Source: Rufibacter sp. XAAS-G3-1
GTDB taxonomy: Bacteria > Bacteroidota > Bacteroidia > Cytophagales > Hymenobacteraceae
DNA: 64,000 nucleotides
Direction of reading: 5' to 3'
NCBI RefSeq assembly: GCF_013623775.1
Contig: NZ_JABFAM010000005.1
Coordinates: 1 to 64,000 of the forward strand
Position 1 is the stretch's first letter. The number at the start of each line of letters is the position of its first letter. Below are positions 1 through 64,000 of this stretch, piece after piece. Both the position numbers and the translations under genes were made by a program. A model generated the notes under the pieces. The model saw only the letters and a list, made by a program, of their open reading frames with translations. It searched no databases and had not been told where the DNA came from.

Positions 1-228
1 CCCCAGAAGGGTTCCTGCTCAAGATAGTCCTGTTCCTTTTTGCCTACACAATCAACAAATGTATTTAATCGCAACTTGAGTTAAATAAGTAGTCGCCCAT
101 TTTTCCCTACAAGATCAGCCTGGGAGCGAGGGGTAGGTTCTGCCTCTCCACCTCGTTCTAAGCGCACCAAGCATTCAGTAAGGGACAAATACATTTCAAA
201 AGAAGTTATCCTTTGTTTTAGCTTGAAG

Positions 229-426
229 CTGTTTAGAGTTTTGCGCCTGTTTTCCTAAAAACACCCTGAAAACGGCGGTACAAGCGGATGCTTGCGGTAG
301 TATGCAAATAACGGCCTCTGGTTTTTGGCCTATTTTCATAAAAATAGCCTAAAAACCAGAGGCATAACCGGACGTTTGCCCCAGAGGAATTGCTTTAAAT
401 ACCGGTTCATGAAAAACTCTAAACAG
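229..426. repeat. nested palindrome element, copy 1
   Basis: Outer 14-bp arms CTGTTTAGAGTTTT (229-242) and AAAACTCTAAACAG (413-426) enclose a long inner inverted repeat (314-363) whose arms read CCTCTGGTTTTT and AAAAACCAGAGG. A smaller imperfect palindrome lies at about 241-276. The same outer arms flank a different long palindrome at 7651-7821, so this looks like a composite mobile or structural element rather than a simple terminator. Confidence 0.75.
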
Positions 427-700
427 GTTCCTTGATTAGAAAACGAACCTGTTTAGTAAAGCCGAACTAATACCCTCGCCCTTGCTGCGTGTTTTCACCC
501 GCAAGCGAAAAGGCCTATTTCCTCTGCATGAGTACCTCGCTACAGGGTAAAGAGGCTGACATTATTTGGTTTTCCGTAGCGACGTTCCCCTGTAACGTCA
601 TACGCATTCCTCTCCTAAGCCTAACGCCTAGGTGAAAACACCAAAATGGTGGCTGAATTGGCTATTCTTGTGCTTTCCTGAACAGCCTCAACGGCAAAAA

Positions 701-731
701 AAGAAGGGCCTGCATGACGCAGGCCCTTCTT
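701..731 (-). terminator. Rho-independent terminator of susC-susD
   Basis: A 12-bp perfect stem, AAGAAGGGCCTG and its complement, with a 7-nt loop. Read on the minus strand it is followed by a run of seven T. It lies about 30 bp past the susD stop codon. Confidence 0.85.
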
Positions 732-763
732 TAAAATTTGCTAGTGGTTTAGTAAGAGAAAGA

Positions 764-2479
764 TTATTCCCACCCAGGGTTCTGGGTTAACGTTACTCCT
801 TTTTCTTTGTAGAGAACAATTTGATCCAGCGGGATCGGGTTCAGATAGTACTTAGGATTTATATTGGTTCGCTGGGTGGCAGCAGTCCAGGCTGGCGTAA
901 TATAACCTTCCACATCGGTTTGGCTCTTATCCAGTACCACGGCAGCGCTAATACCCGGATGATCAGCTTTTCTAATCCAGGCTCCCATGTTGATCTCAGG
1001 GTTTGTTACAGTATTGGTATACTCTAACTTCTTCCATCTTTTCAGGTCATCTAGTCTGAAGCCTTCAAAGACCAGTTCAATTCTTCTTTCGCGGCGAATT
1101 TCCCAAATTAAGGATGGTACGGTTGCATCTCTTTCTGGATCATCATACACTTGACCATTCACGGCTGGCTGGCCACCCATTACCTGTAAGTGGGGGATAT
1201 TGATGCCTGGTCTGCTTCTCAGTACATTGATAGAGATATTCAGATCATTCTGAGTTAAAGCAGGCCCGCCAACGGTGGCTAATTCTGCCGCCGCCTCAGC
1301 GTAGTTGATAAGCACCTCTCCGTAACGGATAACAGGAGCATCAGCATAGCCACCACTCAAACTTCCTTCAGGCAAATCTTTTATCTCTTCATTCAGGAAT
1401 TTATGGGTGGCAACACCTGTGGTAGAGTAATTACCCGCTATCCCATTCAGCCTTAATTGATTTGAAACAAAAGTTTGGGTGATTCTTGGGTCTCTATTGG
1501 CCATTAACTTCGTAATGCCTTGATCGCCCTGGTAGACTGGAGAAATTCTCACTGGAAGTCCATCATTGGCTAAATAAGAATCTAACAAGTCTTTGGATGG
1601 CCCACTCTGAGGCTCTTTGTTGTTATAGCTATTAAGGGCATGGGTAAGTATACCAGGCGCATATTCTCTGTAGAGAATCACTTCAGGATTTCCTGCTAAG
1701 TTAAGAGAGTTGAATACTTCTCTGTAATTGCCTAAACGGTATCTGCCTGATTTGATTACCTCATTGGCAGCCCACTTAGCTGCCTCAAGGTATTCTGCTG
1801 CTTTGGCAGAATTGTTAAGGTGGTATTTCTGCCAAGTACCTTCAAATAAGAATACTCTTGACATGTGGGCTAACACCACATCTTTATTCACAGTAAGACC
1901 TTTAGTACCATTGCTGAGACGTACATGTTCAGCCGCATACCTAAAATCAGCCAAGACACTGTCCATCACTAGGGTACGGGAATCTCGTGGTTTATAAAGT
2001 TCCTCAAGATCAGTTTCTACCAGTGCATTACTGTACCAAGGAACATCACCAAAACGCTTAGTCAAATCATGGTACTCTAATGCTCTGAAGAAACGGCCAA
2101 TGCCTCTCCAGTGGTTGATGGCTGCTTGATCCATTGGCACCGTTTGTACCCGGTTAATGAAGATATTAGCCTTTCTAACCCAAGTGAAAGTCCAACCACC
2201 ACCAGAAGATGGAACAGCATTGGGTGTGAATTGGACTGGGGTAGTAGGAGCAAAATCATCATTCAATGCTTGCCCAGTAAAGTACCTACCCCAGGTATTA
2301 CCAGAACCATACCCGGTAAAGTAAGCGGTATAGAACCCGTAGGAAAAGGTTCTAACACTATTTTCATTTACCCAATAGGTTTCGTCCCTTAATTGATCTA
2401 TAGGGGGGGTTTCAAGATAGTCTTCACAGCTAAACAAGGTTAGCGCAAAGAAAAAAACTGCTATTAATCTAGTTTTCAT
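764..2479 (-). CDS. SusD/RagB-family outer-membrane nutrient-binding lipoprotein
   Basis: This is the surface lipoprotein that caps a SusC-type TonB-dependent channel and captures glycans or other bulky nutrients. The 571-aa product starts with a lipoprotein signal (hydrophobic residues 5-16, lipobox L-F-S-C, Cys18). It has the usual family length and ends with the typical C-terminal block ending Q-N-P-G-W-E. The repeated alpha-helical half around residues 100-260 with Y/W-rich segments also fits RagB/SusD. It begins 11 bp after the SusC stop, so the two are co-transcribed, and a strong terminator follows. No glycoside hydrolase, HTCS or sigma/anti-sigma pair is next to it, so the substrate cannot be predicted. 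Confidence 0.95.
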   Translation of the reverse strand: MKTRLIAVFFFALTLFSCEDYLETPPIDQLRDETYWVNENSVRTFSYGFYTAYFTGYGSGNTWGRYFTGQALNDDFAPTTPVQFTPNAVPSSGGGWTFTWVRKANIFINRVQTVPMDQAAINHWRGIGRFFRALEYHDLTKRFGDVPWYSNALVETDLEELYKPRDSRTLVMDSVLADFRYAAEHVRLSNGTKGLTVNKDVVLAHMSRVFLFEGTWQKYHLNNSAKAAEYLEAAKWAANEVIKSGRYRLGNYREVFNSLNLAGNPEVILYREYAPGILTHALNSYNNKEPQSGPSKDLLDSYLANDGLPVRISPVYQGDQGITKLMANRDPRITQTFVSNQLRLNGIAGNYSTTGVATHKFLNEEIKDLPEGSLSGGYADAPVIRYGEVLINYAEAAAELATVGGPALTQNDLNISINVLRSRPGINIPHLQVMGGQPAVNGQVYDDPERDATVPSLIWEIRRERRIELVFEGFRLDDLKRWKKLEYTNTVTNPEINMGAWIRKADHPGISAAVVLDKSQTDVEGYITPAWTAATQRTNINPKYYLNPIPLDQIVLYKEKGVTLTQNPGWE

Positions 2480-2490
2480 GTAGTTACGTA

Positions 2491-5400
2491 TTAAAGGGTT
2501 ACCTGAAGACCAAAGGAAAGATTCGTTTGGTAAGGGTATACCCGGCCAAATGTTGCTGGGTCATTCAAACCAGAAGTTGTATAATTCACTTCTGGGTCAA
2601 TTGGAATATCACCTAAGTTGTCAAAGGTAAGAAGGTTCTCCCCGCTAAAGTAAACCCGTACGCGCTCAAGCTTTGCTCTACGGGTTAACGTTTGAGGCAA
2701 AGTATACCCAATTGCTAAGTTCTTAACTCTCATGTAAGAAAGATCAAGCAAATACTTAGTTTGTGGCAGGAAGTTTCTGAAAGCCGTTGATTGTTCAGCA
2801 TCTGTAGGGCGAGGGTAGAAGGCATTTGGGTTCTCTTCTGTCCAGTAGTCTGTTTGATGGGCAAAATAGGTTGCTTCACCAGCCCTGAAACCAGGGATAA
2901 TGATCTGTCCTGATCCCCAGAAATCACGTTTTCCTACTCCTTGGAAGAAAACACTCAAGTCAAATCCTTTCCATTCTGCCCCAAGGCGTAAACCATACTG
3001 GTAACGGGGAGTAGAGTTACCTATCACTTTCTGATCGCCAGGGTTAGTTACCGTTCCAGAACCACGGTCAATTTTACCGTCACCGTTTAAATCTTTGAAT
3101 TTAATGTCGCCTGGGCCGTAGAAGAAACCAGCATTTTCAAAAAGTGTCTGGGTAGCAATTCCTTCTTTTAAGACATACTTGCCGTTTTGTAGGATGAGGT
3201 TTCCATTAGCATCCTGTCTAAAATCATCTTTGGTGAAATAACGATCTGTTTCAAATCCCCAGATTTCGCCTAGAACTCTACCAGGTCTATTGGCAGTAAG
3301 GCCTGTGTTATTAGCAAATTCAGTGACTTCTTCTTTGAAGTCAGACAACATGGCCGTAGCAGTGAAACGTAAATTGTTTTTAAACTCGTGAGTAAAGTCA
3401 ACCGCTAATTCCCAACCAGTAGTGGTCAATTCACCAAAGTTCCTGAGCGGAACCGGGGCACCTAATGTAACTGGTAGTACTTCTCCTGCGCTGTGTATAT
3501 CAGTGGTTTTTCTTTGATACCAGTCAAAAGTAATCCCAAACTTATCTCTGAAGAATCTTGAATCCAACCCGAAATCAAGGGTAGTTACTGTTTCCCAGGT
3601 CAGCGCCTCTTGTATATAAGAAGGAGTTCCTACTTGAGCAGTATTCACTCCGCCTATCACCCAACCGGACGTACCCGGCGTCATAGTAGAGTAGATGTTG
3701 TTAATGTTAGCGTTCTGGTTACCTATAGATCCCCAAGAACCTCTAAGCTTTAAGAATGTCAAAACTGGCTGAGTAAATTCCATGAAGGACTCTTCACTGA
3801 TCACGTAACCAGCAGACATGGATGGGAAAAAGCCCCATTTCTGGGCCCTAGATAATCTAGAAGACCCGTCATATCTTCCGTTTACTTCCAAGAGATATTT
3901 ATTCTTGAAAGAGTAGTTGATACGCCCAAAGAAACCAAGGGTAGTCCATTTGTCACGGTTTCCGCCTACTAGTTGGTCTCCTGTGGCAAGAGGAAGTTCT
4001 CCTTGATCTGGGTTTAAAAGGCCTCTTCTCTCAGCGTAATTCCACCAGTACTCCATCTCCTCTACATCGCCCCCGGCTATCACTTTGAAGGAATGGTCAT
4101 TGACATCTTTCACATAAGTAGCAAAAGCCTTACCTGTTAACATTTCTCTGCGGCTGTTCTCATACCGCACTTTATCATAGGCAGCCGTAGTATAAGGCCC
4201 ATATGGCCAGGTTCCTCCGCCAGTCCAGTAATTATAGGCTGTGACAGCCCCACCTGTCTGGTGAACCTGACCGGAAGTATTGTTATAAGTAAAGTCTGCG
4301 TCTACTGTTAAACCAGGCATTGGTTTTAGGGTTCCACCTACCGCAATTCTAGATAAAGAGGTTCTATTATCATTCATTTTGGCCTGCTCTACTTCTGTAA
4401 TGGCACTTCTGAATGGCCTACCTTCATAGGTACCATATGGGAAGTTGCCAGGCCATCTGAATAAATAAAACCAAGGATCATACGTAGCAGAACCGTAGTT
4501 GAAGGGCTCAGTAGTCAAAGTGTTTGCATACAGAACTCTGGCTCTGGTATCTAGCCAATCTGTCACCGCAGTGGTAACGTTAAGGTTAAGGGTATATCTA
4601 TTGAACTCATCTGGGTTCACTTTCAACACTCCTTGTTGTCCTAGAAAACCAGCACCAATACGGAAGGTGGTTTTTTCACTTCCGCCAGAAACAGATAAGT
4701 CATGCTTTTGCATAGGCGTCCATTCACGTATGAACATATCAGCAGGGTCCCAGGTTCTATAGAAAAACAAACGTCCGTTTCTAACCTCAAAGTCACGGCC
4801 CATTACCATTTCAGGCCCTAAGTCCTGGCCTCCGTATTGCTGCTCCCAATCACGTATTTTCTGGATAGCAACGTCATCAAAGTAAACCCCTACAATCCCC
4901 ATCTCGGTTAAATTAGGGTTTGTTCTTCTGGCAGAAGCAAGCGCCATTTCACCGGCGTCAGCCGCATTGGCCATTTCAGCCGTTTGCGTTGGCCTGTTCC
5001 AGGAGAAGTTATTGTTGTAGTTCACCCGGGTAGGTGCGCCTTTTTTCCCTGTTTTAGTAGTAATCAAGATAACACCCCAGGCAGCTCTGGCTCCGTAAAT
5101 AGAAGCAGAAGCTGCATCTTTCAAGACAGAGATAGACTCAATATCTTCAGGGTTCACCAATTGCAAACTAGGCACCTCCACGTTATCTACTAAGATCAAT
5201 GGCTGCGCACCTCCTCCACCACTCAAAGTACCGGCCATACCCCGTAAGTTAATGGTAGGGTTTTGCCCAATCTGACCGGTAGGACTGGTGATCGTTAAAC
5301 CTGGGGTGGTTCCCTGCAAAGCACGTCCCACATCAGTAACTGGCCTAGATTCCAGCACCTTAGTATCTACAGTAGAGACCGCGCTAGTTACATCACTTCT

Positions 5401-5745
5401 TTTTTGGGTACCGTAACCTACTACCACTACCTCATCAAGTGCTTTAGCATCTGATCCTAATCTCACATCAATGGTATTAGCAGCCCCTATTGTATGCTCC
5501 TGCGGAAGCGCTCCAATGAAGCTAAACACTAACACACTGCCTGGTGCCGCTTGTATTGAATACCGGCCATCAACATCAGTGGAGGTACCGTTGGTTGTTC
5601 CCTTCACCACCACACTAACCCCGGGCATGGCGGAGCCGTCATCGGAAGAAGTCACTCTTCCGGTTATAGTTTTGCTTTGGGCAAAACCTGCCTGAGCAAT
5701 ACAAATGCTCAAAGCAAATAGCAGTAGCCGTAACATTATTTTCAT
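2491..5745 (-). CDS. SusC/RagA-family TonB-linked outer-membrane channel
   Basis: This is the energised outer-membrane importer partnered with the SusD protein downstream. The 1084-aa product has a signal peptide (about residues 1-22, ending A-G-F-A-Q), then a carboxypeptidase-regulatory-like beta-sandwich (about 26-100: G-x-V-T-S-S-D-D-G and P-G-V-S-V-V-V-K-G-T). Next come the Bacteroidota TonB-box/plug signature D-E-V-V-V-V-G-Y-G-T-Q-K, the plug (about 110-225, including the L-I-L-V-D-N-V-E-V block), and a long 22-stranded-barrel region rich in alternating aromatic strands. It is the first gene of the pair. The 600 bp upstream are AT-rich and presumably hold its promoter. Confidence 0.96.
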   Translation of the reverse strand: MKIMLRLLLFALSICIAQAGFAQSKTITGRVTSSDDGSAMPGVSVVVKGTTNGTSTDVDGRYSIQAAPGSVLVFSFIGALPQEHTIGAANTIDVRLGSDAKALDEVVVVGYGTQKRSDVTSAVSTVDTKVLESRPVTDVGRALQGTTPGLTITSPTGQIGQNPTINLRGMAGTLSGGGGAQPLILVDNVEVPSLQLVNPEDIESISVLKDAASASIYGARAAWGVILITTKTGKKGAPTRVNYNNNFSWNRPTQTAEMANAADAGEMALASARRTNPNLTEMGIVGVYFDDVAIQKIRDWEQQYGGQDLGPEMVMGRDFEVRNGRLFFYRTWDPADMFIREWTPMQKHDLSVSGGSEKTTFRIGAGFLGQQGVLKVNPDEFNRYTLNLNVTTAVTDWLDTRARVLYANTLTTEPFNYGSATYDPWFYLFRWPGNFPYGTYEGRPFRSAITEVEQAKMNDNRTSLSRIAVGGTLKPMPGLTVDADFTYNNTSGQVHQTGGAVTAYNYWTGGGTWPYGPYTTAAYDKVRYENSRREMLTGKAFATYVKDVNDHSFKVIAGGDVEEMEYWWNYAERRGLLNPDQGELPLATGDQLVGGNRDKWTTLGFFGRINYSFKNKYLLEVNGRYDGSSRLSRAQKWGFFPSMSAGYVISEESFMEFTQPVLTFLKLRGSWGSIGNQNANINNIYSTMTPGTSGWVIGGVNTAQVGTPSYIQEALTWETVTTLDFGLDSRFFRDKFGITFDWYQRKTTDIHSAGEVLPVTLGAPVPLRNFGELTTTGWELAVDFTHEFKNNLRFTATAMLSDFKEEVTEFANNTGLTANRPGRVLGEIWGFETDRYFTKDDFRQDANGNLILQNGKYVLKEGIATQTLFENAGFFYGPGDIKFKDLNGDGKIDRGSGTVTNPGDQKVIGNSTPRYQYGLRLGAEWKGFDLSVFFQGVGKRDFWGSGQIIIPGFRAGEATYFAHQTDYWTEENPNAFYPRPTDAEQSTAFRNFLPQTKYLLDLSYMRVKNLAIGYTLPQTLTRRAKLERVRVYFSGENLLTFDNLGDIPIDPEVNYTTSGLNDPATFGRVYPYQTNLSFGLQVTL

Positions 5746-6345
5746 AAAAAAAGAATTAGGGTATTAAGTGATTTTGTTGAAGATCTGCGGAATTCTTGAA
5801 ACATTGGAAAATCAATTCATAAACATGAAACTACATTAGGTTGGCAGGACTTCTGCCAAATACAGATTCTAATGAAACCAAGTGCAATATTAAGGAATTG
5901 TTAAAAACTCTTCCTGTTATGAAGCTGCAATTATTTTTTCCATGCGAAAATACCTTGATTTAGGTAAGTTTTCAATAAAACCAGGTATAAACGAGGGCCT
6001 TCAGGCATAATTTAAGTGAGCTTCTCCCTGCTACAAGCAATAATGGGGAAAATTTAAAAAAGCTTTTGTAGCCACACAAGAAATATTAAGTATTTTTATC
6101 TTAATTCTTTGATGAGTTAAATTTTTTTTTAAAATTTTATATAGTTCCTAAATTTATTTATTAATTAGCCTTTCCTGATTTAATAACAAATCAAACAAAT
6201 AACCTCTAAATCTGTAAAAGTCCCTACTCGGGCTCAATTGCTGTCTTAGATATAGAAAATCTGTCTCTCCTAACACCCTAAGTGCCATTACTGCTCTCTG
6301 AAACCACTTTCCCTGTTTTACTACCACCAAAAAAAGCACCCTATT
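5746..6345. other. AT-rich divergent intergenic region
   Basis: A 600-bp gap between the divergently transcribed susC (minus) and the nagX-like gene (plus). The stretch around 6050-6170 is very AT-rich. It must carry both promoters, but I could not pick a convincing TTG/TAnnTTTG pair. The only open frame (6154-6339, minus) has no family resemblance and is rejected. Confidence 0.5.
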
Positions 6346-7521
6346 GTGACAACAACTTCTACCTCAACCCAGCCCTCAGAAGACACCATCTCTCCAGACA
6401 AGCTTGCGGCACCCACCAAGGCAAGGCTCAGGTCACTGGATGTATTCAGGGGAATCACGGTTCTGGCCATGATTCTGGTGAATAACCCTGGAAGCTGGGG
6501 AAAGATCTATGCCCCGCTCAGGCACGCGGCCTGGCACGGGTGCACGCCCACCGATCTGGTGTTCCCGTTCTTTCTCTTTATAGTAGGGGTGTCTATTGCC
6601 TATGCGCTGTCTGGGGCCAAGCTGATGCCGGAAAAACATACGTCTACCATCTTAAAGATCGTTCGGCGGGGCCTTACCTTGTTTGCCCTGGGTCTGTTTC
6701 TGGCCCTGTTTCCCAAATTTGACTTCGAAACAGTCCGGATACCGGGGGTACTCCAGCGCATTGGGGTCGTGTTCATCATTGCCGCCATCATCTTCCTGAA
6801 GACCGAACGCCGTACCCAGATATTGATCTCCATTTTCTTACTGGTGGGTTATTGGGTTTTGATGATGTTCGCACCGGTACCCGGCATAGGCCAGTCTAAT
6901 TTGTTACCCACTACTAACCTGGCAGCCTGGCTGGACAACACCTTGCTGCCTGGCCATCTGTGGAAGTCTACCAAAGTATGGGATCCGGAAGGCATTTTAA
7001 GTACGTTGCCCGCCGTGGTCACCGCGCTCTCTGGGGTGCTGGTAGGGCAGTGGCTCAAAAAGAAAGACGATGCCGGAAACAAAATAGCCTGGTTAATGGT
7101 GTGGGGCGTCATTTGCACCTGCCTGGGACTGATCTGGGACTTGCACTTCCCCATCAACAAAAGCCTCTGGACTAGCTCTTACGTATTATATACCTCTGGT
7201 TTGGCCATGTTGGGGCTTGGAATGTGTTACTGGCTCATAGATGTGAAAGGCTATCAGAAATTCACCACGCCGTTTCTGGTTTATGGCGTCAATGCCATTA
7301 CCGTCTTCTTTCTCTCTGGGCTTATCCCCAGAATCCTGGGCATGATCAAGGTCAATACCCCAACCGGCGAGGTAGACAGTAAGACGTATCTATATGAATC
7401 TTTCTACACGCCCCACCTAAGCCCTTATAATGCTTCCCTGGCCTGGGCCTTGACCTGGATCTTCTTCTGGATGGTCATTCTCTGGATCATGTACAGAAAA
7501 AACATCATCATCAAAGTGTAA
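6346..7521 (+). CDS. NagX/HGSNAT-like membrane acyltransferase (DUF5009 group)
   Basis: A 391-aa multi-pass membrane protein of the heparan-alpha-glucosaminide N-acetyltransferase-like group. Members are thought to move acyl groups across the membrane onto amino sugars. The family's N-terminal block is clear: R-S-L-D-V-F-R-G (about residues 29-36), N-N-P-G-S-W, then H-A-A-W-H-G-C-T-P-T-D-L-V-F-P-F-F-L-F. About ten hydrophobic segments follow. A GTG start is used because no ATG occurs before the conserved R-S-L-D-V-F-R-G block. The first 25 residues are T/S/P-rich and cytosolic. A weak hairpin follows the stop. The nearby SusC/SusD pair is divergent, so a link to amino-sugar uptake is only a guess. 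Confidence 0.85.
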   Translation: MTTTSTSTQPSEDTISPDKLAAPTKARLRSLDVFRGITVLAMILVNNPGSWGKIYAPLRHAAWHGCTPTDLVFPFFLFIVGVSIAYALSGAKLMPEKHTSTILKIVRRGLTLFALGLFLALFPKFDFETVRIPGVLQRIGVVFIIAAIIFLKTERRTQILISIFLLVGYWVLMMFAPVPGIGQSNLLPTTNLAAWLDNTLLPGHLWKSTKVWDPEGILSTLPAVVTALSGVLVGQWLKKKDDAGNKIAWLMVWGVICTCLGLIWDLHFPINKSLWTSSYVLYTSGLAMLGLGMCYWLIDVKGYQKFTTPFLVYGVNAITVFFLSGLIPRILGMIKVNTPTGEVDSKTYLYESFYTPHLSPYNASLAWALTWIFFWMVILWIMYRKNIIIKV

Positions 7522-7547
7522 CGTCGTACACTATATATAATAGAGTG

Positions 7548-7581
7548 ACAGGAAGGGCCATTTTACAGTGGCCTTTCCTGT
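7548..7581 (+). terminator. hairpin after the nagX-like gene
   Basis: A 13-bp stem (ACAGGAAGGGCCA against its complement, with one G-T wobble) and an 8-nt loop, 26 bp past the stop codon. There is no strong T run, so it may act as an mRNA 3' stabiliser rather than a classical terminator. Confidence 0.5.
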
Positions 7582-7650
7582 ACGGCACCAAATTAGGTAC
7601 AAAGTTTACAGATAACTTCTTCTTTTATATCTCACCTGCAGGTGCCAAAC

Positions 7651-7821
7651 CTGTTTAGAGTTTTCATTCACCGGCAGTGTACCGCTAAACCTTTTGTTTT
7701 TAGGCTATTTTTATAAAAATAGCCTAAAAACAAAAGGTTTAGCGGTACACTGCCGCATGCAGAAGCTTGTACCCTCGTTTTCAGGCTACTTTTACAGAAA
7801 CAGGCCTGAAACTCTAAACAG
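7651..7821. repeat. nested palindrome element, copy 2, with an 84-bp perfect palindrome
   Basis: Outer arms CTGTTTAGAGTTTT (7651-7664) and AAACTCTAAACAG (7809-7821) match those of the element at 229-426. Inside lies an 84-bp palindrome (7672-7755) that I checked as perfect from end to end. Its centre carries the dispersed motif TTTTTAGGCT...AGCCTAAAAA. A second imperfect copy of that motif sits at 7778-7812. Confidence 0.85.
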
Positions 7822-7970
7822 CCTCGCCTATTACTTCCTGAGAGTTCTCCGTTTTCAACCCGATTTCACAAAAACTGCCGTAAAACAAGAGCTACAGAAA
7901 ACCGGCTTGGTAAGATTTACGGAATAGCAGAACTTGCACCCGCCACATCGGTATTCCGTAAGTTCTGAAG

Positions 7971-8363
7971 ATGGAAAGACAACGCCCCACGTTTATAAGA
8001 AGTAGGCTGAACAGCTTTGGCTATGCCCTTAAAGGGATTTCGGCGGCTTTCAGGTCTGAGGCAAACATGCGCTGGCACGTGCTTTCGGCGGGAGCCGTAG
8101 TGGCGGCTGGCTTCTACTTCGGGCTGACGAACATGGAATGGGTGGTCATCTGCTTCGCGATTGGGTTGGTCTGGATGGCCGAACTCTTCAACACGGCTTT
8201 AGAGGTAGTGGTCAACCTGGTTTCGCCGGAACGGCACCCGCTGGCGGGCAAAGCGAAAGACATTGCCGCCGGTGCGGTATTGATCGCCTCTCTCACAGCC
8301 GCAGTGGCGGGACTTCTGGTATTCCTGCCTTATCTGTGGGCTTTGCTGCAAATGTACACCTAA
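7971..8363 (+). CDS. dgkA: diacylglycerol/undecaprenol kinase (DgkA family)
   Basis: A small integral-membrane lipid kinase that phosphorylates diacylglycerol or undecaprenol with ATP, feeding phosphatidate or undecaprenyl-phosphate recycling. The 130-aa protein has the family architecture: an amphipathic N-terminus R-S-R-L-N-S-F-G-Y-A-L-K-G (about 8-20), three transmembrane helices, the catalytic/Mg-binding signature A-E-L-F-N-T-A-L-E (about 65-73), and the second polar motif K-A-K-D-I-A-A-G-A-V (about 90-99). Length and motifs fit the Gram-positive/Bacteroidota undecaprenol-kinase-like branch. Which lipid it uses cannot be read from the sequence. Confidence 0.92.
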   Translation: MERQRPTFIRSRLNSFGYALKGISAAFRSEANMRWHVLSAGAVVAAGFYFGLTNMEWVVICFAIGLVWMAELFNTALEVVVNLVSPERHPLAGKAKDIAAGAVLIASLTAAVAGLLVFLPYLWALLQMYT

Positions 8364-8503
8364 GAGCAAGCATGTTTACATTTCATCTTTGCGCTGCTAC
8401 GCGGCTCCAAAAATGCCTCCGCAGCACCTTTCTCTGGCCGTTTTCGCCTGCAAACCTCAAATTTAAACAAGCTCTAAACATTCTTTCTAAACGCCACGTT
8501 TAC

Positions 8504-8511
8504 TACTTTTG
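8504..8511 (+). promoter_or_regulatory. possible -7 promoter element of the DinB-like gene
   Basis: TACTTTTG fits the Bacteroidota -7 consensus TAnnTTTG and lies about 50 bp before the start codon. I see no clear TTG at the expected -33 position, so this is tentative. Confidence 0.35.
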
Positions 8512-8561
8512 CCCGATTCCAAAAACCGGAAGTCTCTTCTGTTCCTCAATTTACCTGACCA

Positions 8562-9047
8562 ATGACTACAAACGACGTTCTTAGAAACCTGACCGAATAT
8601 AACGTATGGGCTAACTGGCGCATCCTCAAAAGCCTAGACCGCATTGAAGGAGAGCTTCCAGATTATGCTCAGCTCATGTTCAGCCACGTGTTAAATGCCC
8701 AAGCCATCTGGATTGCCCGTATCACCGGCACCAAAAGCCCGGTAACGGTTCTGCAAAGACACAGCTTGCAGGAGCTGCACCAACTGCATGAACAGACATC
8801 GGCGAAGCTGATAGAGCTGTACGCCAACGCAGATGAGGCCGAACTGAACCGCACCATTGAGTACACCAACACGCAAGGCAAAGCTTACTCCACCAAAGTG
8901 CAGGACATTCTTACCCACGCCATCAACCATGCCACGTACCACCGGGGCCAGGTAGCCCGTGAACTCCGTTTAGCCGGCCATGAGCCCATCAACTCAGACT
9001 ACGTGACCTACGTGCGCATTCAGTACGGACAGGATCTGGAGATCTGA
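8562..9047 (+). CDS. DinB-family four-helix protein
   Basis: A 161-aa cytosolic protein of the DinB/YfiT four-helix-bundle superfamily, which includes metal-dependent thiol-S-transferases. The expected metal triad is visible: His42 in S-H-V-L-N-A-Q, then His122 and His126 in N-H-A-T-Y-H-R-G-Q. The family does not define one reaction, so the substrate (often a thiol cofactor) is unknown. It stands alone, preceded by a 200-bp gap and followed by a strong hairpin terminator. Its name comes from a damage-inducible Bacillus gene and does not imply the E. coli DNA polymerase IV. Confidence 0.88.
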   Translation: MTTNDVLRNLTEYNVWANWRILKSLDRIEGELPDYAQLMFSHVLNAQAIWIARITGTKSPVTVLQRHSLQELHQLHEQTSAKLIELYANADEAELNRTIEYTNTQGKAYSTKVQDILTHAINHATYHRGQVARELRLAGHEPINSDYVTYVRIQYGQDLEI

Positions 9048-9060
9048 TTTCCAAATACTC

Positions 9061-9099
9061 TGTTTTCAGGCTGATTTCTGAAAAGAAGCTTAAAAACAC
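9061..9099. repeat. small dispersed palindrome
   Basis: TGTTTTCAGGCT and AGCTTAAAAACA flank a short A/T loop. It is one of about 25 copies of the GTTTTTAGGCT...AGCCTAAAAAC family in this window. Confidence 0.65.
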
Positions 9100-9112
9100 A
9101 TTCATAAAAAGA

Positions 9113-9155
9113 AAAGGAGGAGGGAAGGCCGCTATGGCTTTCCCTCCTCCTTTTT
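9113..9155 (+). terminator. Rho-independent terminator of the DinB-like gene
   Basis: A long stem, AGGAGGAGGGAAGGCC against GGCTTTCCCTCCTCCT (one mismatch), with a 5-nt loop followed by TTTTTATTT. Confidence 0.85.
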
Positions 9156-9341
9156 ATTTATACAATTACACCTTTACAGGGGATGGTGCAGAAGAACCCA
9201 CCCCTGCCCCTCCTCGGAAGGGAAAACGCCTTTGTATAGGAAAGGAATGCGTGTGACCGGCAGGTGTACACATCCCCCTTCGCCCCCTTCAAAGCTCATC
9301 CTACCCCATATGTCTAAAACAAAGGAGCACGATATGTGAAC

Positions 9342-9487
9342 GTCCCCCTTTGCAGGGGTAGGGGGATGTTTACTCCTGCTGATAATGGCGTTCCCTGTCC
9401 TTTACACCGGCTGTTTAGCATTGAACGAAAGCTTGCTCTGCCTCTTCTTCCGCCTTTCTCATCCCCTTACCCCCTTCAAAGGGGGAC
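9342..9487. mobile_element. TIR-bounded non-coding element (diverged copy)
   Basis: Arms GTCCCCCTTTGCAGGGG... (9342-9368) and CATCCCCTTACCCCCTTC... (9460-9487) are inverted copies and match the cleaner element at 52188-52352, including the adjoining GGAATGCGT. There is no transposase inside, so it is MITE-like at most. Confidence 0.55.
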
Positions 9488-9629
9488 GGAATGCGTACAA
9501 AAGCCTGTGGGGGGGTAGGATGAGCTTCAAAGGGGGAGTATCTGCTTTAGTGAGGGATTCCTCTGAAGGAGAAAGCAATGCGCGACAGAGACAAGGCAGT
9601 GCCTGGTCTCTACAGGCTCTATCATACCA

Positions 9630-9853
9630 CTTCCACTACTTTCCCCAGTTCCAGTCTTCCCCGAGCGCGCCTCGCTTTTGGCCCTGGATAGACAGAGACT
9701 AAGAGAGACAGACTTCTCAGGCCGAAAGGGCAGTGCGAGAGGGGAAGACGGGGCCCCGCGGCCGTGAGCGCTTAGCGGAACAGATGGAACAATACAGCAC
9801 CTGCACCCACGCAAAAAGCAGCCAAGCCGAGGGAACAGCGTATTCCGTGCACC
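9630..9853 (-). repeat. long dispersed repeat, copy A
   Basis: The reverse complement matches 28508-28706 and 61116-61252. The shared core includes CTCACGGCCGCGGGGCCCCG, TTCCCCTCTCGCACTGCC and CCAGGGCCAAAAGCGAGG followed by GCTCGGGGAAGACTG. This copy is the most complete and also shares the upstream part around TTGCGTGGGTGCA. No stable reading frame is conserved between copies. Confidence 0.8.
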
Positions 9854-9912
9854 TTCTAAGATAACAAGCGGAATTGTTTAAACTGCCTCTCTACTCAAAT
9901 GAACAGGAGAGA

Positions 9913-9957
9913 AACCGTTTTTCACCTACTTTTCAGAAAAACAGGTTAAAAACGGTT
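9913..9957. repeat. small dispersed palindrome
   Basis: The arms AACCGTTTTTCACCT and AGGTTAAAAACGGTT are near-perfect complements. It sits immediately past the stop codon of the AsmA-like gene (minus strand), where it could act as its 3' hairpin. Confidence 0.65.
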
Positions 9958-9964
9958 AGTCTTT

Positions 9965-12900
9965 TTACTGCTGCTTCGTGGTATCTGTGGGCGGGGTGGC
10001 CGCTGGCTTTTTAGGGGTAAGCAATTTGTTCAGCCTGGACTTGGCCTCGGCTCTGATTTTCTGCTCAGCCTCCTGTCGTTTTTTCTCCAGTTCCTGCCGC
10101 GCCTTCAGTTCAACCTCTTGCTGCCGTTTAGCCAACTCAACTTTGATGCTGTCTTTGTTGGTGGGCACGTTCACGTTGAGCTTGTCTTTGACACCTTCCA
10201 GTTTGCTGGCCACTACCTCTTTCACCAGAGAGGAAGCTCCGGCCTTAAGGCTGCTGCCTTTTAAAGCAACCGCCGGATTATTATAGTCTCCCGTTACGCC
10301 TAATTGCAGCGTTACCCGCTCAAGACCATTCAGGTTTTGCACACCGGTCAAGCTGGTAATCTTGCCCGCCAGGGCGTTTCCAACCTTTCCCGAAGGGACA
10401 TCCAGGGCTACCACGTAGTCTACTTTTCCACTGACGTTATTGGTTCCGCCCACGGTCATTTTGATGTCGCCCACAGAGAAATCAAAGGGTTTCACCACCA
10501 GGTTTCCGCCAATAATCTCGGCGGCGAAGCCCCGGTTCTTTAACGAGAAATTCTGCACTTCCTTGAGGTTGGTCAATTGGCTGATTTTGGCTAGCGCCTG
10601 CACGTTGGCTACCACGGCTTCTACCACTTCTATCATGCCTTTACCGGTAAGGGAACTCATGACTGGCATCATGTCACTGCCCAGTTCTCCACTGAGATTG
10701 AATTTAGAAGAGAACTCGCCCTTCAGCAATCTGGCAATAGGTGCCAGCTTCTGAATAGTGTTGAAAGAATTGAAGGATTCCTGAAAATCGAGGTTCTTGA
10801 TGTCTAGGCCGAAGGAAAATTTAGGGTGCATGAGGTCTCTGGAATCATAAGAACCGGTGGTGGAAAACTGACCACCCAACGTATTGAAGGAAACATCTTC
10901 CAGCTTGGCTACCTGGTTCTTAAGCGTTACTTTCCCCTGTAGGTTCTGTAGCTTTAAGTTGTCATACAACACCATTCCTGCCTGGGTTATCAACACCATA
11001 TCTAAGTTAGCCGGAATCTGCACTACGCCTTGGGCTTCTTGGGTGGAAGATGGAACCGTTTGGCCGGTATGTTCATCTACCATCCATTCGTTTACGTTGA
11101 AGCTGCTGGTCTTTAAGGTGAAGTTTCCACGCAAGGGCTGGTTTTCAGAGAGCAGGTAGCCCATGTAGTTGGAAACCGTGCCATTCATCTGCACATCACT
11201 CTTGCCCAGAAAACCGTTCAGTTGCTGAAGGGCCACCTGGTCATTGTTGAACGTGGCCTTCGCCGAGTTGATGCGCATGCCTTGCGGCAGATCCAGGCTC
11301 TTGTAATTGAGTTGGGCAATCTGCACTGTTCCGCTGGCCTGCACGTTTCCGTAACGCCCGGCATCCACATCGGTCATTTTCCCTTTGGCCAGAATGTTTC
11401 CGCTCAGGCGGCCGCTGAGGGTGGTGCCTTCCAGGGGGAAGATTTTGGTGAGTTTGGTTAAATCCAGAATTCCCTTGATGTCTACGTCAAACTGCGGCTG
11501 GGCCAGGTTCTTAATGGCGACCCGGCCTTCCAGCGGTTCTTTGTCCAACAGCATTTTAAAGCGGGAAATCTGAATGTCTGTGTCGGCGGCGTTACCGGTG
11601 CGGTTGGTGACCGTAGACGCCACGGTTACCTGTTCCAGCGGGGCCGGGAACGAGGCGGATTTCACGTAGCCGTTGGTAAGGTTGAGGGTAGCGGTCACTT
11701 CGGGCATGTGGTTCTCAAAGTACACGCCTTTGGCCTGGGCATTTACGTCCAGTAACCCGCGCAGCGTAGTACCTTCCAGCGGGAATACTTTCGTGACTTC
11801 CGCCAAATCTAGTTTGGCCCGTAGGTTTCCGTCAATTTTCATCGGGTCTAGACCATCTATCAATACGCGGCCGTCTATGGGGTTCTTGCCTAAGTCCAGA
11901 TGCAGTTTGCGTACATCAATCAAGGTGTGATCTACGTTGCCATCGGTGTTTTTCACGCTCATGTCAAGGTTGATGTTGCGGGCTGCTTGCGGAAGGTCTG
12001 GGTATTGGAAGGTGCCGTTGTTCACTTTCAGGTCTACCCCAAAGCCTGGCAGGGAGGTTTCGTTGAAGATGCCTTTCACGTACCCGTTGAAGGCTACTTT
12101 GCCATCGGTCTTCACGTCTTTGAATTTATCGGTGAACACGCCGGGCACCAGCGAGAAGATATTCTTGAAATCGGTCTCTAAGGCTTTAAAGGTTAGATCA
12201 AGGTTGATGTCACTGGTGGGCATGGCAATGGAACCGGCCATGCCCAAAGCGAAGTCATTGATGCGGAAGTTGTTGTCTTTAAAGGTGTATTTGGCATTGG
12301 CCAGATCCATGGCTAGGATTACATCGGCATCCAGCGTCTTGTTCTCAAGGTAGTTTATTCCGCCATACGTGACGGTGAAGCGCTCGGCCTGGGTGCTGGT
12401 TTCCATGTCGAAGATGTCCTGGGCGAGATCGCCGCTGCCGGTATGCTGCACGTTATGGGCGTTTACCCCAAACGGGATGCTCAGGTCTTGGTAGACAATC
12501 TGCCCATTTGTGATTTTCCACTCGTCAATGGCCATCTTAAAATCAGTGGTATCCTGCGCCTCAGGGGTAGTGGCAGCAGAGTCTGGAATGAAAATGTCCC
12601 AGTTGGCTTTTCCGCTTTTGAGTACCAGTAGTTTCAGGCGCGGCTGATCCAGCTGCACAGAGTTGATCTCTATCTCATTGCCCGTGATCACGCTCATCAG
12701 GTCAAGGCCCAGGTTGAAATCCGGCAAATAGGCGAGGGTGTCCCGCTGGAAAGAGTCTTTTCCTACAATGGTCAATTCTTTCACGCTTAATCCCAGATCT
12801 GGGAATGTGCGAAAAAGGGACAGACTTACGTTATTTGTTTCGTATAGAACCCGGGCGTTAATACTTTTGGCGATTTCTTCATCCAGGCGCTCTTTGATTT

Positions 12901-12985
12901 TATCTTTGAAGAAGACCGGTATAAGTGCCGCGGCGGCCAGCAGTACCACTATAAATACGGCCAGACCTATAAATATTTTCCTCAT
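9965..12985 (-). CDS. AsmA-like envelope protein (bridge-type lipid-transfer family)
   Basis: A 1006-aa inner-membrane-anchored periplasmic protein of the AsmA/TamB-like group, whose members build long beta-grooves proposed to move phospholipids to the outer membrane. A single N-terminal transmembrane helix (about residues 5-25, F-I-G-L-A-V-F-I-V-V-L-L-A-A-A-A-L-I) is followed by the family opening: K-I-K-E-R-L-D-E-E-I, then L-F-R-T-F-P-D-L-G-L-S-V-K-E-L-T-I. Repeated blocks of the form L-x-G-x-x-D-x-N (around 300-560) follow. The AsmA C-terminal region (about 790-900) ends in a charged K/E/R-rich coiled tail (about 940-990). It is transcribed alone, divergent from the PorP/SprF gene with only 45 bp between starts. 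Confidence 0.88.
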   Translation of the reverse strand: MRKIFIGLAVFIVVLLAAAALIPVFFKDKIKERLDEEIAKSINARVLYETNNVSLSLFRTFPDLGLSVKELTIVGKDSFQRDTLAYLPDFNLGLDLMSVITGNEIEINSVQLDQPRLKLLVLKSGKANWDIFIPDSAATTPEAQDTTDFKMAIDEWKITNGQIVYQDLSIPFGVNAHNVQHTGSGDLAQDIFDMETSTQAERFTVTYGGINYLENKTLDADVILAMDLANAKYTFKDNNFRINDFALGMAGSIAMPTSDINLDLTFKALETDFKNIFSLVPGVFTDKFKDVKTDGKVAFNGYVKGIFNETSLPGFGVDLKVNNGTFQYPDLPQAARNINLDMSVKNTDGNVDHTLIDVRKLHLDLGKNPIDGRVLIDGLDPMKIDGNLRAKLDLAEVTKVFPLEGTTLRGLLDVNAQAKGVYFENHMPEVTATLNLTNGYVKSASFPAPLEQVTVASTVTNRTGNAADTDIQISRFKMLLDKEPLEGRVAIKNLAQPQFDVDIKGILDLTKLTKIFPLEGTTLSGRLSGNILAKGKMTDVDAGRYGNVQASGTVQIAQLNYKSLDLPQGMRINSAKATFNNDQVALQQLNGFLGKSDVQMNGTVSNYMGYLLSENQPLRGNFTLKTSSFNVNEWMVDEHTGQTVPSSTQEAQGVVQIPANLDMVLITQAGMVLYDNLKLQNLQGKVTLKNQVAKLEDVSFNTLGGQFSTTGSYDSRDLMHPKFSFGLDIKNLDFQESFNSFNTIQKLAPIARLLKGEFSSKFNLSGELGSDMMPVMSSLTGKGMIEVVEAVVANVQALAKISQLTNLKEVQNFSLKNRGFAAEIIGGNLVVKPFDFSVGDIKMTVGGTNNVSGKVDYVVALDVPSGKVGNALAGKITSLTGVQNLNGLERVTLQLGVTGDYNNPAVALKGSSLKAGASSLVKEVVASKLEGVKDKLNVNVPTNKDSIKVELAKRQQEVELKARQELEKKRQEAEQKIRAEAKSRLNKLLTPKKPAATPPTDTTKQQ

Positions 12986-13030
12986 GTTGGTAATGATCTA
13001 TTTTCAGCTTGTAAGTTTAGGTATTTTCAA

Positions 13031-14107
13031 ATGAATATACTCTTAGGCGGGTTCCTGCAATTTATGTGCCGTAGGTTCATCAAACAGCAAGCGGGTAGGG
13101 GAAGGCTATTGTTGACGAGTGCTATTATACTGTTTACCTTCCTGAGGGCCCAAGCGCAGGAAAGCACCAGCACGTTGCCCTATGCCCACCGCCTTTTCCT
13201 TAACCCGGCTTTCACCGGATTATTGTCTGACTACAGCGTAACCGCCGGGCACCGGTCGCAATGGACTGGCATAAATGGGGGGTACAGCACGCAGTGGGCC
13301 AGTGGCGAATACCGGTTTGAGGAGAACAAGAATGCCATTGGGACTACCTTTATGGCAGACAAGGCCCCGGCGGGTGGGTACCAGAAAATGCAGGCGGGCC
13401 TTTTATATGCCTATCATACAAAAATGAGGAGTAACCTGGATCTGAGCGCGGGCATGCAGGTAGGGTACGGCTCCCAGAAACCATCTGCCAACGGGCTCAT
13501 TTTTGAAGACCAACTAAACCCCAACGGAGGCGTAATCAACCCTACTGCCGAGACCTTTGGCCTAGATAGAACTTCCTACTTCACTGTCTCTGGCGGACTA
13601 TTACTTTTCACAAGACAGTTTTGGATGGGAGTATCGGGGCACCATTTGAATAATCCTACTGTAGGGGAAATGTCACAGAGTACGGCCGCTCCGGCATTCC
13701 AACTGCAAACCGGGTATAAGTTCTACGTGAAGAGCTATTTTCAAAAAAATCACTTTGAAGAGATAAGCTTTATTCCCACTCTTTCGTATACGCACCAACG
13801 AAGCTATAACCGCTTAGATGCCACCATTTATGCGAACATTACACCTGTGACCATGGGACTGGGGATGACACTGTTACCGGGCACAAAAAATACTTCGCTG
13901 GCAAGTACTATCCAGGGGATAGTTGGCGTTACACATAAAGGATTGAAAATAGGATATGCCTACCGGCATCTGCTGGCGGTAAGCCCCGTGGCCCTAGGCC
14001 CAACCCATGAGCTCGTTCTTTCCTTTGAGAAAGTGGATTACTTGAAGATTTTTAAAAGATCAGGCACAAACAAAAAATACAATCGGATTGCTTGTCCAGC
14101 ATTCTAA
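13031..14107 (+). CDS. PorP/SprF-family outer-membrane protein (type IX secretion/gliding)
   Basis: A 358-aa protein of the PorP/SprF family, membrane partners of type IX secretion and gliding adhesins. Diagnostic features are the N-terminal block L-P-Y-A-H-R-L-F-L-N-P-A-F-T-G after the signal peptide, then G-H-R-S-Q-W-T-G, and a barrel of Y/G-rich strands. Two starts are possible, 13031 and the in-frame ATG at 13064. The second gives a more conventional signal (C-R-R-F-I-K... L-L-L-T-S-A-I-I-L-F-T-F-L-R-A-Q-A-Q). gldJ follows 73 bp later on the same strand, which supports a role in the type IX/gliding machine. Confidence 0.88.
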   Translation: MNILLGGFLQFMCRRFIKQQAGRGRLLLTSAIILFTFLRAQAQESTSTLPYAHRLFLNPAFTGLLSDYSVTAGHRSQWTGINGGYSTQWASGEYRFEENKNAIGTTFMADKAPAGGYQKMQAGLLYAYHTKMRSNLDLSAGMQVGYGSQKPSANGLIFEDQLNPNGGVINPTAETFGLDRTSYFTVSGGLLLFTRQFWMGVSGHHLNNPTVGEMSQSTAAPAFQLQTGYKFYVKSYFQKNHFEEISFIPTLSYTHQRSYNRLDATIYANITPVTMGLGMTLLPGTKNTSLASTIQGIVGVTHKGLKIGYAYRHLLAVSPVALGPTHELVLSFEKVDYLKIFKRSGTNKKYNRIACPAF

Positions 14108-14180
14108 ATTTCGGTATTATTGCATGTTAAAAGCCACATTTGACCAAAAGAATACAATTTTACTGGTATTTACCAATTTT

Positions 14181-15368
14181 ATGAAACTTTCTAAACATTT
14201 TATGTACGTGTTGGCTGCGGGAGCGGTAATTCTCTCCTCCTGCTCCAGAAACAACCGTCCTACTAGCCTAGACCCAGGTAAGGAAAGTACAGCAACCGGC
14301 ATTTCTTACGAAGATGAAGAAGGTGGCTTTGCTGTAGCTGACTATAGCGACGTACCTGAAGGGCCCGGTTTGGTATTTATCGAAGGTGGTAGAACTACCC
14401 TTGGGTCTGCTGAGGAAGATGTGGCCATGACCCGTGACAACATTGAGCGTACCGTCACCATCGCCTCTTTCTACATGGATGAAGCCGAGGTAGCCAACAT
14501 TCACTGGCTGGAGTACCTGCACTACATCAGAAAAGACTCTTCTGAGGAAATCTACGCGAAAGCCCTTCCAGACACTACCGTGTGGGAGCGTGAGTTGTCT
14601 TTCAATGACCCGTACGTAAGCTATTACCTGCGTTACCCTGGTTTCCGCTACTACCCGGTAGTAGGCGTGAGCTGGTTACAGGCGCAGGATTACTGCACCT
14701 GGCGTACGGCCATGGTAAACAAAAACCTGGCGGCCAACTATGACGGCGAACTGGCCGAAGGTGCTACGCCTCCGGTTGAGTCTGGCGCTGTTTTGCCCAA
14801 CTACCGTCTCCCTACAGAGGCTGAGTGGGAGTATGCTGCCCAAGCCTTGATTGGAACCCAGTTGAGCGAAGAAGAAAACCAAACCAACAAGCGTATCTAT
14901 CCTTGGGATGGCCACCAGGTGCGGAACCCGTACGGCAAAGGCCAAGGACAATTCCTGGCTAACTTCAAACGTGGCCGCGGTGACTACGCCGGTATTGCCG
15001 GTTCATTGAATGATGGTGCCATGATCACAGAGTACATCTACGCTTACCCACCAAATGACTTTGGTCTGTACAACATGGCGGGCAACGTGAATGAGTGGGT
15101 ACAAGACGTATACCGTCCGCTTTCTTTCCAGGACGTGGAAGATTTGAACCCAGTTCGCCGCAACGGGGTAATGGATGATTCCTCTATGTATGACGTAGGT
15201 GGCTTTCAGTCTCTGATCACCAACACCGTACGGGTGTTCAAAGGTGGTTCCTGGAAAGACGTAGCGTACTGGCTATCTCCAGGTACCCGTCGTTTCATGG
15301 AGCAGGATTCTGCTACCTCTACTATCGGTTTCCGTTGCGCCATGATCAACACAGGCTCTAACAGATAA
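14181..15368 (+). CDS. gldJ: gliding-motility lipoprotein GldJ
   Basis: A 395-aa outer-membrane lipoprotein of the formylglycine-generating-enzyme-like fold. In Bacteroidota GldJ is required for assembly or stability of the gliding/type IX secretion apparatus. The lipobox is L-S-S-C (Cys21). The body has the GldJ pattern: G-P-G-L-V-F-I-E-G-G-R-T-T-L-G-S (about 60-75), S-F-Y-M-D-E-A-E-V-A-N, K-A-L-P-D-T-x-V-W, Y-P-V-V-G-V-S-W, Y-R-L-P-T-E-A-E-W-E-Y-A-A, and N-M-A-G-N-V-N-E-W-V-Q-D-V-Y near the C-terminus. The catalytic cysteines of true formylglycine enzymes are not apparent, so the role is structural. I start at the ATG at 14181. An upstream extension from TTG at 14088 would put 31 non-signal residues ahead of the lipoprotein signal. 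Confidence 0.9.
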   Translation: MKLSKHFMYVLAAGAVILSSCSRNNRPTSLDPGKESTATGISYEDEEGGFAVADYSDVPEGPGLVFIEGGRTTLGSAEEDVAMTRDNIERTVTIASFYMDEAEVANIHWLEYLHYIRKDSSEEIYAKALPDTTVWERELSFNDPYVSYYLRYPGFRYYPVVGVSWLQAQDYCTWRTAMVNKNLAANYDGELAEGATPPVESGAVLPNYRLPTEAEWEYAAQALIGTQLSEEENQTNKRIYPWDGHQVRNPYGKGQGQFLANFKRGRGDYAGIAGSLNDGAMITEYIYAYPPNDFGLYNMAGNVNEWVQDVYRPLSFQDVEDLNPVRRNGVMDDSSMYDVGGFQSLITNTVRVFKGGSWKDVAYWLSPGTRRFMEQDSATSTIGFRCAMINTGSNR

Positions 15369-15388
15369 GAAGAAATACTCTCAATCAT

Positions 15389-15427
15389 AAAAAAAGGAAG
15401 GCCAGATAAACTGGCCTTCCTTTTTTT
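15389..15427. terminator. bidirectional terminator between gldJ and comF
   Basis: Stem AAAAAAGGAAGGCCAG / CTGGCCTTCCTTTTTT with a 5-nt loop. It has an A run on one side and a T run on the other, so it can serve both converging genes. Confidence 0.88.
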
Positions 15428-15444
15428 ATGTGGTATTTATAAGG

Positions 15445-16158
15445 TTACAAGGTGTAGGCAATGGACGCCACGCTCACGGCACTAGCCCCGTGTTGTAAAA
15501 GTATCTGGGCGCACGCTTCTATGGTAGCCCCGGTGGTAATGACATCATCTACTAATAATACATGTTTCCCCTTTACTTTTTGGGCCTGGTGAATTGCATA
15601 TAATTGCTGCATGGCCTCCCATCTGTCTTGCCGGTTCTTAGCAGTTTGGGTAGTAGACAATCGATTTCTCTGGAGAGCATCTGCTGCCATGGGAATTTCC
15701 AGACTCTGGGCAATGGCCTGCGCGAAGCCTTCTACCTGGTTATAGCCACGCTGCCTCAACTTACTTGGATGCAACGGTACCGGCACCACTACGTCAATGG
15801 TTCTGAAGTCTTCCTGTTCCCGCAGCTGCACCCCTAACCATTTACCCAGCACTTTTCCTACTTCTTCCTGCCCTTTGTATTTCAATTGGTGCAGCAATCG
15901 TTGCACGCGTCCTTTCTCCTGAAACTTGAGGTAAGCCGTGGCTAACTGGAGGGAAACTCTGCCCCAGAAAACTTCATGCAAAGGATTGGCAGTAGGGGAG
16001 AGGTGGAAGTCGGTGTACGGGAGTTTGATGCGGCAATGGCTGCAAATCACTTCTTCACCCATGGCCAACTCGCCGGCGCAGGCCCGGCAATCCTCGGGGA
16101 AGAGCAACGCCATGAAATCATGGTATAACGTATGGAGGCCCAACTGCAGCTGCGGCAT
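15445..16158 (-). CDS. comF: ComF-family phosphoribosyltransferase-like protein
   Basis: A 237-aa cytosolic protein of the ComF/GntX family, linked to DNA uptake during transformation. The N-terminal zinc knuckle C-R-A-C-(x14)-C-x-x-C (about residues 20-38) is followed by P-Y-T and the family block L-K-Y-K-G-Q-E-E. Then come the V-V-P-V-P-L-H-P-S-K-L-R-Q-R-G-Y-N-Q motif and the PRPP-binding loop V-L-L-V-D-D-V-I-T-T-G-A-T (about 200-212). It is transcribed alone and shares a bidirectional terminator with gldJ. Full-length for the family. Competence has not been shown for such organisms, so the biological role is inferred. Confidence 0.93.
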   Translation of the reverse strand: MPQLQLGLHTLYHDFMALLFPEDCRACAGELAMGEEVICSHCRIKLPYTDFHLSPTANPLHEVFWGRVSLQLATAYLKFQEKGRVQRLLHQLKYKGQEEVGKVLGKWLGVQLREQEDFRTIDVVVPVPLHPSKLRQRGYNQVEGFAQAIAQSLEIPMAADALQRNRLSTTQTAKNRQDRWEAMQQLYAIHQAQKVKGKHVLLVDDVITTGATIEACAQILLQHGASAVSVASIAYTL

Positions 16159-16228
16159 AGACTACTTGCGTATTTTGGTGTAACTTTACAGTAGCGGCGC
16201 AGAATGCCGCCATTAATGACGCACAACA

Positions 16229-16582
16229 ATGAGCCAAGTAAAAGAATTCAATGACTACCGCACCCGCATGAACGAGAAGATCATGGCCGCGGATAATAAA
16301 GTAATCAAACGCTTTTTCAACCTAGATACCAACGCCTACGCCGAAGGCGCGATAGACGTAAAAACCAAGGAAATGCTGGGCCTGGCCTGCTCCATGGTGT
16401 TACGCTGCGATGACTGCATCAAGTACCACCTGGGAAAATGCTTTGAGTGCGGCCTCTCTGACGAGGAAGTGTACGAAGTCTTCGCCATTGCCAACCTGAT
16501 AGGCGGCTCCATCGTTATCCCGCACTTTAGAAGAGCCGTGGAATACTGGGAAGAACTGAAGACGGAACAACAAGCACAATAA
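16229..16582 (+). CDS. AhpD-like carboxymuconolactone decarboxylase-family protein
   Basis: A 117-aa member of the AhpD/CMD fold. The redox-type active-site motif is intact: Cys60-x-x-Cys63-x-x-x-His67 (C-D-D-C-I-K-Y-H), preceded by K-E-M-L-G-L-A-C-S. This suggests a peroxidase or disulfide-reductase-like activity rather than a lactone decarboxylase. It diverges from comF with 70 bp between starts. Full length for the small single-domain type. The partner peroxiredoxin is not in the window. Confidence 0.9.
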   Translation: MSQVKEFNDYRTRMNEKIMAADNKVIKRFFNLDTNAYAEGAIDVKTKEMLGLACSMVLRCDDCIKYHLGKCFECGLSDEEVYEVFAIANLIGGSIVIPHFRRAVEYWEELKTEQQAQ

Positions 16583-16718
16583 AGACGAGTCATTTTAGTA
16601 AAAGCGCTTTCGACCTGTTTACAGGAAACTGGCTGTGAAATGAAAGCTTTTTCTGCTGTGGATTACTTTATCAGACCATAGTAGATTATACATTTAACGA
16701 AACGGGCTAACTGACTCA

Positions 16719-16765
16719 AAACCCGTTTTTAGCCTTATTTAAGTAAAATAGGCAGAAAAGGTTTG
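16719..16765. repeat. small dispersed palindrome (diverged)
   Basis: An imperfect copy of the GTTTTTAGGCT...AGCCTAAAAAC family in the 262-bp gap before the next gene. Confidence 0.4.
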
Positions 16766-16844
16766 TAGAAAATCAGTGGATAAGGAGTAGCTCATCAACA
16801 TACCAGCTAATCCTGAACGCATTCACTTATGCACATAGTAGCTT

Positions 16845-17189
16845 ATGGAGAACGAAGAAGATTTTGATGTAAGATGGGCCGCTTTGCGCCAGGACATCAA
16901 GAAACATTTTGGGAAGAAGCCAGACTTAAATGCCATTCTATTTTTGGTGGGCGTACAGGAACTAGGGCAAGGGGTAAGGGAGTTCACCAAAGAAGAGAAG
17001 CAGGACTTGATGCACATTGCCACCTGCAAATTGTTGAGCTTGTCTGGCTATTACGAGTTGGAGGGAACAGACCAGGAAGGATGGCCGCACTGGAAATCGG
17101 TGAAGCCGCTGCCGGCCTGCAACTTGAAAGAGCAGGAACGCATGCTCAAATGGCACGCGCTGGAGTATTTTGACGAAATGGGTTCATGA
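16845..17189 (+). CDS. conserved hypothetical protein upstream of xth
   Basis: A 114-aa soluble acidic protein (M-E-N-E-E-D-F-D-V-R-W...) with no signal peptide or membrane segment. I do not recognise a named domain. It contains L-N-A-I-L-F-L-V-G-V-Q-E-L-G-Q-G and W-P-H-W-K-S-V-K-P-L-P, which look like a conserved compact fold. Its stop overlaps the start of the exonuclease III gene by 4 nt (ATGA), so the two are translationally coupled. A role linked to DNA repair or nucleotide handling is possible but not shown. Confidence 0.8.
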   Translation: MENEEDFDVRWAALRQDIKKHFGKKPDLNAILFLVGVQELGQGVREFTKEEKQDLMHIATCKLLSLSGYYELEGTDQEGWPHWKSVKPLPACNLKEQERMLKWHALEYFDEMGS

Positions 17190-17959
17190 AGATTATCAGC
17201 TATAACGTAAACGGCATTAGGTCTGCCATCTCTAAAGGCTTTGTGGATTGGGTGAAAGCCGCCAACCCAGACGTACTGTGCCTGCAGGAGATCAAAGCCG
17301 ATGAGACCAAGTTTGACAAAGCAGTTTTTGAGGAACTTGACTACCACGTGTACATCCATCCGGCCGTGAAGAAAGGGTACAGCGGGGTGGCCATCCTTTC
17401 CAAAAAAGAACCCAAAAACGTGTGCATCGGCTGCGGCATAGAACAGTATGACCAGGAGGGAAGAGTGATTAGGGCAGATTATGACGGCTATTCGGTGTTG
17501 AATGTGTACATGCCTTCGGGCTCCAGCGGCGAACACAGGCAGGCATTTAAGATGGAGTGGCTCCGCGATTTTCAACAGTACATTCAGGGTTTAAACGACA
17601 CGGTGCCCGGTTTGGTCATTTGCGGCGACTACAACATCTGCCACCAACCCATTGATATCCACAACCCTAAATCCAACGCCAATTCCTCCGGCTTCCTGCC
17701 CGAGGAACGAAATTGGTTCTCCAATTTTCTGCAGGACGGGTACATTGATTCGTTCCGGCACTTCAACCCAGAGCCGCACCAATACACGTGGTGGAGCTAC
17801 CGGGCCAACGTTCGGGCCAAGAACCTGGGCTGGCGGATTGATTACCTGTTGGTCTCAGAACATTTGAAACCGCTCATGAAACGGGCCGCCATTTTACCCG
17901 AGGCCAAGCACTCAGACCACTGCCCCGTGCTCCTGGAGATGCACCCCGTGGAAAACTAA
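17186..17959 (+). CDS. xth: exodeoxyribonuclease III (AP endonuclease)
   Basis: A 257-aa exonuclease III/ExoA-type enzyme that cleaves DNA 5' of abasic sites and trims 3' blocks in base-excision repair. All landmarks are present: Y-N-V-N-G-I-R (7-13), the metal ligand Glu in L-C-L-Q-E-I-K (about 37), S-G-V-A-I-L-S, and G-D-Y-N-I-C-H (about 150). They continue with W-W-S-Y-R, the C-terminal G-W-R-I-D-Y-L-L-V-S, and the catalytic His in H-S-D-H-C-P-V. Full length. It is coupled to the upstream hypothetical by a 4-nt overlap. Confidence 0.96.
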   Translation: MKIISYNVNGIRSAISKGFVDWVKAANPDVLCLQEIKADETKFDKAVFEELDYHVYIHPAVKKGYSGVAILSKKEPKNVCIGCGIEQYDQEGRVIRADYDGYSVLNVYMPSGSSGEHRQAFKMEWLRDFQQYIQGLNDTVPGLVICGDYNICHQPIDIHNPKSNANSSGFLPEERNWFSNFLQDGYIDSFRHFNPEPHQYTWWSYRANVRAKNLGWRIDYLLVSEHLKPLMKRAAILPEAKHSDHCPVLLEMHPVEN

Positions 17960-17981
17960 GCTTTCTTCTTACAACATTACC

Positions 17982-18027
17982 AATGCGTTTTTAGGCTGAT
18001 TATTGGAAAACAGCCTAAAAACGCATT
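17982..18027. repeat. small dispersed palindrome, perfect arms
   Basis: The arms AATGCGTTTTTAGGCTG and CAGCCTAAAAACGCATT are perfect 17-bp complements around a 12-nt A/T loop. This is the cleanest example of the family. Confidence 0.85.
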
Positions 18028-18124
18028 TTTATTTTCACACATCTGTGGACATCGCACACCTTATTTGACAGAGTCAGAGGGAAGCCTTTCTTAGAAGCGG
18101 CAGGAACCATTTTCATGGGTAGGT

Positions 18125-18165
18125 TCGTTTTTGCCCTGATTTCAGGAAAATAGCCTAAAAACGGG
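18125..18165. repeat. small dispersed palindrome
   Basis: An imperfect copy: CGTTTTTGCCCT...TAGCCTAAAAACG. Confidence 0.55.
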
Positions 18166-18318
18166 GCAACATGCTTTCAAAGCAGAGAATTAACAATAAA
18201 TTAGTAAGCAAAAGAGTTACTACTCTGTTGATTAACTACGTATGACAATACAACGAAACGGCTGGTACTCTTTCTTCTGGTACCACGGTTCCAGGCCACT
18301 CTAAACCTTTCTTTACCT

Positions 18319-21300
18319 ATGCGGGCTGCCAGTTCTTTAGATACAGTTTTACAGCAGCTTCAGGCGTTTAAGCGCAAATTCTACCTGAACCTGCTTTTCA
18401 AAGGCGCTTTACTCACGTTGGGGTTGGTGCTTTCTTCTTATCTGCTCATCACCGTTCTGGAATACTTCTTCTATTTTCAGCCGGAGGTGCGCGCTTTCCT
18501 TTTCTTTTCGTTTCTAGCCATCAGTGCCTTTGCTGTTATTCGGTGGCTTTGGGCACCCATTATGGCGTTGACAAACCTGAAGAAGCTGCTCACCGATGAA
18601 GAAGCCGCCCAACAGGTAGCCCACTATTTCCCCGAAATCCAGGATCATCTTCTCAATCTGCTGCAATTGAAAAATGTGGCTATGAGCAATGACCTGGTAG
18701 CGGCCAGCGTAGAGCAGCGTTCCGAGGAGTTGGTGGGCTACCAATTCCCTGAACGGATTAAATTCACCCAGAACCGTTCTTACTTTAAATACCTGTTGCT
18801 TCCGCTCACGTTGGTGGTGGTGCTGGCCTTTATTTATCCCGCTTTGTTTGTGCAAGGCACGGAGCGCATCATCAATTTTAAAACCCATTACGCGCCCAAA
18901 GCCCCTTTCCAGTTCCAGATTCAGAACTCGTCTTTACAGGCGTTCAAGGGCGAAGACTTCCAGTTGAAGGTCAACATTGAAGGAAAATCGGTTCCCGAAG
19001 AGGTGTTCTTGGTAATAGACGGACGGCAAATGCCGCTCAAGAAGCTCAAAGACCAAACCTACGTCTATGACTTTCAGGAAGTGCAGGAGTCCGTCGATTT
19101 CCAGCTGACCGGTGCGGGCTTCTATTCCGAGGAAAACCGCCTGAACGTAGTAGCCCGGCCCATGCTTCGGCAGTTAAAGGCCGAGTTGAGGTACCCCGCT
19201 TACACCAAAAGGCCCGCCGAAACGCTGGACAATACCGGTGACCTGACCATTCCCGAAGGCACGCACGTCACCTGGCGCCTCGCCGCCGATAACGCCGATT
19301 CGCTCTGGCTCCAGTTTGACGCTCCGGCCCAGAAAGTGAAAGCCCAAACCCGTGATGAGGAATACGTGGTGAACAAGACCTTCGTGCAGAGCCAACGCTA
19401 TAGCATGCACCTTAAAAATCGCTACTCAGAAAACAAAGAGCAAATCTCCCACCAGATCACCGTCATCCCAGACCGCAACCCTGAGATTACCTTAGAGCAG
19501 TTCCGTGACTCGGTGCTGTACTCTTATTTGGTAGTAGGAGGGACTATCTCTGATGATTACGGTTTCAACAGCTTGGCCTTGCACTACCGGGTTCTCAGAG
19601 GAAACAAAGCCGCTACCGGTTATAAAGCCGTGGCCATTCCGTTCAGCGGATCGCTGGCTACCCAGTCGTATTTCCGGCAACTAAACCTGAAACCCCTTAA
19701 CCTTCAGCCCGGCGATAGACTGGAGTATTATGTGCAGGTAACCGACAATGACCAGGTACCCCAGCCGAAGAGCGCCCGCACGTCTACCTTCATCTTCAAG
19801 TACCCCGATCCGTCTGAGGTGCAGAAATCCATTGAAGAGTCTTCACAGCAGGTACAATCCCAAATGAAGTCTTCGCTCACCAAAGCCGAGGAACTGAAGA
19901 AATCACTGGAGCAGAACGAAGAGAAGACCAAGCTGAAGAAAGAACTCTCCTACCAGGACAAAAAAGCCCTGCAGGAACTCGCCGAGAAGAAGAAAGCCCT
20001 GCAGGAAGAATTGGCTCAGTTGCAGAAGATGAACGAGCAACTGAACCAACAGCAGGAGCGTTTCTCGCCTCAAAACGAAGAACTAGCCGAAAAACGCGAC
20101 CAGCTCAAGAAAATGATAGACCAACTGCTGGACGATGAGACCAAGAAACTCTACGAAGAACTGGAGAAGCTCCTGCAGCAGAAGCAACCAAATCCAGCCC
20201 AGATTCAGCCGTTGCTGGACAAACTAAATAACAAAGAAGAGAACCTGCAGAAAGAGCTAGACCGGCTACTGGAGATGTTCAAGCAACTACAGGTAGAGCA
20301 GAAACTGGATAACGCCCAACAAAAGCTAGACGACCTAGCTAAAAAGCAGGATGATCTGGCCAACAAAACGGCTGAGCAAAACAACAAACCAGACCAGGGT
20401 TTACAACAAGAACAAAAGCAGCTTCAAGAGGAATTCAAGCAGATGCAGGAAGAACTCAAAGAAGCCGAGAAGATGAATGAGCAACTGGAGAACCCCGAAG
20501 ACATTCCTGACACTGAGAAGATGGAGGAGCAGATAGAACAGGAGCAGGAGAACGCCCAGAAATCTATGCAGAAAGGCCAGAATAAGAAAGCAAGCCAGCA
20601 GCAGAAATCAGCGGCCCAGAAGATGCAGCAAATGGCGCAGCAGATGCAGAGCCAGGAAATGGAAAGCGACATGCAGCAAGCCCAGCAGAACCTAGATCAT
20701 TTGCGCGATATTCTGGAGAACCTGGTCACGCTTTCCTTTGACCAGGAAAAGCTCATGAAAGACTTCCGGAACGTACAGCAGAGCGACCCAAGGTTCATCG
20801 GCTTGGCCCAGCATCAGGTGAAACTCTCAGATGATGCCCAGATTATTGAAGACAGTCTGCTTTCGCTGGCGAAACGCGTTCCGCAGATTCAGTCGTTTGT
20901 GACCAGGGAAGTGGGGGCTATGGAAGAGGAAATGGACAAGAGCTCTGAGTCTATCAAAGACCGGAACGTTTCCAAAGCGGGCAACCACCAGCAACTAGCC
21001 ATGACCTCCATGAACAACCTGGCTTTGATGCTGAGTGACGTGCAGCAGCAGATGCAACAAGCCATGATGGCCATGCAGCAAAGCGGGCCAGGCAAAAAGA
21101 AAGGCAAAGGCAAGAGCGGTAAAAACCAGCCAGGGGCCATGGGACAGATGCAGCAGCAGCTGAATGAGCAGATTCAGCAGCTACAGAAAAGTGGCCAGAG
21201 CGGCCAGCAATTATCTGAGCAGTTGGCTCGCTTAGCGGCGCAGCAGGAAATGCTCCGTAATGCCATGAAAGACTTGGCTCCGTCGCCCACTTCGCCAGGC

Positions 21301-21639
21301 GGAAAGGAAGGAGGGGAGAAACTCAGTGATTTGGGCAAGCTCATGGAACAAACCGAAACTGATCTCGTTAATAAACGTCTTACAGAGCAGACCATGATGC
21401 GGCAAAAAGAGATATTGACTCGATTGCTGCAAGCTGAGAAAGCCGCTAATGAACGCGATCTGGACGAGAAGCGGGAGGCGAATACGGCGAGAGAATTGCC
21501 GGCCCGCATCCCGCCATCGCTTCAGAAATACCAGGAACGGCAGAAACAGCAGACAGAATCGCTCCGTCAGAACCTACCTGCTTTAACACCTTATTATAAA
21601 AAGCAAGTAGATGCTTATTTTAAGCGATTAGGTTATTAG
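18319..21639 (+). CDS. DUF4175-family membrane protein with long Q/E/K coiled coil
   Basis: A 1106-aa protein of the DUF4175 family, common in Bacteroidota and of unknown function. Three N-terminal hydrophobic segments (about 22-45, 50-75, 155-178) are followed by a beta-rich Ig-like part (about 200-490). A very long coiled coil dominated by Q, E, K and M (about 500-900) comes next, and a G/K-rich linker near 920-940 leads into a C-terminal helical part. The last six residues are F-K-R-L-G-Y. It opens an operon-like run with a HATPase, ybeY and mnmG. Low-complexity codon usage (CAG/GAG/AAG) explains the long antisense open frames. Envelope stress or scaffold roles are only speculation. Confidence 0.88.
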   Translation: MRAASSLDTVLQQLQAFKRKFYLNLLFKGALLTLGLVLSSYLLITVLEYFFYFQPEVRAFLFFSFLAISAFAVIRWLWAPIMALTNLKKLLTDEEAAQQVAHYFPEIQDHLLNLLQLKNVAMSNDLVAASVEQRSEELVGYQFPERIKFTQNRSYFKYLLLPLTLVVVLAFIYPALFVQGTERIINFKTHYAPKAPFQFQIQNSSLQAFKGEDFQLKVNIEGKSVPEEVFLVIDGRQMPLKKLKDQTYVYDFQEVQESVDFQLTGAGFYSEENRLNVVARPMLRQLKAELRYPAYTKRPAETLDNTGDLTIPEGTHVTWRLAADNADSLWLQFDAPAQKVKAQTRDEEYVVNKTFVQSQRYSMHLKNRYSENKEQISHQITVIPDRNPEITLEQFRDSVLYSYLVVGGTISDDYGFNSLALHYRVLRGNKAATGYKAVAIPFSGSLATQSYFRQLNLKPLNLQPGDRLEYYVQVTDNDQVPQPKSARTSTFIFKYPDPSEVQKSIEESSQQVQSQMKSSLTKAEELKKSLEQNEEKTKLKKELSYQDKKALQELAEKKKALQEELAQLQKMNEQLNQQQERFSPQNEELAEKRDQLKKMIDQLLDDETKKLYEELEKLLQQKQPNPAQIQPLLDKLNNKEENLQKELDRLLEMFKQLQVEQKLDNAQQKLDDLAKKQDDLANKTAEQNNKPDQGLQQEQKQLQEEFKQMQEELKEAEKMNEQLENPEDIPDTEKMEEQIEQEQENAQKSMQKGQNKKASQQQKSAAQKMQQMAQQMQSQEMESDMQQAQQNLDHLRDILENLVTLSFDQEKLMKDFRNVQQSDPRFIGLAQHQVKLSDDAQIIEDSLLSLAKRVPQIQSFVTREVGAMEEEMDKSSESIKDRNVSKAGNHQQLAMTSMNNLALMLSDVQQQMQQAMMAMQQSGPGKKKGKGKSGKNQPGAMGQMQQQLNEQIQQLQKSGQSGQQLSEQLARLAAQQEMLRNAMKDLAPSPTSPGGKEGGEKLSDLGKLMEQTETDLVNKRLTEQTMMRQKEILTRLLQAEKAANERDLDEKREANTARELPARIPPSLQKYQERQKQQTESLRQNLPALTPYYKKQVDAYFKRLGY

Positions 21640-21644
21640 ATTTG
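21637..21644 (+). promoter_or_regulatory. possible -7 promoter element inside the DUF4175 stop
   Basis: TAGATTTG matches TAnnTTTG and overlaps the stop codon of the preceding gene, about 28 bp before the HATPase start. I see no good -33 TTG. It may give an internal promoter for the HATPase-ybeY pair. Confidence 0.35.
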
Positions 21645-21672
21645 CAGACATTTCAGATATAGTAAACATATT

Positions 21673-22092
21673 ATGAATCAAGTAAAAATTCAGATTCCTT
21701 CTATCATTGAGAATATCCGTATTGTGGAGAGTTTTATTGACAACTCCCGGGAGAAATTTCAGATTGAAGATGACATCTATGGTAATATCATGGTTGCCGT
21801 GACCGAATCTGTGAACAACGCCATTAGACACGGCAACAAGTTTGATAAAGATAAGAACGTCTATCTTTCTCTTTTCGTGGAGCCCAACCAACTGCGGTTT
21901 GAAGTACAGGACGAAGGAGCCGGATTTGACCCTGAAACTTTATCTGACCCCACCGCCCCAGAAAACCTGGAGAATCCCGGCGGCAGAGGTATCTTCTTAA
22001 TGCGTAACCTCTGCGACGATGTTTCTTTCAGCAATGACGGCCGCACGGTTTCCTTAACCTTCAATATAGAGAATGCAGGAATTGCCAATTGA
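21673..22092 (+). CDS. anti-sigma-regulatory-factor-like ATPase (RsbW/HATPase_c_2)
   Basis: A 139-aa stand-alone GHKL ATPase domain resembling RsbW/SpoIIAB serine-protein kinases. The N box E-S-V-N-N-A-I-R-H-G-N (about 42-52), G1 box D-E-G-A-G-F-D-P (about 81-88) and G2 box G-G-R-G-I-F-L-M (about 106-113) are intact. No anti-anti-sigma (STAS) protein, PP2C phosphatase or sigma factor is adjacent, so its partner is unknown. It lies 33 bp after the DUF4175 gene and overlaps ybeY by 20 nt, so it is part of the same transcription unit. Confidence 0.9.
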   Translation: MNQVKIQIPSIIENIRIVESFIDNSREKFQIEDDIYGNIMVAVTESVNNAIRHGNKFDKDKNVYLSLFVEPNQLRFEVQDEGAGFDPETLSDPTAPENLENPGGRGIFLMRNLCDDVSFSNDGRTVSLTFNIENAGIAN

Positions 22093-22504
22093 GTTCTTTA
22101 CTGAAGAGGTAGAATTTGAGGTAAAAAACGAAGAGAAGGTCAAAACATGGCTTTCCCAAATTATCTCGAAATATTCTTTCGAATTAGAATCTTTGAACTA
22201 CATTTTTTGTTCCGATGAATATCTTCATCAGATGAATGTAGAATACTTGGAGCATGATACCCTTACTGATGTCATCACCTTTGATAATTCCGACTTTGAA
22301 GGAGTTATTGAAGGTGATGTTTTCATTAGTATTGACCGCATTGTGGACAATGCCGCTACTTTCAACATTACCCCCGAAGAAGAGCTCCACCGGGTCATGG
22401 CCCATGGCTTGCTCCACTTGCTCGGGTTTGATGATAAAACACCAGAAAAGAAGGAGTTAATGCGTTCCAAAGAAAATGAGTGTTTAGAGTTCCTTAAGTT
22501 GTAA
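22073..22504 (+). CDS. ybeY: endoribonuclease YbeY (rRNA maturation)
   Basis: A 143-aa single-strand-specific metallo-endoribonuclease needed for 16S rRNA 3'-end maturation and ribosome quality control. The core H-G-L-L-H-L-L-G-F-D-D is at residues 111-121: His111 and His115 are the usual zinc ligands, while the position of the third His (121) is Asp. From memory that is the common Bacteroidota form, not a defect. The upstream L-T-D-V-I-T-F-D-N-S block (about 64-73) also fits. It overlaps the HATPase gene by 20 nt. The 69-bp gap to mnmG carries the parS site. Confidence 0.93.
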   Translation: MQELPIEFFTEEVEFEVKNEEKVKTWLSQIISKYSFELESLNYIFCSDEYLHQMNVEYLEHDTLTDVITFDNSDFEGVIEGDVFISIDRIVDNAATFNITPEEELHRVMAHGLLHLLGFDDKTPEKKELMRSKENECLEFLKL

Positions 22505-22540
22505 ACACCTCCTTCTCTAGTTATCCTCACTTATCAACAA

Positions 22541-22556
22541 TGTTTCACGTGAAACA
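22541..22556. other. parS: parS site (ParB centromere)
   Basis: A perfect 16-bp palindrome TGTTTCACGTGAAACA, identical to the widely conserved bacterial chromosomal parS consensus bound by ParB/Spo0J. A chance match is expected about 1.5 times in 100,000 windows of this size. It lies in the ybeY-mnmG gap, 18 bp before the mnmG start. The parA and parB genes are not in the window. Confidence 0.9.
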
Positions 22557-22573
22557 TCACACTAATCCACACT

Positions 22574-24436
22574 ATGTTCACAAGTTATGATGTAATAGTA
22601 GTTGGGGCGGGACATGCCGGGTGCGAAGCAGCACATGCGGCCGCCACCATGGGATCGAAAGTACTACTCGTAACCATGAACATGAACACCATTGCCCAGA
22701 TGTCCTGCAACCCAGCCATGGGGGGCGTGGCCAAAGGGCAAATAGTGAGAGAAGTAGATGCCTTGGGCGGAATGAGCGGAATCATCACAGATAAGACTAT
22801 GATTCAGTTCCGGATGCTCAATATGTCTAAAGGCCCCGCCATGTGGAGTCCCCGGGCCCAAAGCGACCGCATGCGTTTCGCGGAGGAATGGAGAATGGCG
22901 TTGGAACAAACACCCAACATAGATTTCTGGCAAGAGATGGTCTCTGAAATTTTGGTGGAAGATGGCCAGACAGTAGGAGTAAAGACCAGCTTAGGAATCG
23001 AGATCAGAGCCAAAGCCGTAGTCTTGACCAATGGTACCTTCCTGAACGGCATCATCCATATAGGGGAGAAAAAATTGGGCGGCGGCAGAGCTGCCGAAAA
23101 ATCTGCGAAAGGCATCACTGAGCAATTGGTGTCTTTGGGTTTTGAAGCCGGACGTATGAAGACCGGAACTCCACCACGCGTAGACGGCCGCAGCCTGAAC
23201 TACGAGGTGATGGAAGAGCAGAAGGGTGACGAGAATCCTTCCAAGTTTTCTTACACAGATACCCCAGCACTCCAGAACCAGAGAAGCTGCTACATCACCT
23301 ATACCAATTCTAAAGTCCATGACATCCTGAAAACCGGGTTTGAGAAATCGCCCATGTTTCAGGGAAGAATTCAGGGATTGGGCCCGCGTTACTGCCCGTC
23401 CATTGAAGACAAGATCAACCGCTTCGCGGAACGCGACCGTCACCAGATCTTCGTGGAACCGGAAGGCTGGAGCACCGTGGAAGTGTACGTGAATGGTTTC
23501 TCCAGCTCTTTACCCGAAGATGTTCAGTTGAAAGCCCTTCGGGAAATACCAGGATTTGAGAATGCCAAGATGTTCCGGCCAGGTTACGCCATTGAATACG
23601 ACTTCTTCCCGCCTACCCAACTGAACCTGTCGCTGGAAACGAAGTTAGTGGATAACCTCTACTTCGCAGGCCAGATTAACGGTACTACCGGATACGAAGA
23701 AGCCGCTTGCCAGGGCCTTATGGCAGGAATTAACGCCCATAACAAGGTGCATAACTTAGAACCGTTCATCTTGAAAAGATCAGAGGCCTACATAGGTGTT
23801 TTGATTGATGATTTGGTAAACAAAGGTACAAACGAACCGTACCGCATGTTCACCTCGCGCGCCGAGCACCGCATCTTGTTGCGCCAGGACAATGCTGATC
23901 TTAGGTTAACCGAGAAAGGCCACCAATTGGGTCTGGCCTCAGAAGAGCGTCTGCAGAAGGTGAACCGCAAGAGACAAGAAACCCAGGAAGTGCTGGCGTA
24001 TCTGCAGCAGAAAGGAATAGAGCCGGAAGAAGTAAATGCCATGTTGCTGTCTTTGGACTCAGCCCCAATCAGCGAAAGAGCCAAAGCGGGTAATCTATTG
24101 AAGCGCCCCAATGTAGAACTGGAACACTTGATGCAGTCCTCAGAAAGCCTGAATTTGTTCCTGAGCAAATATTTACCAGACAGCCTGGAGCAGGCGGTGA
24201 TTCTTTTGAAATATGCCAGCTATATTGACAAAGAAAACCAGATGGCCTCTAAAATGGAAGAACTGGAAAACTACCGCATCAAAGATCGGCTGGACTACAA
24301 AGCCATCACCGCGCTTTCCAACGAAGCCCGTGAGAAGCTGCTGAAAGTACAGCCAGAAACCCTAGGACAAGCATCTCGCATCAGTGGCGTATCTCCCGCA
24401 GATATCTCTATTCTGATGGTATATTTAGGAAAATAG
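22574..24436 (+). CDS. mnmG: tRNA uridine-5-carboxymethylaminomethyl modification enzyme MnmG (GidA)
   Basis: A 620-aa FAD enzyme that works with MnmE to place carboxymethylaminomethyl groups on wobble U34 of tRNAs. The N-terminal dinucleotide-binding motif V-V-G-A-G-H-A-G-C-E-A-A (about 8-19) is present. The GidA signatures S-C-N-P-A-M-G-G-V-A-K-G (about 44-55), G-T-P-P-R-V-D and T-G-Y-E-E-A-A-C-Q-G-L are present too. The C-terminal helical domain ends near A-S-R-I-S-G-V-S-P-A-D. It is full length. A methyltransferase gene follows after 1 nt. In several phyla mnmG is next to the replication origin, which matters here because of the adjacent parS. Confidence 0.97.
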   Translation: MFTSYDVIVVGAGHAGCEAAHAAATMGSKVLLVTMNMNTIAQMSCNPAMGGVAKGQIVREVDALGGMSGIITDKTMIQFRMLNMSKGPAMWSPRAQSDRMRFAEEWRMALEQTPNIDFWQEMVSEILVEDGQTVGVKTSLGIEIRAKAVVLTNGTFLNGIIHIGEKKLGGGRAAEKSAKGITEQLVSLGFEAGRMKTGTPPRVDGRSLNYEVMEEQKGDENPSKFSYTDTPALQNQRSCYITYTNSKVHDILKTGFEKSPMFQGRIQGLGPRYCPSIEDKINRFAERDRHQIFVEPEGWSTVEVYVNGFSSSLPEDVQLKALREIPGFENAKMFRPGYAIEYDFFPPTQLNLSLETKLVDNLYFAGQINGTTGYEEAACQGLMAGINAHNKVHNLEPFILKRSEAYIGVLIDDLVNKGTNEPYRMFTSRAEHRILLRQDNADLRLTEKGHQLGLASEERLQKVNRKRQETQEVLAYLQQKGIEPEEVNAMLLSLDSAPISERAKAGNLLKRPNVELEHLMQSSESLNLFLSKYLPDSLEQAVILLKYASYIDKENQMASKMEELENYRIKDRLDYKAITALSNEAREKLLKVQPETLGQASRISGVSPADISILMVYLGK

Positions 24437-24437
24437 A

Positions 24438-25325
24438 ATGAGCTACGAACGGCTAGACCATTGCCCCATTTGTTCCAAAACAGAGTTTAAGAATTTTCTA
24501 GTAGTACAAGACAAAAGCGTTAGCCAGGAGAGTTTCGTGCTAGTGCAGTGCCTCAATTGCCAGCTCAAATTCACGAACCCACGTCCGCCCGAAGAAAGCA
24601 TTGCGCCTTACTATGCTTCTGAGGAGTACATCTCGCATTCAGACACCAGCAAAGGTTTGCTAAATAAAACCTACCGCTTGGTTCGGTCTATGGCCGTCAA
24701 GAACAAAGTAGAGTTGGTGAACCGGTTGGGAAACAAAGGCAAGATGCTGGACTATGGCTGCGGCGTGGGGTACTTCCTGCAAGCCTGCCAAAAACAAGGC
24801 TGGGAGGTAGAAGGAGTAGAGCCCAACGAAGCCGCTAGAATACAGACCGAGGTGAAAATAGGCAAGCCGCTGTTTCAGGGCCCTTTGGAGAATTTGGGCC
24901 AGGAAACGTTTGAAGTAGTAACCATGTGGCACGTGCTGGAGCATGTGCATACGTTAAATGAAACCTTGAAAGCTCTGGTGAATGCCACCAAAACCGGAGG
25001 TCATTTGGTCATTGCCGTTCCTAACGCAGATTCCTATGATGCCAAGAAGTACGGGGCCAATTGGGCGGCGTATGATGTACCCCGGCACTTGTACCACTTC
25101 AACAAAGCCAGCATGCAGCGGCTTCTGAAGAAGCATAGATTGGATTTGAAAGAAGTACTGCCCATGAAGTGGGATTCTTATTACGTGAGCATCCTGAGCG
25201 AAAAGTTCAAGCATGGGCAAACCAAGATGCTGGACTCGTTTTTCACGGGTTTCAGGTCTAACCTGCACGGAGCTAAGAACGACAACTCTTACTCCAGCCA
25301 AATCTTCATCGCTCAGAAAAAATAA
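24438..25325 (+). CDS. class I SAM-dependent methyltransferase with N-terminal Zn-ribbon-like Cys motif
   Basis: A 295-aa methyltransferase of the Methyltransf_23 type. At the N-terminus C-P-I-C (about 9-12) and C-L-N-C (about 36-39) form a likely zinc knuckle. SAM motif I is M-L-D-Y-G-C-G-V-G-Y-F-L (about 97-108), and the post-motif W-H-V-L-E-H-V (about 161-167) is typical of this group. The substrate is not evident; relatives act on sugars, lipids or proteins. It starts 1 nt after mnmG, so translation is likely coupled, and a hairpin follows it. Confidence 0.88.
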   Translation: MSYERLDHCPICSKTEFKNFLVVQDKSVSQESFVLVQCLNCQLKFTNPRPPEESIAPYYASEEYISHSDTSKGLLNKTYRLVRSMAVKNKVELVNRLGNKGKMLDYGCGVGYFLQACQKQGWEVEGVEPNEAARIQTEVKIGKPLFQGPLENLGQETFEVVTMWHVLEHVHTLNETLKALVNATKTGGHLVIAVPNADSYDAKKYGANWAAYDVPRHLYHFNKASMQRLLKKHRLDLKEVLPMKWDSYYVSILSEKFKHGQTKMLDSFFTGFRSNLHGAKNDNSYSSQIFIAQKK

Positions 25326-25342
25326 CCAGATACACTAAGCGC

Positions 25343-25374
25343 AATGACCTTACAGTTCTCCCTGTAAGGTCATT
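25343..25374 (+). terminator. hairpin after the methyltransferase gene
   Basis: Stem AATGACCTTACAG / CTGTAAGGTCATT with a 6-nt loop. Only a short T-rich tail follows, so termination may be partial and the lipoprotein gene 18 bp on could be read through. Confidence 0.6.
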
Positions 25375-25392
25375 TCCATTTTAAAGCCGAAA

Positions 25393-26982
25393 ATGAAAAA
25401 ACAGCTTATATACGCCTTAGCAGGCATTGCTTTGTTCTTAAAAGGATGCGCCAGCATCAGTAGTCCAGAGGGGGGAGCCAAAGATGTAACCGCCCCCAAA
25501 TTAGTCATGAGCTATCCGCGGGATGGGCAAACCAACGTAAAGCCGGAAGAAATCTCCTTAACCTTTGATGAAGCCATCCAAACCGTTGACTTAACCCGCC
25601 AACTCATCATTGCTCCCATTACAGACAATACCTACAAAAGCAGAGTAAAAAACGCAACGGTGCAACTCACCTTCACCCAGCCCTGGCAAGAGAACACCAC
25701 CTATAGCCTAAACTTCAGAAACAGCCTGGCAGACATTACGGAGAAAAACCCGGCCCGTGACATGGTCATTACCTTTAGCACCGGCTCCTTCCTTGACTCT
25801 GGTAGAGTAACCGGAAGCGCTAATCTGGTATTTAGCAACACGCTGCCGAAGGAGATAAACGTACTGCTGTATCCGGTAACAGATACGTCGCAGGTAACCA
25901 AAGGCCGCCCGCTGTACGTGACCAACACAGACTCCACCGGAAACTTCACCTTCAAAAACATCAAGGAAGGCGACTACTTTATCTACGGTTTAGCAGAAAC
26001 CAACAACAACCTGCGGTATGACAATGAGAAAGAATACATCGCCTACACCACAGATACCATCAAAGTAAGGCCAGCGGCCGAGGGAATTCAGCTGCGGCTG
26101 CACACCCAGGATGTCACCAGGCCCAACGTAATCTCCAGAAGAAGCTTCCTAAACGTGTTTGAGGTAGAATACAACGAAGGAATCGCCCAGGCCAACGTCA
26201 CCGCCCCAGACAATGACCCTAACATCAAATGGCTCATTGGCAACAACGGGAAAACCCTGCGCCTGTTTCCGGGCAGCCCTGCCGAAAAACAGTGGCTGGT
26301 AGAAGTGCAGGACAGTGCCAGCAACGTTCGGCTAGACACTGTGGCCGTACGGCTCAGCGGAAAAGCGGCTCCCCGAAGAAACAACAGCTTTGCGGTGGCT
26401 AACGGAGCCACCATTAAGACCGGAGAACAGATCAGGCTTCAATTTGAAGTACCCACTAAAATTGTTGATCCGGCCGGTGCCTTTACGTTCTTGCTGGACT
26501 CTACCACCACCGTCACCACCAAAGACACCGCAGATTTCCGCTTCAACCAGGAAACAACGGAGCTGCTTTTAAGACTCCCTTTGCCGGCCAAACAGGAAAT
26601 CTCCATTACCATGGATACCACCAAAGTAGTGCCTTTCATTGGAGATAGGTATGCCAACACCCCCCAGAGACTACAGATAAACGACAAAGTAGACGTAGGT
26701 AGCCTCAAGGTCATGCTGGCCACCGCGCAGGAGAACTTCATAGTGCAGCTCATGAGCCAAAACACCATGGTACGGGAAGCGAGGAACCAAAAAACCATTC
26801 TATGGGAAAACCTGAAACCCGGTGCTTACCAAATCAGGATACTGGTAGACGCAAACGGCAACGGAAAATGGGACAACGGGCTTCTGAGCGAGCGCAGATT
26901 ACCTGAGCCCGTCGTGCTGCCGAAGGACATCTGGGAGATCAGGGCCGACTGGGAAATAGAGACCCAAACCATAGAATTCTAG
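25393..26982 (+). CDS. Ig-like (Big_5) domain lipoprotein
   Basis: A 529-aa lipoprotein. The signal runs to L-K-G-C (Cys19), followed by the typical Bacteroidota opening A-S-I-S-S-P-E-G-G-A-K-D-V-T-A-P. The first domain (about 33-135) is a bacterial Ig-like Big_5 fold with P-R-D-G-Q-T-N-V-K-P-E-E-I-S-L-T-F-D-E and T-Y-S-L-N-F-R-N-S-L-A-D. A carboxypeptidase-regulatory-like segment comes next (F-K-N-I-K-E-G-D-Y-F-I-Y-G-L-A-E-T-N-N-N), and the C-terminus carries D-A-N-G-N-G-K-W-D-N-G. Function is unknown; an outer-membrane structural or export-linked role is inferred. It closes the plus-strand run before the origin-like gap. Confidence 0.85.
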   Translation: MKKQLIYALAGIALFLKGCASISSPEGGAKDVTAPKLVMSYPRDGQTNVKPEEISLTFDEAIQTVDLTRQLIIAPITDNTYKSRVKNATVQLTFTQPWQENTTYSLNFRNSLADITEKNPARDMVITFSTGSFLDSGRVTGSANLVFSNTLPKEINVLLYPVTDTSQVTKGRPLYVTNTDSTGNFTFKNIKEGDYFIYGLAETNNNLRYDNEKEYIAYTTDTIKVRPAAEGIQLRLHTQDVTRPNVISRRSFLNVFEVEYNEGIAQANVTAPDNDPNIKWLIGNNGKTLRLFPGSPAEKQWLVEVQDSASNVRLDTVAVRLSGKAAPRRNNSFAVANGATIKTGEQIRLQFEVPTKIVDPAGAFTFLLDSTTTVTTKDTADFRFNQETTELLLRLPLPAKQEISITMDTTKVVPFIGDRYANTPQRLQINDKVDVGSLKVMLATAQENFIVQLMSQNTMVREARNQKTILWENLKPGAYQIRILVDANGNGKWDNGLLSERRLPEPVVLPKDIWEIRADWEIETQTIEF

Positions 26983-27554
26983 CGTGGAAACCAGGTGGAT
27001 AACTGTGGACAAGATTCTGGATAAGACGCGGGCAAGTCTGATAAACCAAAAACCAAAAACCAGAAATTCTACGTTCACAGCCTTAATTGTGGGTGAGCGT
27101 TCATAAAAACAGAAAATCCTGGAAGTTATGCACGTGCGTATAAACGTTGGCTGCTTTCCACCGGTTTTAATGTGAAGAAGTGGAAAGTTCACCTAAGTAC
27201 CTGACAGAGACAGAAAAAGAATCCACAGCAGTGGGGGAATAATTGGGACTACTGAGAGGATATTCCAGAAGTGCGGGGAAAACGTGGGGAGAAGAAATTT
27301 TATCCACTTCTGCACAGCCCTAATGACGAACAAGATTCTTTTTAAGAAAAAATCATTTTATAATAGATATCAAGTTGACTCCGTGGAAAAGTGGGAAAAG
27401 CCCGCAGACCGGGAAAGAGAAAAGGGAGCTGGGGCGCGGCGCGGATTTTCCGGAAGGGGCCACCCGGCGGGCAGAATGTGGAAGAACCGCTATTTTTGAC
27501 TAGTTTTAGGAAAATCAAGCCGGAAACGGAACCACCATATAACCAATAGAAACT
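26983..27554. other. oriC: candidate replication origin region (DnaA-box cluster plus AT-rich stretch)
   Basis: A 572-bp gene-free gap. Three tandem same-orientation DnaA-box-like nonamers lie at 26994-27002, 27004-27012 and 27016-27024; on the minus strand they read TTATCCACC, TTGTCCACA and TTATCCAGA, each one mismatch from TTATCCACA. Further boxes are TTATGCACG (27126-27134) and TTATCCACT (27300-27308). An AT-rich stretch (about 27332-27375) follows and could be the unwinding element. The perfect parS 4.4 kb away supports an origin-proximal location. Against it, neighbouring genes do not switch strand here and dnaA is not adjacent. Confidence 0.45.
27491..27498 (+). promoter_or_regulatory. 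possible -7 promoter element of the acidic hypothetical gene
   Basis: TATTTTTG matches TAnnTTTG, 57 bp before the start codon. No clear -33 TTG is seen. Confidence 0.35.
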
Positions 27555-28034
27555 ATGGAACAGGACAGAGAACAATTTGACCACGAGATAAAATTAGGAT
27601 ACGGAATAGGCGACCTGCGCTTCGGACTGAACATGGACGACGTAGAGGAGATCATGGGCGAGCCCGAAGAAGTGGAAGAGTCTGACGAGGAAGACGAGTT
27701 TGAGCACAAGGCCTGGAATTACTGGGATAGCGGCTTTTCCTTCTACTTTGACAAAGAAGACGACTACCGCCTGAGCTGCATAGAAACCGCCAACCCCAAC
27801 GTGACCCTGTTTGGGCAGAAGATCTTTGAAATGAGCCAGCAGGAAGTGGAGCAGTTGTTCAAGGAAAACGGCGTGCAGAACGTAGAGAAGGAAAAAATTG
27901 AGAACAACGTGACCTGCCTTTCTTACGAACGTGAGATGATTGACCTCTACTTTGAAGAAGGCAAGCTACTGGCCGTCAACTTCGGGGTACACATGGATGA
28001 TAACCTGGAAGTTCTCTGGCCAAAAGAAGGCTAA
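27555..28034 (+). CDS. acidic hypothetical protein next to the origin-like gap
   Basis: A 159-aa soluble, strongly acidic protein with no signal or transmembrane segment and no domain I can name. A run of Asp/Glu lies at about residues 38-52 (G-E-P-E-E-V-E-E-S-D-E-E-D-E-F). The pattern G-I-G-D-L-R-F-G-L-N-M-D-D-V-E-E-I-M-G-E-P near the start recalls small bacterial proteins with a G-x-x-x-F-G-x-x-x-x-x-V-x-x-x-x-G-x-P repeat, seen in uncharacterised immunity-like or envelope proteins. A second similar unit (L-F-G-Q-K-I-F-E-M-S-Q-Q-E-V-E-Q-L-F) follows. It is a single-gene unit with its own terminator. Confidence 0.8.
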   Translation: MEQDREQFDHEIKLGYGIGDLRFGLNMDDVEEIMGEPEEVEESDEEDEFEHKAWNYWDSGFSFYFDKEDDYRLSCIETANPNVTLFGQKIFEMSQQEVEQLFKENGVQNVEKEKIENNVTCLSYEREMIDLYFEEGKLLAVNFGVHMDDNLEVLWPKEG

Positions 28035-28061
28035 AACAGAAAATACGAGTAACCAATCAGA

Positions 28062-28090
28062 CAAAAGAACCGCCATGAGCGGTTCTTTTG
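28062..28090 (+). terminator. Rho-independent terminator of the acidic hypothetical gene
   Basis: Stem CAAAAGAACCGC / GCGGTTCTTTTG with a 5-nt loop, followed by TTTTTATC. Confidence 0.85.
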
Positions 28091-28110
28091 TTTTTATCAC
28101 TTCGCTGCGG

Positions 28111-28151
28111 GTGTTTTAAAGCTGATTTTCCTAAAATAGCCTTAAAACAAC
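28111..28151. repeat. small dispersed palindrome
   Basis: GTGTTTTAAAGCT...AGCCTTAAAACAAC, an imperfect family member just past the terminator. Confidence 0.6.
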
Positions 28152-28360
28152 AAGATTCTTACTCTCATGAATAAGCCGCTTTTATGTATGAGAGGAGAAA
28201 AAGAAAATTTTTTCCGGTTCCACGAAATTTCCGTGGAACAACCAGTCTGGGGCATTGGTGTCAGAAGCCCTTTAAACTGCTTTAAAGCCATCAAACTGAA
28301 AACAGCGAGCTCTGGTGAGTAAATCCTAACGTCGCTTCGCAGAAGGTCTGAAAACACGAA

Positions 28361-28405
28361 TTGATTTTAAGGTTCCGCGTTTTGCTAGAAAACAGCTTAA
28401 ATCAA
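28361..28405. repeat. small dispersed palindrome (diverged)
   Basis: TTGATTTTAAGGTT...AGCTTAAATCAA around a T/A loop. Confidence 0.45.
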
Positions 28406-28507
28406 AAGTTTGGGTATGGGCCAGAGATACGTTTGCGGGTTAAAGGCCAATTGATAGTAGTTCATTTTTAGCCTCTGCTTGGAACTGACTTCTTTGGAGA
28501 GATTTGC

Positions 28508-28706
28508 AGGTGCACGCCTTATGCTGTTCCCTCGGTTTGGCTGTTATTGCGTGGGTGCAAATACTTTGCTGTTTCATCTTTGGCGGTATGCGCTCATGGC
28601 CGCGGGGCCCCGCGTCTTCCCCTCTCGCACTGCCTGTCTCTCTTAGTTTTGCCTGTCCAGGGCCAAAAGCGAGGTGCGCTCGGGGAAGACTGGAACTGGA
28701 GAAAGG
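28508..28706 (+). repeat. long dispersed repeat, copy B
   Basis: It matches copy A (9630-9853 reversed) over almost its whole length, from AGGTGCAC through TTGCGTGGGTGCA, CTCATGGCCGCGGGGCCCCG and CCAGGGCCAAAAGCGAGG to GGAAGACTGGAACTGG. It lacks the internal block CTTTCGGCCTGAGAAGTCT that copies A and D have. Non-coding. Confidence 0.8.
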
Positions 28707-28784
28707 AGCAATAGTGGTGATGCTGGAGTTTGGCTAATAACTCTGCTCTTTCGGATTTATCAATCTGCGGCGGTAACCACAAAC

Positions 28785-28820
28785 CAAAAGAGCCGCCTTA
28801 GAAATGAGGCGGCTCTTTTG
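28785..28820 (-). terminator. Rho-independent terminator of the phosphate transporter gene
   Basis: Stem CAAAAGAGCCGCCT and its complement around a short loop. On the minus strand the stem ends in a T run. It lies 22 bp past the stop codon. Confidence 0.85.
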
Positions 28821-28841
28821 AATCGGAGATCTTAATATGAT

Positions 28842-30248
28842 TTAAGCGAACATCCAGCGGAAAAGCAGGAACAGTGTTCCCGATAGGAACATGGAAACCG
28901 GCAGAGTCAAGACCCAGGCCAGGGCAATGTTCCGGATGGTGCCGGCATTCAGGTTTTTGATGCCTTTGTTGGCCACCATACTGCCCGCGATACCGGAAGA
29001 AAGGATGTGCGTGGTACTTACCGGCAGCTTGAAAACGAACGTGGAGAACCCAATCACGCTGGCAGCCATAAATTCGGCTGAGGCTCCCTGGGCGTAGGTT
29101 AAGTGCTCTTTGCCTATTTTCTCACCAATGGTTTTCACAATGCGCTTCCAGCCAATCATGGTTCCAATCCCCAGGGAGAGCGCAATCATCATGATCACCC
29201 AATCCGGGGCGTAGTCCGTGTAAGAGCGCATACCGGTTACGCCTGCCATCAACTGGTCACGGTCACGCTGACTTAACGTGATGTCAGGGCTGTCCATGAG
29301 TTTATCGGTGCCTTTGGTGATCAGAAGGATGTCGCGGCGCAAGATAAAACGGCTGTCTTGGGGCAGGCTGCTCATGTTAGGATTGGCCGTGAAGATGCTT
29401 CTCATCTCACTTACTTCCTCGTTCAGCAGGTTCAACTGCCGCGCATCTGAGGCCGAGAGGACGGTGCTGTCTACTTTCACCAGAATCTGCTCTACTTGGG
29501 TAATAGAATTTCTTAAACCGGCGGGGTCTTTTTCAATATCCAAGGCGTAATAAGAAGGCACAATGGCAATCAAGATCAACATAACCAAACCAACGCCTTT
29601 CTGGCCATCATTGGAACCATGGAAAAACGAAACCAGCGTACAGGTAATGATCAGGATAATCCGGATCCAGAGGGGAGGGGCTTTGCGTTTGTGGGGCTCT
29701 TTGAAAATAGCCTTGTTCTTTACAAACCGTTTCAGAATAAACATCAGGAAAACGGTTAAGGTGAAGCCCAGGAAAGGAGAGACAAGCAAAGACATCCCCG
29801 TTTTGGTGGCCTCAGACCAGGCGAAAGAAGCCTCGGTGGTGGAAGGCAGAAGAGAATAGGCAATCCCTAACCCTAGAATAGAGCCAATGAGGGTGTGGGA
29901 GCTGGAAGAAGGAAGACCGTAGTACCAGGTGCCCAGGTTCCAGAGAATGGCACTTATCAATAAAGCCCCAATCATGGCAATCCCGTGCCAAACGTCCTGG
30001 TCAATGAGCGTTTCAATGGGCAGCAGGTACACAATTCCCATGGCCACGCCAATTCCGCCGGCAAAAACGCCAATGAAGTTCCAGAAACCAGACCAGACCA
30101 CGGCCGCCCAAGGGCGAAGGGTATTGGTGTAAATAACGGTGGCCACAGCATTAGCCGTATCATGGAAACCGTTCACAAATTCAAAAGCACACGCGGCCAG
30201 TAAGCAAATTACCAGCAAGATCAACAGATCTGTTTCTAATCCGAACAT
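28842..30248 (-). CDS. PiT-family inorganic phosphate transporter
   Basis: A 468-aa low-affinity phosphate:cation symporter of the PiT/PHO-4 family in the inner membrane. The first family repeat is visible as C-A-F-E-F-V-N-G-F-H-D-T-A-N-A-V-A-T (about 17-34), and the inverted second repeat as G-A-S-A-E-F-M-A-A-S-V-I-G-F-S-T-F near the C-terminus. L-P-S-S-S-S-H-T-L-I-G-S and L-P-V-S-T-T-H-I-L-S-S-G are the two paired P-S/T-S/T-H motifs. A cytosolic loop (about 235-330) separates the halves, as in other Bacteroidota members. I start at ATG 30248 (M-F-G-L-E-T-D-L) rather than the ATG at 30278, because the extra ten residues are not typical. Confidence 0.93.
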   Translation of the reverse strand: MFGLETDLLILLVICLLAACAFEFVNGFHDTANAVATVIYTNTLRPWAAVVWSGFWNFIGVFAGGIGVAMGIVYLLPIETLIDQDVWHGIAMIGALLISAILWNLGTWYYGLPSSSSHTLIGSILGLGIAYSLLPSTTEASFAWSEATKTGMSLLVSPFLGFTLTVFLMFILKRFVKNKAIFKEPHKRKAPPLWIRIILIITCTLVSFFHGSNDGQKGVGLVMLILIAIVPSYYALDIEKDPAGLRNSITQVEQILVKVDSTVLSASDARQLNLLNEEVSEMRSIFTANPNMSSLPQDSRFILRRDILLITKGTDKLMDSPDITLSQRDRDQLMAGVTGMRSYTDYAPDWVIMMIALSLGIGTMIGWKRIVKTIGEKIGKEHLTYAQGASAEFMAASVIGFSTFVFKLPVSTTHILSSGIAGSMVANKGIKNLNAGTIRNIALAWVLTLPVSMFLSGTLFLLFRWMFA

Positions 30249-30477
30249 AATGTAATATAGGTGAGAAAAAGGTGCCAAAAGTAAAGGATTAAATTCCTGG
30301 TAATGTTACCGAATTGTTAAGGAATGTTTCCTCTGCTAAATTGTGACGGAGTAAAAGTACGAACTAACCACAAACCCATTTCATACTCTGGCCGCTTGAC
30401 AGAACATTTAAGCGGCAGATGCGGTATCTCTCTAACCAAAGCAATACGGTGTTTTAGAAAAGTGCCAACGAAACCTC

Positions 30478-30485
30478 TATATTTG
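30478..30485 (+). promoter_or_regulatory. -7 promoter element directly before glyS
   Basis: TATATTTG, a perfect TAnnTTTG match, ends 5 bp before the ATG. If used, transcription would start at or beside the start codon and give a leaderless mRNA. No clear TTG is seen at the expected -33 position. Confidence 0.45.
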
Positions 30486-30490
30486 CGCCC

Positions 30491-31987
30491 ATGAGCACAC
30501 CTGAGAAAACCACAGAAAACGCACAGTTAAAAGACATCATCTCGCACGCCAAAGAATACGGTTTCGTGTTCCCCTCCAGCGAGATCTATGACGGTCTGCA
30601 AGCCGTGTATGATTACGGCCAAAATGGGGTGGAGTTGAAAAACAACCTCAAAACGCTTTGGTGGAAATGCATGACCCAACTGCACCAGAACGTGGTAGGC
30701 ATTGACGCCGCCATCTTCATGCACCCCAGCACCTGGAAAGCATCGGGCCACGTAGACTCCTTCAACGACCCCATGGTTGACAACCTGGATTCCAAGAAGC
30801 GTTACCGCGCCGATGTGCTGCTGGAGGAGAAAGCCGCCGAGTACGAGAAGCAAGGCGATGTGGAAAAAGCCCAAGCGCTGCTACAGGAAATGGGCCGTTT
30901 GCTGGGTGCCGAAGATCTGAAAGGCGTACAGCAATTGATTATCTCAGAAAACATAAAGTGCCCCATCTCAGGTACTTCCAATTGGACGGAGGTGCGCCAA
31001 TTCAACCTGATGTTTTCCACCCAGGTAGGCTCGGTGGCCGAAGACTCCAGCACCATTTACCTACGGCCCGAAACCGCCCAGGGAATCTTCGTGAACTTCC
31101 TGAACGTGCAGAAATCTGGCCGTATGAAAGTGCCCTTCGGGATTGCCCAGATAGGCAAAGCGTTCCGGAACGAGATTGTGGCCCGCCAGTTCATCTTTAG
31201 AATGCGCGAGTTTGAGCAGATGGAGATGCAGTTCTTCGTGCGCCCCGGCACCGAGATGGAATGGTACCAGCACTGGCGCACCATGCGCCGCAACTGGCAC
31301 GAGGCGCTGGGCGTGCCTACTGAGAAACTCCGTTTCCATGACCATGAGAAACTGGCCCACTACGCCAACGCCGCCGTAGACATTGAGTTTGAGTTCCCGT
31401 TCGGTTTCAAAGAAGTAGAAGGCATCCACTCCCGCACCGACTTTGACTTAACCCAGCACCAAAACCTGAGCCGCAAAAAGCAGCAGTACTTTGACAATGA
31501 TTTAAACGAAGACGGCAAACCTTACGGAAACTACGTACCCTATGTGGTGGAAACCTCTGTGGGCGCCGACCGTCTGTTTTTGATGACGCTCTGCAACGCC
31601 TACCAGGAAGAGGAAATCACCGAAGGCGAGAACACCAAGACCCGTACCTTCCTGAAATTCCACCCCGCCATTGCCCCGGTGAAAGCCGCCGTGTTCCCGC
31701 TCGTGAAAAAAGACGGCCTGCCCGAGAAAGCCATGCAGATTTTCGATAACCTGAAATTCGATTTCAACATGATCTACGAAGAGCGCGACGCCATAGGCAA
31801 ACGCTACACCCGCCAGGATCTGATCGGAACCCCGTTCTGTATTGCCGTTGACTATGAGACGTTGGAGAACGACACCGTCACCGTCCGGGAGCGCGACAGC
31901 CGCGAGCAGAAGCGTATGCATCTCTCAGAACTCCGCCAGTACATCGGCGATGCCGTAAGTTTCAAACGCATCTTCGAGAAATTGTAA
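30491..31987 (+). CDS. glyS: glycine--tRNA ligase (alpha2 type)
   Basis: A 498-aa class II aminoacyl-tRNA synthetase that charges tRNA-Gly; the single-chain homodimeric type found in Bacteroidota, Gram-positives and eukaryotes. Class II motif 2 is visible as I-G-K-A-F-R-N-E-I (about 222-230) with R-M-R-E-F-E-Q-M-E-M-Q-F-F after it. Motif 1 context L-R-P-E-T-A-Q-G-I-F is at about 196-205. The motif 3 region is G-A-D-R-L-F-L-M and the C-terminal anticodon-binding domain begins near K-A-A-V-F-P-L-V. Full length. It is transcribed alone and followed by a strong terminator. Confidence 0.96.
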   Translation: MSTPEKTTENAQLKDIISHAKEYGFVFPSSEIYDGLQAVYDYGQNGVELKNNLKTLWWKCMTQLHQNVVGIDAAIFMHPSTWKASGHVDSFNDPMVDNLDSKKRYRADVLLEEKAAEYEKQGDVEKAQALLQEMGRLLGAEDLKGVQQLIISENIKCPISGTSNWTEVRQFNLMFSTQVGSVAEDSSTIYLRPETAQGIFVNFLNVQKSGRMKVPFGIAQIGKAFRNEIVARQFIFRMREFEQMEMQFFVRPGTEMEWYQHWRTMRRNWHEALGVPTEKLRFHDHEKLAHYANAAVDIEFEFPFGFKEVEGIHSRTDFDLTQHQNLSRKKQQYFDNDLNEDGKPYGNYVPYVVETSVGADRLFLMTLCNAYQEEEITEGENTKTRTFLKFHPAIAPVKAAVFPLVKKDGLPEKAMQIFDNLKFDFNMIYEERDAIGKRYTRQDLIGTPFCIAVDYETLENDTVTVRERDSREQKRMHLSELRQYIGDAVSFKRIFEKL

Positions 31988-31994
31988 TTGTGCG

Positions 31995-32028
31995 TTTTAG
32001 GCCTGTTTTTAGAAAAACAGGCCTAAAG
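31995..32028. repeat. small dispersed palindrome
   Basis: TTTTAGGCCTGTTTTT / AAAAACAGGCCTAAA, nearly perfect, 8 bp past the glyS stop codon and just before its terminator. Confidence 0.75.
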
Positions 32029-32037
32029 CAGAAAATA

Positions 32038-32074
32038 CAAAAAAGGCCTTTCCAATTTGGAAAGGCCTTTTTTG
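32038..32074 (+). terminator. Rho-independent terminator of glyS
   Basis: Stem AAAAAAGGCCTTTCC / GGAAAGGCCTTTTTT with a 5-nt loop; it is symmetrical, so it can act in both directions. Confidence 0.88.
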
Positions 32075-32095
32075 TTGTGGAAAAGTATATTGCCT

Positions 32096-32223
32096 GTAGG
32101 GGCGTATCGCATACGCCCAATGCGCCTGCCACCGGCAGTTCAGTTGCATCAAGGAATTAAAGCTGATTGCGTACGCGTACGCGAATAGATCAGGAATGCT
32201 GGGCGTATGCGATACGCCCCTAC
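32096..32223. mobile_element. 128-bp TIR-bounded non-coding element
   Basis: Perfect 24-bp terminal inverted repeats start GTAGGGGCGTATCGCATACG (32096-32119) and end at 32200-32223. The 80-bp interior has no frame and contains GCGTACGCGTACGC. It is MITE-like; elements with these termini are familiar in unrelated bacteria, from memory. Confidence 0.75.
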
Positions 32224-32250
32224 CATAAAATGCGTCCACTTCTTTATTCC

Positions 32251-32289
32251 TGTTTTTAGGCTTGTTTTTAGAAAACAGGCTTAAAACGC
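32251..32289. repeat. small dispersed palindrome
   Basis: TTTTTAGGCTTGTTTTT...AAAACAGGCTTAAAA, directly past the dipeptide epimerase stop on its strand, where it may serve as a 3' hairpin. Confidence 0.7.
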
Positions 32290-32309
32290 ACAATTGAATT
32301 AAACGTCAT

Positions 32310-33395
32310 CTACAAAGCCTCTGCCAACCAAACCCCATGCCCTGCAGTTCCTGCATCAAGTCTAATGTTTTCTCCCTCTTGCTGAAAGCCGCCCGTAAAC
32401 GGATGCTCCGCAATAAACAAAGGCGTATCCAGATCCACGAAATCAAACCCGCCAATGCCCGCGGCGAAGTGAGCCGAGAAGGTCATGGCTAGAATACTTT
32501 CCACCATGCCCCCAATCATCAACCCCAATCCGTGCACCTGGGCCAAAGCCGCCATCTGCAATGCTTCCAGCACCCCGCACTTCATCAATTTTATGTTGAC
32601 AACCGAGGCACTTTGGTCTTGCGCCAGCCGTGCCACGTCGCTGGCACTACGCGCCGATTCGTCTGCCGCAATGGGGAAAGGGCAGGTGCTTGCCAACACG
32701 GCCAAGTCTTCCCAAGATTCACGCGGAAGTGGCTGTTCCAGTAAGATAACCGGGATTTTCGATTCCGACAGACTGTGCACAAACCGCTGGGCACGCGGCA
32801 AATCATAACCGCAATTTCCGTCCACAATCAGTTTAGCGGTAGGGGCAGCCGTGTGGATAGCTTGTAGGCGGCGTAGGTCATACTCCACATCCACTCCTTC
32901 GGTCTTCACCTTTATAATAGAGAATCCGCGTTCCACGATTGACTTGGCAGAAGCCGCCGCATGGGCCTCATCTCCGGCGGTAATGGTGAGGTCGGTGATT
33001 AACTGAGTTTTTGCTCCGCCAAAGAAAACGTACAGCGGCATCTGGTAATGTTTGCACAAAGCATCCAAGACCGCCATCTCCAACCCGCAGCGGGCGGCGG
33101 GCGCCTGTGGTGCGAGTTCATCCAATTCTTTAGCCAGGGTGCGCCAGTTTTTGACATCTTTCCCGAGCAGGTGGTTTTCCAACTCCTGCAACACCGCCAA
33201 GGTACTTTCCTGCGTCTCGCCGCTCACCGCCGGGAAGGGAGCCGCCTCGCCCAGCCCAAAGGTGCCATCGGCGAGCTGTACCTGCACCACCACATTCTCT
33301 ACCTGGTACTGGGTGCCCGTAGCAATGGCGAAAGGTTCTAGCAAAGGCAAATTCAGCGGTTGATAACTGACGGAGGTAATCAGGGTGGAAGACAT
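32310..33395 (-). CDS. dipeptide epimerase (L-Ala-D/L-Glu type, enolase superfamily)
   Basis: A 361-aa cytosolic enolase-superfamily enzyme. The group epimerises the second residue of dipeptides such as L-Ala-D-Glu during murein peptide recycling. The K-x-K motif (I-I-K-V-K-T) is present. The metal ligands are the Asp in L-I-V-D-G-N-C-G-Y, the Glu in I-L-L-E-Q-P-L and the Asp in I-A-A-D-E-S-A-R-S, and the second catalytic Lys is in N-I-K-L-M-K-C-G. I choose ATG 33395 (M-S-S-T-L-I-T-S-V) because it begins the first beta strand; ATG 33431 would add 12 residues unlike the family. Exact dipeptide specificity is not determined. Confidence 0.9.
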   Translation of the reverse strand: MSSTLITSVSYQPLNLPLLEPFAIATGTQYQVENVVVQVQLADGTFGLGEAAPFPAVSGETQESTLAVLQELENHLLGKDVKNWRTLAKELDELAPQAPAARCGLEMAVLDALCKHYQMPLYVFFGGAKTQLITDLTITAGDEAHAAASAKSIVERGFSIIKVKTEGVDVEYDLRRLQAIHTAAPTAKLIVDGNCGYDLPRAQRFVHSLSESKIPVILLEQPLPRESWEDLAVLASTCPFPIAADESARSASDVARLAQDQSASVVNIKLMKCGVLEALQMAALAQVHGLGLMIGGMVESILAMTFSAHFAAGIGGFDFVDLDTPLFIAEHPFTGGFQQEGENIRLDAGTAGHGVWLAEAL

Positions 33396-33517
33396 GGTTA
33401 TATGTTTATAAGTGTGCTGGCAAAGAAACAAAGAAAGGAAATGCTGCGGTTAAGAAAATGGCGAATAAAATCTGTTAAGGCAGAAAGCTGAGAAGTTATC
33501 CTGTGAAAAACTGTATT

Positions 33518-33561
33518 TTCCGTTTCCAGGCTGATTTTAGAAAAACGGTTCTAAAACGGAG
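33518..33561. repeat. small dispersed palindrome
   Basis: TTCCGTTTCCAGGCT...GGTTCTAAAACGGA, imperfect. Confidence 0.55.
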
Positions 33562-33600
33562 AGTTTTCAACGGTATCTATTCTGCTCTGGTAAACTTTGG

Positions 33601-33662
33601 CTAGTAGTGCTAGAAAAGTGATGATTTCACTCGCTTGCGTCCCGCGAGTGTGAGGTACCTGC
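33601..33662. repeat. hairpin repeat shared with 50495-50545
   Basis: CTAGAAAAGTGATGATTTCA followed by a CACTCGC...GCGAGTG hairpin. The reverse complement of 50495-50545 carries nearly the same words (CTAGAAAAGCAATGATTTCA then CACTCGC...GGCGAGTG). A two-copy dispersed repeat with no reading frame. Confidence 0.6.
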
Positions 33663-33773
33663 GGCCTCTGGCCGCTTTAGATAAACAAAGAGGGGGTCAG
33701 AGGCCACAGAACCCACACGCGTCTGAGAGGCAAGCTCGCGCCAACGGAGAGAATCATTTAACCAGCGCATTCC

Positions 33774-33813
33774 TATTTTAAGCCTGTTTTCAAAAAAACA
33801 TCCCTAAAACGGA
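33774..33813. repeat. small dispersed palindrome (diverged)
   Basis: TTTTAAGCCTGTTTTC...CATCCCTAAAACGG. Confidence 0.45.
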
Positions 33814-33851
33814 AAAAAGCGTTGGAATCCATTCACAAGTTATTTATTGTT

Positions 33852-33859
33852 TAACTTTG
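33852..33859 (+). promoter_or_regulatory. -7 promoter element of ileS
   Basis: TAACTTTG, a TAnnTTTG match, lies 134 bp before the GTG start, leaving room for a regulated leader. The nearest upstream TTG (33822) is 27 bp away, longer than usual, so the call is tentative. Confidence 0.4.
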
Positions 33860-33993
33860 CTTTATTATGCCTTGCGGGAGATTGTTTCTTTCAGCACGTA
33901 AAGCTTTAGCTAGTATTTGCTTTGACAGAATACCTTTTCAGAAGCGATACTATTATAATAGAATAACACCTACCACATCCTATAGACAAAAAG

Positions 33994-36900
33994 GTGAAGT
34001 ACAACGAGTATAAACAACTAGACTATGCGGGTCTGGCCGAGGAGGTGAGAGCCTACTGGAAGCAGAACCGCATCTTTGAGAAATCGGTGGAGACCCGGGC
34101 GGGTCAGCCCACTTTCGTTTTTTATGAGGGGCCACCCTCGGCCAACGGCGCACCGGGCATTCACCACGTGATGGCCCGCGCCGTGAAAGATATTTTCTGC
34201 CGCTACAAAACCCTGCAAGGGTTCCAGGTGCAGCGCAAAGGCGGCTGGGACACCCACGGTCTGCCCATTGAGTTGCAGGTAGAGAAGGAACTGGGCATTA
34301 CCAAAGAAGACATAGGGAAAACCATCACGGTAGAGGAGTACAACGCCCGCTGCCGCGAGACCGTGATGCGCTTCAAAGACCAGTGGGACGACCTCACCGA
34401 ACGCATGGGCTACTGGGTAGACCTGAACAATCCGTACATCACGTTTGAGAACCAATACATAGAGTCTAACTGGGCGCTGCTCAAAAAGCTCTATGACAAA
34501 GGCTACCTGTACAAAGGCTACACCATCCAGCCGTTCTCTCCGGCGGCCGGTACCGGTTTGAGCTCGCACGAGTTGAACCAACCCGGCACGTACCGCAACG
34601 TGAAGGATACGTCTATTGTGGCGCAGTTCAAGATTATCAACAATCAGAAATCAGCGTTTCTATTTGAAGCTGCCGCAGAGAACTATTTTCTTGCGTGGAC
34701 AACTACGCCTTGGACGCTTCCCGCCAACACCGCTTTGGCAGTAGGTAAGAACATCAAGTACGTGCAGGTGCAAACCTTCAACCCATACTTGTACACACCA
34801 GCTACGGTGATTCTGGCCAAAGATTTATTGGGTCAATACTTCTCTCCTAAAGCTGCCGAGTTAGAACTGGAGGCCTACCAGCCCGGTGATAAGCTAATTC
34901 CGTTCAAAGTTCTGGGTGAGTTCACCGGTGAGCAATTGGCCGGAGTTGAGTACGAGCAACTCATGCCATATGTGCAGCCAGATAAACCAGCCTTTAGAGT
35001 ATTGATCGGTGATTTCGTGACAACGGAGGATGGTACCGGTATTGTGCATATCTCGCCAACGTTTGGGGCCGATGACTTTAGGGTAGCCGCGCAGAACGAC
35101 ATTCCGGCATTGTTGGTAACCGATGAATTCGGGAAGCCAACACCGTTGGTGAACCGCCAAGGTCGCTTCGTGAAAGAAGTGACGGACTTTGCCGGCATGC
35201 CGGTGAAGAACTATGACGGCCTGGACGAGAACGATAAAGAATACAAGAGCACCGATGTTCTTATCGCCATCAAACTGAAAGAAGAAGGAAAAGCCTTTAG
35301 AGTTGAGAAGTACGAGCACAGCTACCCACACTGCTGGCGCACCGACAAACCCGTACTTTACTATCCGCTGGATAGCTGGTTCATCAAAACCACGGCAGTG
35401 AAGGCACGGTTGATTGAGCTGAACAAAACCATTAACTGGAAACCAGAGTCTACGGGCTCGGGTCGTTTCGGGAACTGGCTGGAGAACCTGGTGGACTGGA
35501 ACCTGTCGCGCTCGCGCTACTGGGGAACGCCGCTGCCTATCTGGCGCACCGAGGAAGGCGACCAGGAAATCTGTATCGGCTCCGTGGCCGAGTTAGACCG
35601 CGAGATTGAGCGCAGCATTGCCGCCGGATTCATGACGGAGAACCCCTTGCGGGCAGCCAAAAAAACTGTGGAAAAACCTACGGGCCCTAAAGCTGAACAT
35701 GAGGTTAATACCTTATTGGAGTTTGCCGGTGAGTTTGTGCTTAGCCCCACCGGAACCGAGGAACCACGCGCTGAGCTAGGAATTACTGATTTCAACTACG
35801 AAGGCTTCGACCTGCACCGCCCGTACGTGGATAACATTGTGTTGGTAAGTCCGAGTGGCAAACCTATGAAACGTGAGTTAGACCTCATTGATGTGTGGTT
35901 TGACTCCGGTGCCATGCCCTATGCGCAGTGGCATTACCCCTTTGAGAACAAAGAAACCTTTGACGCTAACTTCCCGGCAGACTTCATCGCCGAGGGCGTG
36001 GACCAGACCCGTGGTTGGTTCTTCACCCTGCACGCACTGGCCGTAATGCTGGAAGACAGCGTGGCGTTCAAGAACGTGATCGCGAACGGTCTGGTGCTGG
36101 ACAAGAACGGAAACAAGATGAGCAAGCGCCTCGGCAACGCCGTTGATCCGTTTGAGACCATCGGCCGCTTTGGCCCCGATGCCACCCGCTGGTACATGAT
36201 TGTGAACGCGCCACCCTGGGACAACCTCAAATTCAACCTAGACGGTATCACCGAGGTACAGCGCCGGTTCTTCGGGACCTTGCAGAACACGTACTCGTTC
36301 TTCGCGCTGTATGCCAACCTAGACGGCTTCACCTTTGAAGGCGAAGAAGTACCGGTAGCGCAGCGCACCGAGAGTGACCGTTGGATCATCTCCCGTTTGA
36401 ACACGCTGGTGAAAGAAGTGGCTGGCTACTTTGATGATTACGATCCTACCAAAGCGGCCCGTGCCATCCAGGAGTTTGTCGCCGATGAGCTGAGCAACTG
36501 GTACGTGCGCCTCAACCGCAAACGTTTCTGGAAAGGCGAGCTGAACCAAGACAAACTGGCCGCCTACCAAACGCTGTACACCTGCCTGGAAACCGTGGCG
36601 AAACTGGCCTCACCGATTGCGCCGTTTTACATGGATCGTCTGTTCCTGGATCTAACCCATGTGAGTGGCCGGAGCAAATCAGAGTCGGTGCATTTAGAGT
36701 TGTTCCCACAGGTACAGGAAAACCTGATAGATGTAGATTTGGAGCAACGCATGCAATTGGCGCAGAGCGTTTCGTCTTTGGTGCACTCGCTGCGCAAAAA
36801 GCACATGATCAAAGTGCGTCAACCGTTGAGCCGTATCTTGGTGCCCATCTTAGATGAGAAGATGAAGACGCAACTGCAAGCGGTGGAAGATCTGATTCTC

Positions 36901-37488
36901 TCTGAGGTGAACGTGAAGAGCCTGCAGTACCTGGAAGACACCACGGGCATTCTGGTGAAGAAGATCAAGCCTAACTTCAAGCGCTTAGGCCAGGTATTTG
37001 GGCCGAAGCTGAAATTGGTGGCTGCGCAGATCCAACAGATGAGCCAGGAAGACATTGCCAAGATGGAACGCGAAGGTTTCTTTGAGATTCCGGTGGAAGA
37101 TGACACCACGGTATTGAGCCGCGAAGATGTGGAGATCATGTCTGAGGATATACCCGGTTGGTTGGTAGCTTCTGAGGGAGCGTTGACCGTAGCGCTGGAT
37201 ATTACCATTACCGAAGAACTTCGTCTGGAAGGGATGGCCCGTGAGTTGGTGAACCGCCTGCAGAACCTGCGCAAAGACAGCGGTTTGGATGTACAAGATA
37301 AAATAAGAGTGTTCCTGCAAGGTGGCAATGAAGAAGTGGCCGCCGCCGTTCAAGCTTTTGGGGGGTATATCTCTGAAGAAGTACAGGCGGTGGAACTGAC
37401 CTTGGTACCAACTTTAACGGAAGCAGATGCCGCCGTGTTGGACATGGAAGGATTCAGTTTGCCGGTACGCTTAGAAGTAGCCAGGTAA
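33994..37488 (+). CDS. ileS: isoleucine--tRNA ligase
   Basis: A 1164-aa class I synthetase charging tRNA-Ile. The HIGH-type motif reads G-I-H-H in P-S-A-N-G-A-P-G-I-H-H-V (about 48-60), the usual Bacteroidota form. The CP1 editing domain carries T-T-P-W-T-L-P-A-N-T-A-L-A (about 230-242). K-M-S-K-R is at about 708-712, and the anticodon-binding and long C-terminal domains follow. The length fits the eukaryote-like (type 2) branch. I use the GTG start, giving M-K-Y-N-E-Y-K-Q-L-D-Y. lspA lies 99 bp downstream in the same direction, a pairing seen in many bacteria. Confidence 0.96.
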   Translation: MKYNEYKQLDYAGLAEEVRAYWKQNRIFEKSVETRAGQPTFVFYEGPPSANGAPGIHHVMARAVKDIFCRYKTLQGFQVQRKGGWDTHGLPIELQVEKELGITKEDIGKTITVEEYNARCRETVMRFKDQWDDLTERMGYWVDLNNPYITFENQYIESNWALLKKLYDKGYLYKGYTIQPFSPAAGTGLSSHELNQPGTYRNVKDTSIVAQFKIINNQKSAFLFEAAAENYFLAWTTTPWTLPANTALAVGKNIKYVQVQTFNPYLYTPATVILAKDLLGQYFSPKAAELELEAYQPGDKLIPFKVLGEFTGEQLAGVEYEQLMPYVQPDKPAFRVLIGDFVTTEDGTGIVHISPTFGADDFRVAAQNDIPALLVTDEFGKPTPLVNRQGRFVKEVTDFAGMPVKNYDGLDENDKEYKSTDVLIAIKLKEEGKAFRVEKYEHSYPHCWRTDKPVLYYPLDSWFIKTTAVKARLIELNKTINWKPESTGSGRFGNWLENLVDWNLSRSRYWGTPLPIWRTEEGDQEICIGSVAELDREIERSIAAGFMTENPLRAAKKTVEKPTGPKAEHEVNTLLEFAGEFVLSPTGTEEPRAELGITDFNYEGFDLHRPYVDNIVLVSPSGKPMKRELDLIDVWFDSGAMPYAQWHYPFENKETFDANFPADFIAEGVDQTRGWFFTLHALAVMLEDSVAFKNVIANGLVLDKNGNKMSKRLGNAVDPFETIGRFGPDATRWYMIVNAPPWDNLKFNLDGITEVQRRFFGTLQNTYSFFALYANLDGFTFEGEEVPVAQRTESDRWIISRLNTLVKEVAGYFDDYDPTKAARAIQEFVADELSNWYVRLNRKRFWKGELNQDKLAAYQTLYTCLETVAKLASPIAPFYMDRLFLDLTHVSGRSKSESVHLELFPQVQENLIDVDLEQRMQLAQSVSSLVHSLRKKHMIKVRQPLSRILVPILDEKMKTQLQAVEDLILSEVNVKSLQYLEDTTGILVKKIKPNFKRLGQVFGPKLKLVAAQIQQMSQEDIAKMEREGFFEIPVEDDTTVLSREDVEIMSEDIPGWLVASEGALTVALDITITEELRLEGMARELVNRLQNLRKDSGLDVQDKIRVFLQGGNEEVAAAVQAFGGYISEEVQAVELTLVPTLTEADAAVLDMEGFSLPVRLEVAR

Positions 37489-37528
37489 TATTCCGCTTGC
37501 TCAGGAATTAAAATGAAGATTGAACGCC

Positions 37529-37572
37529 AGCCGTTTAAGGCTTCTTTTCAGAAAAAGAGGCTTAAAACGGCA
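37529..37572. repeat. small dispersed palindrome between ileS and lspA
   Basis: GCCGTTTAAGGCTTCTTTTC / GAAAAAGAGGCTTAAAACGG. It falls in a frame continuous with lspA but is not thought to be translated. It could act as a transcript-processing hairpin inside the operon. Confidence 0.75.
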
Positions 37573-37587
37573 GGTAAAACCTTAATC

Positions 37588-38205
37588 ATGAAGTATACTA
37601 AATATTATCTGGTTGCCTTGCTGGTAATCGTCATTGACCAGGCCGTGAAGATGCTGGTGCACAACAACATGCAAATGGGAATGGCTGGTCAGATTCCGGT
37701 ATTTGGGGATTGGTTCAAGCTGCATTACACGCTGAACCCCGGCATGGCCTTCGGGGTGGAGTTGGGCTCAGACTACGGCAAGATTATCTTAACCGTCTTT
37801 AGAATGGTAGCAATGGTGGCCATTGGGTATTTAGTATACTACTTAGTGCAGCACCGTTACCCTAAAGGTTTGATCTGGTGCGTAGGCTTAATCTTGGGCG
37901 GTGCTGTAGGCAACCTGATTGACAGTGTGTTTTATGGGGTTTTACTGGACAATGCTCCGTATGGTGTTTCTACTCCGTGGCTGCACGGGCAGGTGATTGA
38001 TATGTTCTACATTGATATCTGGGAAGGTATCTTGCCACATTGGATTCCTATCATCGGCGGAACGCCCATGTCTTTGTGGCCAATCTTCAACATAGCAGAC
38101 GCCGCTATATTTGTGGGGGTTTTGATTATTATCTTCAATCAGAACCGGTTCCTGAACCATCCGCCCGCCAAAGAGAAACACGAAATCAATATTGTGGAAG
38201 CATAA
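37588..38205 (+). CDS. lspA: lipoprotein signal peptidase (signal peptidase II)
   Basis: A 205-aa inner-membrane aspartyl protease that removes signal peptides from diacylglyceryl-modified prolipoproteins, which are abundant in this organism. Four transmembrane helices are evident. The catalytic pair is Asp112 (G-A-V-G-N-L-I-D-S) and Asp171 (F-N-I-A-D-A-A-I-F). The N-P-G-M-A-F-G block (about 50-56) is also conserved. An in-frame ATG at 37513 would add 25 residues encoded by a dispersed palindrome, so I take ATG 37588. The insertion D-N-A-P-Y-G... (about 121-150) is common in Bacteroidota members. Confidence 0.95.
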   Translation: MKYTKYYLVALLVIVIDQAVKMLVHNNMQMGMAGQIPVFGDWFKLHYTLNPGMAFGVELGSDYGKIILTVFRMVAMVAIGYLVYYLVQHRYPKGLIWCVGLILGGAVGNLIDSVFYGVLLDNAPYGVSTPWLHGQVIDMFYIDIWEGILPHWIPIIGGTPMSLWPIFNIADAAIFVGVLIIIFNQNRFLNHPPAKEKHEINIVEA

Positions 38206-38242
38206 AAAAGAGGGCTGTCTGGCAAAGGCAGCCCTCTTTTTT
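38205..38242. terminator. terminator after lspA
   Basis: Stem AAAAAGAGGGCTG / CAGCCCTCTTTTT with T run. It lies between converging genes and can serve both. Confidence 0.85.
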
Positions 38243-38258
38243 ATATAACTGTCTAGAC

Positions 38259-38873
38259 CTAGAAAGAATAGCCCATGTTCACTTGCATGGCAAAGATGGA
38301 TGTTCCTTGGTCATACATATAACCAGAAGCCCTCAAGCCAAAGAAAAGACGGTTATCATTGAAGAAGTCGGTTTCAACCACTAGTTTCCCACCTATATCT
38401 TTTTCTCTGATATGGGCAAATACATCACCAGGAGCTAAGCCAGGCGTAGTGACAGTCCCTTCGGGAACACCTCCTCTAACCAAGTCCAGTTCTGAACGCC
38501 TTCTTACGGCAGGCCCAACCCCAAATTTAATCGTGTACCTGCCTGTCTCGGTGATATCATAGAAAAGGGAAGCATCAAACATGACAAAGGCTTTTCTGGA
38601 GGTAAAAAGCAGTGCTTGCTTATCATAGCGGGAGGAACTGAGGTACTCGCCAGAAAAGGCAACGTGTAAATGGTCGGTTAGTTCGCGGGTATATTGCTGG
38701 GAGAACAACGCGCCGCTGTTATCGCCTTCTAAGATATACGCAAAACCCACCCCGGTTCTAAAATGGTTTGGATAACGGTGCTGGGCAGAAGCACTGGGTA
38801 CTAAAAAAAGGAAGAAGAACCCTGCTAAAGCACTTTTTAGAAAAAAGGTGCGTAGGGAGTGAACGTGTTTCAT
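38259..38873 (-). CDS. small outer-membrane beta-barrel protein, unknown function
   Basis: A 204-aa secreted protein. A signal peptide (about 1-30, hydrophobic F-F-F-L-F-L-V-P-S-A-S-A-Q) is followed by alternating polar/aromatic strands with R-T-G-V-G-F-A-Y, T-I-K-F-G-V-G-P-A-V and a C-terminal strand N-M-G-Y-S-F ending in Phe, which fits an eight-stranded outer-membrane barrel. I do not recognise a named family. It is a single-gene unit sharing a bidirectional terminator with lspA. About 240 bp of gap lie upstream. Confidence 0.75.
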   Translation of the reverse strand: MKHVHSLRTFFLKSALAGFFFLFLVPSASAQHRYPNHFRTGVGFAYILEGDNSGALFSQQYTRELTDHLHVAFSGEYLSSSRYDKQALLFTSRKAFVMFDASLFYDITETGRYTIKFGVGPAVRRRSELDLVRGGVPEGTVTTPGLAPGDVFAHIREKDIGGKLVVETDFFNDNRLFFGLRASGYMYDQGTSIFAMQVNMGYSF

Positions 38874-39113
38874 AAGACTTTAATAAAGACGAAAGAAAGG
38901 GTATAGGGCAAAATGTATTGTGAATACTTAGGTTTAATTATTTAAGTTGTGTCTTAAAATAAATTAGGGGTAGGGAAAGCCTTTGGAAGTTCTCTGGGTA
39001 AACCCAACATTGCAGCTACTCAGGCAATCTGTTCCTTAAAAGGCTAACCAGAAGTAAGGCCTTCAGGCACTTTTTCTGGACTGAATTCAACTTATACCAC
39101 CACATAGGGTAAC

Positions 39114-40937
39114 ATGGCTTTCTCCGCTCCTTTATTACAGGTAACTGATTTGAGCATCAGCTTTCAGGGCAGGCAGGGAGAGGTGCAGGCCGTAAAGGAT
39201 ATTTCTTTCCAGGTCAGGAAAGGGGAAGTTGTAGCTCTTGTGGGTGAATCGGGCTCAGGCAAAACGGTGACGGCCTTGTCATTGATGCAGCTTTTGCCAT
39301 CTGTTGGGGTACATACCTCTGGTACAGCTTTATTCAACTTTCCGCAGTTAGCCTTAGTTGATCTACTTACCCTTACAGAGAAGCAACTACAGAAAGTAAG
39401 GGGCAAGGAGATTGCCATGATCTTTCAAGATCCTATGTCTTCGCTTAACCCAGTTATCTCCTGTGGAAAACAGGTGGCCGAAGCATTGCTGATTCACCTG
39501 CCTATTTCCAAAAAAGAGGCTTATTTACGTACGATCGCCCTTTTTGAGTTGGTAAAGCTTCCGGATCCAGAAAAGGTTTTCAGGAGTTTTCCACACGAGC
39601 TTTCCGGCGGGCAGAAGCAGCGCATCATGATTGCCATGGCCATGGCCTGTGAGCCCTCGCTCTTGATTGCCGATGAACCAACCACCGCCCTGGATGTAAC
39701 CGTGCAAGGGGGTATTTTACAATTGCTAACAGAACTACGCTTAGAGAAACAGATGGCCATGCTGTTCATCTCCCATGATCTTGGGGTGGTAGCCCAAATA
39801 GCCGACCGTATCTTGGTCATGTACCAAGGCCGGGTAGTGGAAGAAGGTTCAGTGACGCAAATCTTCTCCAATCCTCAGCACCCGTATACCAAAGCCTTGC
39901 TCGCCTGCCGTCCTACTTTAAAGACCCAGGTGGCAGTGTTACCTACCGTCTCAGATTTCATGGCAGTAGACGCTCAGGGAAATATCCAGGATAAAAGCCT
40001 GTCTGAGTTACCTCCTTTGAAAGTGGTGGAGAACCAACAAGCCAAACCCATTGATTCAGGGAATTCACATACGCAAAGTGCCTCCCGGGAGCCTCTCTTG
40101 AAAGCTCAGGATATCCACGTGGAATTCACCAGAAGCAGAATGTTCTTCTGGCAGAAAAAAGAGCCCATAAAAGCGGTAAACGGAGTTTCCTTTGAAGTTT
40201 TCCCGGGCGAGACCCTGGGCATTGTGGGCGAATCTGGCTGTGGAAAAACCACGTTAGGCAGAGCCTTATTACGGTTAATAGAACCTACCCAAGGAAAGGT
40301 AGTTTTCAACCGAAAGGATTGGGCCACGTTGCCCAAAGAAGAGCTAAGAAAAAGCCGCAAAGACTTCCAGATGATCTTTCAAGATCCCTTGGCTTCGCTC
40401 AACCCCATGATGAAAATAGGGGAGTCTATCATGGAACCCATGCAGGTGCATCAGGTGTTACATACCCAGCGGGAAAGAAAGCAGCGCGCCATAGAGTTAT
40501 TGGAGACCGTCAACCTTTCACCCGAACATTTTCACCTTTATCCCCAAGAATTTTCCGGCGGTCAATTGCAGCGCATCTGCATTGCCAGAGCGTTGGCGCT
40601 GGAACCCACGTGTATCATCTGTGATGAGATAGTATCGTCTTTAGACGTGTCTGTGCAGGCGCAAGTCTTGAACCTGCTCAACCGTTTAAAGCGCGAGCTT
40701 AACCTCACGCTCCTCTTTATTACCCATGACCTGTCTGTGGCTAAGTTCATGTCAGATCGCCTGTTGGTGATGGACAAAGGCCAGGTTGTGGAGCAGGGCC
40801 CCGCGCAGCAAATTTTCTCTTCTCCGCAGCAGCCTTACACCAAGGCCTTGCTCCAGGCTATTCCGGCCGGAGAACTTACTGATATTTTAGCGGCGCAAGA
40901 GAAACGAAAAACGTACAATGCAAGTATAGACGAATAG
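39114..40937 (+). CDS. double-ATPase ABC protein (DppD-DppF-type fusion)
   Basis: A 607-aa cytosolic ATPase with two complete nucleotide-binding domains, as in oligopeptide/dipeptide/nickel importers. Domain 1: Walker A G-E-S-G-S-G-K-T (about 44-51), signature L-S-G-G-Q-K-Q-R, Walker B L-L-I-A-D-E-P-T-T-A-L-D. Domain 2: G-E-S-G-C-G-K-T (about 373-380), F-S-G-G-Q-L-Q-R, and C-I-I-C-D-E-I-V-S-S-L-D, where the usual D-E-P is D-E-I. Both domains end with the oligopeptide-type tail H-P-Y-T-K-A-L-L / Q-P-Y-T-K-A-L-L. The permeases and binding protein are not adjacent. Confidence 0.92.
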   Translation: MAFSAPLLQVTDLSISFQGRQGEVQAVKDISFQVRKGEVVALVGESGSGKTVTALSLMQLLPSVGVHTSGTALFNFPQLALVDLLTLTEKQLQKVRGKEIAMIFQDPMSSLNPVISCGKQVAEALLIHLPISKKEAYLRTIALFELVKLPDPEKVFRSFPHELSGGQKQRIMIAMAMACEPSLLIADEPTTALDVTVQGGILQLLTELRLEKQMAMLFISHDLGVVAQIADRILVMYQGRVVEEGSVTQIFSNPQHPYTKALLACRPTLKTQVAVLPTVSDFMAVDAQGNIQDKSLSELPPLKVVENQQAKPIDSGNSHTQSASREPLLKAQDIHVEFTRSRMFFWQKKEPIKAVNGVSFEVFPGETLGIVGESGCGKTTLGRALLRLIEPTQGKVVFNRKDWATLPKEELRKSRKDFQMIFQDPLASLNPMMKIGESIMEPMQVHQVLHTQRERKQRAIELLETVNLSPEHFHLYPQEFSGGQLQRICIARALALEPTCIICDEIVSSLDVSVQAQVLNLLNRLKRELNLTLLFITHDLSVAKFMSDRLLVMDKGQVVEQGPAQQIFSSPQQPYTKALLQAIPAGELTDILAAQEKRKTYNASIDE

Positions 40938-40975
40938 GTATATTTGCAAACGCCTCCTCCGCAAGGGCGTTTTTG

Positions 40976-41003
40976 GCCTATTTTCCTAAAACAAGGGCGT
41001 AAA
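40976..41003. repeat. small dispersed palindrome (diverged)
   Basis: GCGTTTTTGGCCTATTTTC followed by a degenerate right arm (GGGCGTAAAC). Confidence 0.35.
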
Positions 41004-41131
41004 CAGCAAAACATAAATGCTTTCATAGGGAGTGGAAGGAAAGCAGGAATGAAATAAAACAGGTAGCGGAATTCGCTGCCGCCTAGGTTCTGCGCTTGAA
41101 AACAGAGCCTATGAATAATTGAAAAGAATTA

Positions 41132-43480
41132 ATGGAAAGAAAAAGAAGAGGCCCGGGTGCCGGCAGAGATTCAGCCCCGCGGTCTGGTAACCCCAGAAAA
41201 GATAAAGGCGCTCCCCGCCGTGAAAAAGGAGGAACATCTGGAAGACGCAGCGAAGGCGGAGCAAACACCGGCGACGTGTCTAGAGAGATACTATTGAATA
41301 TTTTTATCCAGGAGCCTAAGAAAGTTTTCACGTACCGTCAGTTGCATCGCCGCCTAGGCATCACCGCGAAAGAAGGCCGTGAGGAAGTATCTGGGCTTCT
41401 GAAAAAGATGAGCAAAAACGGTGAACTGATCTTTCTGCCAGATGACTCCTATATTCTCAACCCTGAGTTCAGAGAAAGTCTGGAAAGAAGCACCAACCGA
41501 CCAGAGCGCAGCAGCCGGAGAGAATCTGAGCGCGGCGCGGCCACCGTCTCCCGTAGAGGCGGGCCTACCATTGTAGGCAAGGTTGATCTGGCCAATGCCC
41601 GCCACGCCTACGTGGTAAGCGAAGAAAGCGAGCAGGACATCCGCGTTCCGGTAGAGCGCCTCATGTTTGCCATGGACGGTGATACCGTACGCGTGCAACT
41701 GCGCCGCAGCCGCCGGGCCAACGAGCGCCCAGAGGGTGAAGTGGTAGAAGTGATTCAGCGCCAGCGCGAGGAAATTGTGGGCCGACTGCAAATGTCAAAG
41801 GGCTACGGTTTTATTGTGCCTGACCAGAAACGCATGTACTTTGATGTATTTGTGGGTGAGCGCGGCCTAGCCGATGCCAAGCACAACGACAAAGTACTGG
41901 TGAAAGTGACCGATTGGCCAGAAGACCCCGAGAAGAAACCTACCGGTGAGATCATCCGGGTGTTCGGCCCGGCCGGGGAACACAACGCTGAGATCCACGC
42001 CATCATGGCCGAATTCGGTTTACCGTTCGAATTCCCTGAATCAGTGGAGAAGGAGGCCGAGGCTATTCCCGAGGGAATCACCCAGGAGGAAATTGCCAAG
42101 CGCCGTGACTTTAGGGCCATCACTACGTTCACCATTGACCCCGCCGATGCCAAAGACTTTGATGATGCGCTCAGCATGCGTCAATTGGAGAACGGCAACT
42201 GGGAGATAGGCGTGCACATTGCCGATGTGACCCACTACGTGCAGCCTGGTAGCAAGCTGGAGAAAGAGGCTTACCGTCGCGCCACCTCGGTGTATCTGGT
42301 AGACCGTACCATTCCTATGTTGCCAGAGCGCTTGTCTAACGGCCTGTGTTCTTTGCGGCCGCATGAAGATAAACTCACGTTCTCAGTGGTGTTTGAGATA
42401 GATGACAACGCCAAAATCCATGAGTACTGGATTGGCCGCACCATCATTCACTCAGACCGACGGTTCTCCTACGAAGAAGCCCAGCAGGTGATTGAAACCA
42501 GCGAAGGTGACTTTTCCCAGGAAATCCTGAAGCTGAATGAACTGGCCAAGAAATTCAAAGACAAACGCTTCCAGAACGGAGCCGTGAACTTTGAAACCAT
42601 TGAAGTAAAATTCAAGCTGGATGAGAACGGCAAGCCGCTGCATTTGTACGTGAAAGAACGCAAAGACGCGCATAAACTCATTGAAGAGTTTATGTTGCTG
42701 GCCAACAAATACGTAGCTGAGCATGTGTACAAGCAACGCAAAGGCAAGAACAAACTGCCAATGGTGTACCGTACGCACGGCGCCCCAGACCCAGAGAAAT
42801 TGATGAACTTCTCTATGTTTGCGCGCAGGTTTGGCTATAAAGTTGAGTTAGAGGAAGGCCGTGACATCTCCAAAGAGCTGAACAAACTAGCCGACCAAAC
42901 GCTAGGCAAGCCCGAGCAAAGTGTGCTGCAAAGCCTGGCTATCAGAACCATGGCGAAGGCCAAGTACAGCACCGAGGAGGAAGGCCACTTTGGTCTGGCG
43001 TTCGCGCACTACTCGCACTTTACGTCGCCTATTAGAAGGTACCCAGATATGATGGCGCACCGGTTAATTCACCAGTACAGCCAGAAAGACTTTACCGCCG
43101 AGAAGGAGGAATTTGAAGAGCGCAGCTTGCACTCCTCAGACATGGAGAAGCGCGCGGCAGATGCTGAGCGGGCTTCCATCAAGTTCAAGCAGGTAGAATA
43201 CATCAGCGGCTTTATTGGGCAGCAGTTCAAGGGCATTGTCTCTGGTTTAACAGACTGGGGCATGTACGTAGAGATTGAGGAGAACAAATGCGAAGGCATG
43301 GTTCGCCTGGCAGATCTGCAGGACGATTTCTACGAACTGGACGCTGCTAACTACCGCATCATCGGGCAGAACAACAAACGTATTATCTCGTTTGGTGATG
43401 AGGTGATCGTAGAGGTGAAAGCGGCCAATGTATTGGAGCGCACCATTGACCTCACGTTAATTGATACCGTGAAGAAATAA
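41132..43480 (+). CDS. rnr: ribonuclease R
   Basis: A 782-aa processive 3'-5' exoribonuclease of the RNB family that degrades structured RNA. The N-terminus (1-60) is unusually rich in R, G, K and S (G-R-D-S-A-P-R-S-G-N-P-R-K-D-K). Then come a helix-turn-helix-like part (about 70-110), two cold-shock domains (about 145-290), the RNB catalytic domain with T-I-D-P-A-D-A-K-D-F-D-D-A-L (about 332-345), and a C-terminal S1 domain (about 690-775). The basic patch N-terminus could help RNA binding. It is preceded and followed by palindromic elements. Confidence 0.95.
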   Translation: MERKRRGPGAGRDSAPRSGNPRKDKGAPRREKGGTSGRRSEGGANTGDVSREILLNIFIQEPKKVFTYRQLHRRLGITAKEGREEVSGLLKKMSKNGELIFLPDDSYILNPEFRESLERSTNRPERSSRRESERGAATVSRRGGPTIVGKVDLANARHAYVVSEESEQDIRVPVERLMFAMDGDTVRVQLRRSRRANERPEGEVVEVIQRQREEIVGRLQMSKGYGFIVPDQKRMYFDVFVGERGLADAKHNDKVLVKVTDWPEDPEKKPTGEIIRVFGPAGEHNAEIHAIMAEFGLPFEFPESVEKEAEAIPEGITQEEIAKRRDFRAITTFTIDPADAKDFDDALSMRQLENGNWEIGVHIADVTHYVQPGSKLEKEAYRRATSVYLVDRTIPMLPERLSNGLCSLRPHEDKLTFSVVFEIDDNAKIHEYWIGRTIIHSDRRFSYEEAQQVIETSEGDFSQEILKLNELAKKFKDKRFQNGAVNFETIEVKFKLDENGKPLHLYVKERKDAHKLIEEFMLLANKYVAEHVYKQRKGKNKLPMVYRTHGAPDPEKLMNFSMFARRFGYKVELEEGRDISKELNKLADQTLGKPEQSVLQSLAIRTMAKAKYSTEEEGHFGLAFAHYSHFTSPIRRYPDMMAHRLIHQYSQKDFTAEKEEFEERSLHSSDMEKRAADAERASIKFKQVEYISGFIGQQFKGIVSGLTDWGMYVEIEENKCEGMVRLADLQDDFYELDAANYRIIGQNNKRIISFGDEVIVEVKAANVLERTIDLTLIDTVKK

Positions 43481-43492
43481 GGAATGGACGTG

Positions 43493-43536
43493 AAGGCGTT
43501 TCCGGTCACTTTTTACAAAAAGAGGCCCGAAACGCT
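43493..43536. repeat. small dispersed palindrome
   Basis: AAGGCGTTTCCGGTC...GAGGCCCGAAACGCTT, 12 bp past the rnr stop. Confidence 0.6.
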
Positions 43537-43559
43537 TCTTTAACTTACCTATAAAAACT

Positions 43560-43618
43560 AAAATGCGGTTTCTTTATTTTACTGTAGCTTTGACAGTAAA
43601 ATAAAGAAACCGCATTTT
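43560..43618. terminator. long perfect hairpin between rnr and the prenyl synthase gene
   Basis: Two perfect 26-bp arms (43560-43585 and 43593-43618, starting AAAATGCGGTTTC) with a 7-nt loop. The right arm ends CGCATTTTC, so it may work as a terminator, but it is far longer and more AT-rich than the other terminators here and could be a recent palindromic insertion. Confidence 0.6.
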
Positions 43619-43664
43619 CATCTCAAATAAAGGCTTTTGCCTGGCAGCTTAAAATTAAATTCTT

Positions 43665-44639
43665 GTGGATATCTCACAATTCTCGGAACGCATAAACCAG
43701 ACATTGTCCACGCTCCAGTACGGGCAGACTCCAGACGAGCTGTACGCGCCTATTCGCTATATGATGGAACTGGGGGGGAAAAGGGTGCGTCCGCTGTTGA
43801 CTGTATTAGGGGCTTATCTTTTCCATGACGATGTGGAAAAGGCCATGATGCCCGCCATTGGCGTAGAGGTTTTCCACAACTTCACGCTCATGCATGATGA
43901 CATAATGGACAATGCCCCGCTCCGCCGAGGCCAGGCTACCGTGCACGAGAAATGGAATACCAGCACCGCTATCTTAAGCGGAGATGTGATGCTGGTGCGG
44001 GCGTATGAGTGCTTTTTAGGAATTGAGCCCCAAAAACTGCCTACCGCACTGAAGCTTTTCAGTACCTGTGCCGCCGAAGTCTGCGAAGGCCAGCAACTGG
44101 ACATGAACTTTGAGGCCCGGCAAGACGTGCAGATTCAGGAGTACCTGAACATGATTAAGTTGAAAACGGCGGTTCTGCTGGGCTTTAGTCTGGAACTGGG
44201 CGCGCTGTTGAACAACGCGGCCCCTGAAGATGCCAGACACCTCAAAGAGTTTGGGATTAACATGGGCATTGCCTTCCAGCTCCGCGATGATCTGTTGGAT
44301 GTGTACGGTGACCAGGCCAAATTTGGAAAACGCGTAGGCGGCGATATTGTCTCTGACAAGAAAACCTATCTGCTCCTGACCGCTCTGGAACGCTGCTCCG
44401 CCACCCAGCGAAAAGAACTGAGAAAGTGGCAGGGCCAGACCGCCAATGGGCAGGAAAGTGAGAAAGTGCAGGCGGTAAAAGCCATCTATGACGAATTAGA
44501 TATCCAGGGCACCACCCATAGCCAGATCAATCACTACTTCCAGAAAGCGCTGCATCATCTGAACGAGGTAAATGCCTTGAACAGTAAAAAAGAGCTGCTT
44601 CGGCAATTAGCCATCCAGTTAATTGAACGCGATAGTTAA
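43665..44639 (+). CDS. polyprenyl (octaprenyl-type) diphosphate synthase
   Basis: A 324-aa trans-prenyltransferase that chains isopentenyl units onto allylic diphosphates, probably for the menaquinone side chain. The first aspartate-rich motif L-M-H-D-D-I-M-D is at about 75-82 (Asp78, Asp79, Asp82) and the second, L-R-D-D-L-L-D, at about 207-213. G-G-K-R-V-R-P (about 38-44) binds diphosphate. The product length is not certain from sequence, but no bulky aromatic residue lies just before the first motif (A-I-G-V-E-V-F-H-N-F-T), which suits a medium or long chain. GTG start. A rhomboid gene follows about 170 bp later. Confidence 0.9.
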   Translation: MDISQFSERINQTLSTLQYGQTPDELYAPIRYMMELGGKRVRPLLTVLGAYLFHDDVEKAMMPAIGVEVFHNFTLMHDDIMDNAPLRRGQATVHEKWNTSTAILSGDVMLVRAYECFLGIEPQKLPTALKLFSTCAAEVCEGQQLDMNFEARQDVQIQEYLNMIKLKTAVLLGFSLELGALLNNAAPEDARHLKEFGINMGIAFQLRDDLLDVYGDQAKFGKRVGGDIVSDKKTYLLLTALERCSATQRKELRKWQGQTANGQESEKVQAVKAIYDELDIQGTTHSQINHYFQKALHHLNEVNALNSKKELLRQLAIQLIERDS

Positions 44640-44728
44640 AATCATCTATCCTTGAAAGGGGCAAGCCTGAAGAAAAAACAAACTTCCTCTTGAAAAACAA
44701 AGAGGTGTTTTCGGCGCTTTTACGTGAT

Positions 44729-44776
44729 TAAGAGTTGTTTTCAGGCTTATTTCTTTAAAATACCTCCAAAACGAGG
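44729..44776. repeat. small dispersed palindrome
   Basis: GTTGTTTTCAGGCT...TACCTCCAAAACGAGG between the prenyl synthase and rhomboid genes. Confidence 0.5.
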
Positions 44777-44807
44777 CATCCTTTATTCTTAAACCTACTT
44801 GACCATC

Positions 44808-45428
44808 ATGCCCATTAGCATCACTATCATCATTATTGCGGTTACCGTGCTTGTCTCTCTGTTCGCCTGGCGGAACCAGAACCTGATGGAGAACTGGGTG
44901 CATCACCCACAATCTGTGGCGCGCAACAATGAGTGGTGGCGCCTGCTGACCTCGGGCTTTCTGCACGCCGACTTCATGCACCTTTTCTTCAACATGTTCT
45001 CGCTGTACATTTTTGGGGGCGTGGTAGAGCAGCAGTTCATGGGGGCTTTCGGCTTTACCACCGGGGCTGCCTTCTACGTGTTGCTTTATCTGGTAGCCAT
45101 CATTGTATCAGACCTGCCTACTTTCTTCAAGCATAAAAATGACAGTAGGTATTATTCCTTAGGGGCATCGGGCGGGGTGGCGGCTATTATTTTCGCCAGT
45201 ATCTATTTCAATCCTCTCACAGAACTCATCATTTTCCCTATTCCAATTCCTATCAAAGGCTATATTTTTGGGGCGCTTTATCTTTTCTACTCTTATTACC
45301 TGAGCAAAAGAGGCAATGACGGCATTAACCACAGCGCGCACTTTTACGGGGCGGCCTTCGGGTTTGTGGTAAGTGTGATTCTGGTGCCGGGGCAAATCCA
45401 GAATTTTATCAGTGATATTATTGGGTAG
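44808..45428 (+). CDS. rhomboid-family intramembrane serine protease
   Basis: A 206-aa membrane protease with six or so transmembrane helices. The catalytic Ser121 sits in the canonical G-A-S-G-G (119-123) and the catalytic His178 in N-H-S-A-H-F-Y-G-A-A-F-G. The N-terminal signature W-W-R-L-L-T-S-G-F-L-H-A-D-F-M-H-L-F-F-N-M (about 43-63) supplies the H-x-x-x-N oxyanion region. I start at the ATG 44808, since a TTG nine bases earlier adds nothing. Substrates are unknown. Confidence 0.93.
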   Translation: MPISITIIIIAVTVLVSLFAWRNQNLMENWVHHPQSVARNNEWWRLLTSGFLHADFMHLFFNMFSLYIFGGVVEQQFMGAFGFTTGAAFYVLLYLVAIIVSDLPTFFKHKNDSRYYSLGASGGVAAIIFASIYFNPLTELIIFPIPIPIKGYIFGALYLFYSYYLSKRGNDGINHSAHFYGAAFGFVVSVILVPGQIQNFISDIIG

Positions 45429-45521
45429 CGTATATTGTATTTCCTGTAGAAGTTAAGCTTCGGCCTTTTCTTCTTTAAAAGCGTATACTGTTGTATAGCA
45501 GTATTTTTAAGGAGGCGGGGT

Positions 45522-46031
45522 ATGAAAGCAGGGTTGAATGATACAAAGTTATGGCTGGTGCTTTGCTTTTGCCTGTGTATACAGGCCAGCGGCAAAGCGC
45601 AGTCATTGACGGCCCAAGTGGCCGCAACTTCCAGAATTGCCCAGGTAAGTTTGGGCGAGGGTATTGCGCAGAAAGATCAATTGCTCTTAGACCTGGTAAC
45701 CAAAGCCGGACTGATGCCGGTGCTCTCTAACGGCGAAGAACATACTTTTTTTGCTCCGTCTGCCAAGGCCTTGGCGCAACACAAAAGCGATTCACCAGAA
45801 CAGCTAAGGGCATTTCTGGAGCAACACATTGTCAAAGGCAATTTCACTACCCATGATCTCCGTGACGGGGCAGATATAAAAGCAATCAGTGGGAACAACC
45901 TGCGCATCTGCCGGAAGAAAGGGTCTCTTCTGGTGAGCGGTGTGCGCTTACTTAAATCAGATCAGCTTTTTATGAATGGGGTTTGGCACCAACTGAACGG
46001 CGCCATCCCATCCAATGCTTCTTCCTTATAA
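45522..46031 (+). CDS. secreted fasciclin (FAS1) domain protein
   Basis: A 169-aa exported protein with an N-terminal signal (about 1-28, ending S-G-K-A-Q-S) and one FAS1 fold. H1-type motif T-F-F-A-P-S-A-K-A-L (about 74-83), L-R-A-F-L-E-Q-H-I-V-K-G-N-F-T (about 95-109), and the C-terminal D-Q-L-F-M-N-G-V-W-H-Q-L-N-G. Single FAS1 proteins act in adhesion or cell-surface interactions; the partner is unknown. A purine-rich AAGGAGGCGGGG lies just before the start, a stronger Shine-Dalgarno than most genes here have. Confidence 0.9.
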   Translation: MKAGLNDTKLWLVLCFCLCIQASGKAQSLTAQVAATSRIAQVSLGEGIAQKDQLLLDLVTKAGLMPVLSNGEEHTFFAPSAKALAQHKSDSPEQLRAFLEQHIVKGNFTTHDLRDGADIKAISGNNLRICRKKGSLLVSGVRLLKSDQLFMNGVWHQLNGAIPSNASSL

Positions 46032-46050
46032 TACCAGCGTATGTGAATGC

Positions 46051-46085
46051 AAAAAGGGTCTGCCTCTAGTGGCAGGCCCTTTTTG
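46051..46085 (+). terminator. Rho-independent terminator of the fasciclin gene
   Basis: Stem AAAAAGGGTCTGCC / GGCAGGCCCTTTTT with a 6-nt loop and T run. Confidence 0.85.
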
Positions 46086-46094
46086 TTTATAGTA

Positions 46095-46134
46095 GTGTTT
46101 TAGGCTTGTTTACTGAAGAACAGGCATAAAACAC
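46095..46134. repeat. small dispersed palindrome
   Basis: GTGTTTTAGGCTTGTTTACT / CAGGCATAAAACAC with near-perfect arms. Confidence 0.7.
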
Positions 46135-46328
46135 GTTTTCCTGACTTGAAACAAGCTCTAACTGAAAACACTATTGGTTTATTGCGGAACCTACCTGAAT
46201 CAGCCTTTCTCTCTGCACAACTTCTCTGGTGTAACAGCTTGCTTTTAGATACCTCAGATAAATTAAGGCTCAGATGCAACCCTGGGTGCTGTCTTCTCAT
46301 CTTTAGGATGAAACGTAATCCTACTGCT

Positions 46329-47057
46329 ATGAAAAAACTGAACATCTTCTCACTTCTGACGGTGTTAGCCCTGTTTGCTTCTCTGTCTTCGTTCCGGGCC
46401 GCTACCAATACCGCCATAGTAGAAGAGGAAACCCGCACCGTGGCTCCGTTCAAAAAAATAGGTCTGGCGTATCCGGCTAATGTGATCTTACGCAAGGGCG
46501 ACACCCAAAGCGTGAAAGTAGAAGGAGATGCAGAGCAACTAGACCAACTGATTACTGAAGTAGAAGACGGCAAACTCACCATCAAGAGAAAAAACCGCCA
46601 GTACAGCAATGACGGGTCTTCAAACAACAAGCGCGTGAATATTTACATCACCGTGCCGCAGGTAGAAGGCTTATCAGTGAGTGGTTCTGGGAAGATCAGA
46701 AGCGAAGATACGTTCAAAAGCAATTCTTTGGATCTGGCGGTAAGCGGGTCTGGTAATATTCAATTAACCGCTAACGCAGAAAATGTCACCAGCCGTATCT
46801 CGGGCTCGGGCAGCATTGAGCTGAAAGGCCAGGGCAAGCAAACCACCGTAGCCGTGAGCGGTTCGGGGGCCATGCGAGGCTATGACTTCACAACCAGCGA
46901 CGCGCAGGTAAGCATCAGCGGCTCCGGTTCCTGTGAGATAACCGCCACCAACCGGCTTAAGTCCTCCATCAGCGGCAGCGGCCGGGTTTTGTACGCGGGT
47001 TCTCCCAGCGTAGACAGTCGCGTGAGCGGCAGCGGTTCCGTTAAAAAACGCGGGTAA
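46329..47057 (+). CDS. GIN domain (DUF2807) secreted protein
   Basis: A 242-aa exported protein. The signal peptide M-K-K-L-N-I-F-S-L-L-T-V-L-A-L-F-A-S-L-S-S-F-R-A is followed by the head-GIN/DUF2807 fold, a right-handed beta-helix with repeating S-G-S-G and S-G-S-G-x-I turns (about 120-235) after the conserved F-K-K-I-G-L-A-Y-P-A-N-V-I-L-R-K-G block. It ends S-G-S-V-K-K-R-G. I start at ATG 46329; upstream in-frame ATGs (46308, 46146) would bury the signal peptide. Its function is unknown; it is widespread in Bacteroidota envelopes. Confidence 0.88.
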   Translation: MKKLNIFSLLTVLALFASLSSFRAATNTAIVEEETRTVAPFKKIGLAYPANVILRKGDTQSVKVEGDAEQLDQLITEVEDGKLTIKRKNRQYSNDGSSNNKRVNIYITVPQVEGLSVSGSGKIRSEDTFKSNSLDLAVSGSGNIQLTANAENVTSRISGSGSIELKGQGKQTTVAVSGSGAMRGYDFTTSDAQVSISGSGSCEITATNRLKSSISGSGRVLYAGSPSVDSRVSGSGSVKKRG

Positions 47058-47473
47058 CCTAAACTTCTATCCTAACTATTGCTCTGGGTTGCCTGGGAGG
47101 GGCGGTTTTAGCCGGTCCGTTTAGAGCGAATTCCCACAAAACGGCTATGAAACGCACTTCCCGGGCACATCCCTACCAGAGCCAAAGCCAAGTTAGCAAA
47201 AAGACACCCGACGGATTTCTCCAGGTCCTGGATCTGATGTTTGTAGAGAAACATGAAATCACGTCGCGGTTTCTTTTTGCTTCTGGTGAACCTATGTTTG
47301 AGGTTAAGAAGTGGTAAGCTAGTGCACTACTCTAAAATGGAGAAGAATCATTACAACTCTGTGAAGCATGTTTTTACTCAATTCTCCCTATTTAAGGCAG
47401 TATGCAAAAAGAGCCTTCCAAGTGGTTTCTTTGACCATTTGGAAGGCTCTTTAATGATTTCCTAGAAGAATTA
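47058..47473. other. non-coding gap with a weak palindrome and a terminator
   Basis: About 415 bp. A degenerate palindrome lies near 47105-47155 and the terminator of the minus-strand lipoprotein gene at 47406-47452. The frame at 47253-47465 has no support. Confidence 0.55.
47406..47452 (-). terminator. Rho-independent terminator of the small lipoprotein gene
   Basis: Stem AAAGAGCCTTCCAA / TTGGAAGGCTCTTT with a 17-nt loop and a T run on the minus strand. Confidence 0.8.
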
Positions 47474-47752
47474 TTACTTAGTAGTAGAACCGTTTGCTGG
47501 CTGTACAAACACCGATGGCTGTTTTGGCTGTGGTTTATAGATTGCTCCAGTGGCAAAATCTATGATACCTCCAGGCCAAAATAAAAGAATGTCAGCCACC
47601 AAAGCACCTGTACGAATTTGTCTTTGAGGCTGCCCAGGTGCTGGCTTTGTTCTTTGATATTCAGTCACAGGCCCACCGAATACAGTTGCACAACCGGAAA
47701 ATGAGCCAGCAAGCAGCAATAATGCTGCAATTTTAGTAAACGTTTTTTTCAT
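47474..47752 (-). CDS. small lipoprotein, unknown function
   Basis: A 92-aa prolipoprotein. The hydrophobic stretch L-L-L-L-A-G-S-F-S-G-C gives a clear lipobox (Cys21) followed by A-T-V-F-G-G-P-V-T-E-Y-Q. A second hydrophobic segment V-A-D-I-L-L-F-W-P-G-G-I-I-D-F-A-T-G-A-I-Y (about 52-72) resembles the glycine-rich motif of small YgdR/YgaP-like lipoproteins whose members often carry G-x-I-x-D-x-x-T-G. It is a single gene with its own terminator, downstream of the patatin gene on the same strand across an AT-rich 110-bp gap. Confidence 0.8.
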   Translation of the reverse strand: MKKTFTKIAALLLLAGSFSGCATVFGGPVTEYQRTKPAPGQPQRQIRTGALVADILLFWPGGIIDFATGAIYKPQPKQPSVFVQPANGSTTK

Positions 47753-47866
47753 GTAAACACTATTAAATGTAGTTAAAGATTTTATTATTTTTTTTACAAT
47801 AATAACTAAATATATAATTAAATCAATGGGCCAGATAATTTATTTTACAAATAATTAACTTTCATT

Positions 47867-50182
47867 TCACTGCAACGTGCGGCTCCTGAACAGCAGGAAA
47901 CCTACGTGCCCAAACACGCTCCACCGGTTCTCATCATTGTCATAATGGATAAAGTGTAAAGCGGCCGGGCCGATGGGCAATTGCATGATAATGCCCGTGC
48001 TGGCGGTAAGCCGGGGCCTGTCAAACCCATTGGCTCTCATGGCCTGCTGCATATTTCCTTCCTCCAACGGCCGGTGGATAAGGTGCATGAACGCTTCGGT
48101 ACGCCACTCAAATTTGGTGAATAGGTTTTGGGAGAAACGCAGGCCGGCGGCTCCGTAGCGGGCTGCCCGGTACGTGTCCAGAAACAGTGTACGGGAATCT
48201 GGCAGGGGAGAAAACGCCGGGGCCGAGGTGAGCGAAGACCGGTAGTTGGAGAACAGGCCCTGGGTACTCACCATGCCTTCAAAGAAGTACCCCCAACTGT
48301 TCTTGTCATTGTTGAAAGGATAATACCCCTCATAGGTAGCCGAGAATTGCAGCCACTTGTGGTCAGTAGTACGGTTGTCTGGCATTAGAGAGGTGGAACC
48401 GGGTTTATAGGCTTCTTCTCCCATCACGGCCCGTAAACCCAGCACTGCCCGGTGCCCTCTGGTAGAGTACATTTTCCGGTTCAAGGAGTTGCGTTCAAAG
48501 CGTACCGCCGCGGTGAGCCCTACAAAATCCGTTTCGTCCAGCACATCATCTGAGGAGACGTTTTCCACATTGGCGTACTCGTCTTCATTGGAGAAATACG
48601 CGCCTTCCAACACAAACCTACTCCTGAAATTATGGCTGAAGCCGGTTTGCAGTCCTACCTTGAAATCACGCTGACTCACCTGGGTACTGGCCGCGTCCCG
48701 ATCCAGGAATGTTTTAGTACCCTGGTAGTTAAGGCTGCTGTACATAACGGAGGGTTCTATATAGAAAGGAATTCGGCCAGGTATATTCACCCTGAAACCG
48801 AACTGCCCCGCCGAATAGAATCTACCCAGGTTGGCGTTGATGCCCACGGTGTACAACAAGCGGTTTAGATAGCGATACTCCAGGCCCACGTAGAGGTTAT
48901 CCACAGGACGGGTACTGAACACGGCACCTACCTCGGCGGTAGCGTTGTTGCTTTGTTGGGCGTCAATACTGAGCACGTAGCCCCGGGTGGTACTGTCAAA
49001 CTGAATACGGGGATAAATGCCCCTGAAAAAGTCATTCGCCGCCAGGCGGTAGTAGCCTTCCTCAATCTCATCAATGGTGTAGTGGTCTCCTTTGCGCAGA
49101 AAGAATTTGCTTACGTATGTATTCTGATTCTCTTTAAGGCCTTTCACCTGCACCCGGTCAAAACGCGGGGGAGGAGCCTGCTTCTGGAAGGCGTTTCGGC
49201 GTTGCGCCAGTTGCGCAGAGTCCACTTCGCGGGGAATGCGCTGTTTTAGGGTAGGTAGTTTAGCCTCGGCAGACTTTACGCCTATGTCAATGAGGTCTTT
49301 CACCTTGGCGAAATCAGTGGTGGCGAAGCCTTCCAAATCGGGCTGAATCAACACACCATTAGGGCCTAAAGCCAAGGTGTCGGCTACGTCAAAACTCAGG
49401 AAAATGAGGGAACTGCCCAGTAATTCATCGTCCTTGTCTGCGGGGTATTTCTTATAGGAAACATCGCCCACGTTCACGCCAATCATGATGTCTGGCTTGA
49501 ACTCTGAGCGCATCACATCGGTAGGGAAGTTGTTGAAAAGCCCGCCATCAAACAAATAACGGCCATCTGCCTGCCGGATGGGCCGGAACGCCAGCGGAAC
49601 CGCCATGGAATTACGAACCGCATCAGCTAACGAGCCTTTGCGTTGCACAATCTGCTGCCGGGTAAAGATTTCGGCGGTCAATGCCCGGAAAGGCACGAAG
49701 AGCTTGTTGAAATCATATTCAGCAATGGCTCCGCCCGCGGCCAGGGTAGAAGCCAGCGCGTAGTTGAGGTTCACATCACTGATGAGGCCACCGGTGGTCT
49801 GTACTTTGAGGGTAGATTTAAGGGTGAGCGGCAACCGCAAAGCCGCCGGAGAAGGGTCTAAGCTGAAGTAGTTGAACGCCCGGTCTTCCAGTTGCCTCCC
49901 AGAAACCCAGTACTGGAACTTGGGCGACAACACCAGGTCTTCAATGTCCTGCGGCGAAAAGCCCGCCGCGTACAGAGAGCCCACCACCGCGCCCATGCTG
50001 GTGCCCACAATGTAGTCTATGGGGATCTGGTTTTTCTCCAGCACCTTGAGCACGCCCACGTGCGCCAGCCCTTTGGCCCCGCCACCGCTCAAGACCAACC
50101 CAACCTTCTGCGCCGATGCATCCACGGAAATAAACGCCAGCAGAAGCACTACTACCCTTAAATGCTGTAAGAGTTTAAACAT
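47867..50182 (-). CDS. patatin-like phospholipase with C-terminal Omp85-type barrel
   Basis: A 771-aa exported protein. After a signal peptide (about 1-24) comes a patatin lipase domain: oxyanion hole S-G-G-G-A-K-G (32-38), nucleophile Ser62 in G-T-S-M-G, and the partner Asp212 in D-G-G-L-F-N-N-F-P. A POTRA-like segment (about 345-410, F-D-R-V-Q-V-K-G-L) links to a C-terminal 16-stranded surface-antigen/BamA-like barrel. This domain order is the type V-d/FplA-like autotransporter layout, so the lipase may be exposed or released at the surface. Its phospholipid substrate is not determined. Confidence 0.93.
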   Translation of the reverse strand: MFKLLQHLRVVVLLLAFISVDASAQKVGLVLSGGGAKGLAHVGVLKVLEKNQIPIDYIVGTSMGAVVGSLYAAGFSPQDIEDLVLSPKFQYWVSGRQLEDRAFNYFSLDPSPAALRLPLTLKSTLKVQTTGGLISDVNLNYALASTLAAGGAIAEYDFNKLFVPFRALTAEIFTRQQIVQRKGSLADAVRNSMAVPLAFRPIRQADGRYLFDGGLFNNFPTDVMRSEFKPDIMIGVNVGDVSYKKYPADKDDELLGSSLIFLSFDVADTLALGPNGVLIQPDLEGFATTDFAKVKDLIDIGVKSAEAKLPTLKQRIPREVDSAQLAQRRNAFQKQAPPPRFDRVQVKGLKENQNTYVSKFFLRKGDHYTIDEIEEGYYRLAANDFFRGIYPRIQFDSTTRGYVLSIDAQQSNNATAEVGAVFSTRPVDNLYVGLEYRYLNRLLYTVGINANLGRFYSAGQFGFRVNIPGRIPFYIEPSVMYSSLNYQGTKTFLDRDAASTQVSQRDFKVGLQTGFSHNFRSRFVLEGAYFSNEDEYANVENVSSDDVLDETDFVGLTAAVRFERNSLNRKMYSTRGHRAVLGLRAVMGEEAYKPGSTSLMPDNRTTDHKWLQFSATYEGYYPFNNDKNSWGYFFEGMVSTQGLFSNYRSSLTSAPAFSPLPDSRTLFLDTYRAARYGAAGLRFSQNLFTKFEWRTEAFMHLIHRPLEEGNMQQAMRANGFDRPRLTASTGIIMQLPIGPAALHFIHYDNDENRWSVFGHVGFLLFRSRTLQ

Positions 50183-50232
50183 ATAATCTATTCTGGAAAA
50201 TGATTTGGTAAAAGGCTGATAGGTTTGCTTTG

Positions 50233-50460
50233 TTATCCTTCTGGCAGAAGTAAGGGAAGTATTCTGGTTAACGCAGAAGGGTTGCTAACGTACTCTAAAA
50301 GCCGTAGGTAAAGCCAATTAGCTGCACTTACTACAAGCAGTAAGAAAAGGTTAGTAATATTAACGGGAAAAGAACCAGATGAGCTTTCCTTGTCCTGTAA
50401 AGCAGGGGCTCCGCACGCATTCTTTCTTGTGGCATGTTTCTCTTTACGATCTTTCTTCAA
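50233..50460 (-). CDS. possible small membrane protein
   Basis: A 75-aa frame with a very basic start (M-K-K-D-R-K-E-K-H-A-T-R-K) and one hydrophobic segment (about 37-52). No family is recognised and its codon use is not distinctive. It may be a real small membrane protein or chance. Confidence 0.25.
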   Translation of the reverse strand: MKKDRKEKHATRKNACGAPALQDKESSSGSFPVNITNLFLLLVVSAANWLYLRLLEYVSNPSALTRILPLLLPEG

Positions 50461-50494
50461 ATGCTAGTCCTAGCAAAAAACGGTAAACTAAAGC

Positions 50495-50545
50495 AGAACA
50501 CTCGCCAGAGGCGAGCGAGTGAAATCATTGCTTTTCTAGGACTAT
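50495..50545. repeat. hairpin repeat, second copy
   Basis: CACTCGCCAGAGGCGAGCGAGTG flanks omitted: the hairpin core is CACTCGCC...GGCGAGCGAGTG followed by AAATCATTGC. Its reverse complement matches 33601-33662. Confidence 0.55.
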
Positions 50546-50612
50546 CCTTCAAATCCTCGCGTTTCTGGCACCCTGGGGCAATATTCAGCCCAAAGGATAA
50601 CAAATTAAAGGC

Positions 50613-52037
50613 TTACTCTTCCTCCCGAAGCGGCACCAACCAGCGAGAGGAGGTATGCGGCCGCCACGGAACGGCCGCCAGGTTCACCGTAGAATCTACC
50701 AGCAGCTGAAAAGGGCGTTTGTTGAGGCTAACGTTGGTATGCGCAAACACCTTTACCTCTGCGTACCCAAGCTTTTGGTAGTGACGGGCCAGAAACTGGC
50801 TATATTGCCAGATCAGGTCGGGGCGGGTGGCCACGGTACTGGTTTGTTTGGGGGTAAGGTGTTTTTCGGGGTACTCCCAGAAGACTTTGCCATCGGCTAT
50901 TACCTTGTATTTCGCATATCCGCTTTTGGAGCGCAACATCATGTGCCAAGACATACGGTGGCCCTCTTCCGTCCAGTTGGTGTTCCCCGGAAACCACCAT
51001 TGCCGCATGGGCAGCGCCACCTGCAAGATGAAATGTAGGGCTAAGAGCGAAAACAGTAGTTTTTCTCCCGTGCGCAAAGCCGGGGCAGGAGCCTGGGGTA
51101 CTGCAAGGGGAGGTTTCCTGCGCAACAGCGTTCTTCTAATGGTTTCGGGCGGAAAAAAGAACACGCACAGCGCCAGCGCCAGATACGGGAAAATGCCAAT
51201 GTGGAACACCGCCGAGTTAAACCCATGGAAGAAAATAGCCAGCAGAAACGCCCACCTTCTGGTTCTGCGCCACAGCAGCAGCGGAACAATGAAGAGATCA
51301 AAGAAGATACCGCCGTACACCACCAGCTTCTGAAACCAGGCCTGCTGCAGGAGTTCTCCAATCAGATAAAAATGACGCTTCGCCGAAAACCAAATGCTGA
51401 CCGGAGTGCCCGCGAGCCAATCGGGGTTTAGCTTGGCAATGGCGGCGTAGGTATAGACAATCCCCATCTGGGCCACAAAGAGGAGCAGGCACCAACGCGG
51501 GCAGCTTAAAGACCGCAGAGCCGGGTTGCGTTTGGCATCAAGGGAGGCGTAGGCGTGCGCGGGCACCAGCAGCATCAGGAAACAGAGTACCAGCAGCAGG
51601 TAGTAGTGGTTGTTGTAGCTGGACTTCTGCATGAGGTACGCGCCCCACCACAAGAACGTAAAGGCGGTAATGCTGGCCCGGTAATGCCAGCCCACCATCA
51701 CCAGCAACCCCAGAAACGCCATGGCCCCGTAATAGAAATACATACCGTTGCCCGGCAACGGCCTCAGCCACTCAAACCCGATGAAGGGAAAGAACACGGT
51801 GGGGTCTATCATGTTCTTCTTCACCCAACCCGTGGCAATGGCCCCCGCCGTTTCCAGAAACAAGAGCAGCCCGAACCCCCACCGGAACACAACCAACGGC
51901 GCGTTGTCTACGGGCTGGCGCAGCCACGTCAAAAAAGAAGGTTTCACACCTAAAGCAGTAGGAACGGAGTGCATCTGGAAGAACATTGTAATCATCCGGT
52001 TCTCATTGTACGTACTTCTGAAAGAACGATTCAGCAA
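50613..52037 (-). CDS. HTTM-domain membrane protein (vitamin-K carboxylase-like)
   Basis: A 474-aa multi-pass membrane protein of the HTTM family, related to vitamin-K-dependent gamma-carboxylase. The opening R-Q-P-V-D-N-A-P-L-V-V-F-R-W-G-F-G (about 41-57) and the membrane core with Y-N-N-H-Y-Y-L, Y-T-Y-A-A-I-A-K-L-N-P-D-W-L and F-F-D-L-F-I-V-P-L-L-L-W are characteristic. A soluble C-terminal domain (about 360-474) follows. The first 28 residues may be over-long, since ATGs at about residues 15 and 22 are alternatives. The reaction of bacterial members is mostly unknown. Confidence 0.9.
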   Translation of the reverse strand: MLNRSFRSTYNENRMITMFFQMHSVPTALGVKPSFLTWLRQPVDNAPLVVFRWGFGLLLFLETAGAIATGWVKKNMIDPTVFFPFIGFEWLRPLPGNGMYFYYGAMAFLGLLVMVGWHYRASITAFTFLWWGAYLMQKSSYNNHYYLLLVLCFLMLLVPAHAYASLDAKRNPALRSLSCPRWCLLLFVAQMGIVYTYAAIAKLNPDWLAGTPVSIWFSAKRHFYLIGELLQQAWFQKLVVYGGIFFDLFIVPLLLWRRTRRWAFLLAIFFHGFNSAVFHIGIFPYLALALCVFFFPPETIRRTLLRRKPPLAVPQAPAPALRTGEKLLFSLLALHFILQVALPMRQWWFPGNTNWTEEGHRMSWHMMLRSKSGYAKYKVIADGKVFWEYPEKHLTPKQTSTVATRPDLIWQYSQFLARHYQKLGYAEVKVFAHTNVSLNKRPFQLLVDSTVNLAAVPWRPHTSSRWLVPLREEE

Positions 52038-52056
52038 AACTTCCAGCAGATTTGCT

Positions 52057-52064
52057 CAAATATA
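52057..52064 (-). promoter_or_regulatory. possible -7 promoter element of the HTTM gene
   Basis: Minus strand TATATTTG, 20 bp before the assigned start. The -33 TTG is not clear. Confidence 0.4.
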
Positions 52065-52101
52065 AAACAGGCCCGACAATTAATATTGTCAGGCCCGTTT
52101 T
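52064..52101 (-). terminator. Rho-independent terminator upstream of the HTTM gene
   Basis: Stem AAAACAGGCCCGACAAT / ATTGTCAGGCCCGTTTT (one mismatch) with a 3-nt loop. It would end minus-strand transcripts from the type IIG remnant. Confidence 0.75.
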
Positions 52102-52187
52102 TAAGGTGTTTTTAACGTGAACTCGGGAATTAAAGGGATACGATAATCCATTTTGTTTCCATTGTTTGCCTTTCTACTATGCTGTAC

Positions 52188-52352
52188 ACGCATTGCGTCC
52201 CCCTTTGAAGGGGGTAGGGGGATGCCAAAGGCGGAAGAGGGCGGAAATCCGCCTGTCCAATGGTACATCCTCCCCCTCTTGGAGCTTCCAAAATGCCGTA
52301 TTCAGCACGAGTAATCATCCCCCTACCCCCTTCAAAGGGGGACGGAATGCGT
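52188..52352. mobile_element. 165-bp TIR-bounded non-coding element
   Basis: 37-bp terminal inverted repeats (52188-52224 and 52316-52352, starting ACGCATTGCGTCCCCC) differ at a single base. The 90-bp interior holds GGCGGAAGAGGG and CCTCCCCCTCTTGG and no frame. A diverged copy lies at 9342-9487. Confidence 0.75.
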
Positions 52353-52471
52353 GAGAATTTCCGAGTTCACGTTGTTTTTACAAAAAGAAGCTATAAACGG
52401 GTGCTGGGTAGTTCATTGCTGTTCGGGATTTTTAATCCGAGAGAGCGTAGTTGCATTTTTATAATTTTCTC

Positions 52472-52639
52472 GTAGCGTCGTTACCCTGTAACGACGTGGT
52501 TCTATGAAACGACCATGTTTCAACCACACACAAGAACCGTTCTTTGCAACAGAAATCCTTTTTGCCCGGGAGAAAAGCCTTTTCGGCCGGAGACATTTCT
52601 GTTTCATGGAGACACGTCGTTACAGGGTAACGACGCTAC
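52472..52639. mobile_element. 168-bp TIR-bounded non-coding element
   Basis: Perfect 27-bp terminal inverted repeats (52472-52498 and 52613-52639) begin GTAGCGTCGTTACCCTGTAA. A diverged relative lies at 535-605. No transposase is encoded. Confidence 0.75.
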
Positions 52640-52642
52640 AGA

Positions 52643-52684
52643 CCTGTTTTGGGCCTGTTTTTTGAAAAAGAGGCCCAAAACAGG
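52643..52684. repeat. small dispersed palindrome
   Basis: CCTGTTTTGGGCCTGTTTTT / GAGGCCCAAAACAGG with near-perfect arms, directly past the stop of the type IIG C-terminal fragment. Confidence 0.75.
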
Positions 52685-52694
52685 AACGCCACGG

Positions 52695-53018
52695 CTAGGC
52701 TTCTACCAAGGCGATTTCCTCGGGCGTGAGGGCGTAGAGTTGGTACACCAGTTGGTTTATCTCTCGGTCTGTCTGGGCCAGTTGCGTGGTGATCTGCTGC
52801 GCCAGCTGCTGCTGCGCCGTGAAGAACGCCAGCCAGTCTGACTTCTGCGCCAGCGTGAGCTTTACCTTGCATTTGCCCAACTCTTGGCTGAAGGCCTCCC
52901 AAGAGAGGGTGTACCATTTCTCCAGCTTCTGGCTCAGTTTGCCCACGCCCAACTCTGACTGCAACAGCGTCAAGAACTTCTGGCTGAGCGCCTGCAACTC
53001 CTGGTTCTTCTGCATCAT
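52695..53018 (-). pseudogene. C-terminal fragment of a type IIG restriction-modification gene
   Basis: A 107-aa coiled protein (M-M-Q-K-N-Q-E-L-Q-A-L-S-Q-K-F...) ending L-T-P-E-E-I-A-L-V-E-A. The C-terminal block I-N-Q-L-V-Y-Q-L-Y-A-L-T-P-E-E-I is the standard tail of large Eco57I-like type IIG enzymes. The helical stretch before it (L-G-V-G-K-L-S-Q-K-L-E-K-W-Y) matches their C-terminal helices. It has normal, GC-richer base composition, but an in-frame TAG lies just upstream and sequence abruptly turns AT-rich at about 53020. The matching N-terminal part is at 55862-55071 on the same strand. I infer a broken gene; a free-standing small gene is less likely. Confidence 0.7.
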
Positions 53019-53083
53019 GATTTTCTACGGATTTGTAAAGCTAAATTGTAAAATAGAAAATTTATAGGATTGCTAATCTGTTC

Positions 53084-53114
53084 TTGTACAAGAGAACGTA
53101 TAACTCTATATTTG
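53084..53114 (+). promoter_or_regulatory. promoter of the methyltransferase remnant
   Basis: TTG (53084-53086) and TATATTTG (53107-53114) are separated by 20 bp, a textbook Bacteroidota -33/-7 arrangement, and the ATG follows 17 bp later. This is the best promoter match in the window. Confidence 0.65.
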
Positions 53115-53131
53115 AAAAAGCCTTTGATTTA

Positions 53132-53287
53132 ATGGAAAGAATAAAATTTATTGACCTGTTTTGCGGTATAGGCGGTTTTCGTGTGGCAATGGATGAAGCT
53201 TGTCAAGAAAATGACCTTATACCTACTTGTGTTTTTTCATCAGATATAGATACATTTTGTCAAGATAGTATATTATCAATTTACTAA
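53132..53287 (+). pseudogene. truncated DNA (cytosine-5)-methyltransferase
   Basis: Only the first 51 residues of a C5-cytosine methyltransferase. M-E-R-I-K-F-I-D-L-F-C-G-I-G-G-F-R contains motif I (F-x-G-x-G-G, residues 10-15) and the S-S-D-I-D segment (about 38-42) is motif II. The reading frame then ends after T-F-C-Q-D-S-I-L-S-I-Y. Family members are 300-450 aa, so the catalytic P-C motif, target-recognition domain and later motifs are gone. The sequence after the stop shows no further methyltransferase motifs, which points to a deletion rather than a simple frameshift. The gene is AT-rich and behind a good promoter. Confidence 0.8.
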
Positions 53288-53341
53288 ATAAAAGAAGCAT
53301 ATTAATATCAAAAAAATTACAGTTCTTCCATAGAGATTATT

Positions 53342-54088
53342 ATGTCCAGCACTTTATCAACTAGAGACAAATCAATCCTAATTGGGCTATATTTATCTAA
53401 ATTTGATGAAGAGGCAATAAAAGCATTTGATTTTAAAGGCTTCAATGAAGCTTTCAATGCTCTAGGCTATTCAATAGGCGCAAGACCAGCTTCTATAAAG
53501 AATTATCGTGATGAGTTTGACCCTCTTTTCCCTAACCCAAGAAAAGGATGGCACAAAAGACCATTAAGAGAATATTGTAGAGTTTTTTATGACAATTTCT
53601 CTGCTTTGGATTTTTATTCATTTACAGAATTGGTAAAGAGTTTTGTATTTAGCAATTACGAGATTGATAAAATAATTGAAAGAATAGAAAAGAAGGATAG
53701 AAGCGAAAGCGTAGCCAAAAGATTAATAACAGGAAGAGCTGCAGAGGAGTACTTTAAAACTAAATTTAATTCAGTTGATAGTTTTAAAGGCTTCAACTTA
53801 ACTGATACAACTGTCATGGCTTGCGGTTTCGATTTTAAATTGTCCTTGAATGAAAATTTTTATTGCGTTGAAGTTAAAGGGTTAAGTACAAGTTCTGGTA
53901 ATATTTCATTAACAGAAAAAGAGTTTCATGTAGCAACTGAACTCAAACACCAGTTTTGTCTTTTCATAGCTATGAATTTCAGCGAAAAACCTTTCCATGA
54001 AACAATCTTCGACCCTGTAAATAGCAGATTGAAATTTAAGAAGATTGAGAGGCAAATTACTCAAGTAAATTACTCTTCTGTGGTATGA
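53342..54088 (+). CDS. DUF3883 (NOV_C) nuclease-like protein
   Basis: A 248-aa soluble protein in the AT-rich island. The C-terminal half matches DUF3883, a PD-(D/E)xK-like fold found with restriction systems: G-R-A-A-E-E-Y-F (about 131-138), C-G-F-D-F-K-L (161-167, Asp164), the core C-V-E-V-K-G (175-180, Glu177 and Lys179), then I-S-L-T-E-K-E-F (188-195) as in family members. The N-terminal half (1-120) is helical, with a S-I-G-A-R-P-A-S-I-K-N-Y-R-D-E-F-D block that may bind DNA. Catalytic residues look intact, so it may be active. It overlaps the next small gene by 4 nt. Confidence 0.75.
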   Translation: MSSTLSTRDKSILIGLYLSKFDEEAIKAFDFKGFNEAFNALGYSIGARPASIKNYRDEFDPLFPNPRKGWHKRPLREYCRVFYDNFSALDFYSFTELVKSFVFSNYEIDKIIERIEKKDRSESVAKRLITGRAAEEYFKTKFNSVDSFKGFNLTDTTVMACGFDFKLSLNENFYCVEVKGLSTSSGNISLTEKEFHVATELKHQFCLFIAMNFSEKPFHETIFDPVNSRLKFKKIERQITQVNYSSVV

Positions 54089-54306
54089 ATAGAAATTGGG
54101 AATGTTATTTATGTGGAATTGAAAACGGCTTTAATAATTTACCGCACGGATATTTAGCCAACTATCATCCTCTTTGCATTAATTGTGCCGATAGGATTTT
54201 GAATGATAGAAATCATAAGCGGAGGAACCAAATTTCCTTCCACTCAAGAATTGGTAATTTAGTAGTAATAGGGAATAATATATTTCCGATTACATATATT
54301 AATTAA
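54085..54306 (+). CDS. four-cysteine zinc-binding mini-protein
   Basis: A 73-aa protein starting in the stop codon of the DUF3883 gene (ATGA overlap), so the two are probably co-translated. C-Y-L-C (residues 7-10) and C-I-N-C (about 32-35), with a His between, form a likely zinc site of the HNH-associated or rubredoxin-like kind. The last 35 residues are basic then hydrophobic (H-K-R-R-N-Q... L-V-V-I-G-N-N). It lacks the D-H-N catalytic residues of an HNH nuclease as far as I can tell. Function unknown. Confidence 0.55.
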   Translation: MNRNWECYLCGIENGFNNLPHGYLANYHPLCINCADRILNDRNHKRRNQISFHSRIGNLVVIGNNIFPITYIN

Positions 54307-54413
54307 TAATAGCTGTATCAATTGTATAAATTTAATCTCCAAAGCTTAGAACTGTAAATAAGTCAGTAGCACCTTATCCGCTTAATGAATTCCCCGCTGA
54401 CTTTCCTTTTATC

Positions 54414-55070
54414 TTGGCGCGTGAAATAGTTTATTTACTTGCTTTCAAAGGAAAAGGCGCATTGGAAGGCGACGAGTGGGAAGAAATTTTCGCTAAATGT
54501 ATTGGAGCAGATTGGAAACCGTCCAATGTGGGATTAGATGATGTAATCCTTGGCAATACGGCATGGGGAGCAAAAACAGTAAAAGCGACCAAGCCCTCAT
54601 CACAGAAAAAGCTAAGACTGATTTCAGGCCGTAATTCACCGAATTATTCCTTTGGTGAGCAGAATGTTTCTGGTGCAGACCCTACTTTTATTGGTGGCTT
54701 AGTCCTTAACATCTGGAACGAGCGAGTATCTTCTATAAGGGAAAAGTTCAAGCATCTTAGGACGGTAGTTCTGGTAAAATCTAGTGATTTGTCAGAAGTC
54801 GTAGTTTTTGAGTTTGAAACTATCCGTTATGACTTGGAACTCTTCAGGTGGGAATGGAATAAAAATAACAATCTTGTGGGTTACGACAAGTCAACAGGAG
54901 AACACAGGTTCACTTGGCAACCACATGGCTCCCAATTCACGATTATAGAAGATGTGCCAAAACATAGTTTGCTTATTAAAATAAAGCAGCCGCCGAAATT
55001 AGACCAGCAAACGATTCTTGATACTCTTGGATTTGACAAGTCTTGGGTAACAGTTATAAAGAATAGCTAA
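54414..55070 (+). CDS. putative type II restriction endonuclease, start codon lost
   Basis: A 218-aa frame from a TTG codon. The block G-D-E-W-E-E-I-F-A-K-C-I-G-A-D-W-K-P-S-N-V-G-L-D-D-V-I-L-G-N (19-48) followed by T-A-W-G-A-K-T-V-K (about 49-57) looks like a PD-(D/E)xK core (Asp42/Asp43, Lys54). The rest is W/F-rich with W-Q-P-H-G-S-Q-F-T-I near the end. The same frame stays open upstream to 54336 and reads K-S-V-A-P-Y-P-L-N-E-F-P-A-D-F-P-F-I-L without an ATG or GTG, so the true N-terminus seems to be lost. A possible partner is the truncated C5-methyltransferase upstream. Family assignment is from memory of similar sequences. Confidence 0.55.
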   Translation: MAREIVYLLAFKGKGALEGDEWEEIFAKCIGADWKPSNVGLDDVILGNTAWGAKTVKATKPSSQKKLRLISGRNSPNYSFGEQNVSGADPTFIGGLVLNIWNERVSSIREKFKHLRTVVLVKSSDLSEVVVFEFETIRYDLELFRWEWNKNNNLVGYDKSTGEHRFTWQPHGSQFTIIEDVPKHSLLIKIKQPPKLDQQTILDTLGFDKSWVTVIKNS

Positions 55071-55862
55071 GCCCTTCACCCGTTCATAGATTTTAGTCTC
55101 CTGCCGGTTGAAGCGGTCTTCTTTCACGGTCTTGAGCAAACCCCGGAACGTGTACGGCGGAATAATGGTCAAATCTTCACAGAAGCACACAAATACCACG
55201 CGATCCAGCAGTTTCTGGGTTTTCTGGAAGATGACCAGCTCCGGCACGTGGGGGTTCTGGCCCCGCAGGTGCTCAAACAGGTGCAGCCGAGAGGTCTTGT
55301 AGTCTTGGTAGAAGTCTTTGGTGATGTTCTGCTCTTCGGCTTGCCGCTCCCTGAAGAGTTGTTCTGTGGTGGCCTCTCCGTGTTCCAGCAGCAGCCGGTC
55401 TTTGTGCAGCAGAAACAGAAAACGCAGCAGCTCTTTCTCTTCGTGCAGGTGCATCACGTCAAAGCGTTCATAGCGGCTCTGGTCTGAGTGATGGTACAGG
55501 CGTATCTCCAGAAAATTACTTACCAAGACCCATTTGCAGTTACCGCCAGCCTTGGGCACGTAACTGAAGGCCTGCTCTACGGGGCTGCGCTTGTCATTGA
55601 GGCGGTTCTGCGGTTTGTCTAAATCTGAACGCGCGTCAGGGCTGTACACGTAATCCAGCACCTCACCAAAAAACGTGTTCAGAAACTCGCTCTGCAGCTC
55701 TTCTTCTTTCTGCTTTACAATTTTGCCACTCTTTATGCCCACCTGCCATTTCTGAATAAGATCCAGCTTGTGCGCCAAGTCTGGGAACTGGCTCAGTTGA
55801 AAGTTGCGAGTTTTGGTATCCAAGTATTTTCTGGAGAAGATGGGGGTATAAAGTTCAGCCAT
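55071..55862 (-). pseudogene. N-terminal fragment of a type IIG restriction-modification gene
   Basis: The frame runs on to 54999, but the last 24 residues are antisense to the endonuclease gene and are not homologous. The product opens M-A-E-L-Y-T-P-I-F-S-R-K-Y-L-D-T-K-T-R-N-F-Q-L-S-Q-F-P-D-L. S-G-K-I-V-K-Q-K-E-E-E-L-Q-S-E-F-L-N-T-F-F-G follows, as in Eco57I-like type IIG proteins, then D-L-D-K-P-Q-N-R-x-N-D-K-R-S-P-V-E-Q-A-F and L-H-L-F-E-H-L-R. In relatives I recall a catalytic E-L-K-D-A-R segment just before D-L-D-K-P-Q-N; here F-G-E-V-L-D-Y-V-Y joins directly to S-P-D-A-R-S-D-L-D-K, so the nuclease centre may also be deleted. Methylase domain absent. Confidence 0.72.
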
Positions 55863-55951
55863 GGTGGAGGATAGTGCTCGCCAGGTTTATGTGCCCAGCG
55901 GTTCTGCATTAAAAGTAAAAGTTCTCCCTGTAATAAATTCCATCTATAACT

Positions 55952-55990
55952 AAAAACAGGCCCGGCAAACTAATTGCCGGGCCTGTTTTT
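55952..55990 (-). terminator. Rho-independent terminator of the M28 peptidase gene
   Basis: Stem AAAAACAGGCCCGGCAA / TTGCCGGGCCTGTTTTT with a 5-nt loop. Perfect 17-bp arms. Confidence 0.9.
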
Positions 55991-56023
55991 AAGGAGTTTT
56001 TACAAAAGGAGCCTAAAACGTTT

Positions 56024-57400
56024 CTACCGGATAGGTTTTGGCATCACGGGCAAGCTTTCGTGGCCTTCCGCGTCCACCGCCTGTACGGCGAAGAAGTAGT
56101 TGTCTTTAGAGTAGGGCAGGGTGGTGGTGGTGCCTTCCACGTAGATTTTCTTTTCCCACATGGGCATGGAAGTTTCCCGCATGAGCACGTAGTAACCCGC
56201 TGGTCTCTCTCCTTTAACAGGGGCCTTCCAGCGGAGTTCAGTCTGATTGGTGAGGTTGCTGGTGACTACGCCTACTTCTTCCGGTGAATAGGGAGCCAAG
56301 GCCAGGTTAGCCAGGGTGGCCAGGTTCATGGCGGTGTTTTTGCGCACGTACTCAAAGTCTACGTGCTCTGGGAAATCGCCGTAGGCGATGCCGTTCTCGG
56401 TGCGTACGTTCTGGTGCTGGTACTGGTAGTTCTCGTTCATCTCACACACGCGTATGGCGGTAAAACCGGCCTGGCTGAAGGGCGTGTGGTCGCCACCGCG
56501 CAGGAAACGGTCTGTGCGGTAGTTGAGCACCACTTCCAGTTGGGGCACGTAGCGGGCGGTCATTTCTTTCATGTAGCGGGCCAGTTGGCGGCTGCGGCTG
56601 TCGTTCTCGCCGCCAGTGCTTTTGCGCAGGGCCGTCATCTCGGGGGTTTCCAGGGCGGGTACGCCTTCAGAGAAAATCCGCACGCGGGTATTGTCTCTAA
56701 GATTGGTCTCGTCTGAGAAGGAGTTGCCAATCATGTCATTGTTGAGCATGGCCACCAGGTTCCAGTTCTCTTTCTTGGCGCGGTCGGCCAGGTGCTTGGC
56801 TCCGTAGAGGCCCTGCTCTTCGCCCTGCACGCACACAAAGATGATGGTGGCCGGAAACTGCTGTTTGGCCATGACACGGGCCAGTTCTATGACGGCGGCG
56901 GTGCCAGAACCGTCATCATTGGCGCCGGGGGCTTTGCCTTTGGCATCCATCACATCGGTGTTGCGGGAGTCTATGTGGCCGCTCACAATGAACACGCGGT
57001 CATCATTGGGGTCAGTGCCTTTGAGGGTGGCCATGACGTTGGCGAACTCGGTGTCCTGCGGAATGCGGCGGCCATCAGCTTTTACAGTGTATTTGTCCTG
57101 GGTGACGGTCATGCGCCCGCCTGAGGTAGCGGCGGCTTTCTGCAGTTCGGCCTCGGCCCAGTTGCGGGCGGCCCCTATGCCTTTTTTCTTGTCTTTGACC
57201 GTGCTGAGCGAGTGGCGCGTCTCAAAGCTGACCAGGCCGCGCACCAGCCGTTCTAACTCCTGAGCAGATACTTGTTCCGTCAAGGTTTTGATGGTGGGGT
57301 CTTGCTTGACAATGTCTTGGGCCGAGGTAAGGTTTGAAAGGGAAAGCAAACCCAACGCAGCGGCACCGGCGCGGGCGAAGGTAGAAACGGGGTAAAACAT
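56024..57400 (-). CDS. secreted M28-family zinc metallopeptidase with fibronectin-like tail
   Basis: A 458-aa exported aminopeptidase-type enzyme. A signal peptide (about 1-28, ending L-T-S-A-Q) is followed by the M28 domain. The zinc ligands are visible: His in S-G-H-I-D-S-R, Asp in G-A-N-D-D-G-S-G, Glu-Glu in Q-G-E-E-Q-G-L-Y-G, Asp in N-N-D-M-I-G-N, and His in R-G-G-D-H-T-P-F-S. The C-terminal 100 residues (after Y-S-P-E-E-V-G-V-V-T-S) look like a fibronectin type III domain. It is transcribed alone and followed by a strong terminator. A peptide-scavenging role is inferred. Confidence 0.92.
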   Translation of the reverse strand: MFYPVSTFARAGAAALGLLSLSNLTSAQDIVKQDPTIKTLTEQVSAQELERLVRGLVSFETRHSLSTVKDKKKGIGAARNWAEAELQKAAATSGGRMTVTQDKYTVKADGRRIPQDTEFANVMATLKGTDPNDDRVFIVSGHIDSRNTDVMDAKGKAPGANDDGSGTAAVIELARVMAKQQFPATIIFVCVQGEEQGLYGAKHLADRAKKENWNLVAMLNNDMIGNSFSDETNLRDNTRVRIFSEGVPALETPEMTALRKSTGGENDSRSRQLARYMKEMTARYVPQLEVVLNYRTDRFLRGGDHTPFSQAGFTAIRVCEMNENYQYQHQNVRTENGIAYGDFPEHVDFEYVRKNTAMNLATLANLALAPYSPEEVGVVTSNLTNQTELRWKAPVKGERPAGYYVLMRETSMPMWEKKIYVEGTTTTLPYSKDNYFFAVQAVDAEGHESLPVMPKPIR

Positions 57401-57491
57401 ACGTACGTAACGGCTTGGTTGAGTAATCTGATCTGTAATTTCAAGATTATTCCGCAGAAACCAATAGCTGGAAGGCGGCGGGCCCAGAAAA

Positions 57492-57531
57492 AGCGTTTTT
57501 GGGCTGTTTTAAGAAAACAGAGCAGAAAACG
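57492..57531. repeat. small dispersed palindrome
   Basis: AGCGTTTTTGGGCTGTTTT / GAAAACAGAGCAGAAAACG, imperfect; it lies in the leader of the dehydrogenase gene. Confidence 0.6.
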
Positions 57532-57628
57532 GGGTGGGCAGAAATGTTCTCCGTGGAACATTTTAAAAGGCAAGCAACGTGAGGCGGGGTTAGTACGTTT
57601 TAACCTACAATCACCAACTGCAGAAACT

Positions 57629-59053
57629 ATGAGCCAAGCCATGACACCCGGCAGAGAATTTCTGGACAGCGTCCATTATTACTTTGACCAGGCAGCCCAA
57701 CATTCCAAACTCCACCCCGGTATTATTGCGCAGATCAAGATCTGCAACAGTGTGTACAAGGTGAATTTCCCGGTAGAGGTAGACGGCCAGATACAGGTGT
57801 TTGAGGGAATACGGGCCCAGCACAGCCAACATAAATTGCCCACCAAGGGCGGAATCAGGTACAGCATGCAGGTAGACGAAGACGAGGTGGTGGCCCTGGC
57901 CAGCCTCATGACCTTCAAATGCGCCGTGGTAGACGTACCGTTTGGGGGCGCCAAGGGCGGCGTGAAAATCAACCCCAGAACGTCCTCGGTTGAAACTTTG
58001 GAACGGGTGACCCGCCGGTTTGCCTCAGAGCTCATCAAGAAAAACCTCATCGGCCCGGCCGTAGACGTGCCCGCCCCAGATTACGGAACCAGCGGCCGCG
58101 AGATGGCCTGGATTGCCGATACCTACCACGCTTTCAAGTTTGGCGAAACCAACGCCTTGGGCTGCGTAACCGGGAAGCCGGTAGGCCAGGGCGGTATCAG
58201 GGGCCGGAACGAAGCCACCGGTTTGGGTATTTACTTCGGGCTGCGCGAGGCCCTGCATGACGAGGCGGTGCTCAAGCCGTTGAACCTTTCCAGCGGGGTG
58301 ACCGGTAAACGGATCATCATTCAGGGAATTGGAAACGTGGGCTACAACGCCGGCAAGTTCCTGCAACAAGACGGCGCCATCATCATTGGCGTGGCTGAGC
58401 GTGAAGGCGGTATCTACAACCCAGACGGCCTAGACATTGACAACATCTTCCATTACCGGAAACAGAATTCGAGCTTCCAGGGGCACCCCGGCGGCACGTT
58501 CATTGAAAATTCCGTTGAAATGCTGGAGTACGACTGCGATGTGCTGTTGCCGGCGGCCCTGGAAAACCAGATCCATATCGGCAACGCCGAGCGTATCAAA
58601 GCCAAGATCATTGCCGAAGGGGCCAACGGCCCGGTCACCCAGGAGGCCGAGCGCATTCTGCACGCCCGCGGCGTGGTCATTATCCCAGATTTGTACCTGA
58701 ACGCCGGGGGGGTCACCGTGTCCTACTTTGAGTGGCTCAAGAACCTTTCCAACGTGCGGTTCGGCCGCATGGGCAAACGCGCCGAGGAAGCCAGCCTTAA
58801 GCGTCTGGTGAACACCATTGAGAAAACCACCGGCAAAAGCCTTTCTGCGGAAGAAAAGAAACTGATCATTCACGGTGCCGATGAGCGCGACTTGGTGTAT
58901 TCTGGTCTGGAGGACACCATGATTACCGCCTACCAGGAAATGCGCGAGGTCACGCACCAGGTTAAAGCCATTACTGATTTGCGCACCGCCGGTTTCTATG
59001 CCGCTATTGAGAAGATAGGCGTAAGCTACCAGTCATTGGGTATTTTCCCGTGA
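57629..59053 (+). CDS. glutamate dehydrogenase family (Glu/Leu/Phe/Val dehydrogenase)
   Basis: A 474-aa NAD(P)-linked amino-acid dehydrogenase interconverting glutamate and 2-oxoglutarate plus ammonia, or a related amino acid. The substrate-binding region K-G-G-I-R-Y (about 73-78), catalytic K-C-A-V-V-D-V-P-F-G-G-A-K-G-G (about 98-112) and D-V-P-A-P-D-Y-G-T are intact. The dinucleotide fold G-I-G-N-V-G-Y (about 236-242) follows. I choose ATG 57629 (M-S-Q-A-M-T-P-G-R-E-F); the frame stays open upstream, but the extra 70 residues are basic and encoded partly by a palindrome. A terminator follows. Confidence 0.93.
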   Translation: MSQAMTPGREFLDSVHYYFDQAAQHSKLHPGIIAQIKICNSVYKVNFPVEVDGQIQVFEGIRAQHSQHKLPTKGGIRYSMQVDEDEVVALASLMTFKCAVVDVPFGGAKGGVKINPRTSSVETLERVTRRFASELIKKNLIGPAVDVPAPDYGTSGREMAWIADTYHAFKFGETNALGCVTGKPVGQGGIRGRNEATGLGIYFGLREALHDEAVLKPLNLSSGVTGKRIIIQGIGNVGYNAGKFLQQDGAIIIGVAEREGGIYNPDGLDIDNIFHYRKQNSSFQGHPGGTFIENSVEMLEYDCDVLLPAALENQIHIGNAERIKAKIIAEGANGPVTQEAERILHARGVVIIPDLYLNAGGVTVSYFEWLKNLSNVRFGRMGKRAEEASLKRLVNTIEKTTGKSLSAEEKKLIIHGADERDLVYSGLEDTMITAYQEMREVTHQVKAITDLRTAGFYAAIEKIGVSYQSLGIFP

Positions 59054-59102
59054 TGGGGAGAGGATAGCGGTTTTAAGGCTGTTTTCCTGAAAAGGCGGCC
59101 GA

Positions 59103-59145
59103 ACCGGAAAGCCTCTTCAACCTAGGGTTGGGGAGGCTTTCCGGT
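59103..59145 (+). terminator. hairpin terminator of the dehydrogenase gene
   Basis: Perfect 13-bp stem ACCGGAAAGCCTC / GAGGCTTTCCGGT, 17-nt loop, short T run after. Confidence 0.7.
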
Positions 59146-59180
59146 TTACAAGGATGTTGGATTTATGCTTGTCCGCTTTC

Positions 59181-59345
59181 GCCTTATGGTGTTCCCCTGG
59201 AGGTACTGCTTTTTGCGTGGGTTCAGAAGCTTTGTTGTTTCATCTCTGGCGCTAAGCGCTCACGGCCGCGAGGCCCCGCCTTCTGCCTTTGAGCTGTGAT
59301 CTCTCGCCTGGCCTTCAGGCCTGCCGCTTCCGCTCACGCCGGGTC
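59181..59345 (+). repeat. long dispersed repeat, copy C (partial, diverged)
   Basis: It shares TTTTTGCGTGGGT and GCGCTCACGGCCGCGAGGCC with the other copies, then diverges where they continue with TTCCCCTC and CCAGGGCCAAAAGCGAGG. Confidence 0.6.
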
Positions 59346-59392
59346 GATCTCTAGGCGCTCAGCCCAATGGCTGGAAACGGAAATGCGTAGCC

Positions 59393-59425
59393 AGACCTCA
59401 CAGGTTTTCAAAACCTGTGAGGTCT
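59393..59425. repeat. 33-bp perfect palindrome
   Basis: AGACCTCACAGGTTTT, one C, then its exact complement. Words of this kind are common dispersed repeats in Bacteroidota genomes, from memory. Confidence 0.7.
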
Positions 59426-59662
59426 TCTGCCAAAACCGCTGGCGCGAGTCTCTGACTACCCTTGCTACACCGCAGTGAAACCACGCATTGCTGGATTTTC
59501 TTCCGCCTGGATTTACCCAAGGCCAATGACATGCTTTTCCATTTAAGGGCTATTTTCCTGAAAACGCCTCAAAAAGGGCAACTTATAAGTAGGCTTTTCT
59601 GATTTCGCGTGTAATTTACCGGCCCTCTACGCTACTAATAGCCACAACCTTTACGTACCACG

Positions 59663-60181
59663 TTGGAGAATCCGGCCTTACGCGCAGAATTTGTCAAGCT
59701 CATTGCCCAGGATCAAGCCCTGATCCATAAGGTGTGCAGCATGTACTGCCGGGATCACGAAGAGCGGAAAGATCTGTTTCAGGAGATTGTGCTGCAACTT
59801 TGGCGGTCTTATCCTACGTTTAAGCACGAGTCTAAGGTAAGTACCTGGATGTACCGGGTGGCACTGAACACCGCCGTCTCCAGTTTCCGGAAAGAAAGCA
59901 GGCGGCCTTACCACGGCTCCCTGTCAGACATGGACCTGCAGATTCCGGCCGCGCCAGATACCTCCCCTGAGTATGAACTGAAAATAAAATATCTCTACGC
60001 CGCTATTGACCAGCTCTCTCAGGTAGAGAAGGCGATTGTGATGCTGTACTTAGAAGATAGAAGTTACGATGAGATGGCTGAGATCATTGGCATTACCAAA
60101 TCTAACGTAGGCGTGAAGTTGAACCGCATCAAAGCGAAACTAGAGAAGCTGTTAACCCCGGTGTATGATGAAATTAGATAG
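59663..60181 (+). CDS. ECF-type RNA polymerase sigma factor
   Basis: A 172-aa sigma-70 family factor of the extracytoplasmic-function type. Region 2 is D-L-F-Q-E-I-V-L-Q-L-W-R-S-Y-P-T-F-K-H-E-S-K-V-S-T-W-M-Y-R-V-A-L-N-T-A (about 37-71) and region 4 is L-S-Q-V-E-K-A-I-V-M-L-Y-L-E-D-R-S-Y-D-E-M-A-E-I-I-G-I-T-K-S-N-V-G-V-K-L-N-R-I (about 117-155). The start is TTG (M-E-N-P-A-L-R-A-E-F); no ATG fits. Its stop overlaps the next gene by 17 nt, so the membrane protein downstream is probably its translationally coupled partner. Confidence 0.9.
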   Translation: MENPALRAEFVKLIAQDQALIHKVCSMYCRDHEERKDLFQEIVLQLWRSYPTFKHESKVSTWMYRVALNTAVSSFRKESRRPYHGSLSDMDLQIPAAPDTSPEYELKIKYLYAAIDQLSQVEKAIVMLYLEDRSYDEMAEIIGITKSNVGVKLNRIKAKLEKLLTPVYDEIR

Positions 60182-60803
60182 CCTCAAAGATACCTGGAAG
60201 GTGTACGCGGCCCAGGCAGCGGCGGCCCACCAGGTAACCGAGCACCAGATTGCAGGCTTATTAAAGGCCCGCACCGAAAATGCCTTGACCAAACTTAAAC
60301 GCAACATCTATTTTGAGCTGGCAGTGCAGGCCTCTACGGTGTTGTTGTTTGGGGCCGGGGCGGTTTTCGCAGAAGATGACCCTGCGTTTCAGGTACTGTG
60401 CGTGGTGGTTATGGTGGTGTGTCTCCCGTTCCTGGGCTATTTCTGGGGGCGTCTGTCTTATGTGAAAGGACTGAACGTGACCACCGCCAACCTGCGGGCT
60501 ACCCTCCGGAACCTTATTGAGATGCTGACCGGGCTCACCAGACTCTACTTCTGGACTAATATGTTGCTGGCTCCCCTGGGGCTGGCGGCCGGTCAGCTAG
60601 GATATCTTAAACTGGCCAAGGGTATTGACATCTCGCACCTGCCCTGGGAGCAAATGTACCTGCGCCTGACCATCGGGTTTGTGATTGGGGCCGTACTAGG
60701 CTATTTCTTCCTCAAGTGGTACATCAAGCAGATGTTTGGCGGCCATCTGAAAGCATTGAAAGCAGCTTACTGTGAGTTGGAGAGTGTGGAGGTGGCCGCG
60801 TAG
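60165..60803 (+). CDS. membrane protein coupled to the sigma factor (possible anti-sigma-like regulator)
   Basis: A 212-aa protein starting inside the sigma gene (two ATGs, 60165 and 60168). The N-terminal 50 residues are soluble (D-S-L-K-D-T-W-K-V-Y-A-A-Q...) and then about four transmembrane segments follow (about 50-66, 77-92, 125-142, 168-185). Position and overlap suggest it restrains or senses for the ECF factor, but I see no standard anti-sigma zinc motif (H-x-x-x-C-x-x-C). The family is not recognised; the assignment as a regulator is inference. Confidence 0.75.
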   Translation: MMKLDSLKDTWKVYAAQAAAAHQVTEHQIAGLLKARTENALTKLKRNIYFELAVQASTVLLFGAGAVFAEDDPAFQVLCVVVMVVCLPFLGYFWGRLSYVKGLNVTTANLRATLRNLIEMLTGLTRLYFWTNMLLAPLGLAAGQLGYLKLAKGIDISHLPWEQMYLRLTIGFVIGAVLGYFFLKWYIKQMFGGHLKALKAAYCELESVEVAA

Positions 60804-60906
60804 GGTTTACTTGTTGTTTTAAAGGGTGTTTCTACCGTTGTCGTTTTCTGTGGATGATGCCTTTTGCCATTGCCATATGTGGGCTGGGTTTCACGAAATG
60901 CAGAAA

Positions 60907-60943
60907 AGCGTTTTAAAGCCGATTTCCATAAAGTAGGCTTAAC
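60907..60943. repeat. small dispersed palindrome
   Basis: AGCGTTTTAAAGCCGATTTC...AGTAGGCTTAACG, imperfect. Confidence 0.5.
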
Positions 60944-61115
60944 GTGTGCTTCTTTTTCTCCTTTGTATTTTCCTATTCTATTTTGCTGCTGATGGCCAAG
61001 GGGAACCATGCTGCGTTGGTGAGTAGTGCTTTGTGCATGCCAATTGTTTTTGCTGGCGTAGCAGCCGGTTGATGCGAAACCCTTATGCTTGGTCTTTCCA
61101 TCGTTGCCCTCCGTG

Positions 61116-61252
61116 CGCTCACGGCCGCGAGGCCCCGTTTTCCCCTCCCGCACTGCCCTTTCGGCCTGAGAAGTCTTTCTATCTTAGCTAGTGTCTGTCC
61201 AGGGCCAAAAGCGAGGCGCGCTCGGGGAAGACTGAAACTGGGGAAAGTAGTA
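61116..61252 (+). repeat. long dispersed repeat, copy D
   Basis: CGCTCACGGCCGCGAGGCCCC, TTTCCCCTCCCGCACTGCCC with CTTTCGGCCTGAGAAGTCT, then CCAGGGCCAAAAGCGAGGCG to GGAAGACTGAAACTGGGG: the same modules as copy A in direct order. Confidence 0.78.
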
Positions 61253-61467
61253 AAGGCCATTGCAGCAAAGACAGTGCAGTTATTGGTTGTACAAGTTGTA
61301 TTGCCTCTCTTTTTCTGCAAGGCTGATTCCCGTCGTGAGCAGGAATAGCGAACCTAAATAAGGAAATCTTCCTGCAGTTTTCAACAGAAAAATTGCCCCA
61401 ATGCTGTAATATTTAAGCAGTTCGGGAGACTAACAGATCAAACAGCCTTTCTTACAACCCTACCGCT

Positions 61468-62955
61468 ATGATCAGATTACTACTTTCTCACCAATGGAAA
61501 GAAGCCACCCGTTCCAGTGTATGGCAGAAGAACCTTGCCGTGAACCTGGTGCTGGGGTTCTTCATGCTCATTTTGCTGCTGTATGTGGTGGTGCTGAGCG
61601 TGTTCATGGACAAAATCATTGAGGCGGTTTGGCCGGGGAAAGATCCCGTGGCGGTTGTCAATGGGGCCTTGCTGTATTACTTTCTCATAGATTTGGCGTT
61701 TCGGTTTTTCATGCAGGAGTTGCCGGTGCTGGGCATTCAGCCGTATTTGCACCTGCCGGTAGGCAAAGGCAAACTGGTGCATTTCGTGCTCTGGAAATCC
61801 ATTACCAGCCTCTTCAATTTCCTTCCGCTGCTGCTGTTTATTCCGTTTGCGCTCAAAGTGCTGCCAAGCGTGTATGGCATGGGCGGAGCCTGGATGTGGG
61901 TGCTGGGACTTTTCCTGCTCACGCTGGTCAATAACTTCCTGACCCTTTATTTCAAGCGGCTGTTGGCAGAAAAACCCCTGGCCTCCATAGGCTTTCTCTT
62001 GGCGGTGGTGGCGTTAGCCACGGTAGATTACTTGAACTACATTTCCTTGGGTGCCGCATCGGGGGCTTTCTTCAGTGCGTTAGGCGAAAATCTAGTCTGG
62101 GTGCTGGTGCCGCTGGCGTTGTTAGCGGGAGTATACCTAATGAACTACAACTTCCTGATAGCGCACACCTACCCAGAGGAAATGCGCATCCGGAAACAGT
62201 CTAAAGTAGGTGATTCTGCCGAGATTGGTTTTCTGCAGCGGTTTGGTGAGTTGGGAACCTTGATCAGCCTGGAACTGAAACTGATTCTGCGCCACAAACG
62301 GCCGAAGTCCACTACCATGATGTCGGTGTTTTTTCTGGCGTATGGGTTCATCTTCTACACCAACAAGATCTACACCGACGGTTTCGCGATGCTCCTTTTC
62401 CCGGGCATTTTCATGACCGGGTTCATGATGCTGAGCTACGGGCAGTTTGTGCCAGGCTGGCAAAGTGCCCATTTTGATGCCCTGCTTACCAAACGCCTGA
62501 GTCCGTATACCTTTTATCTGGCTAAATTCTGGCTGTTTGTGCCAGCCTGTACTTTCGCCTATCTCATCACGCTCTTGTATGGTTTCATGCCTGGCATCGG
62601 CGGAAAAATCATCCTCATCAACACGGCTTGTTTTCTTTATAACATTGGCATTAACACGTTTGTGGTGCTGTATCTGAGCACCTACAACAAAAAACGCATT
62701 GACCTAAGCAAGAGCGCTTCCTTTAACTGGCAGGGCGTGGGTGCCTCGCAGTTCATCATGATGCTGCCGGCCTTGGTACTCCCCATCCTTATTTATCTGC
62801 CGTTCGGGCTCATGGACAAACCTTGGTGGGGCATCGCCGCCGTGGGGGTGCTGGGCTTCCTGGGTTTTCTGTTCCACAAACAACTGCTGGGCGTGGTGGT
62901 GAAACGCTTTCAGCAAGAGAAATACGCCATTGCCGCCGGTTTCCGCCAGGCTTAG
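61468..62955 (+). CDS. DUF5687 ABC-exporter permease
   Basis: A 495-aa membrane protein with about twelve transmembrane helices, matching the DUF5687 group of ABC-2-like permeases. The opening M-I-R-L-L-L-S-H-Q-W-K-E-A-T-R-S-S (1-17) and the E-I-G-F-L-Q-R-F-G-E-L-G-T-L-I-S-L-E-L-K-L-I-L-R-H-K-R-P (about 252-278) cytosolic coupling stretch fit the family. Its ATPase partner begins 38 bp after its stop. The transported substrate is unknown. Confidence 0.85.
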   Translation: MIRLLLSHQWKEATRSSVWQKNLAVNLVLGFFMLILLLYVVVLSVFMDKIIEAVWPGKDPVAVVNGALLYYFLIDLAFRFFMQELPVLGIQPYLHLPVGKGKLVHFVLWKSITSLFNFLPLLLFIPFALKVLPSVYGMGGAWMWVLGLFLLTLVNNFLTLYFKRLLAEKPLASIGFLLAVVALATVDYLNYISLGAASGAFFSALGENLVWVLVPLALLAGVYLMNYNFLIAHTYPEEMRIRKQSKVGDSAEIGFLQRFGELGTLISLELKLILRHKRPKSTTMMSVFFLAYGFIFYTNKIYTDGFAMLLFPGIFMTGFMMLSYGQFVPGWQSAHFDALLTKRLSPYTFYLAKFWLFVPACTFAYLITLLYGFMPGIGGKIILINTACFLYNIGINTFVVLYLSTYNKKRIDLSKSASFNWQGVGASQFIMMLPALVLPILIYLPFGLMDKPWWGIAAVGVLGFLGFLFHKQLLGVVVKRFQQEKYAIAAGFRQA

Positions 62956-62992
62956 TTTTTACCTTGTTTTCTGAAAAATAGCCTCAAAACGA
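62956..62992. repeat. small dispersed palindrome between permease and ATPase genes
   Basis: GTTTTTACCTTGTTTTCTG / AAAAATAGCCTCAAAACG fills the whole 38-bp gap inside the operon. Confidence 0.6.
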
Positions 62993-62993
62993 T

Positions 62994-63686
62994 ATGATAG
63001 AAGTTCGCGACCTCCAAAAGAATTACAACAGCGTAACCGTGGTGAACATACCGGCGCTTACCGTGCAGAAAGGGGAAACCATTGGCTTGGTAGGCAACAA
63101 CGGCGCCGGCAAGACCACGTTCTTCCGGATGATCCTGGACTTGATCCGGCCTTCCAAGGGTGAAGTGTTCAGCAAAGGCGAAAACGTGCGGGCTACCGAA
63201 GACTGGAAACGGTACACCGGCTCGCACCTGGACGAGGGCTTCCTCATCGATTTCCTGACCCCGGAAGAGTACTTCGCCTTCATCGGGAAACTGAATGGCC
63301 TGACGCCCGGCGATGTGCAGGCTTTCTTAGACAAGTTCCGGGATTTCTTCAACGGCGAGATTCTGGAGCAGCGCAAGTACATCAGAGACTTCTCCAAAGG
63401 GAACCAGAAGAAAGTGGGCGTGGCCGCCGCCGTCATGTCTGACCCCGAACTGTTGATTCTGGATGAGCCCTTCGCCAACCTAGACCCTAGTTCCCAGATT
63501 CGGCTCAAAAACCTGTTGAAAGACCTGAAACGCCAGGGCATGACCCTGCTCATCTCCAGCCATGACCTCAGCCACGTCATTGAAGTCTGTGACCGCATTG
63601 TATTGCTGGAAAAAGGCCAGGTGGTAGAAGACATGAAAACAAATGAAACTACGTTGCAGCAACTGGAAAGCTACTTTAATGTCTAG
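62994..63686 (+). CDS. ABC transporter ATP-binding protein
   Basis: A 230-aa ATPase of the DUF5687-permease-linked exporter. Walker A G-N-N-G-A-G-K-T-T (about 34-42), a signature-like F-S-K-G-N-Q-K-K-V (about 133-141), Walker B L-L-I-L-D-E-P-F-A-N-L-D (about 152-163) and the switch His in S-S-H-D-L-S-H (about 183-189) are present. Note that the usual L-S-G-G-Q signature reads F-S-K-G-N-Q-K-K, a known variant of exporter ATPases. It follows the permease gene with 38 bp between. Confidence 0.93.
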   Translation: MIEVRDLQKNYNSVTVVNIPALTVQKGETIGLVGNNGAGKTTFFRMILDLIRPSKGEVFSKGENVRATEDWKRYTGSHLDEGFLIDFLTPEEYFAFIGKLNGLTPGDVQAFLDKFRDFFNGEILEQRKYIRDFSKGNQKKVGVAAAVMSDPELLILDEPFANLDPSSQIRLKNLLKDLKRQGMTLLISSHDLSHVIEVCDRIVLLEKGQVVEDMKTNETTLQQLESYFNV

Positions 63687-64000
63687 AGTTGTTTATGGTT
63701 GGTGTGAGAAGCCGGTGCAGGAATGTACTGACTTTTTTGTGCGCTTCCGTCTTTGGCCGTTTTCATAAAACAGGCCGAAAACGGGAAATTAAAATGCACA
63801 GGGTTGGCTTACTATTTTAGGGTTTTGCTTTTAGCTGAACCAATACCGGTTTTTGCAAGCAGGAAAAGGAGTGAAGTTGTTTTTTTCTTTCTTGCAATTT
63901 GTATTAATGCATAAAAGCTACTTGCTGAACATGAGAAGTGTTATGGGTGAAACCGCCCTGAGCGGCTGGAATCTGGGGGTGGGGTCTTGGTGCTTTCACA
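63687..64000. other. right-edge gap
   Basis: 314 bp with no gene seen. A small palindrome lies at 63745-63785. Confidence 0.6.
63745..63785. repeat. small dispersed palindrome
   Basis: TTCCGTCTTTGGCCGTTTTC / AACAGGCCGAAAACGGGA, about 60 bp past the ATPase stop. Confidence 0.65.

Follow-up and report, generated by a model that had tools for sequence, protein, structure and literature searches.

The window analysed here is a stretch of 64,000 nucleotides from contig NZ_JABFAM010000005.1 of Rufibacter sp. XAAS-G3-1. In it, an M28 peptidase gene (56024-57400, minus strand) and an HTTM/VKGC-like gene (50613-52037, minus strand) flank a composite restriction locus and serve as its syntenic anchors. 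The outermost elements of the locus are two minus-strand fragments of a type IIG restriction-modification gene. The N-terminal fragment (55069-55862) has 264 codons, equivalent to residues 1-309 of the protein that the same-genus genome G001 carries intact (1052 aa), while the C-terminal fragment (52695-53018) corresponds to residues 945-1051. Between them, a foreign cassette of 2049 bp (53020-55068, plus strand; 34.3% GC) replaces 1902 bp of the IIG gene. Its plus-strand features are, in order, a C5 cytosine methylase stub of 46 codons (53132-53269), a segment (53270-54335) with a complete NOV_C (PF13020/DUF3883) nuclease-like gene of 248 aa (53342-54088) and a 73-aa ORF (54085-54306), and the body of an endonuclease-like gene of a family termed R250 (54336-55070).

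An earlier note, made from the sequence alone, had proposed that the pair of minus-strand fragments came from opposite ends of one split IIG gene, and profile searches, alignment and a shuffle control confirmed this. The single PADLOC model PDLC03609 (REase_MTase_IIG), which represents type IIG (IIC, MmeI/Eco57I-like) enzymes, matched both the N fragment (profile positions 116-277 of 1066, E 9.9e-24) and the C fragment (949-1062, E 1.9e-13). Against the G001 protein the fragments scored 488 and 164 bits, respectively; the top score among 200 shuffled fragments was 24.3 bits. Three further full-length relatives (1034-1078 aa) matched both fragments in the same order. Alignment to full-length IIG proteins, the check suggested in the note, placed the two pieces in one family and in order, and an origin from two different families was rejected since PDLC03609 and the G001 protein match both. 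An uninterrupted gene of 3.16 kb was also found at the same locus of G001, flanked by the peptidase and HTTM genes as in the window.

The intact orthologue displays MmeI_N, MmeI_hel, N6_Mtase/Eco57I and TaqI_C domains. The 635 residues that are missing in the window (310-944 of G001) contain the Eco57I/N6 methylase (527-673) and the TaqI-like recognition domain (805-927), and the methylase and target-recognition centre is absent, as had been predicted. The N fragment additionally carries an in-frame deletion of 135 nt (45 residues) near 55637/55638 on the minus strand, a feature that does not figure in the earlier account. It removes a D...ExK nuclease-type motif, KADGA...VIELK, which we take to be the PD-(D/E)XK core. 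KADGA and VIE(L/I)K are kept in the IIG relatives L053, L137 and L138, and similar GACGC/GAAGC words stand at both ends of the deletion. Unlike known type IIG enzymes, the window copy is thus devoid of nuclease-type motif, methylase and recognition domain. The dN/dS values relative to G001 were 0.06 for the N fragment and 0.21 for the C fragment, which suggests that both were under selection for most of their divergence from G001.

The 107-aa C-terminal piece was not found to be a conserved free-standing gene. When proteins of 59-187 aa were searched, six matches besides the piece itself were obtained, covering 25-49% of its length with E values of 9.6e-5 or weaker. As a counter-point, frames of 82-87 aa in G023, G027 and G039, which belong to another genus, resemble part of the piece (34-36% identical), one of them with an internal stop. 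Matches of 26-51 residues were also located inside frames of 177-178 aa in G018 and G035.

The cassette is the AT-rich island of about 2 kb on the opposite strand that had been recognized before, with a G+C fraction of 0.343 against 0.514 and 0.568 for the N and C fragments and 0.49 for the whole window. DNA homology to G001 stops at positions 55069 and 53019, so that the foreign piece extends from about 53020 to 55068. No transposase-like ORF, transposase or integrase, tRNA, Rfam match, terminal repeat or target duplication at 53020/55068 was found in the cassette. A mobile element as its carrier was rejected after the tRNA, Rfam and repeat searches gave none. A plasmid or phage source was likewise rejected: plasmids yielded no match and phages a single one of 121 bp at 71%. 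Upstream of the methylase stub, the word TATATTTG (53107-53114, plus strand) is a weak promoter candidate. It fits TAnnTTTG, the promoter word of Bacteroidota, which occurs twice in the cassette against 1.4 times expected.

By sequence, the outer parts of the cassette are recognizable as the two ends of one C5-methylase/endonuclease operon. The stub spans the motif I region and leaves the family after ...FCQDS. It is identical to the intact methylase of L087, from Thermaurantimonas, at 41 of 46 residues, against 15/37, 7/12 and 22/40 for three other C5 methylases. A derivation from the NOV_C-linked methylase of L119 or L122 was rejected, the first two of these values being theirs. Reduced to 46 codons, the gene is not a complete C5 methylase, and residues 47-324 are replaced by the segment with the NOV_C gene. 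No trace of the methylase body was detected in the three frames of this segment; a decayed body within 53270-54345 was rejected, as the scores (31, 31 and 26) stood against shuffle means of 34, 32 and 31.

At the other end, R250 begins with codon 5 or 6 (SPKLRT) and terminates in a stop codon located at the IIG junction; all 60 columns that do not vary among 31 relatives are retained. It has an in-frame TAA at 54333, and no ATG, GTG or TTG start is present before 54414. The 15 nt preceding SPKLRT resemble the start region of the family beyond expectation (7.15/15 mean matches, reached by 1.4% of control positions); hence mutation may have eroded the start, with the boundary of the inserted segment slightly upstream. 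The R250 family comprises 4056 relatives, and its profile search gave no Pfam, NCBIfam or PADLOC match. The predicted fold of a representative (P0123, pLDDT 91) appears to resemble restriction enzymes; a first model had reached pLDDT 55, and a more diverse alignment raised it to 91. Among solved structures, no sequence relative was found with the R250 or NOV_C alignments (best E 0.58 and 0.53).

At 25 of 27 R250 loci, the gene immediately upstream is a C5 methylase in the same orientation, the exceptions being L106, with the methylase on the other strand, and L113, cut inside the endonuclease. The same arrangement was found in all five further loci of the order (one of them the same record as L098) and in five of seven viral contigs, the remaining two having the methylase on the other strand. 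At the loci inspected, the methylase gene runs into the R250 start or stops only just short of it. A Vsr gene is present in 16 of the 27 loci and absent from the window locus. Compared with type II C5 methylase-endonuclease(-Vsr) operons, the window copy therefore lacks the methylase body, the endonuclease start and Vsr.

These features bear on a reading built on the replacement described in the earlier note, namely that a complete defence system took the place of the IIG centre in one step and is working now. In favour of such an island, the block is AT-rich and contains four ORFs, of which two are nuclease-like. The methylase, however, is cut down to 46 codons, and R250 combines an in-frame stop with the lack of a start. 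Moreover, a search of the own genome returned one full-length C5 methylase, which is part of another system, of TdeIII type, on contig C19. We regard this explanation as highly improbable. The C5 system is probably dead: an endonuclease left unaccompanied by its methylase would poison the cell, and the lost start codon of R250 accords with this. The IIG system is probably dead as well. Both methylases of the locus are lost, and one intact nuclease-like gene, NOV_C, is left. The claim that one defence system had replaced the middle of another holds for the IIG centre, but the island proved to be itself a two-layer ruin made of the stub, the NOV_C gene and the start-less endonuclease, so that replacement happened, in effect, twice.

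The NOV_C gene scored 37.1 bits against the Pfam cut-off of 22.1, is full length and conserves D164, E177 and K179. It is the only gene of the locus known to be full length, and would be nuclease-like judging by its family, for which 2993 relatives were found. It differs from other NOV_C/DUF3883 (PF13020) proteins in lying between the ends of a C5 operon with no complete methylase linked. The 73-aa ORF overlaps its stop and contains two CxxC pairs; relatives of this ORF were found in none of 394 other genomes. A close NOV_C relative with genome context (E 1e-40) was found in one of 394 other genomes of the class (G737), and distant relatives (E 1e-20) in four of 394 other genomes of the phylum. 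None was found in viral contigs and phages.

Distant NOV_C relatives occur beside or inside C5 methylase genes (L119 and L122), in a cluster with a C5 methylase (the Hymenobacter plasmid L154) or beside a Vsr gene only (L120 and L121). NOV_C may therefore not be a stranger to C5 methylase operons. This favours an origin of the third layer by deletion, in which the incoming operon had the order methylase - NOV_C - 73-aa ORF - R250, with the 278 C-terminal residues of the methylase being deleted afterwards. Against it, tblastn detected NOV_C in none of 39 R250 stretches (27 + 5 + 7; 38 distinct), which have the close methylase-R250 junction described above at the loci inspected. Furthermore, the 14 kb covered for L125, the closest NOV_C relative found with context (59% identical), contain no C5 methylase. 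We thus consider the deletion unlikely.

In two of the eight NOV_C loci examined, which belong to distant genomes, the gene lies inside a broken C5 methylase. In the other one, L119 of G406, a NOV_C gene 33% identical to that of the window splits the methylase into halves matching PF00145 positions 1-217 before it and 263-323 after it. It is followed by a different Cys-rich small ORF, and the setting is a methylase - NgoFVII - Vsr operon. It could be imagined that NOV_C and a small Cys-rich ORF form a unit which lands repeatedly in C5-methylase genes, silencing the methylase and unprotecting the neighbouring restriction genes, a proposal that we hold to be very doubtful. Were NOV_C to cleave methylated DNA, it could become established only where the methylase had been lost.

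Because the NOV_C gene and the 73-aa ORF sit between the two C5 operon ends, which in turn lie inside the IIG gene, the locus is best read, with good probability, as three nested restriction layers: IIG, then C5 methylase-endonuclease, then NOV_C. The identity, order, ends and missing parts of each fragment are visible in the window, and each outer layer exists whole elsewhere. That the assembler joined unrelated restriction genes into a chimera is hardly credible. The assembly is indeed a draft of 73 contigs, but the locus lies on a contig of 605,317 bases, and the IIG N fragment, NOV_C and R250 each match the genome once. In addition, the neighbourhood of the outer two layers is consistent in relatives, and both ends of each layer share orientation.

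The three nested layers would have arisen from a type IIG gene of MmeI/Eco57I type flanked, as in G001, by the M28 peptidase and HTTM genes. In a first swap, a short C5 methylase-endonuclease cassette, beginning about 110 bp before the methylase start and closing with the endonuclease stop, would have taken the place of the central 635 IIG codons through illegitimate (non-homologous) recombination between partners that had little sequence in common, or none. In a second swap of the same kind, either at the locus or earlier in a donor, the 1.07-kb segment with the NOV_C-type gene and the 73-aa ORF would have displaced the methylase body. Both the recombination route and the time order of the swaps are deduced from the present arrangement. 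No sequenced intermediate with the methylase-endonuclease cassette alone inside the IIG gene was found; the order was therefore not observed, and the composite may have arrived whole.

The slot was surveyed in 16 same-genus genomes, including the own one, of which 12 were scorable (peptidase and HTTM genes neighbouring on one contig) and four were not. It is empty in nine of the 12, with a gap of 118-355 bp, and holds this IIG family in two. In the remaining one (G003), two ORFs match Pfam families of phosphodiesterase/sulfatase type and CotH, with no PADLOC match. The slot accepts DNA. As it is mostly empty and its sole other occupant has no defence-profile match, the proposed defence-turnover hot spot is not supported; no repeated defence turnover was seen.

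Replacement of one R-M system by another is already known, and the window locus is a striking new case. For Helicobacter and Campylobacter, the part of PMC4615327 considered here describes an R-M family that replaces the R gene of a putative Type II system with a disrupted M gene, as well as nested ICE insertions in an R gene. In that part, it is ICEs that are nested and the R-M swaps comprise two layers, whereas the window shows a nest of three restriction-gene layers, of which the outer two have lost their methylase. Neither a three-layer arrangement nor the insertion of a DUF3883 gene into methylases is described in the literature covered, mostly titles and abstract openings (including PMC2749054, PMC4176335, PMC3488263 and PMC4615327).

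The locus represents a legible record of restriction systems replacing and killing one another with no mobile-element machinery visible. Its strengths are the intact relatives available for each outer layer and outer boundaries defined to near base level. R250 emerges as a widespread endonuclease-like family, unmatched in Pfam, NCBIfam and PADLOC, whose genes belong to a conserved operon with a C5 methylase and frequently Vsr. Finally, the locus offers a testable case of how a cell can discard a methylase and yet survive its partner endonuclease.

The two minus-strand fragments at 55862-55071 and 53018-52695, which the earlier note had read as the ends of one type IIG enzyme, were confirmed as such by their open reading frames, PADLOC and BLASTP. 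Both matched a single PADLOC type IIG profile, near its opposite ends. When 79 genomes were searched, this one among them, a 1052-aa open frame turned up in G001, a genome of the same genus, with the M28 peptidase gene on one side and the HTTM gene on the other, as in the window. An uninterrupted gene is thus present at the sister locus, as the earlier note had suggested looking for. This frame matched the C fragment at 76% and the N fragment, piece by piece, at 82-90%. When the fragments were aligned to this full-length protein by BLASTP, they covered its opposite ends, residues 1-309 (N fragment, 488 bits) and 945-1051 (C fragment, 164 bits), while shuffled fragments gave 24.3 bits at most. 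The previously noticed drop in GC was also found, with 0.343 for the cassette against 0.514 and 0.568 for the fragments.

In the G001 protein, Pfam located MmeI_N at residues 53-206, MmeI_hel at 259-331, N6_Mtase at 467-755, Eco57I at 527-673 and TaqI_C at 805-927. The methylase and target-recognition centre is indeed missing from the window, since both domains sit wholly within the G001 stretch that is absent here. The restriction-modification (R-M) cassette occupies the place of residues 310-944. In addition, 45 residues have been lost from the N fragment between VYSP and DAR, among them KADGA..VIELK, which we take for a PD-(D/E)XK nuclease motif with its D...ExK pair. The same or a near-identical form occurs in the G001 protein and in two more aligned relatives (loci L137 and L138), in a comparison that left out L136, whose frame was read from a later start. 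This deletion may be older than the cassette swap, because it is in frame and has similar short words at its two ends. The codon comparison with G001 gave dN/dS values of 0.06 for the N fragment, 0.21 for the C fragment and 0.13 for the neighbouring peptidase; the dS values, 0.65 to 1.68, are rough, and a second method, YN00, gave values for three of six genes. Selection has probably maintained the type IIG gene over most of the period since the two genomes diverged.

The cassette is not intact. Its methylase stub and endonuclease (R250) are separated by 1066 bp, which encode a NOV_C protein of 248 aa. This protein is full length, scores 37.1 bits in Pfam against a cut-off of 22.1, and aligned end to end with 15 relatives at 61-69% identity, with D164, E177 and K179 kept. 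A 73-aa ORF (54085-54306) with two CxxC pairs overlaps its stop and had no relative among 394 other genomes. Judged from sequence, the NOV_C segment takes the place of methylase residues 47-324, because the methylase body is absent from all plus-strand frames of the 1066 bp and a tblastn scan of 39 R250 stretches (38 distinct) gave no NOV_C match. A parallel arrangement is found in G406 (L119:5142-7182), where a NOV_C gene and a small Cys-rich ORF interrupt a C5 methylase gene, with NgoFVII and Vsr after it. The proposal that one defence system replaced the middle of another holds in its core; the island is not a single system, however, but a ruin too, inside which a further replacement has occurred.

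The nesting fixes which layer is inside which, and the inner swap could have taken place either here or in a donor. The outer cassette boundaries show neither a target duplication nor inverted ends, and no transposase was found there. The simplest route would be uptake of DNA, then recombination of unrelated ends sharing one or two bases. Dispersed, partly palindromic repeats of about 30-85 bp lie at 52600-52691, and 71 of 72 own-genome matches fall on this interval alone.

The peptidase and HTTM genes adjoin in 12 of 16 same-genus genomes (own included); in the remaining four (G006, G007, G012 and G013) the HTTM orthologue is absent at this place, so that the slot was scored in the twelve. 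Nine of them have a gap of 118-355 bp; in the other three it measures 3986 bp (this genome), 3419 bp (G001) and 4158 bp (G003). In the G003 slot (L074:2258-5349) lie two ORFs, one of phosphodiesterase/sulfatase type (325 aa) and one of CotH type (603 aa), neither matched in PADLOC. With nine short gaps and these G003 ORFs, the suggested defence-turnover hot spot is not supported. The N fragment was matched in three of the 16 genomes, one match being a 37-residue piece elsewhere in G009, within an 84-aa ORF (L134:3930-4184) beside a 1263-aa ORF. Peptidase identity to the own genome was 89% for G001, 91-93% for ten others and 87-89% for four others. Since G001 is not the nearest relative by this measure, the type IIG gene must have been lost several times or gained more than once. 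In genomes of another genus, 79-aa ORFs resembling the C-terminal piece (L129:4101-4340 and L131:4139-4378) lie beside a gene that by eye resembles the glutamate dehydrogenase-like gene at 57419-59053 of the window.

The kind of event seen at this locus is already known, as R-M replacements and insertions have been described. Kojima and Kobayashi (PMC4615327) report that in Campylobacter and Helicobacter R-M families have taken over parts of other such systems, and they also describe nested ICEs within an endonuclease gene; PMC2749054 cites older studies of R-M insertions accompanied by long target duplications. No three-layer restriction nest was found in a literature search of partial coverage, mostly titles and abstract openings.

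R250 represents a widespread family of type II endonuclease-like proteins that has 4056 relatives, occurs also in seven IMG/VR contigs and has no match in Pfam, NCBIfam or PADLOC. Its members sit in a conserved operon behind a C5 methylase (L087-L113, L155-L161), with Vsr in 16 of 27 R250 loci. In the own genome, only one complete C5 methylase was found, paired with a TdeIII-type endonuclease on another contig (L139:2705-5119, contig C19). A second C5-methylase stub, fused to a helix-turn-helix, is present on contig C72 near 148858 (L140:4077-4505); its PF00145 match breaks off at position 44, very close to where that of the window stub does. According to PMC3488263, type II endonucleases are highly toxic when their methylase is missing, and of 272 lone endonuclease genes 99 are likely to be fragments. 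Methylase loss may be lethal, and surviving lone endonucleases possibly have a methylase elsewhere or are unexpressed, as stated in PMC4176335. The lost start codon of R250 fits this toxicity. NOV_C likewise has no complete linked methylase, nor does a G737 relative (59%) within the 14 kb examined. NOV_C would be either silent or independent of any linked methylase.
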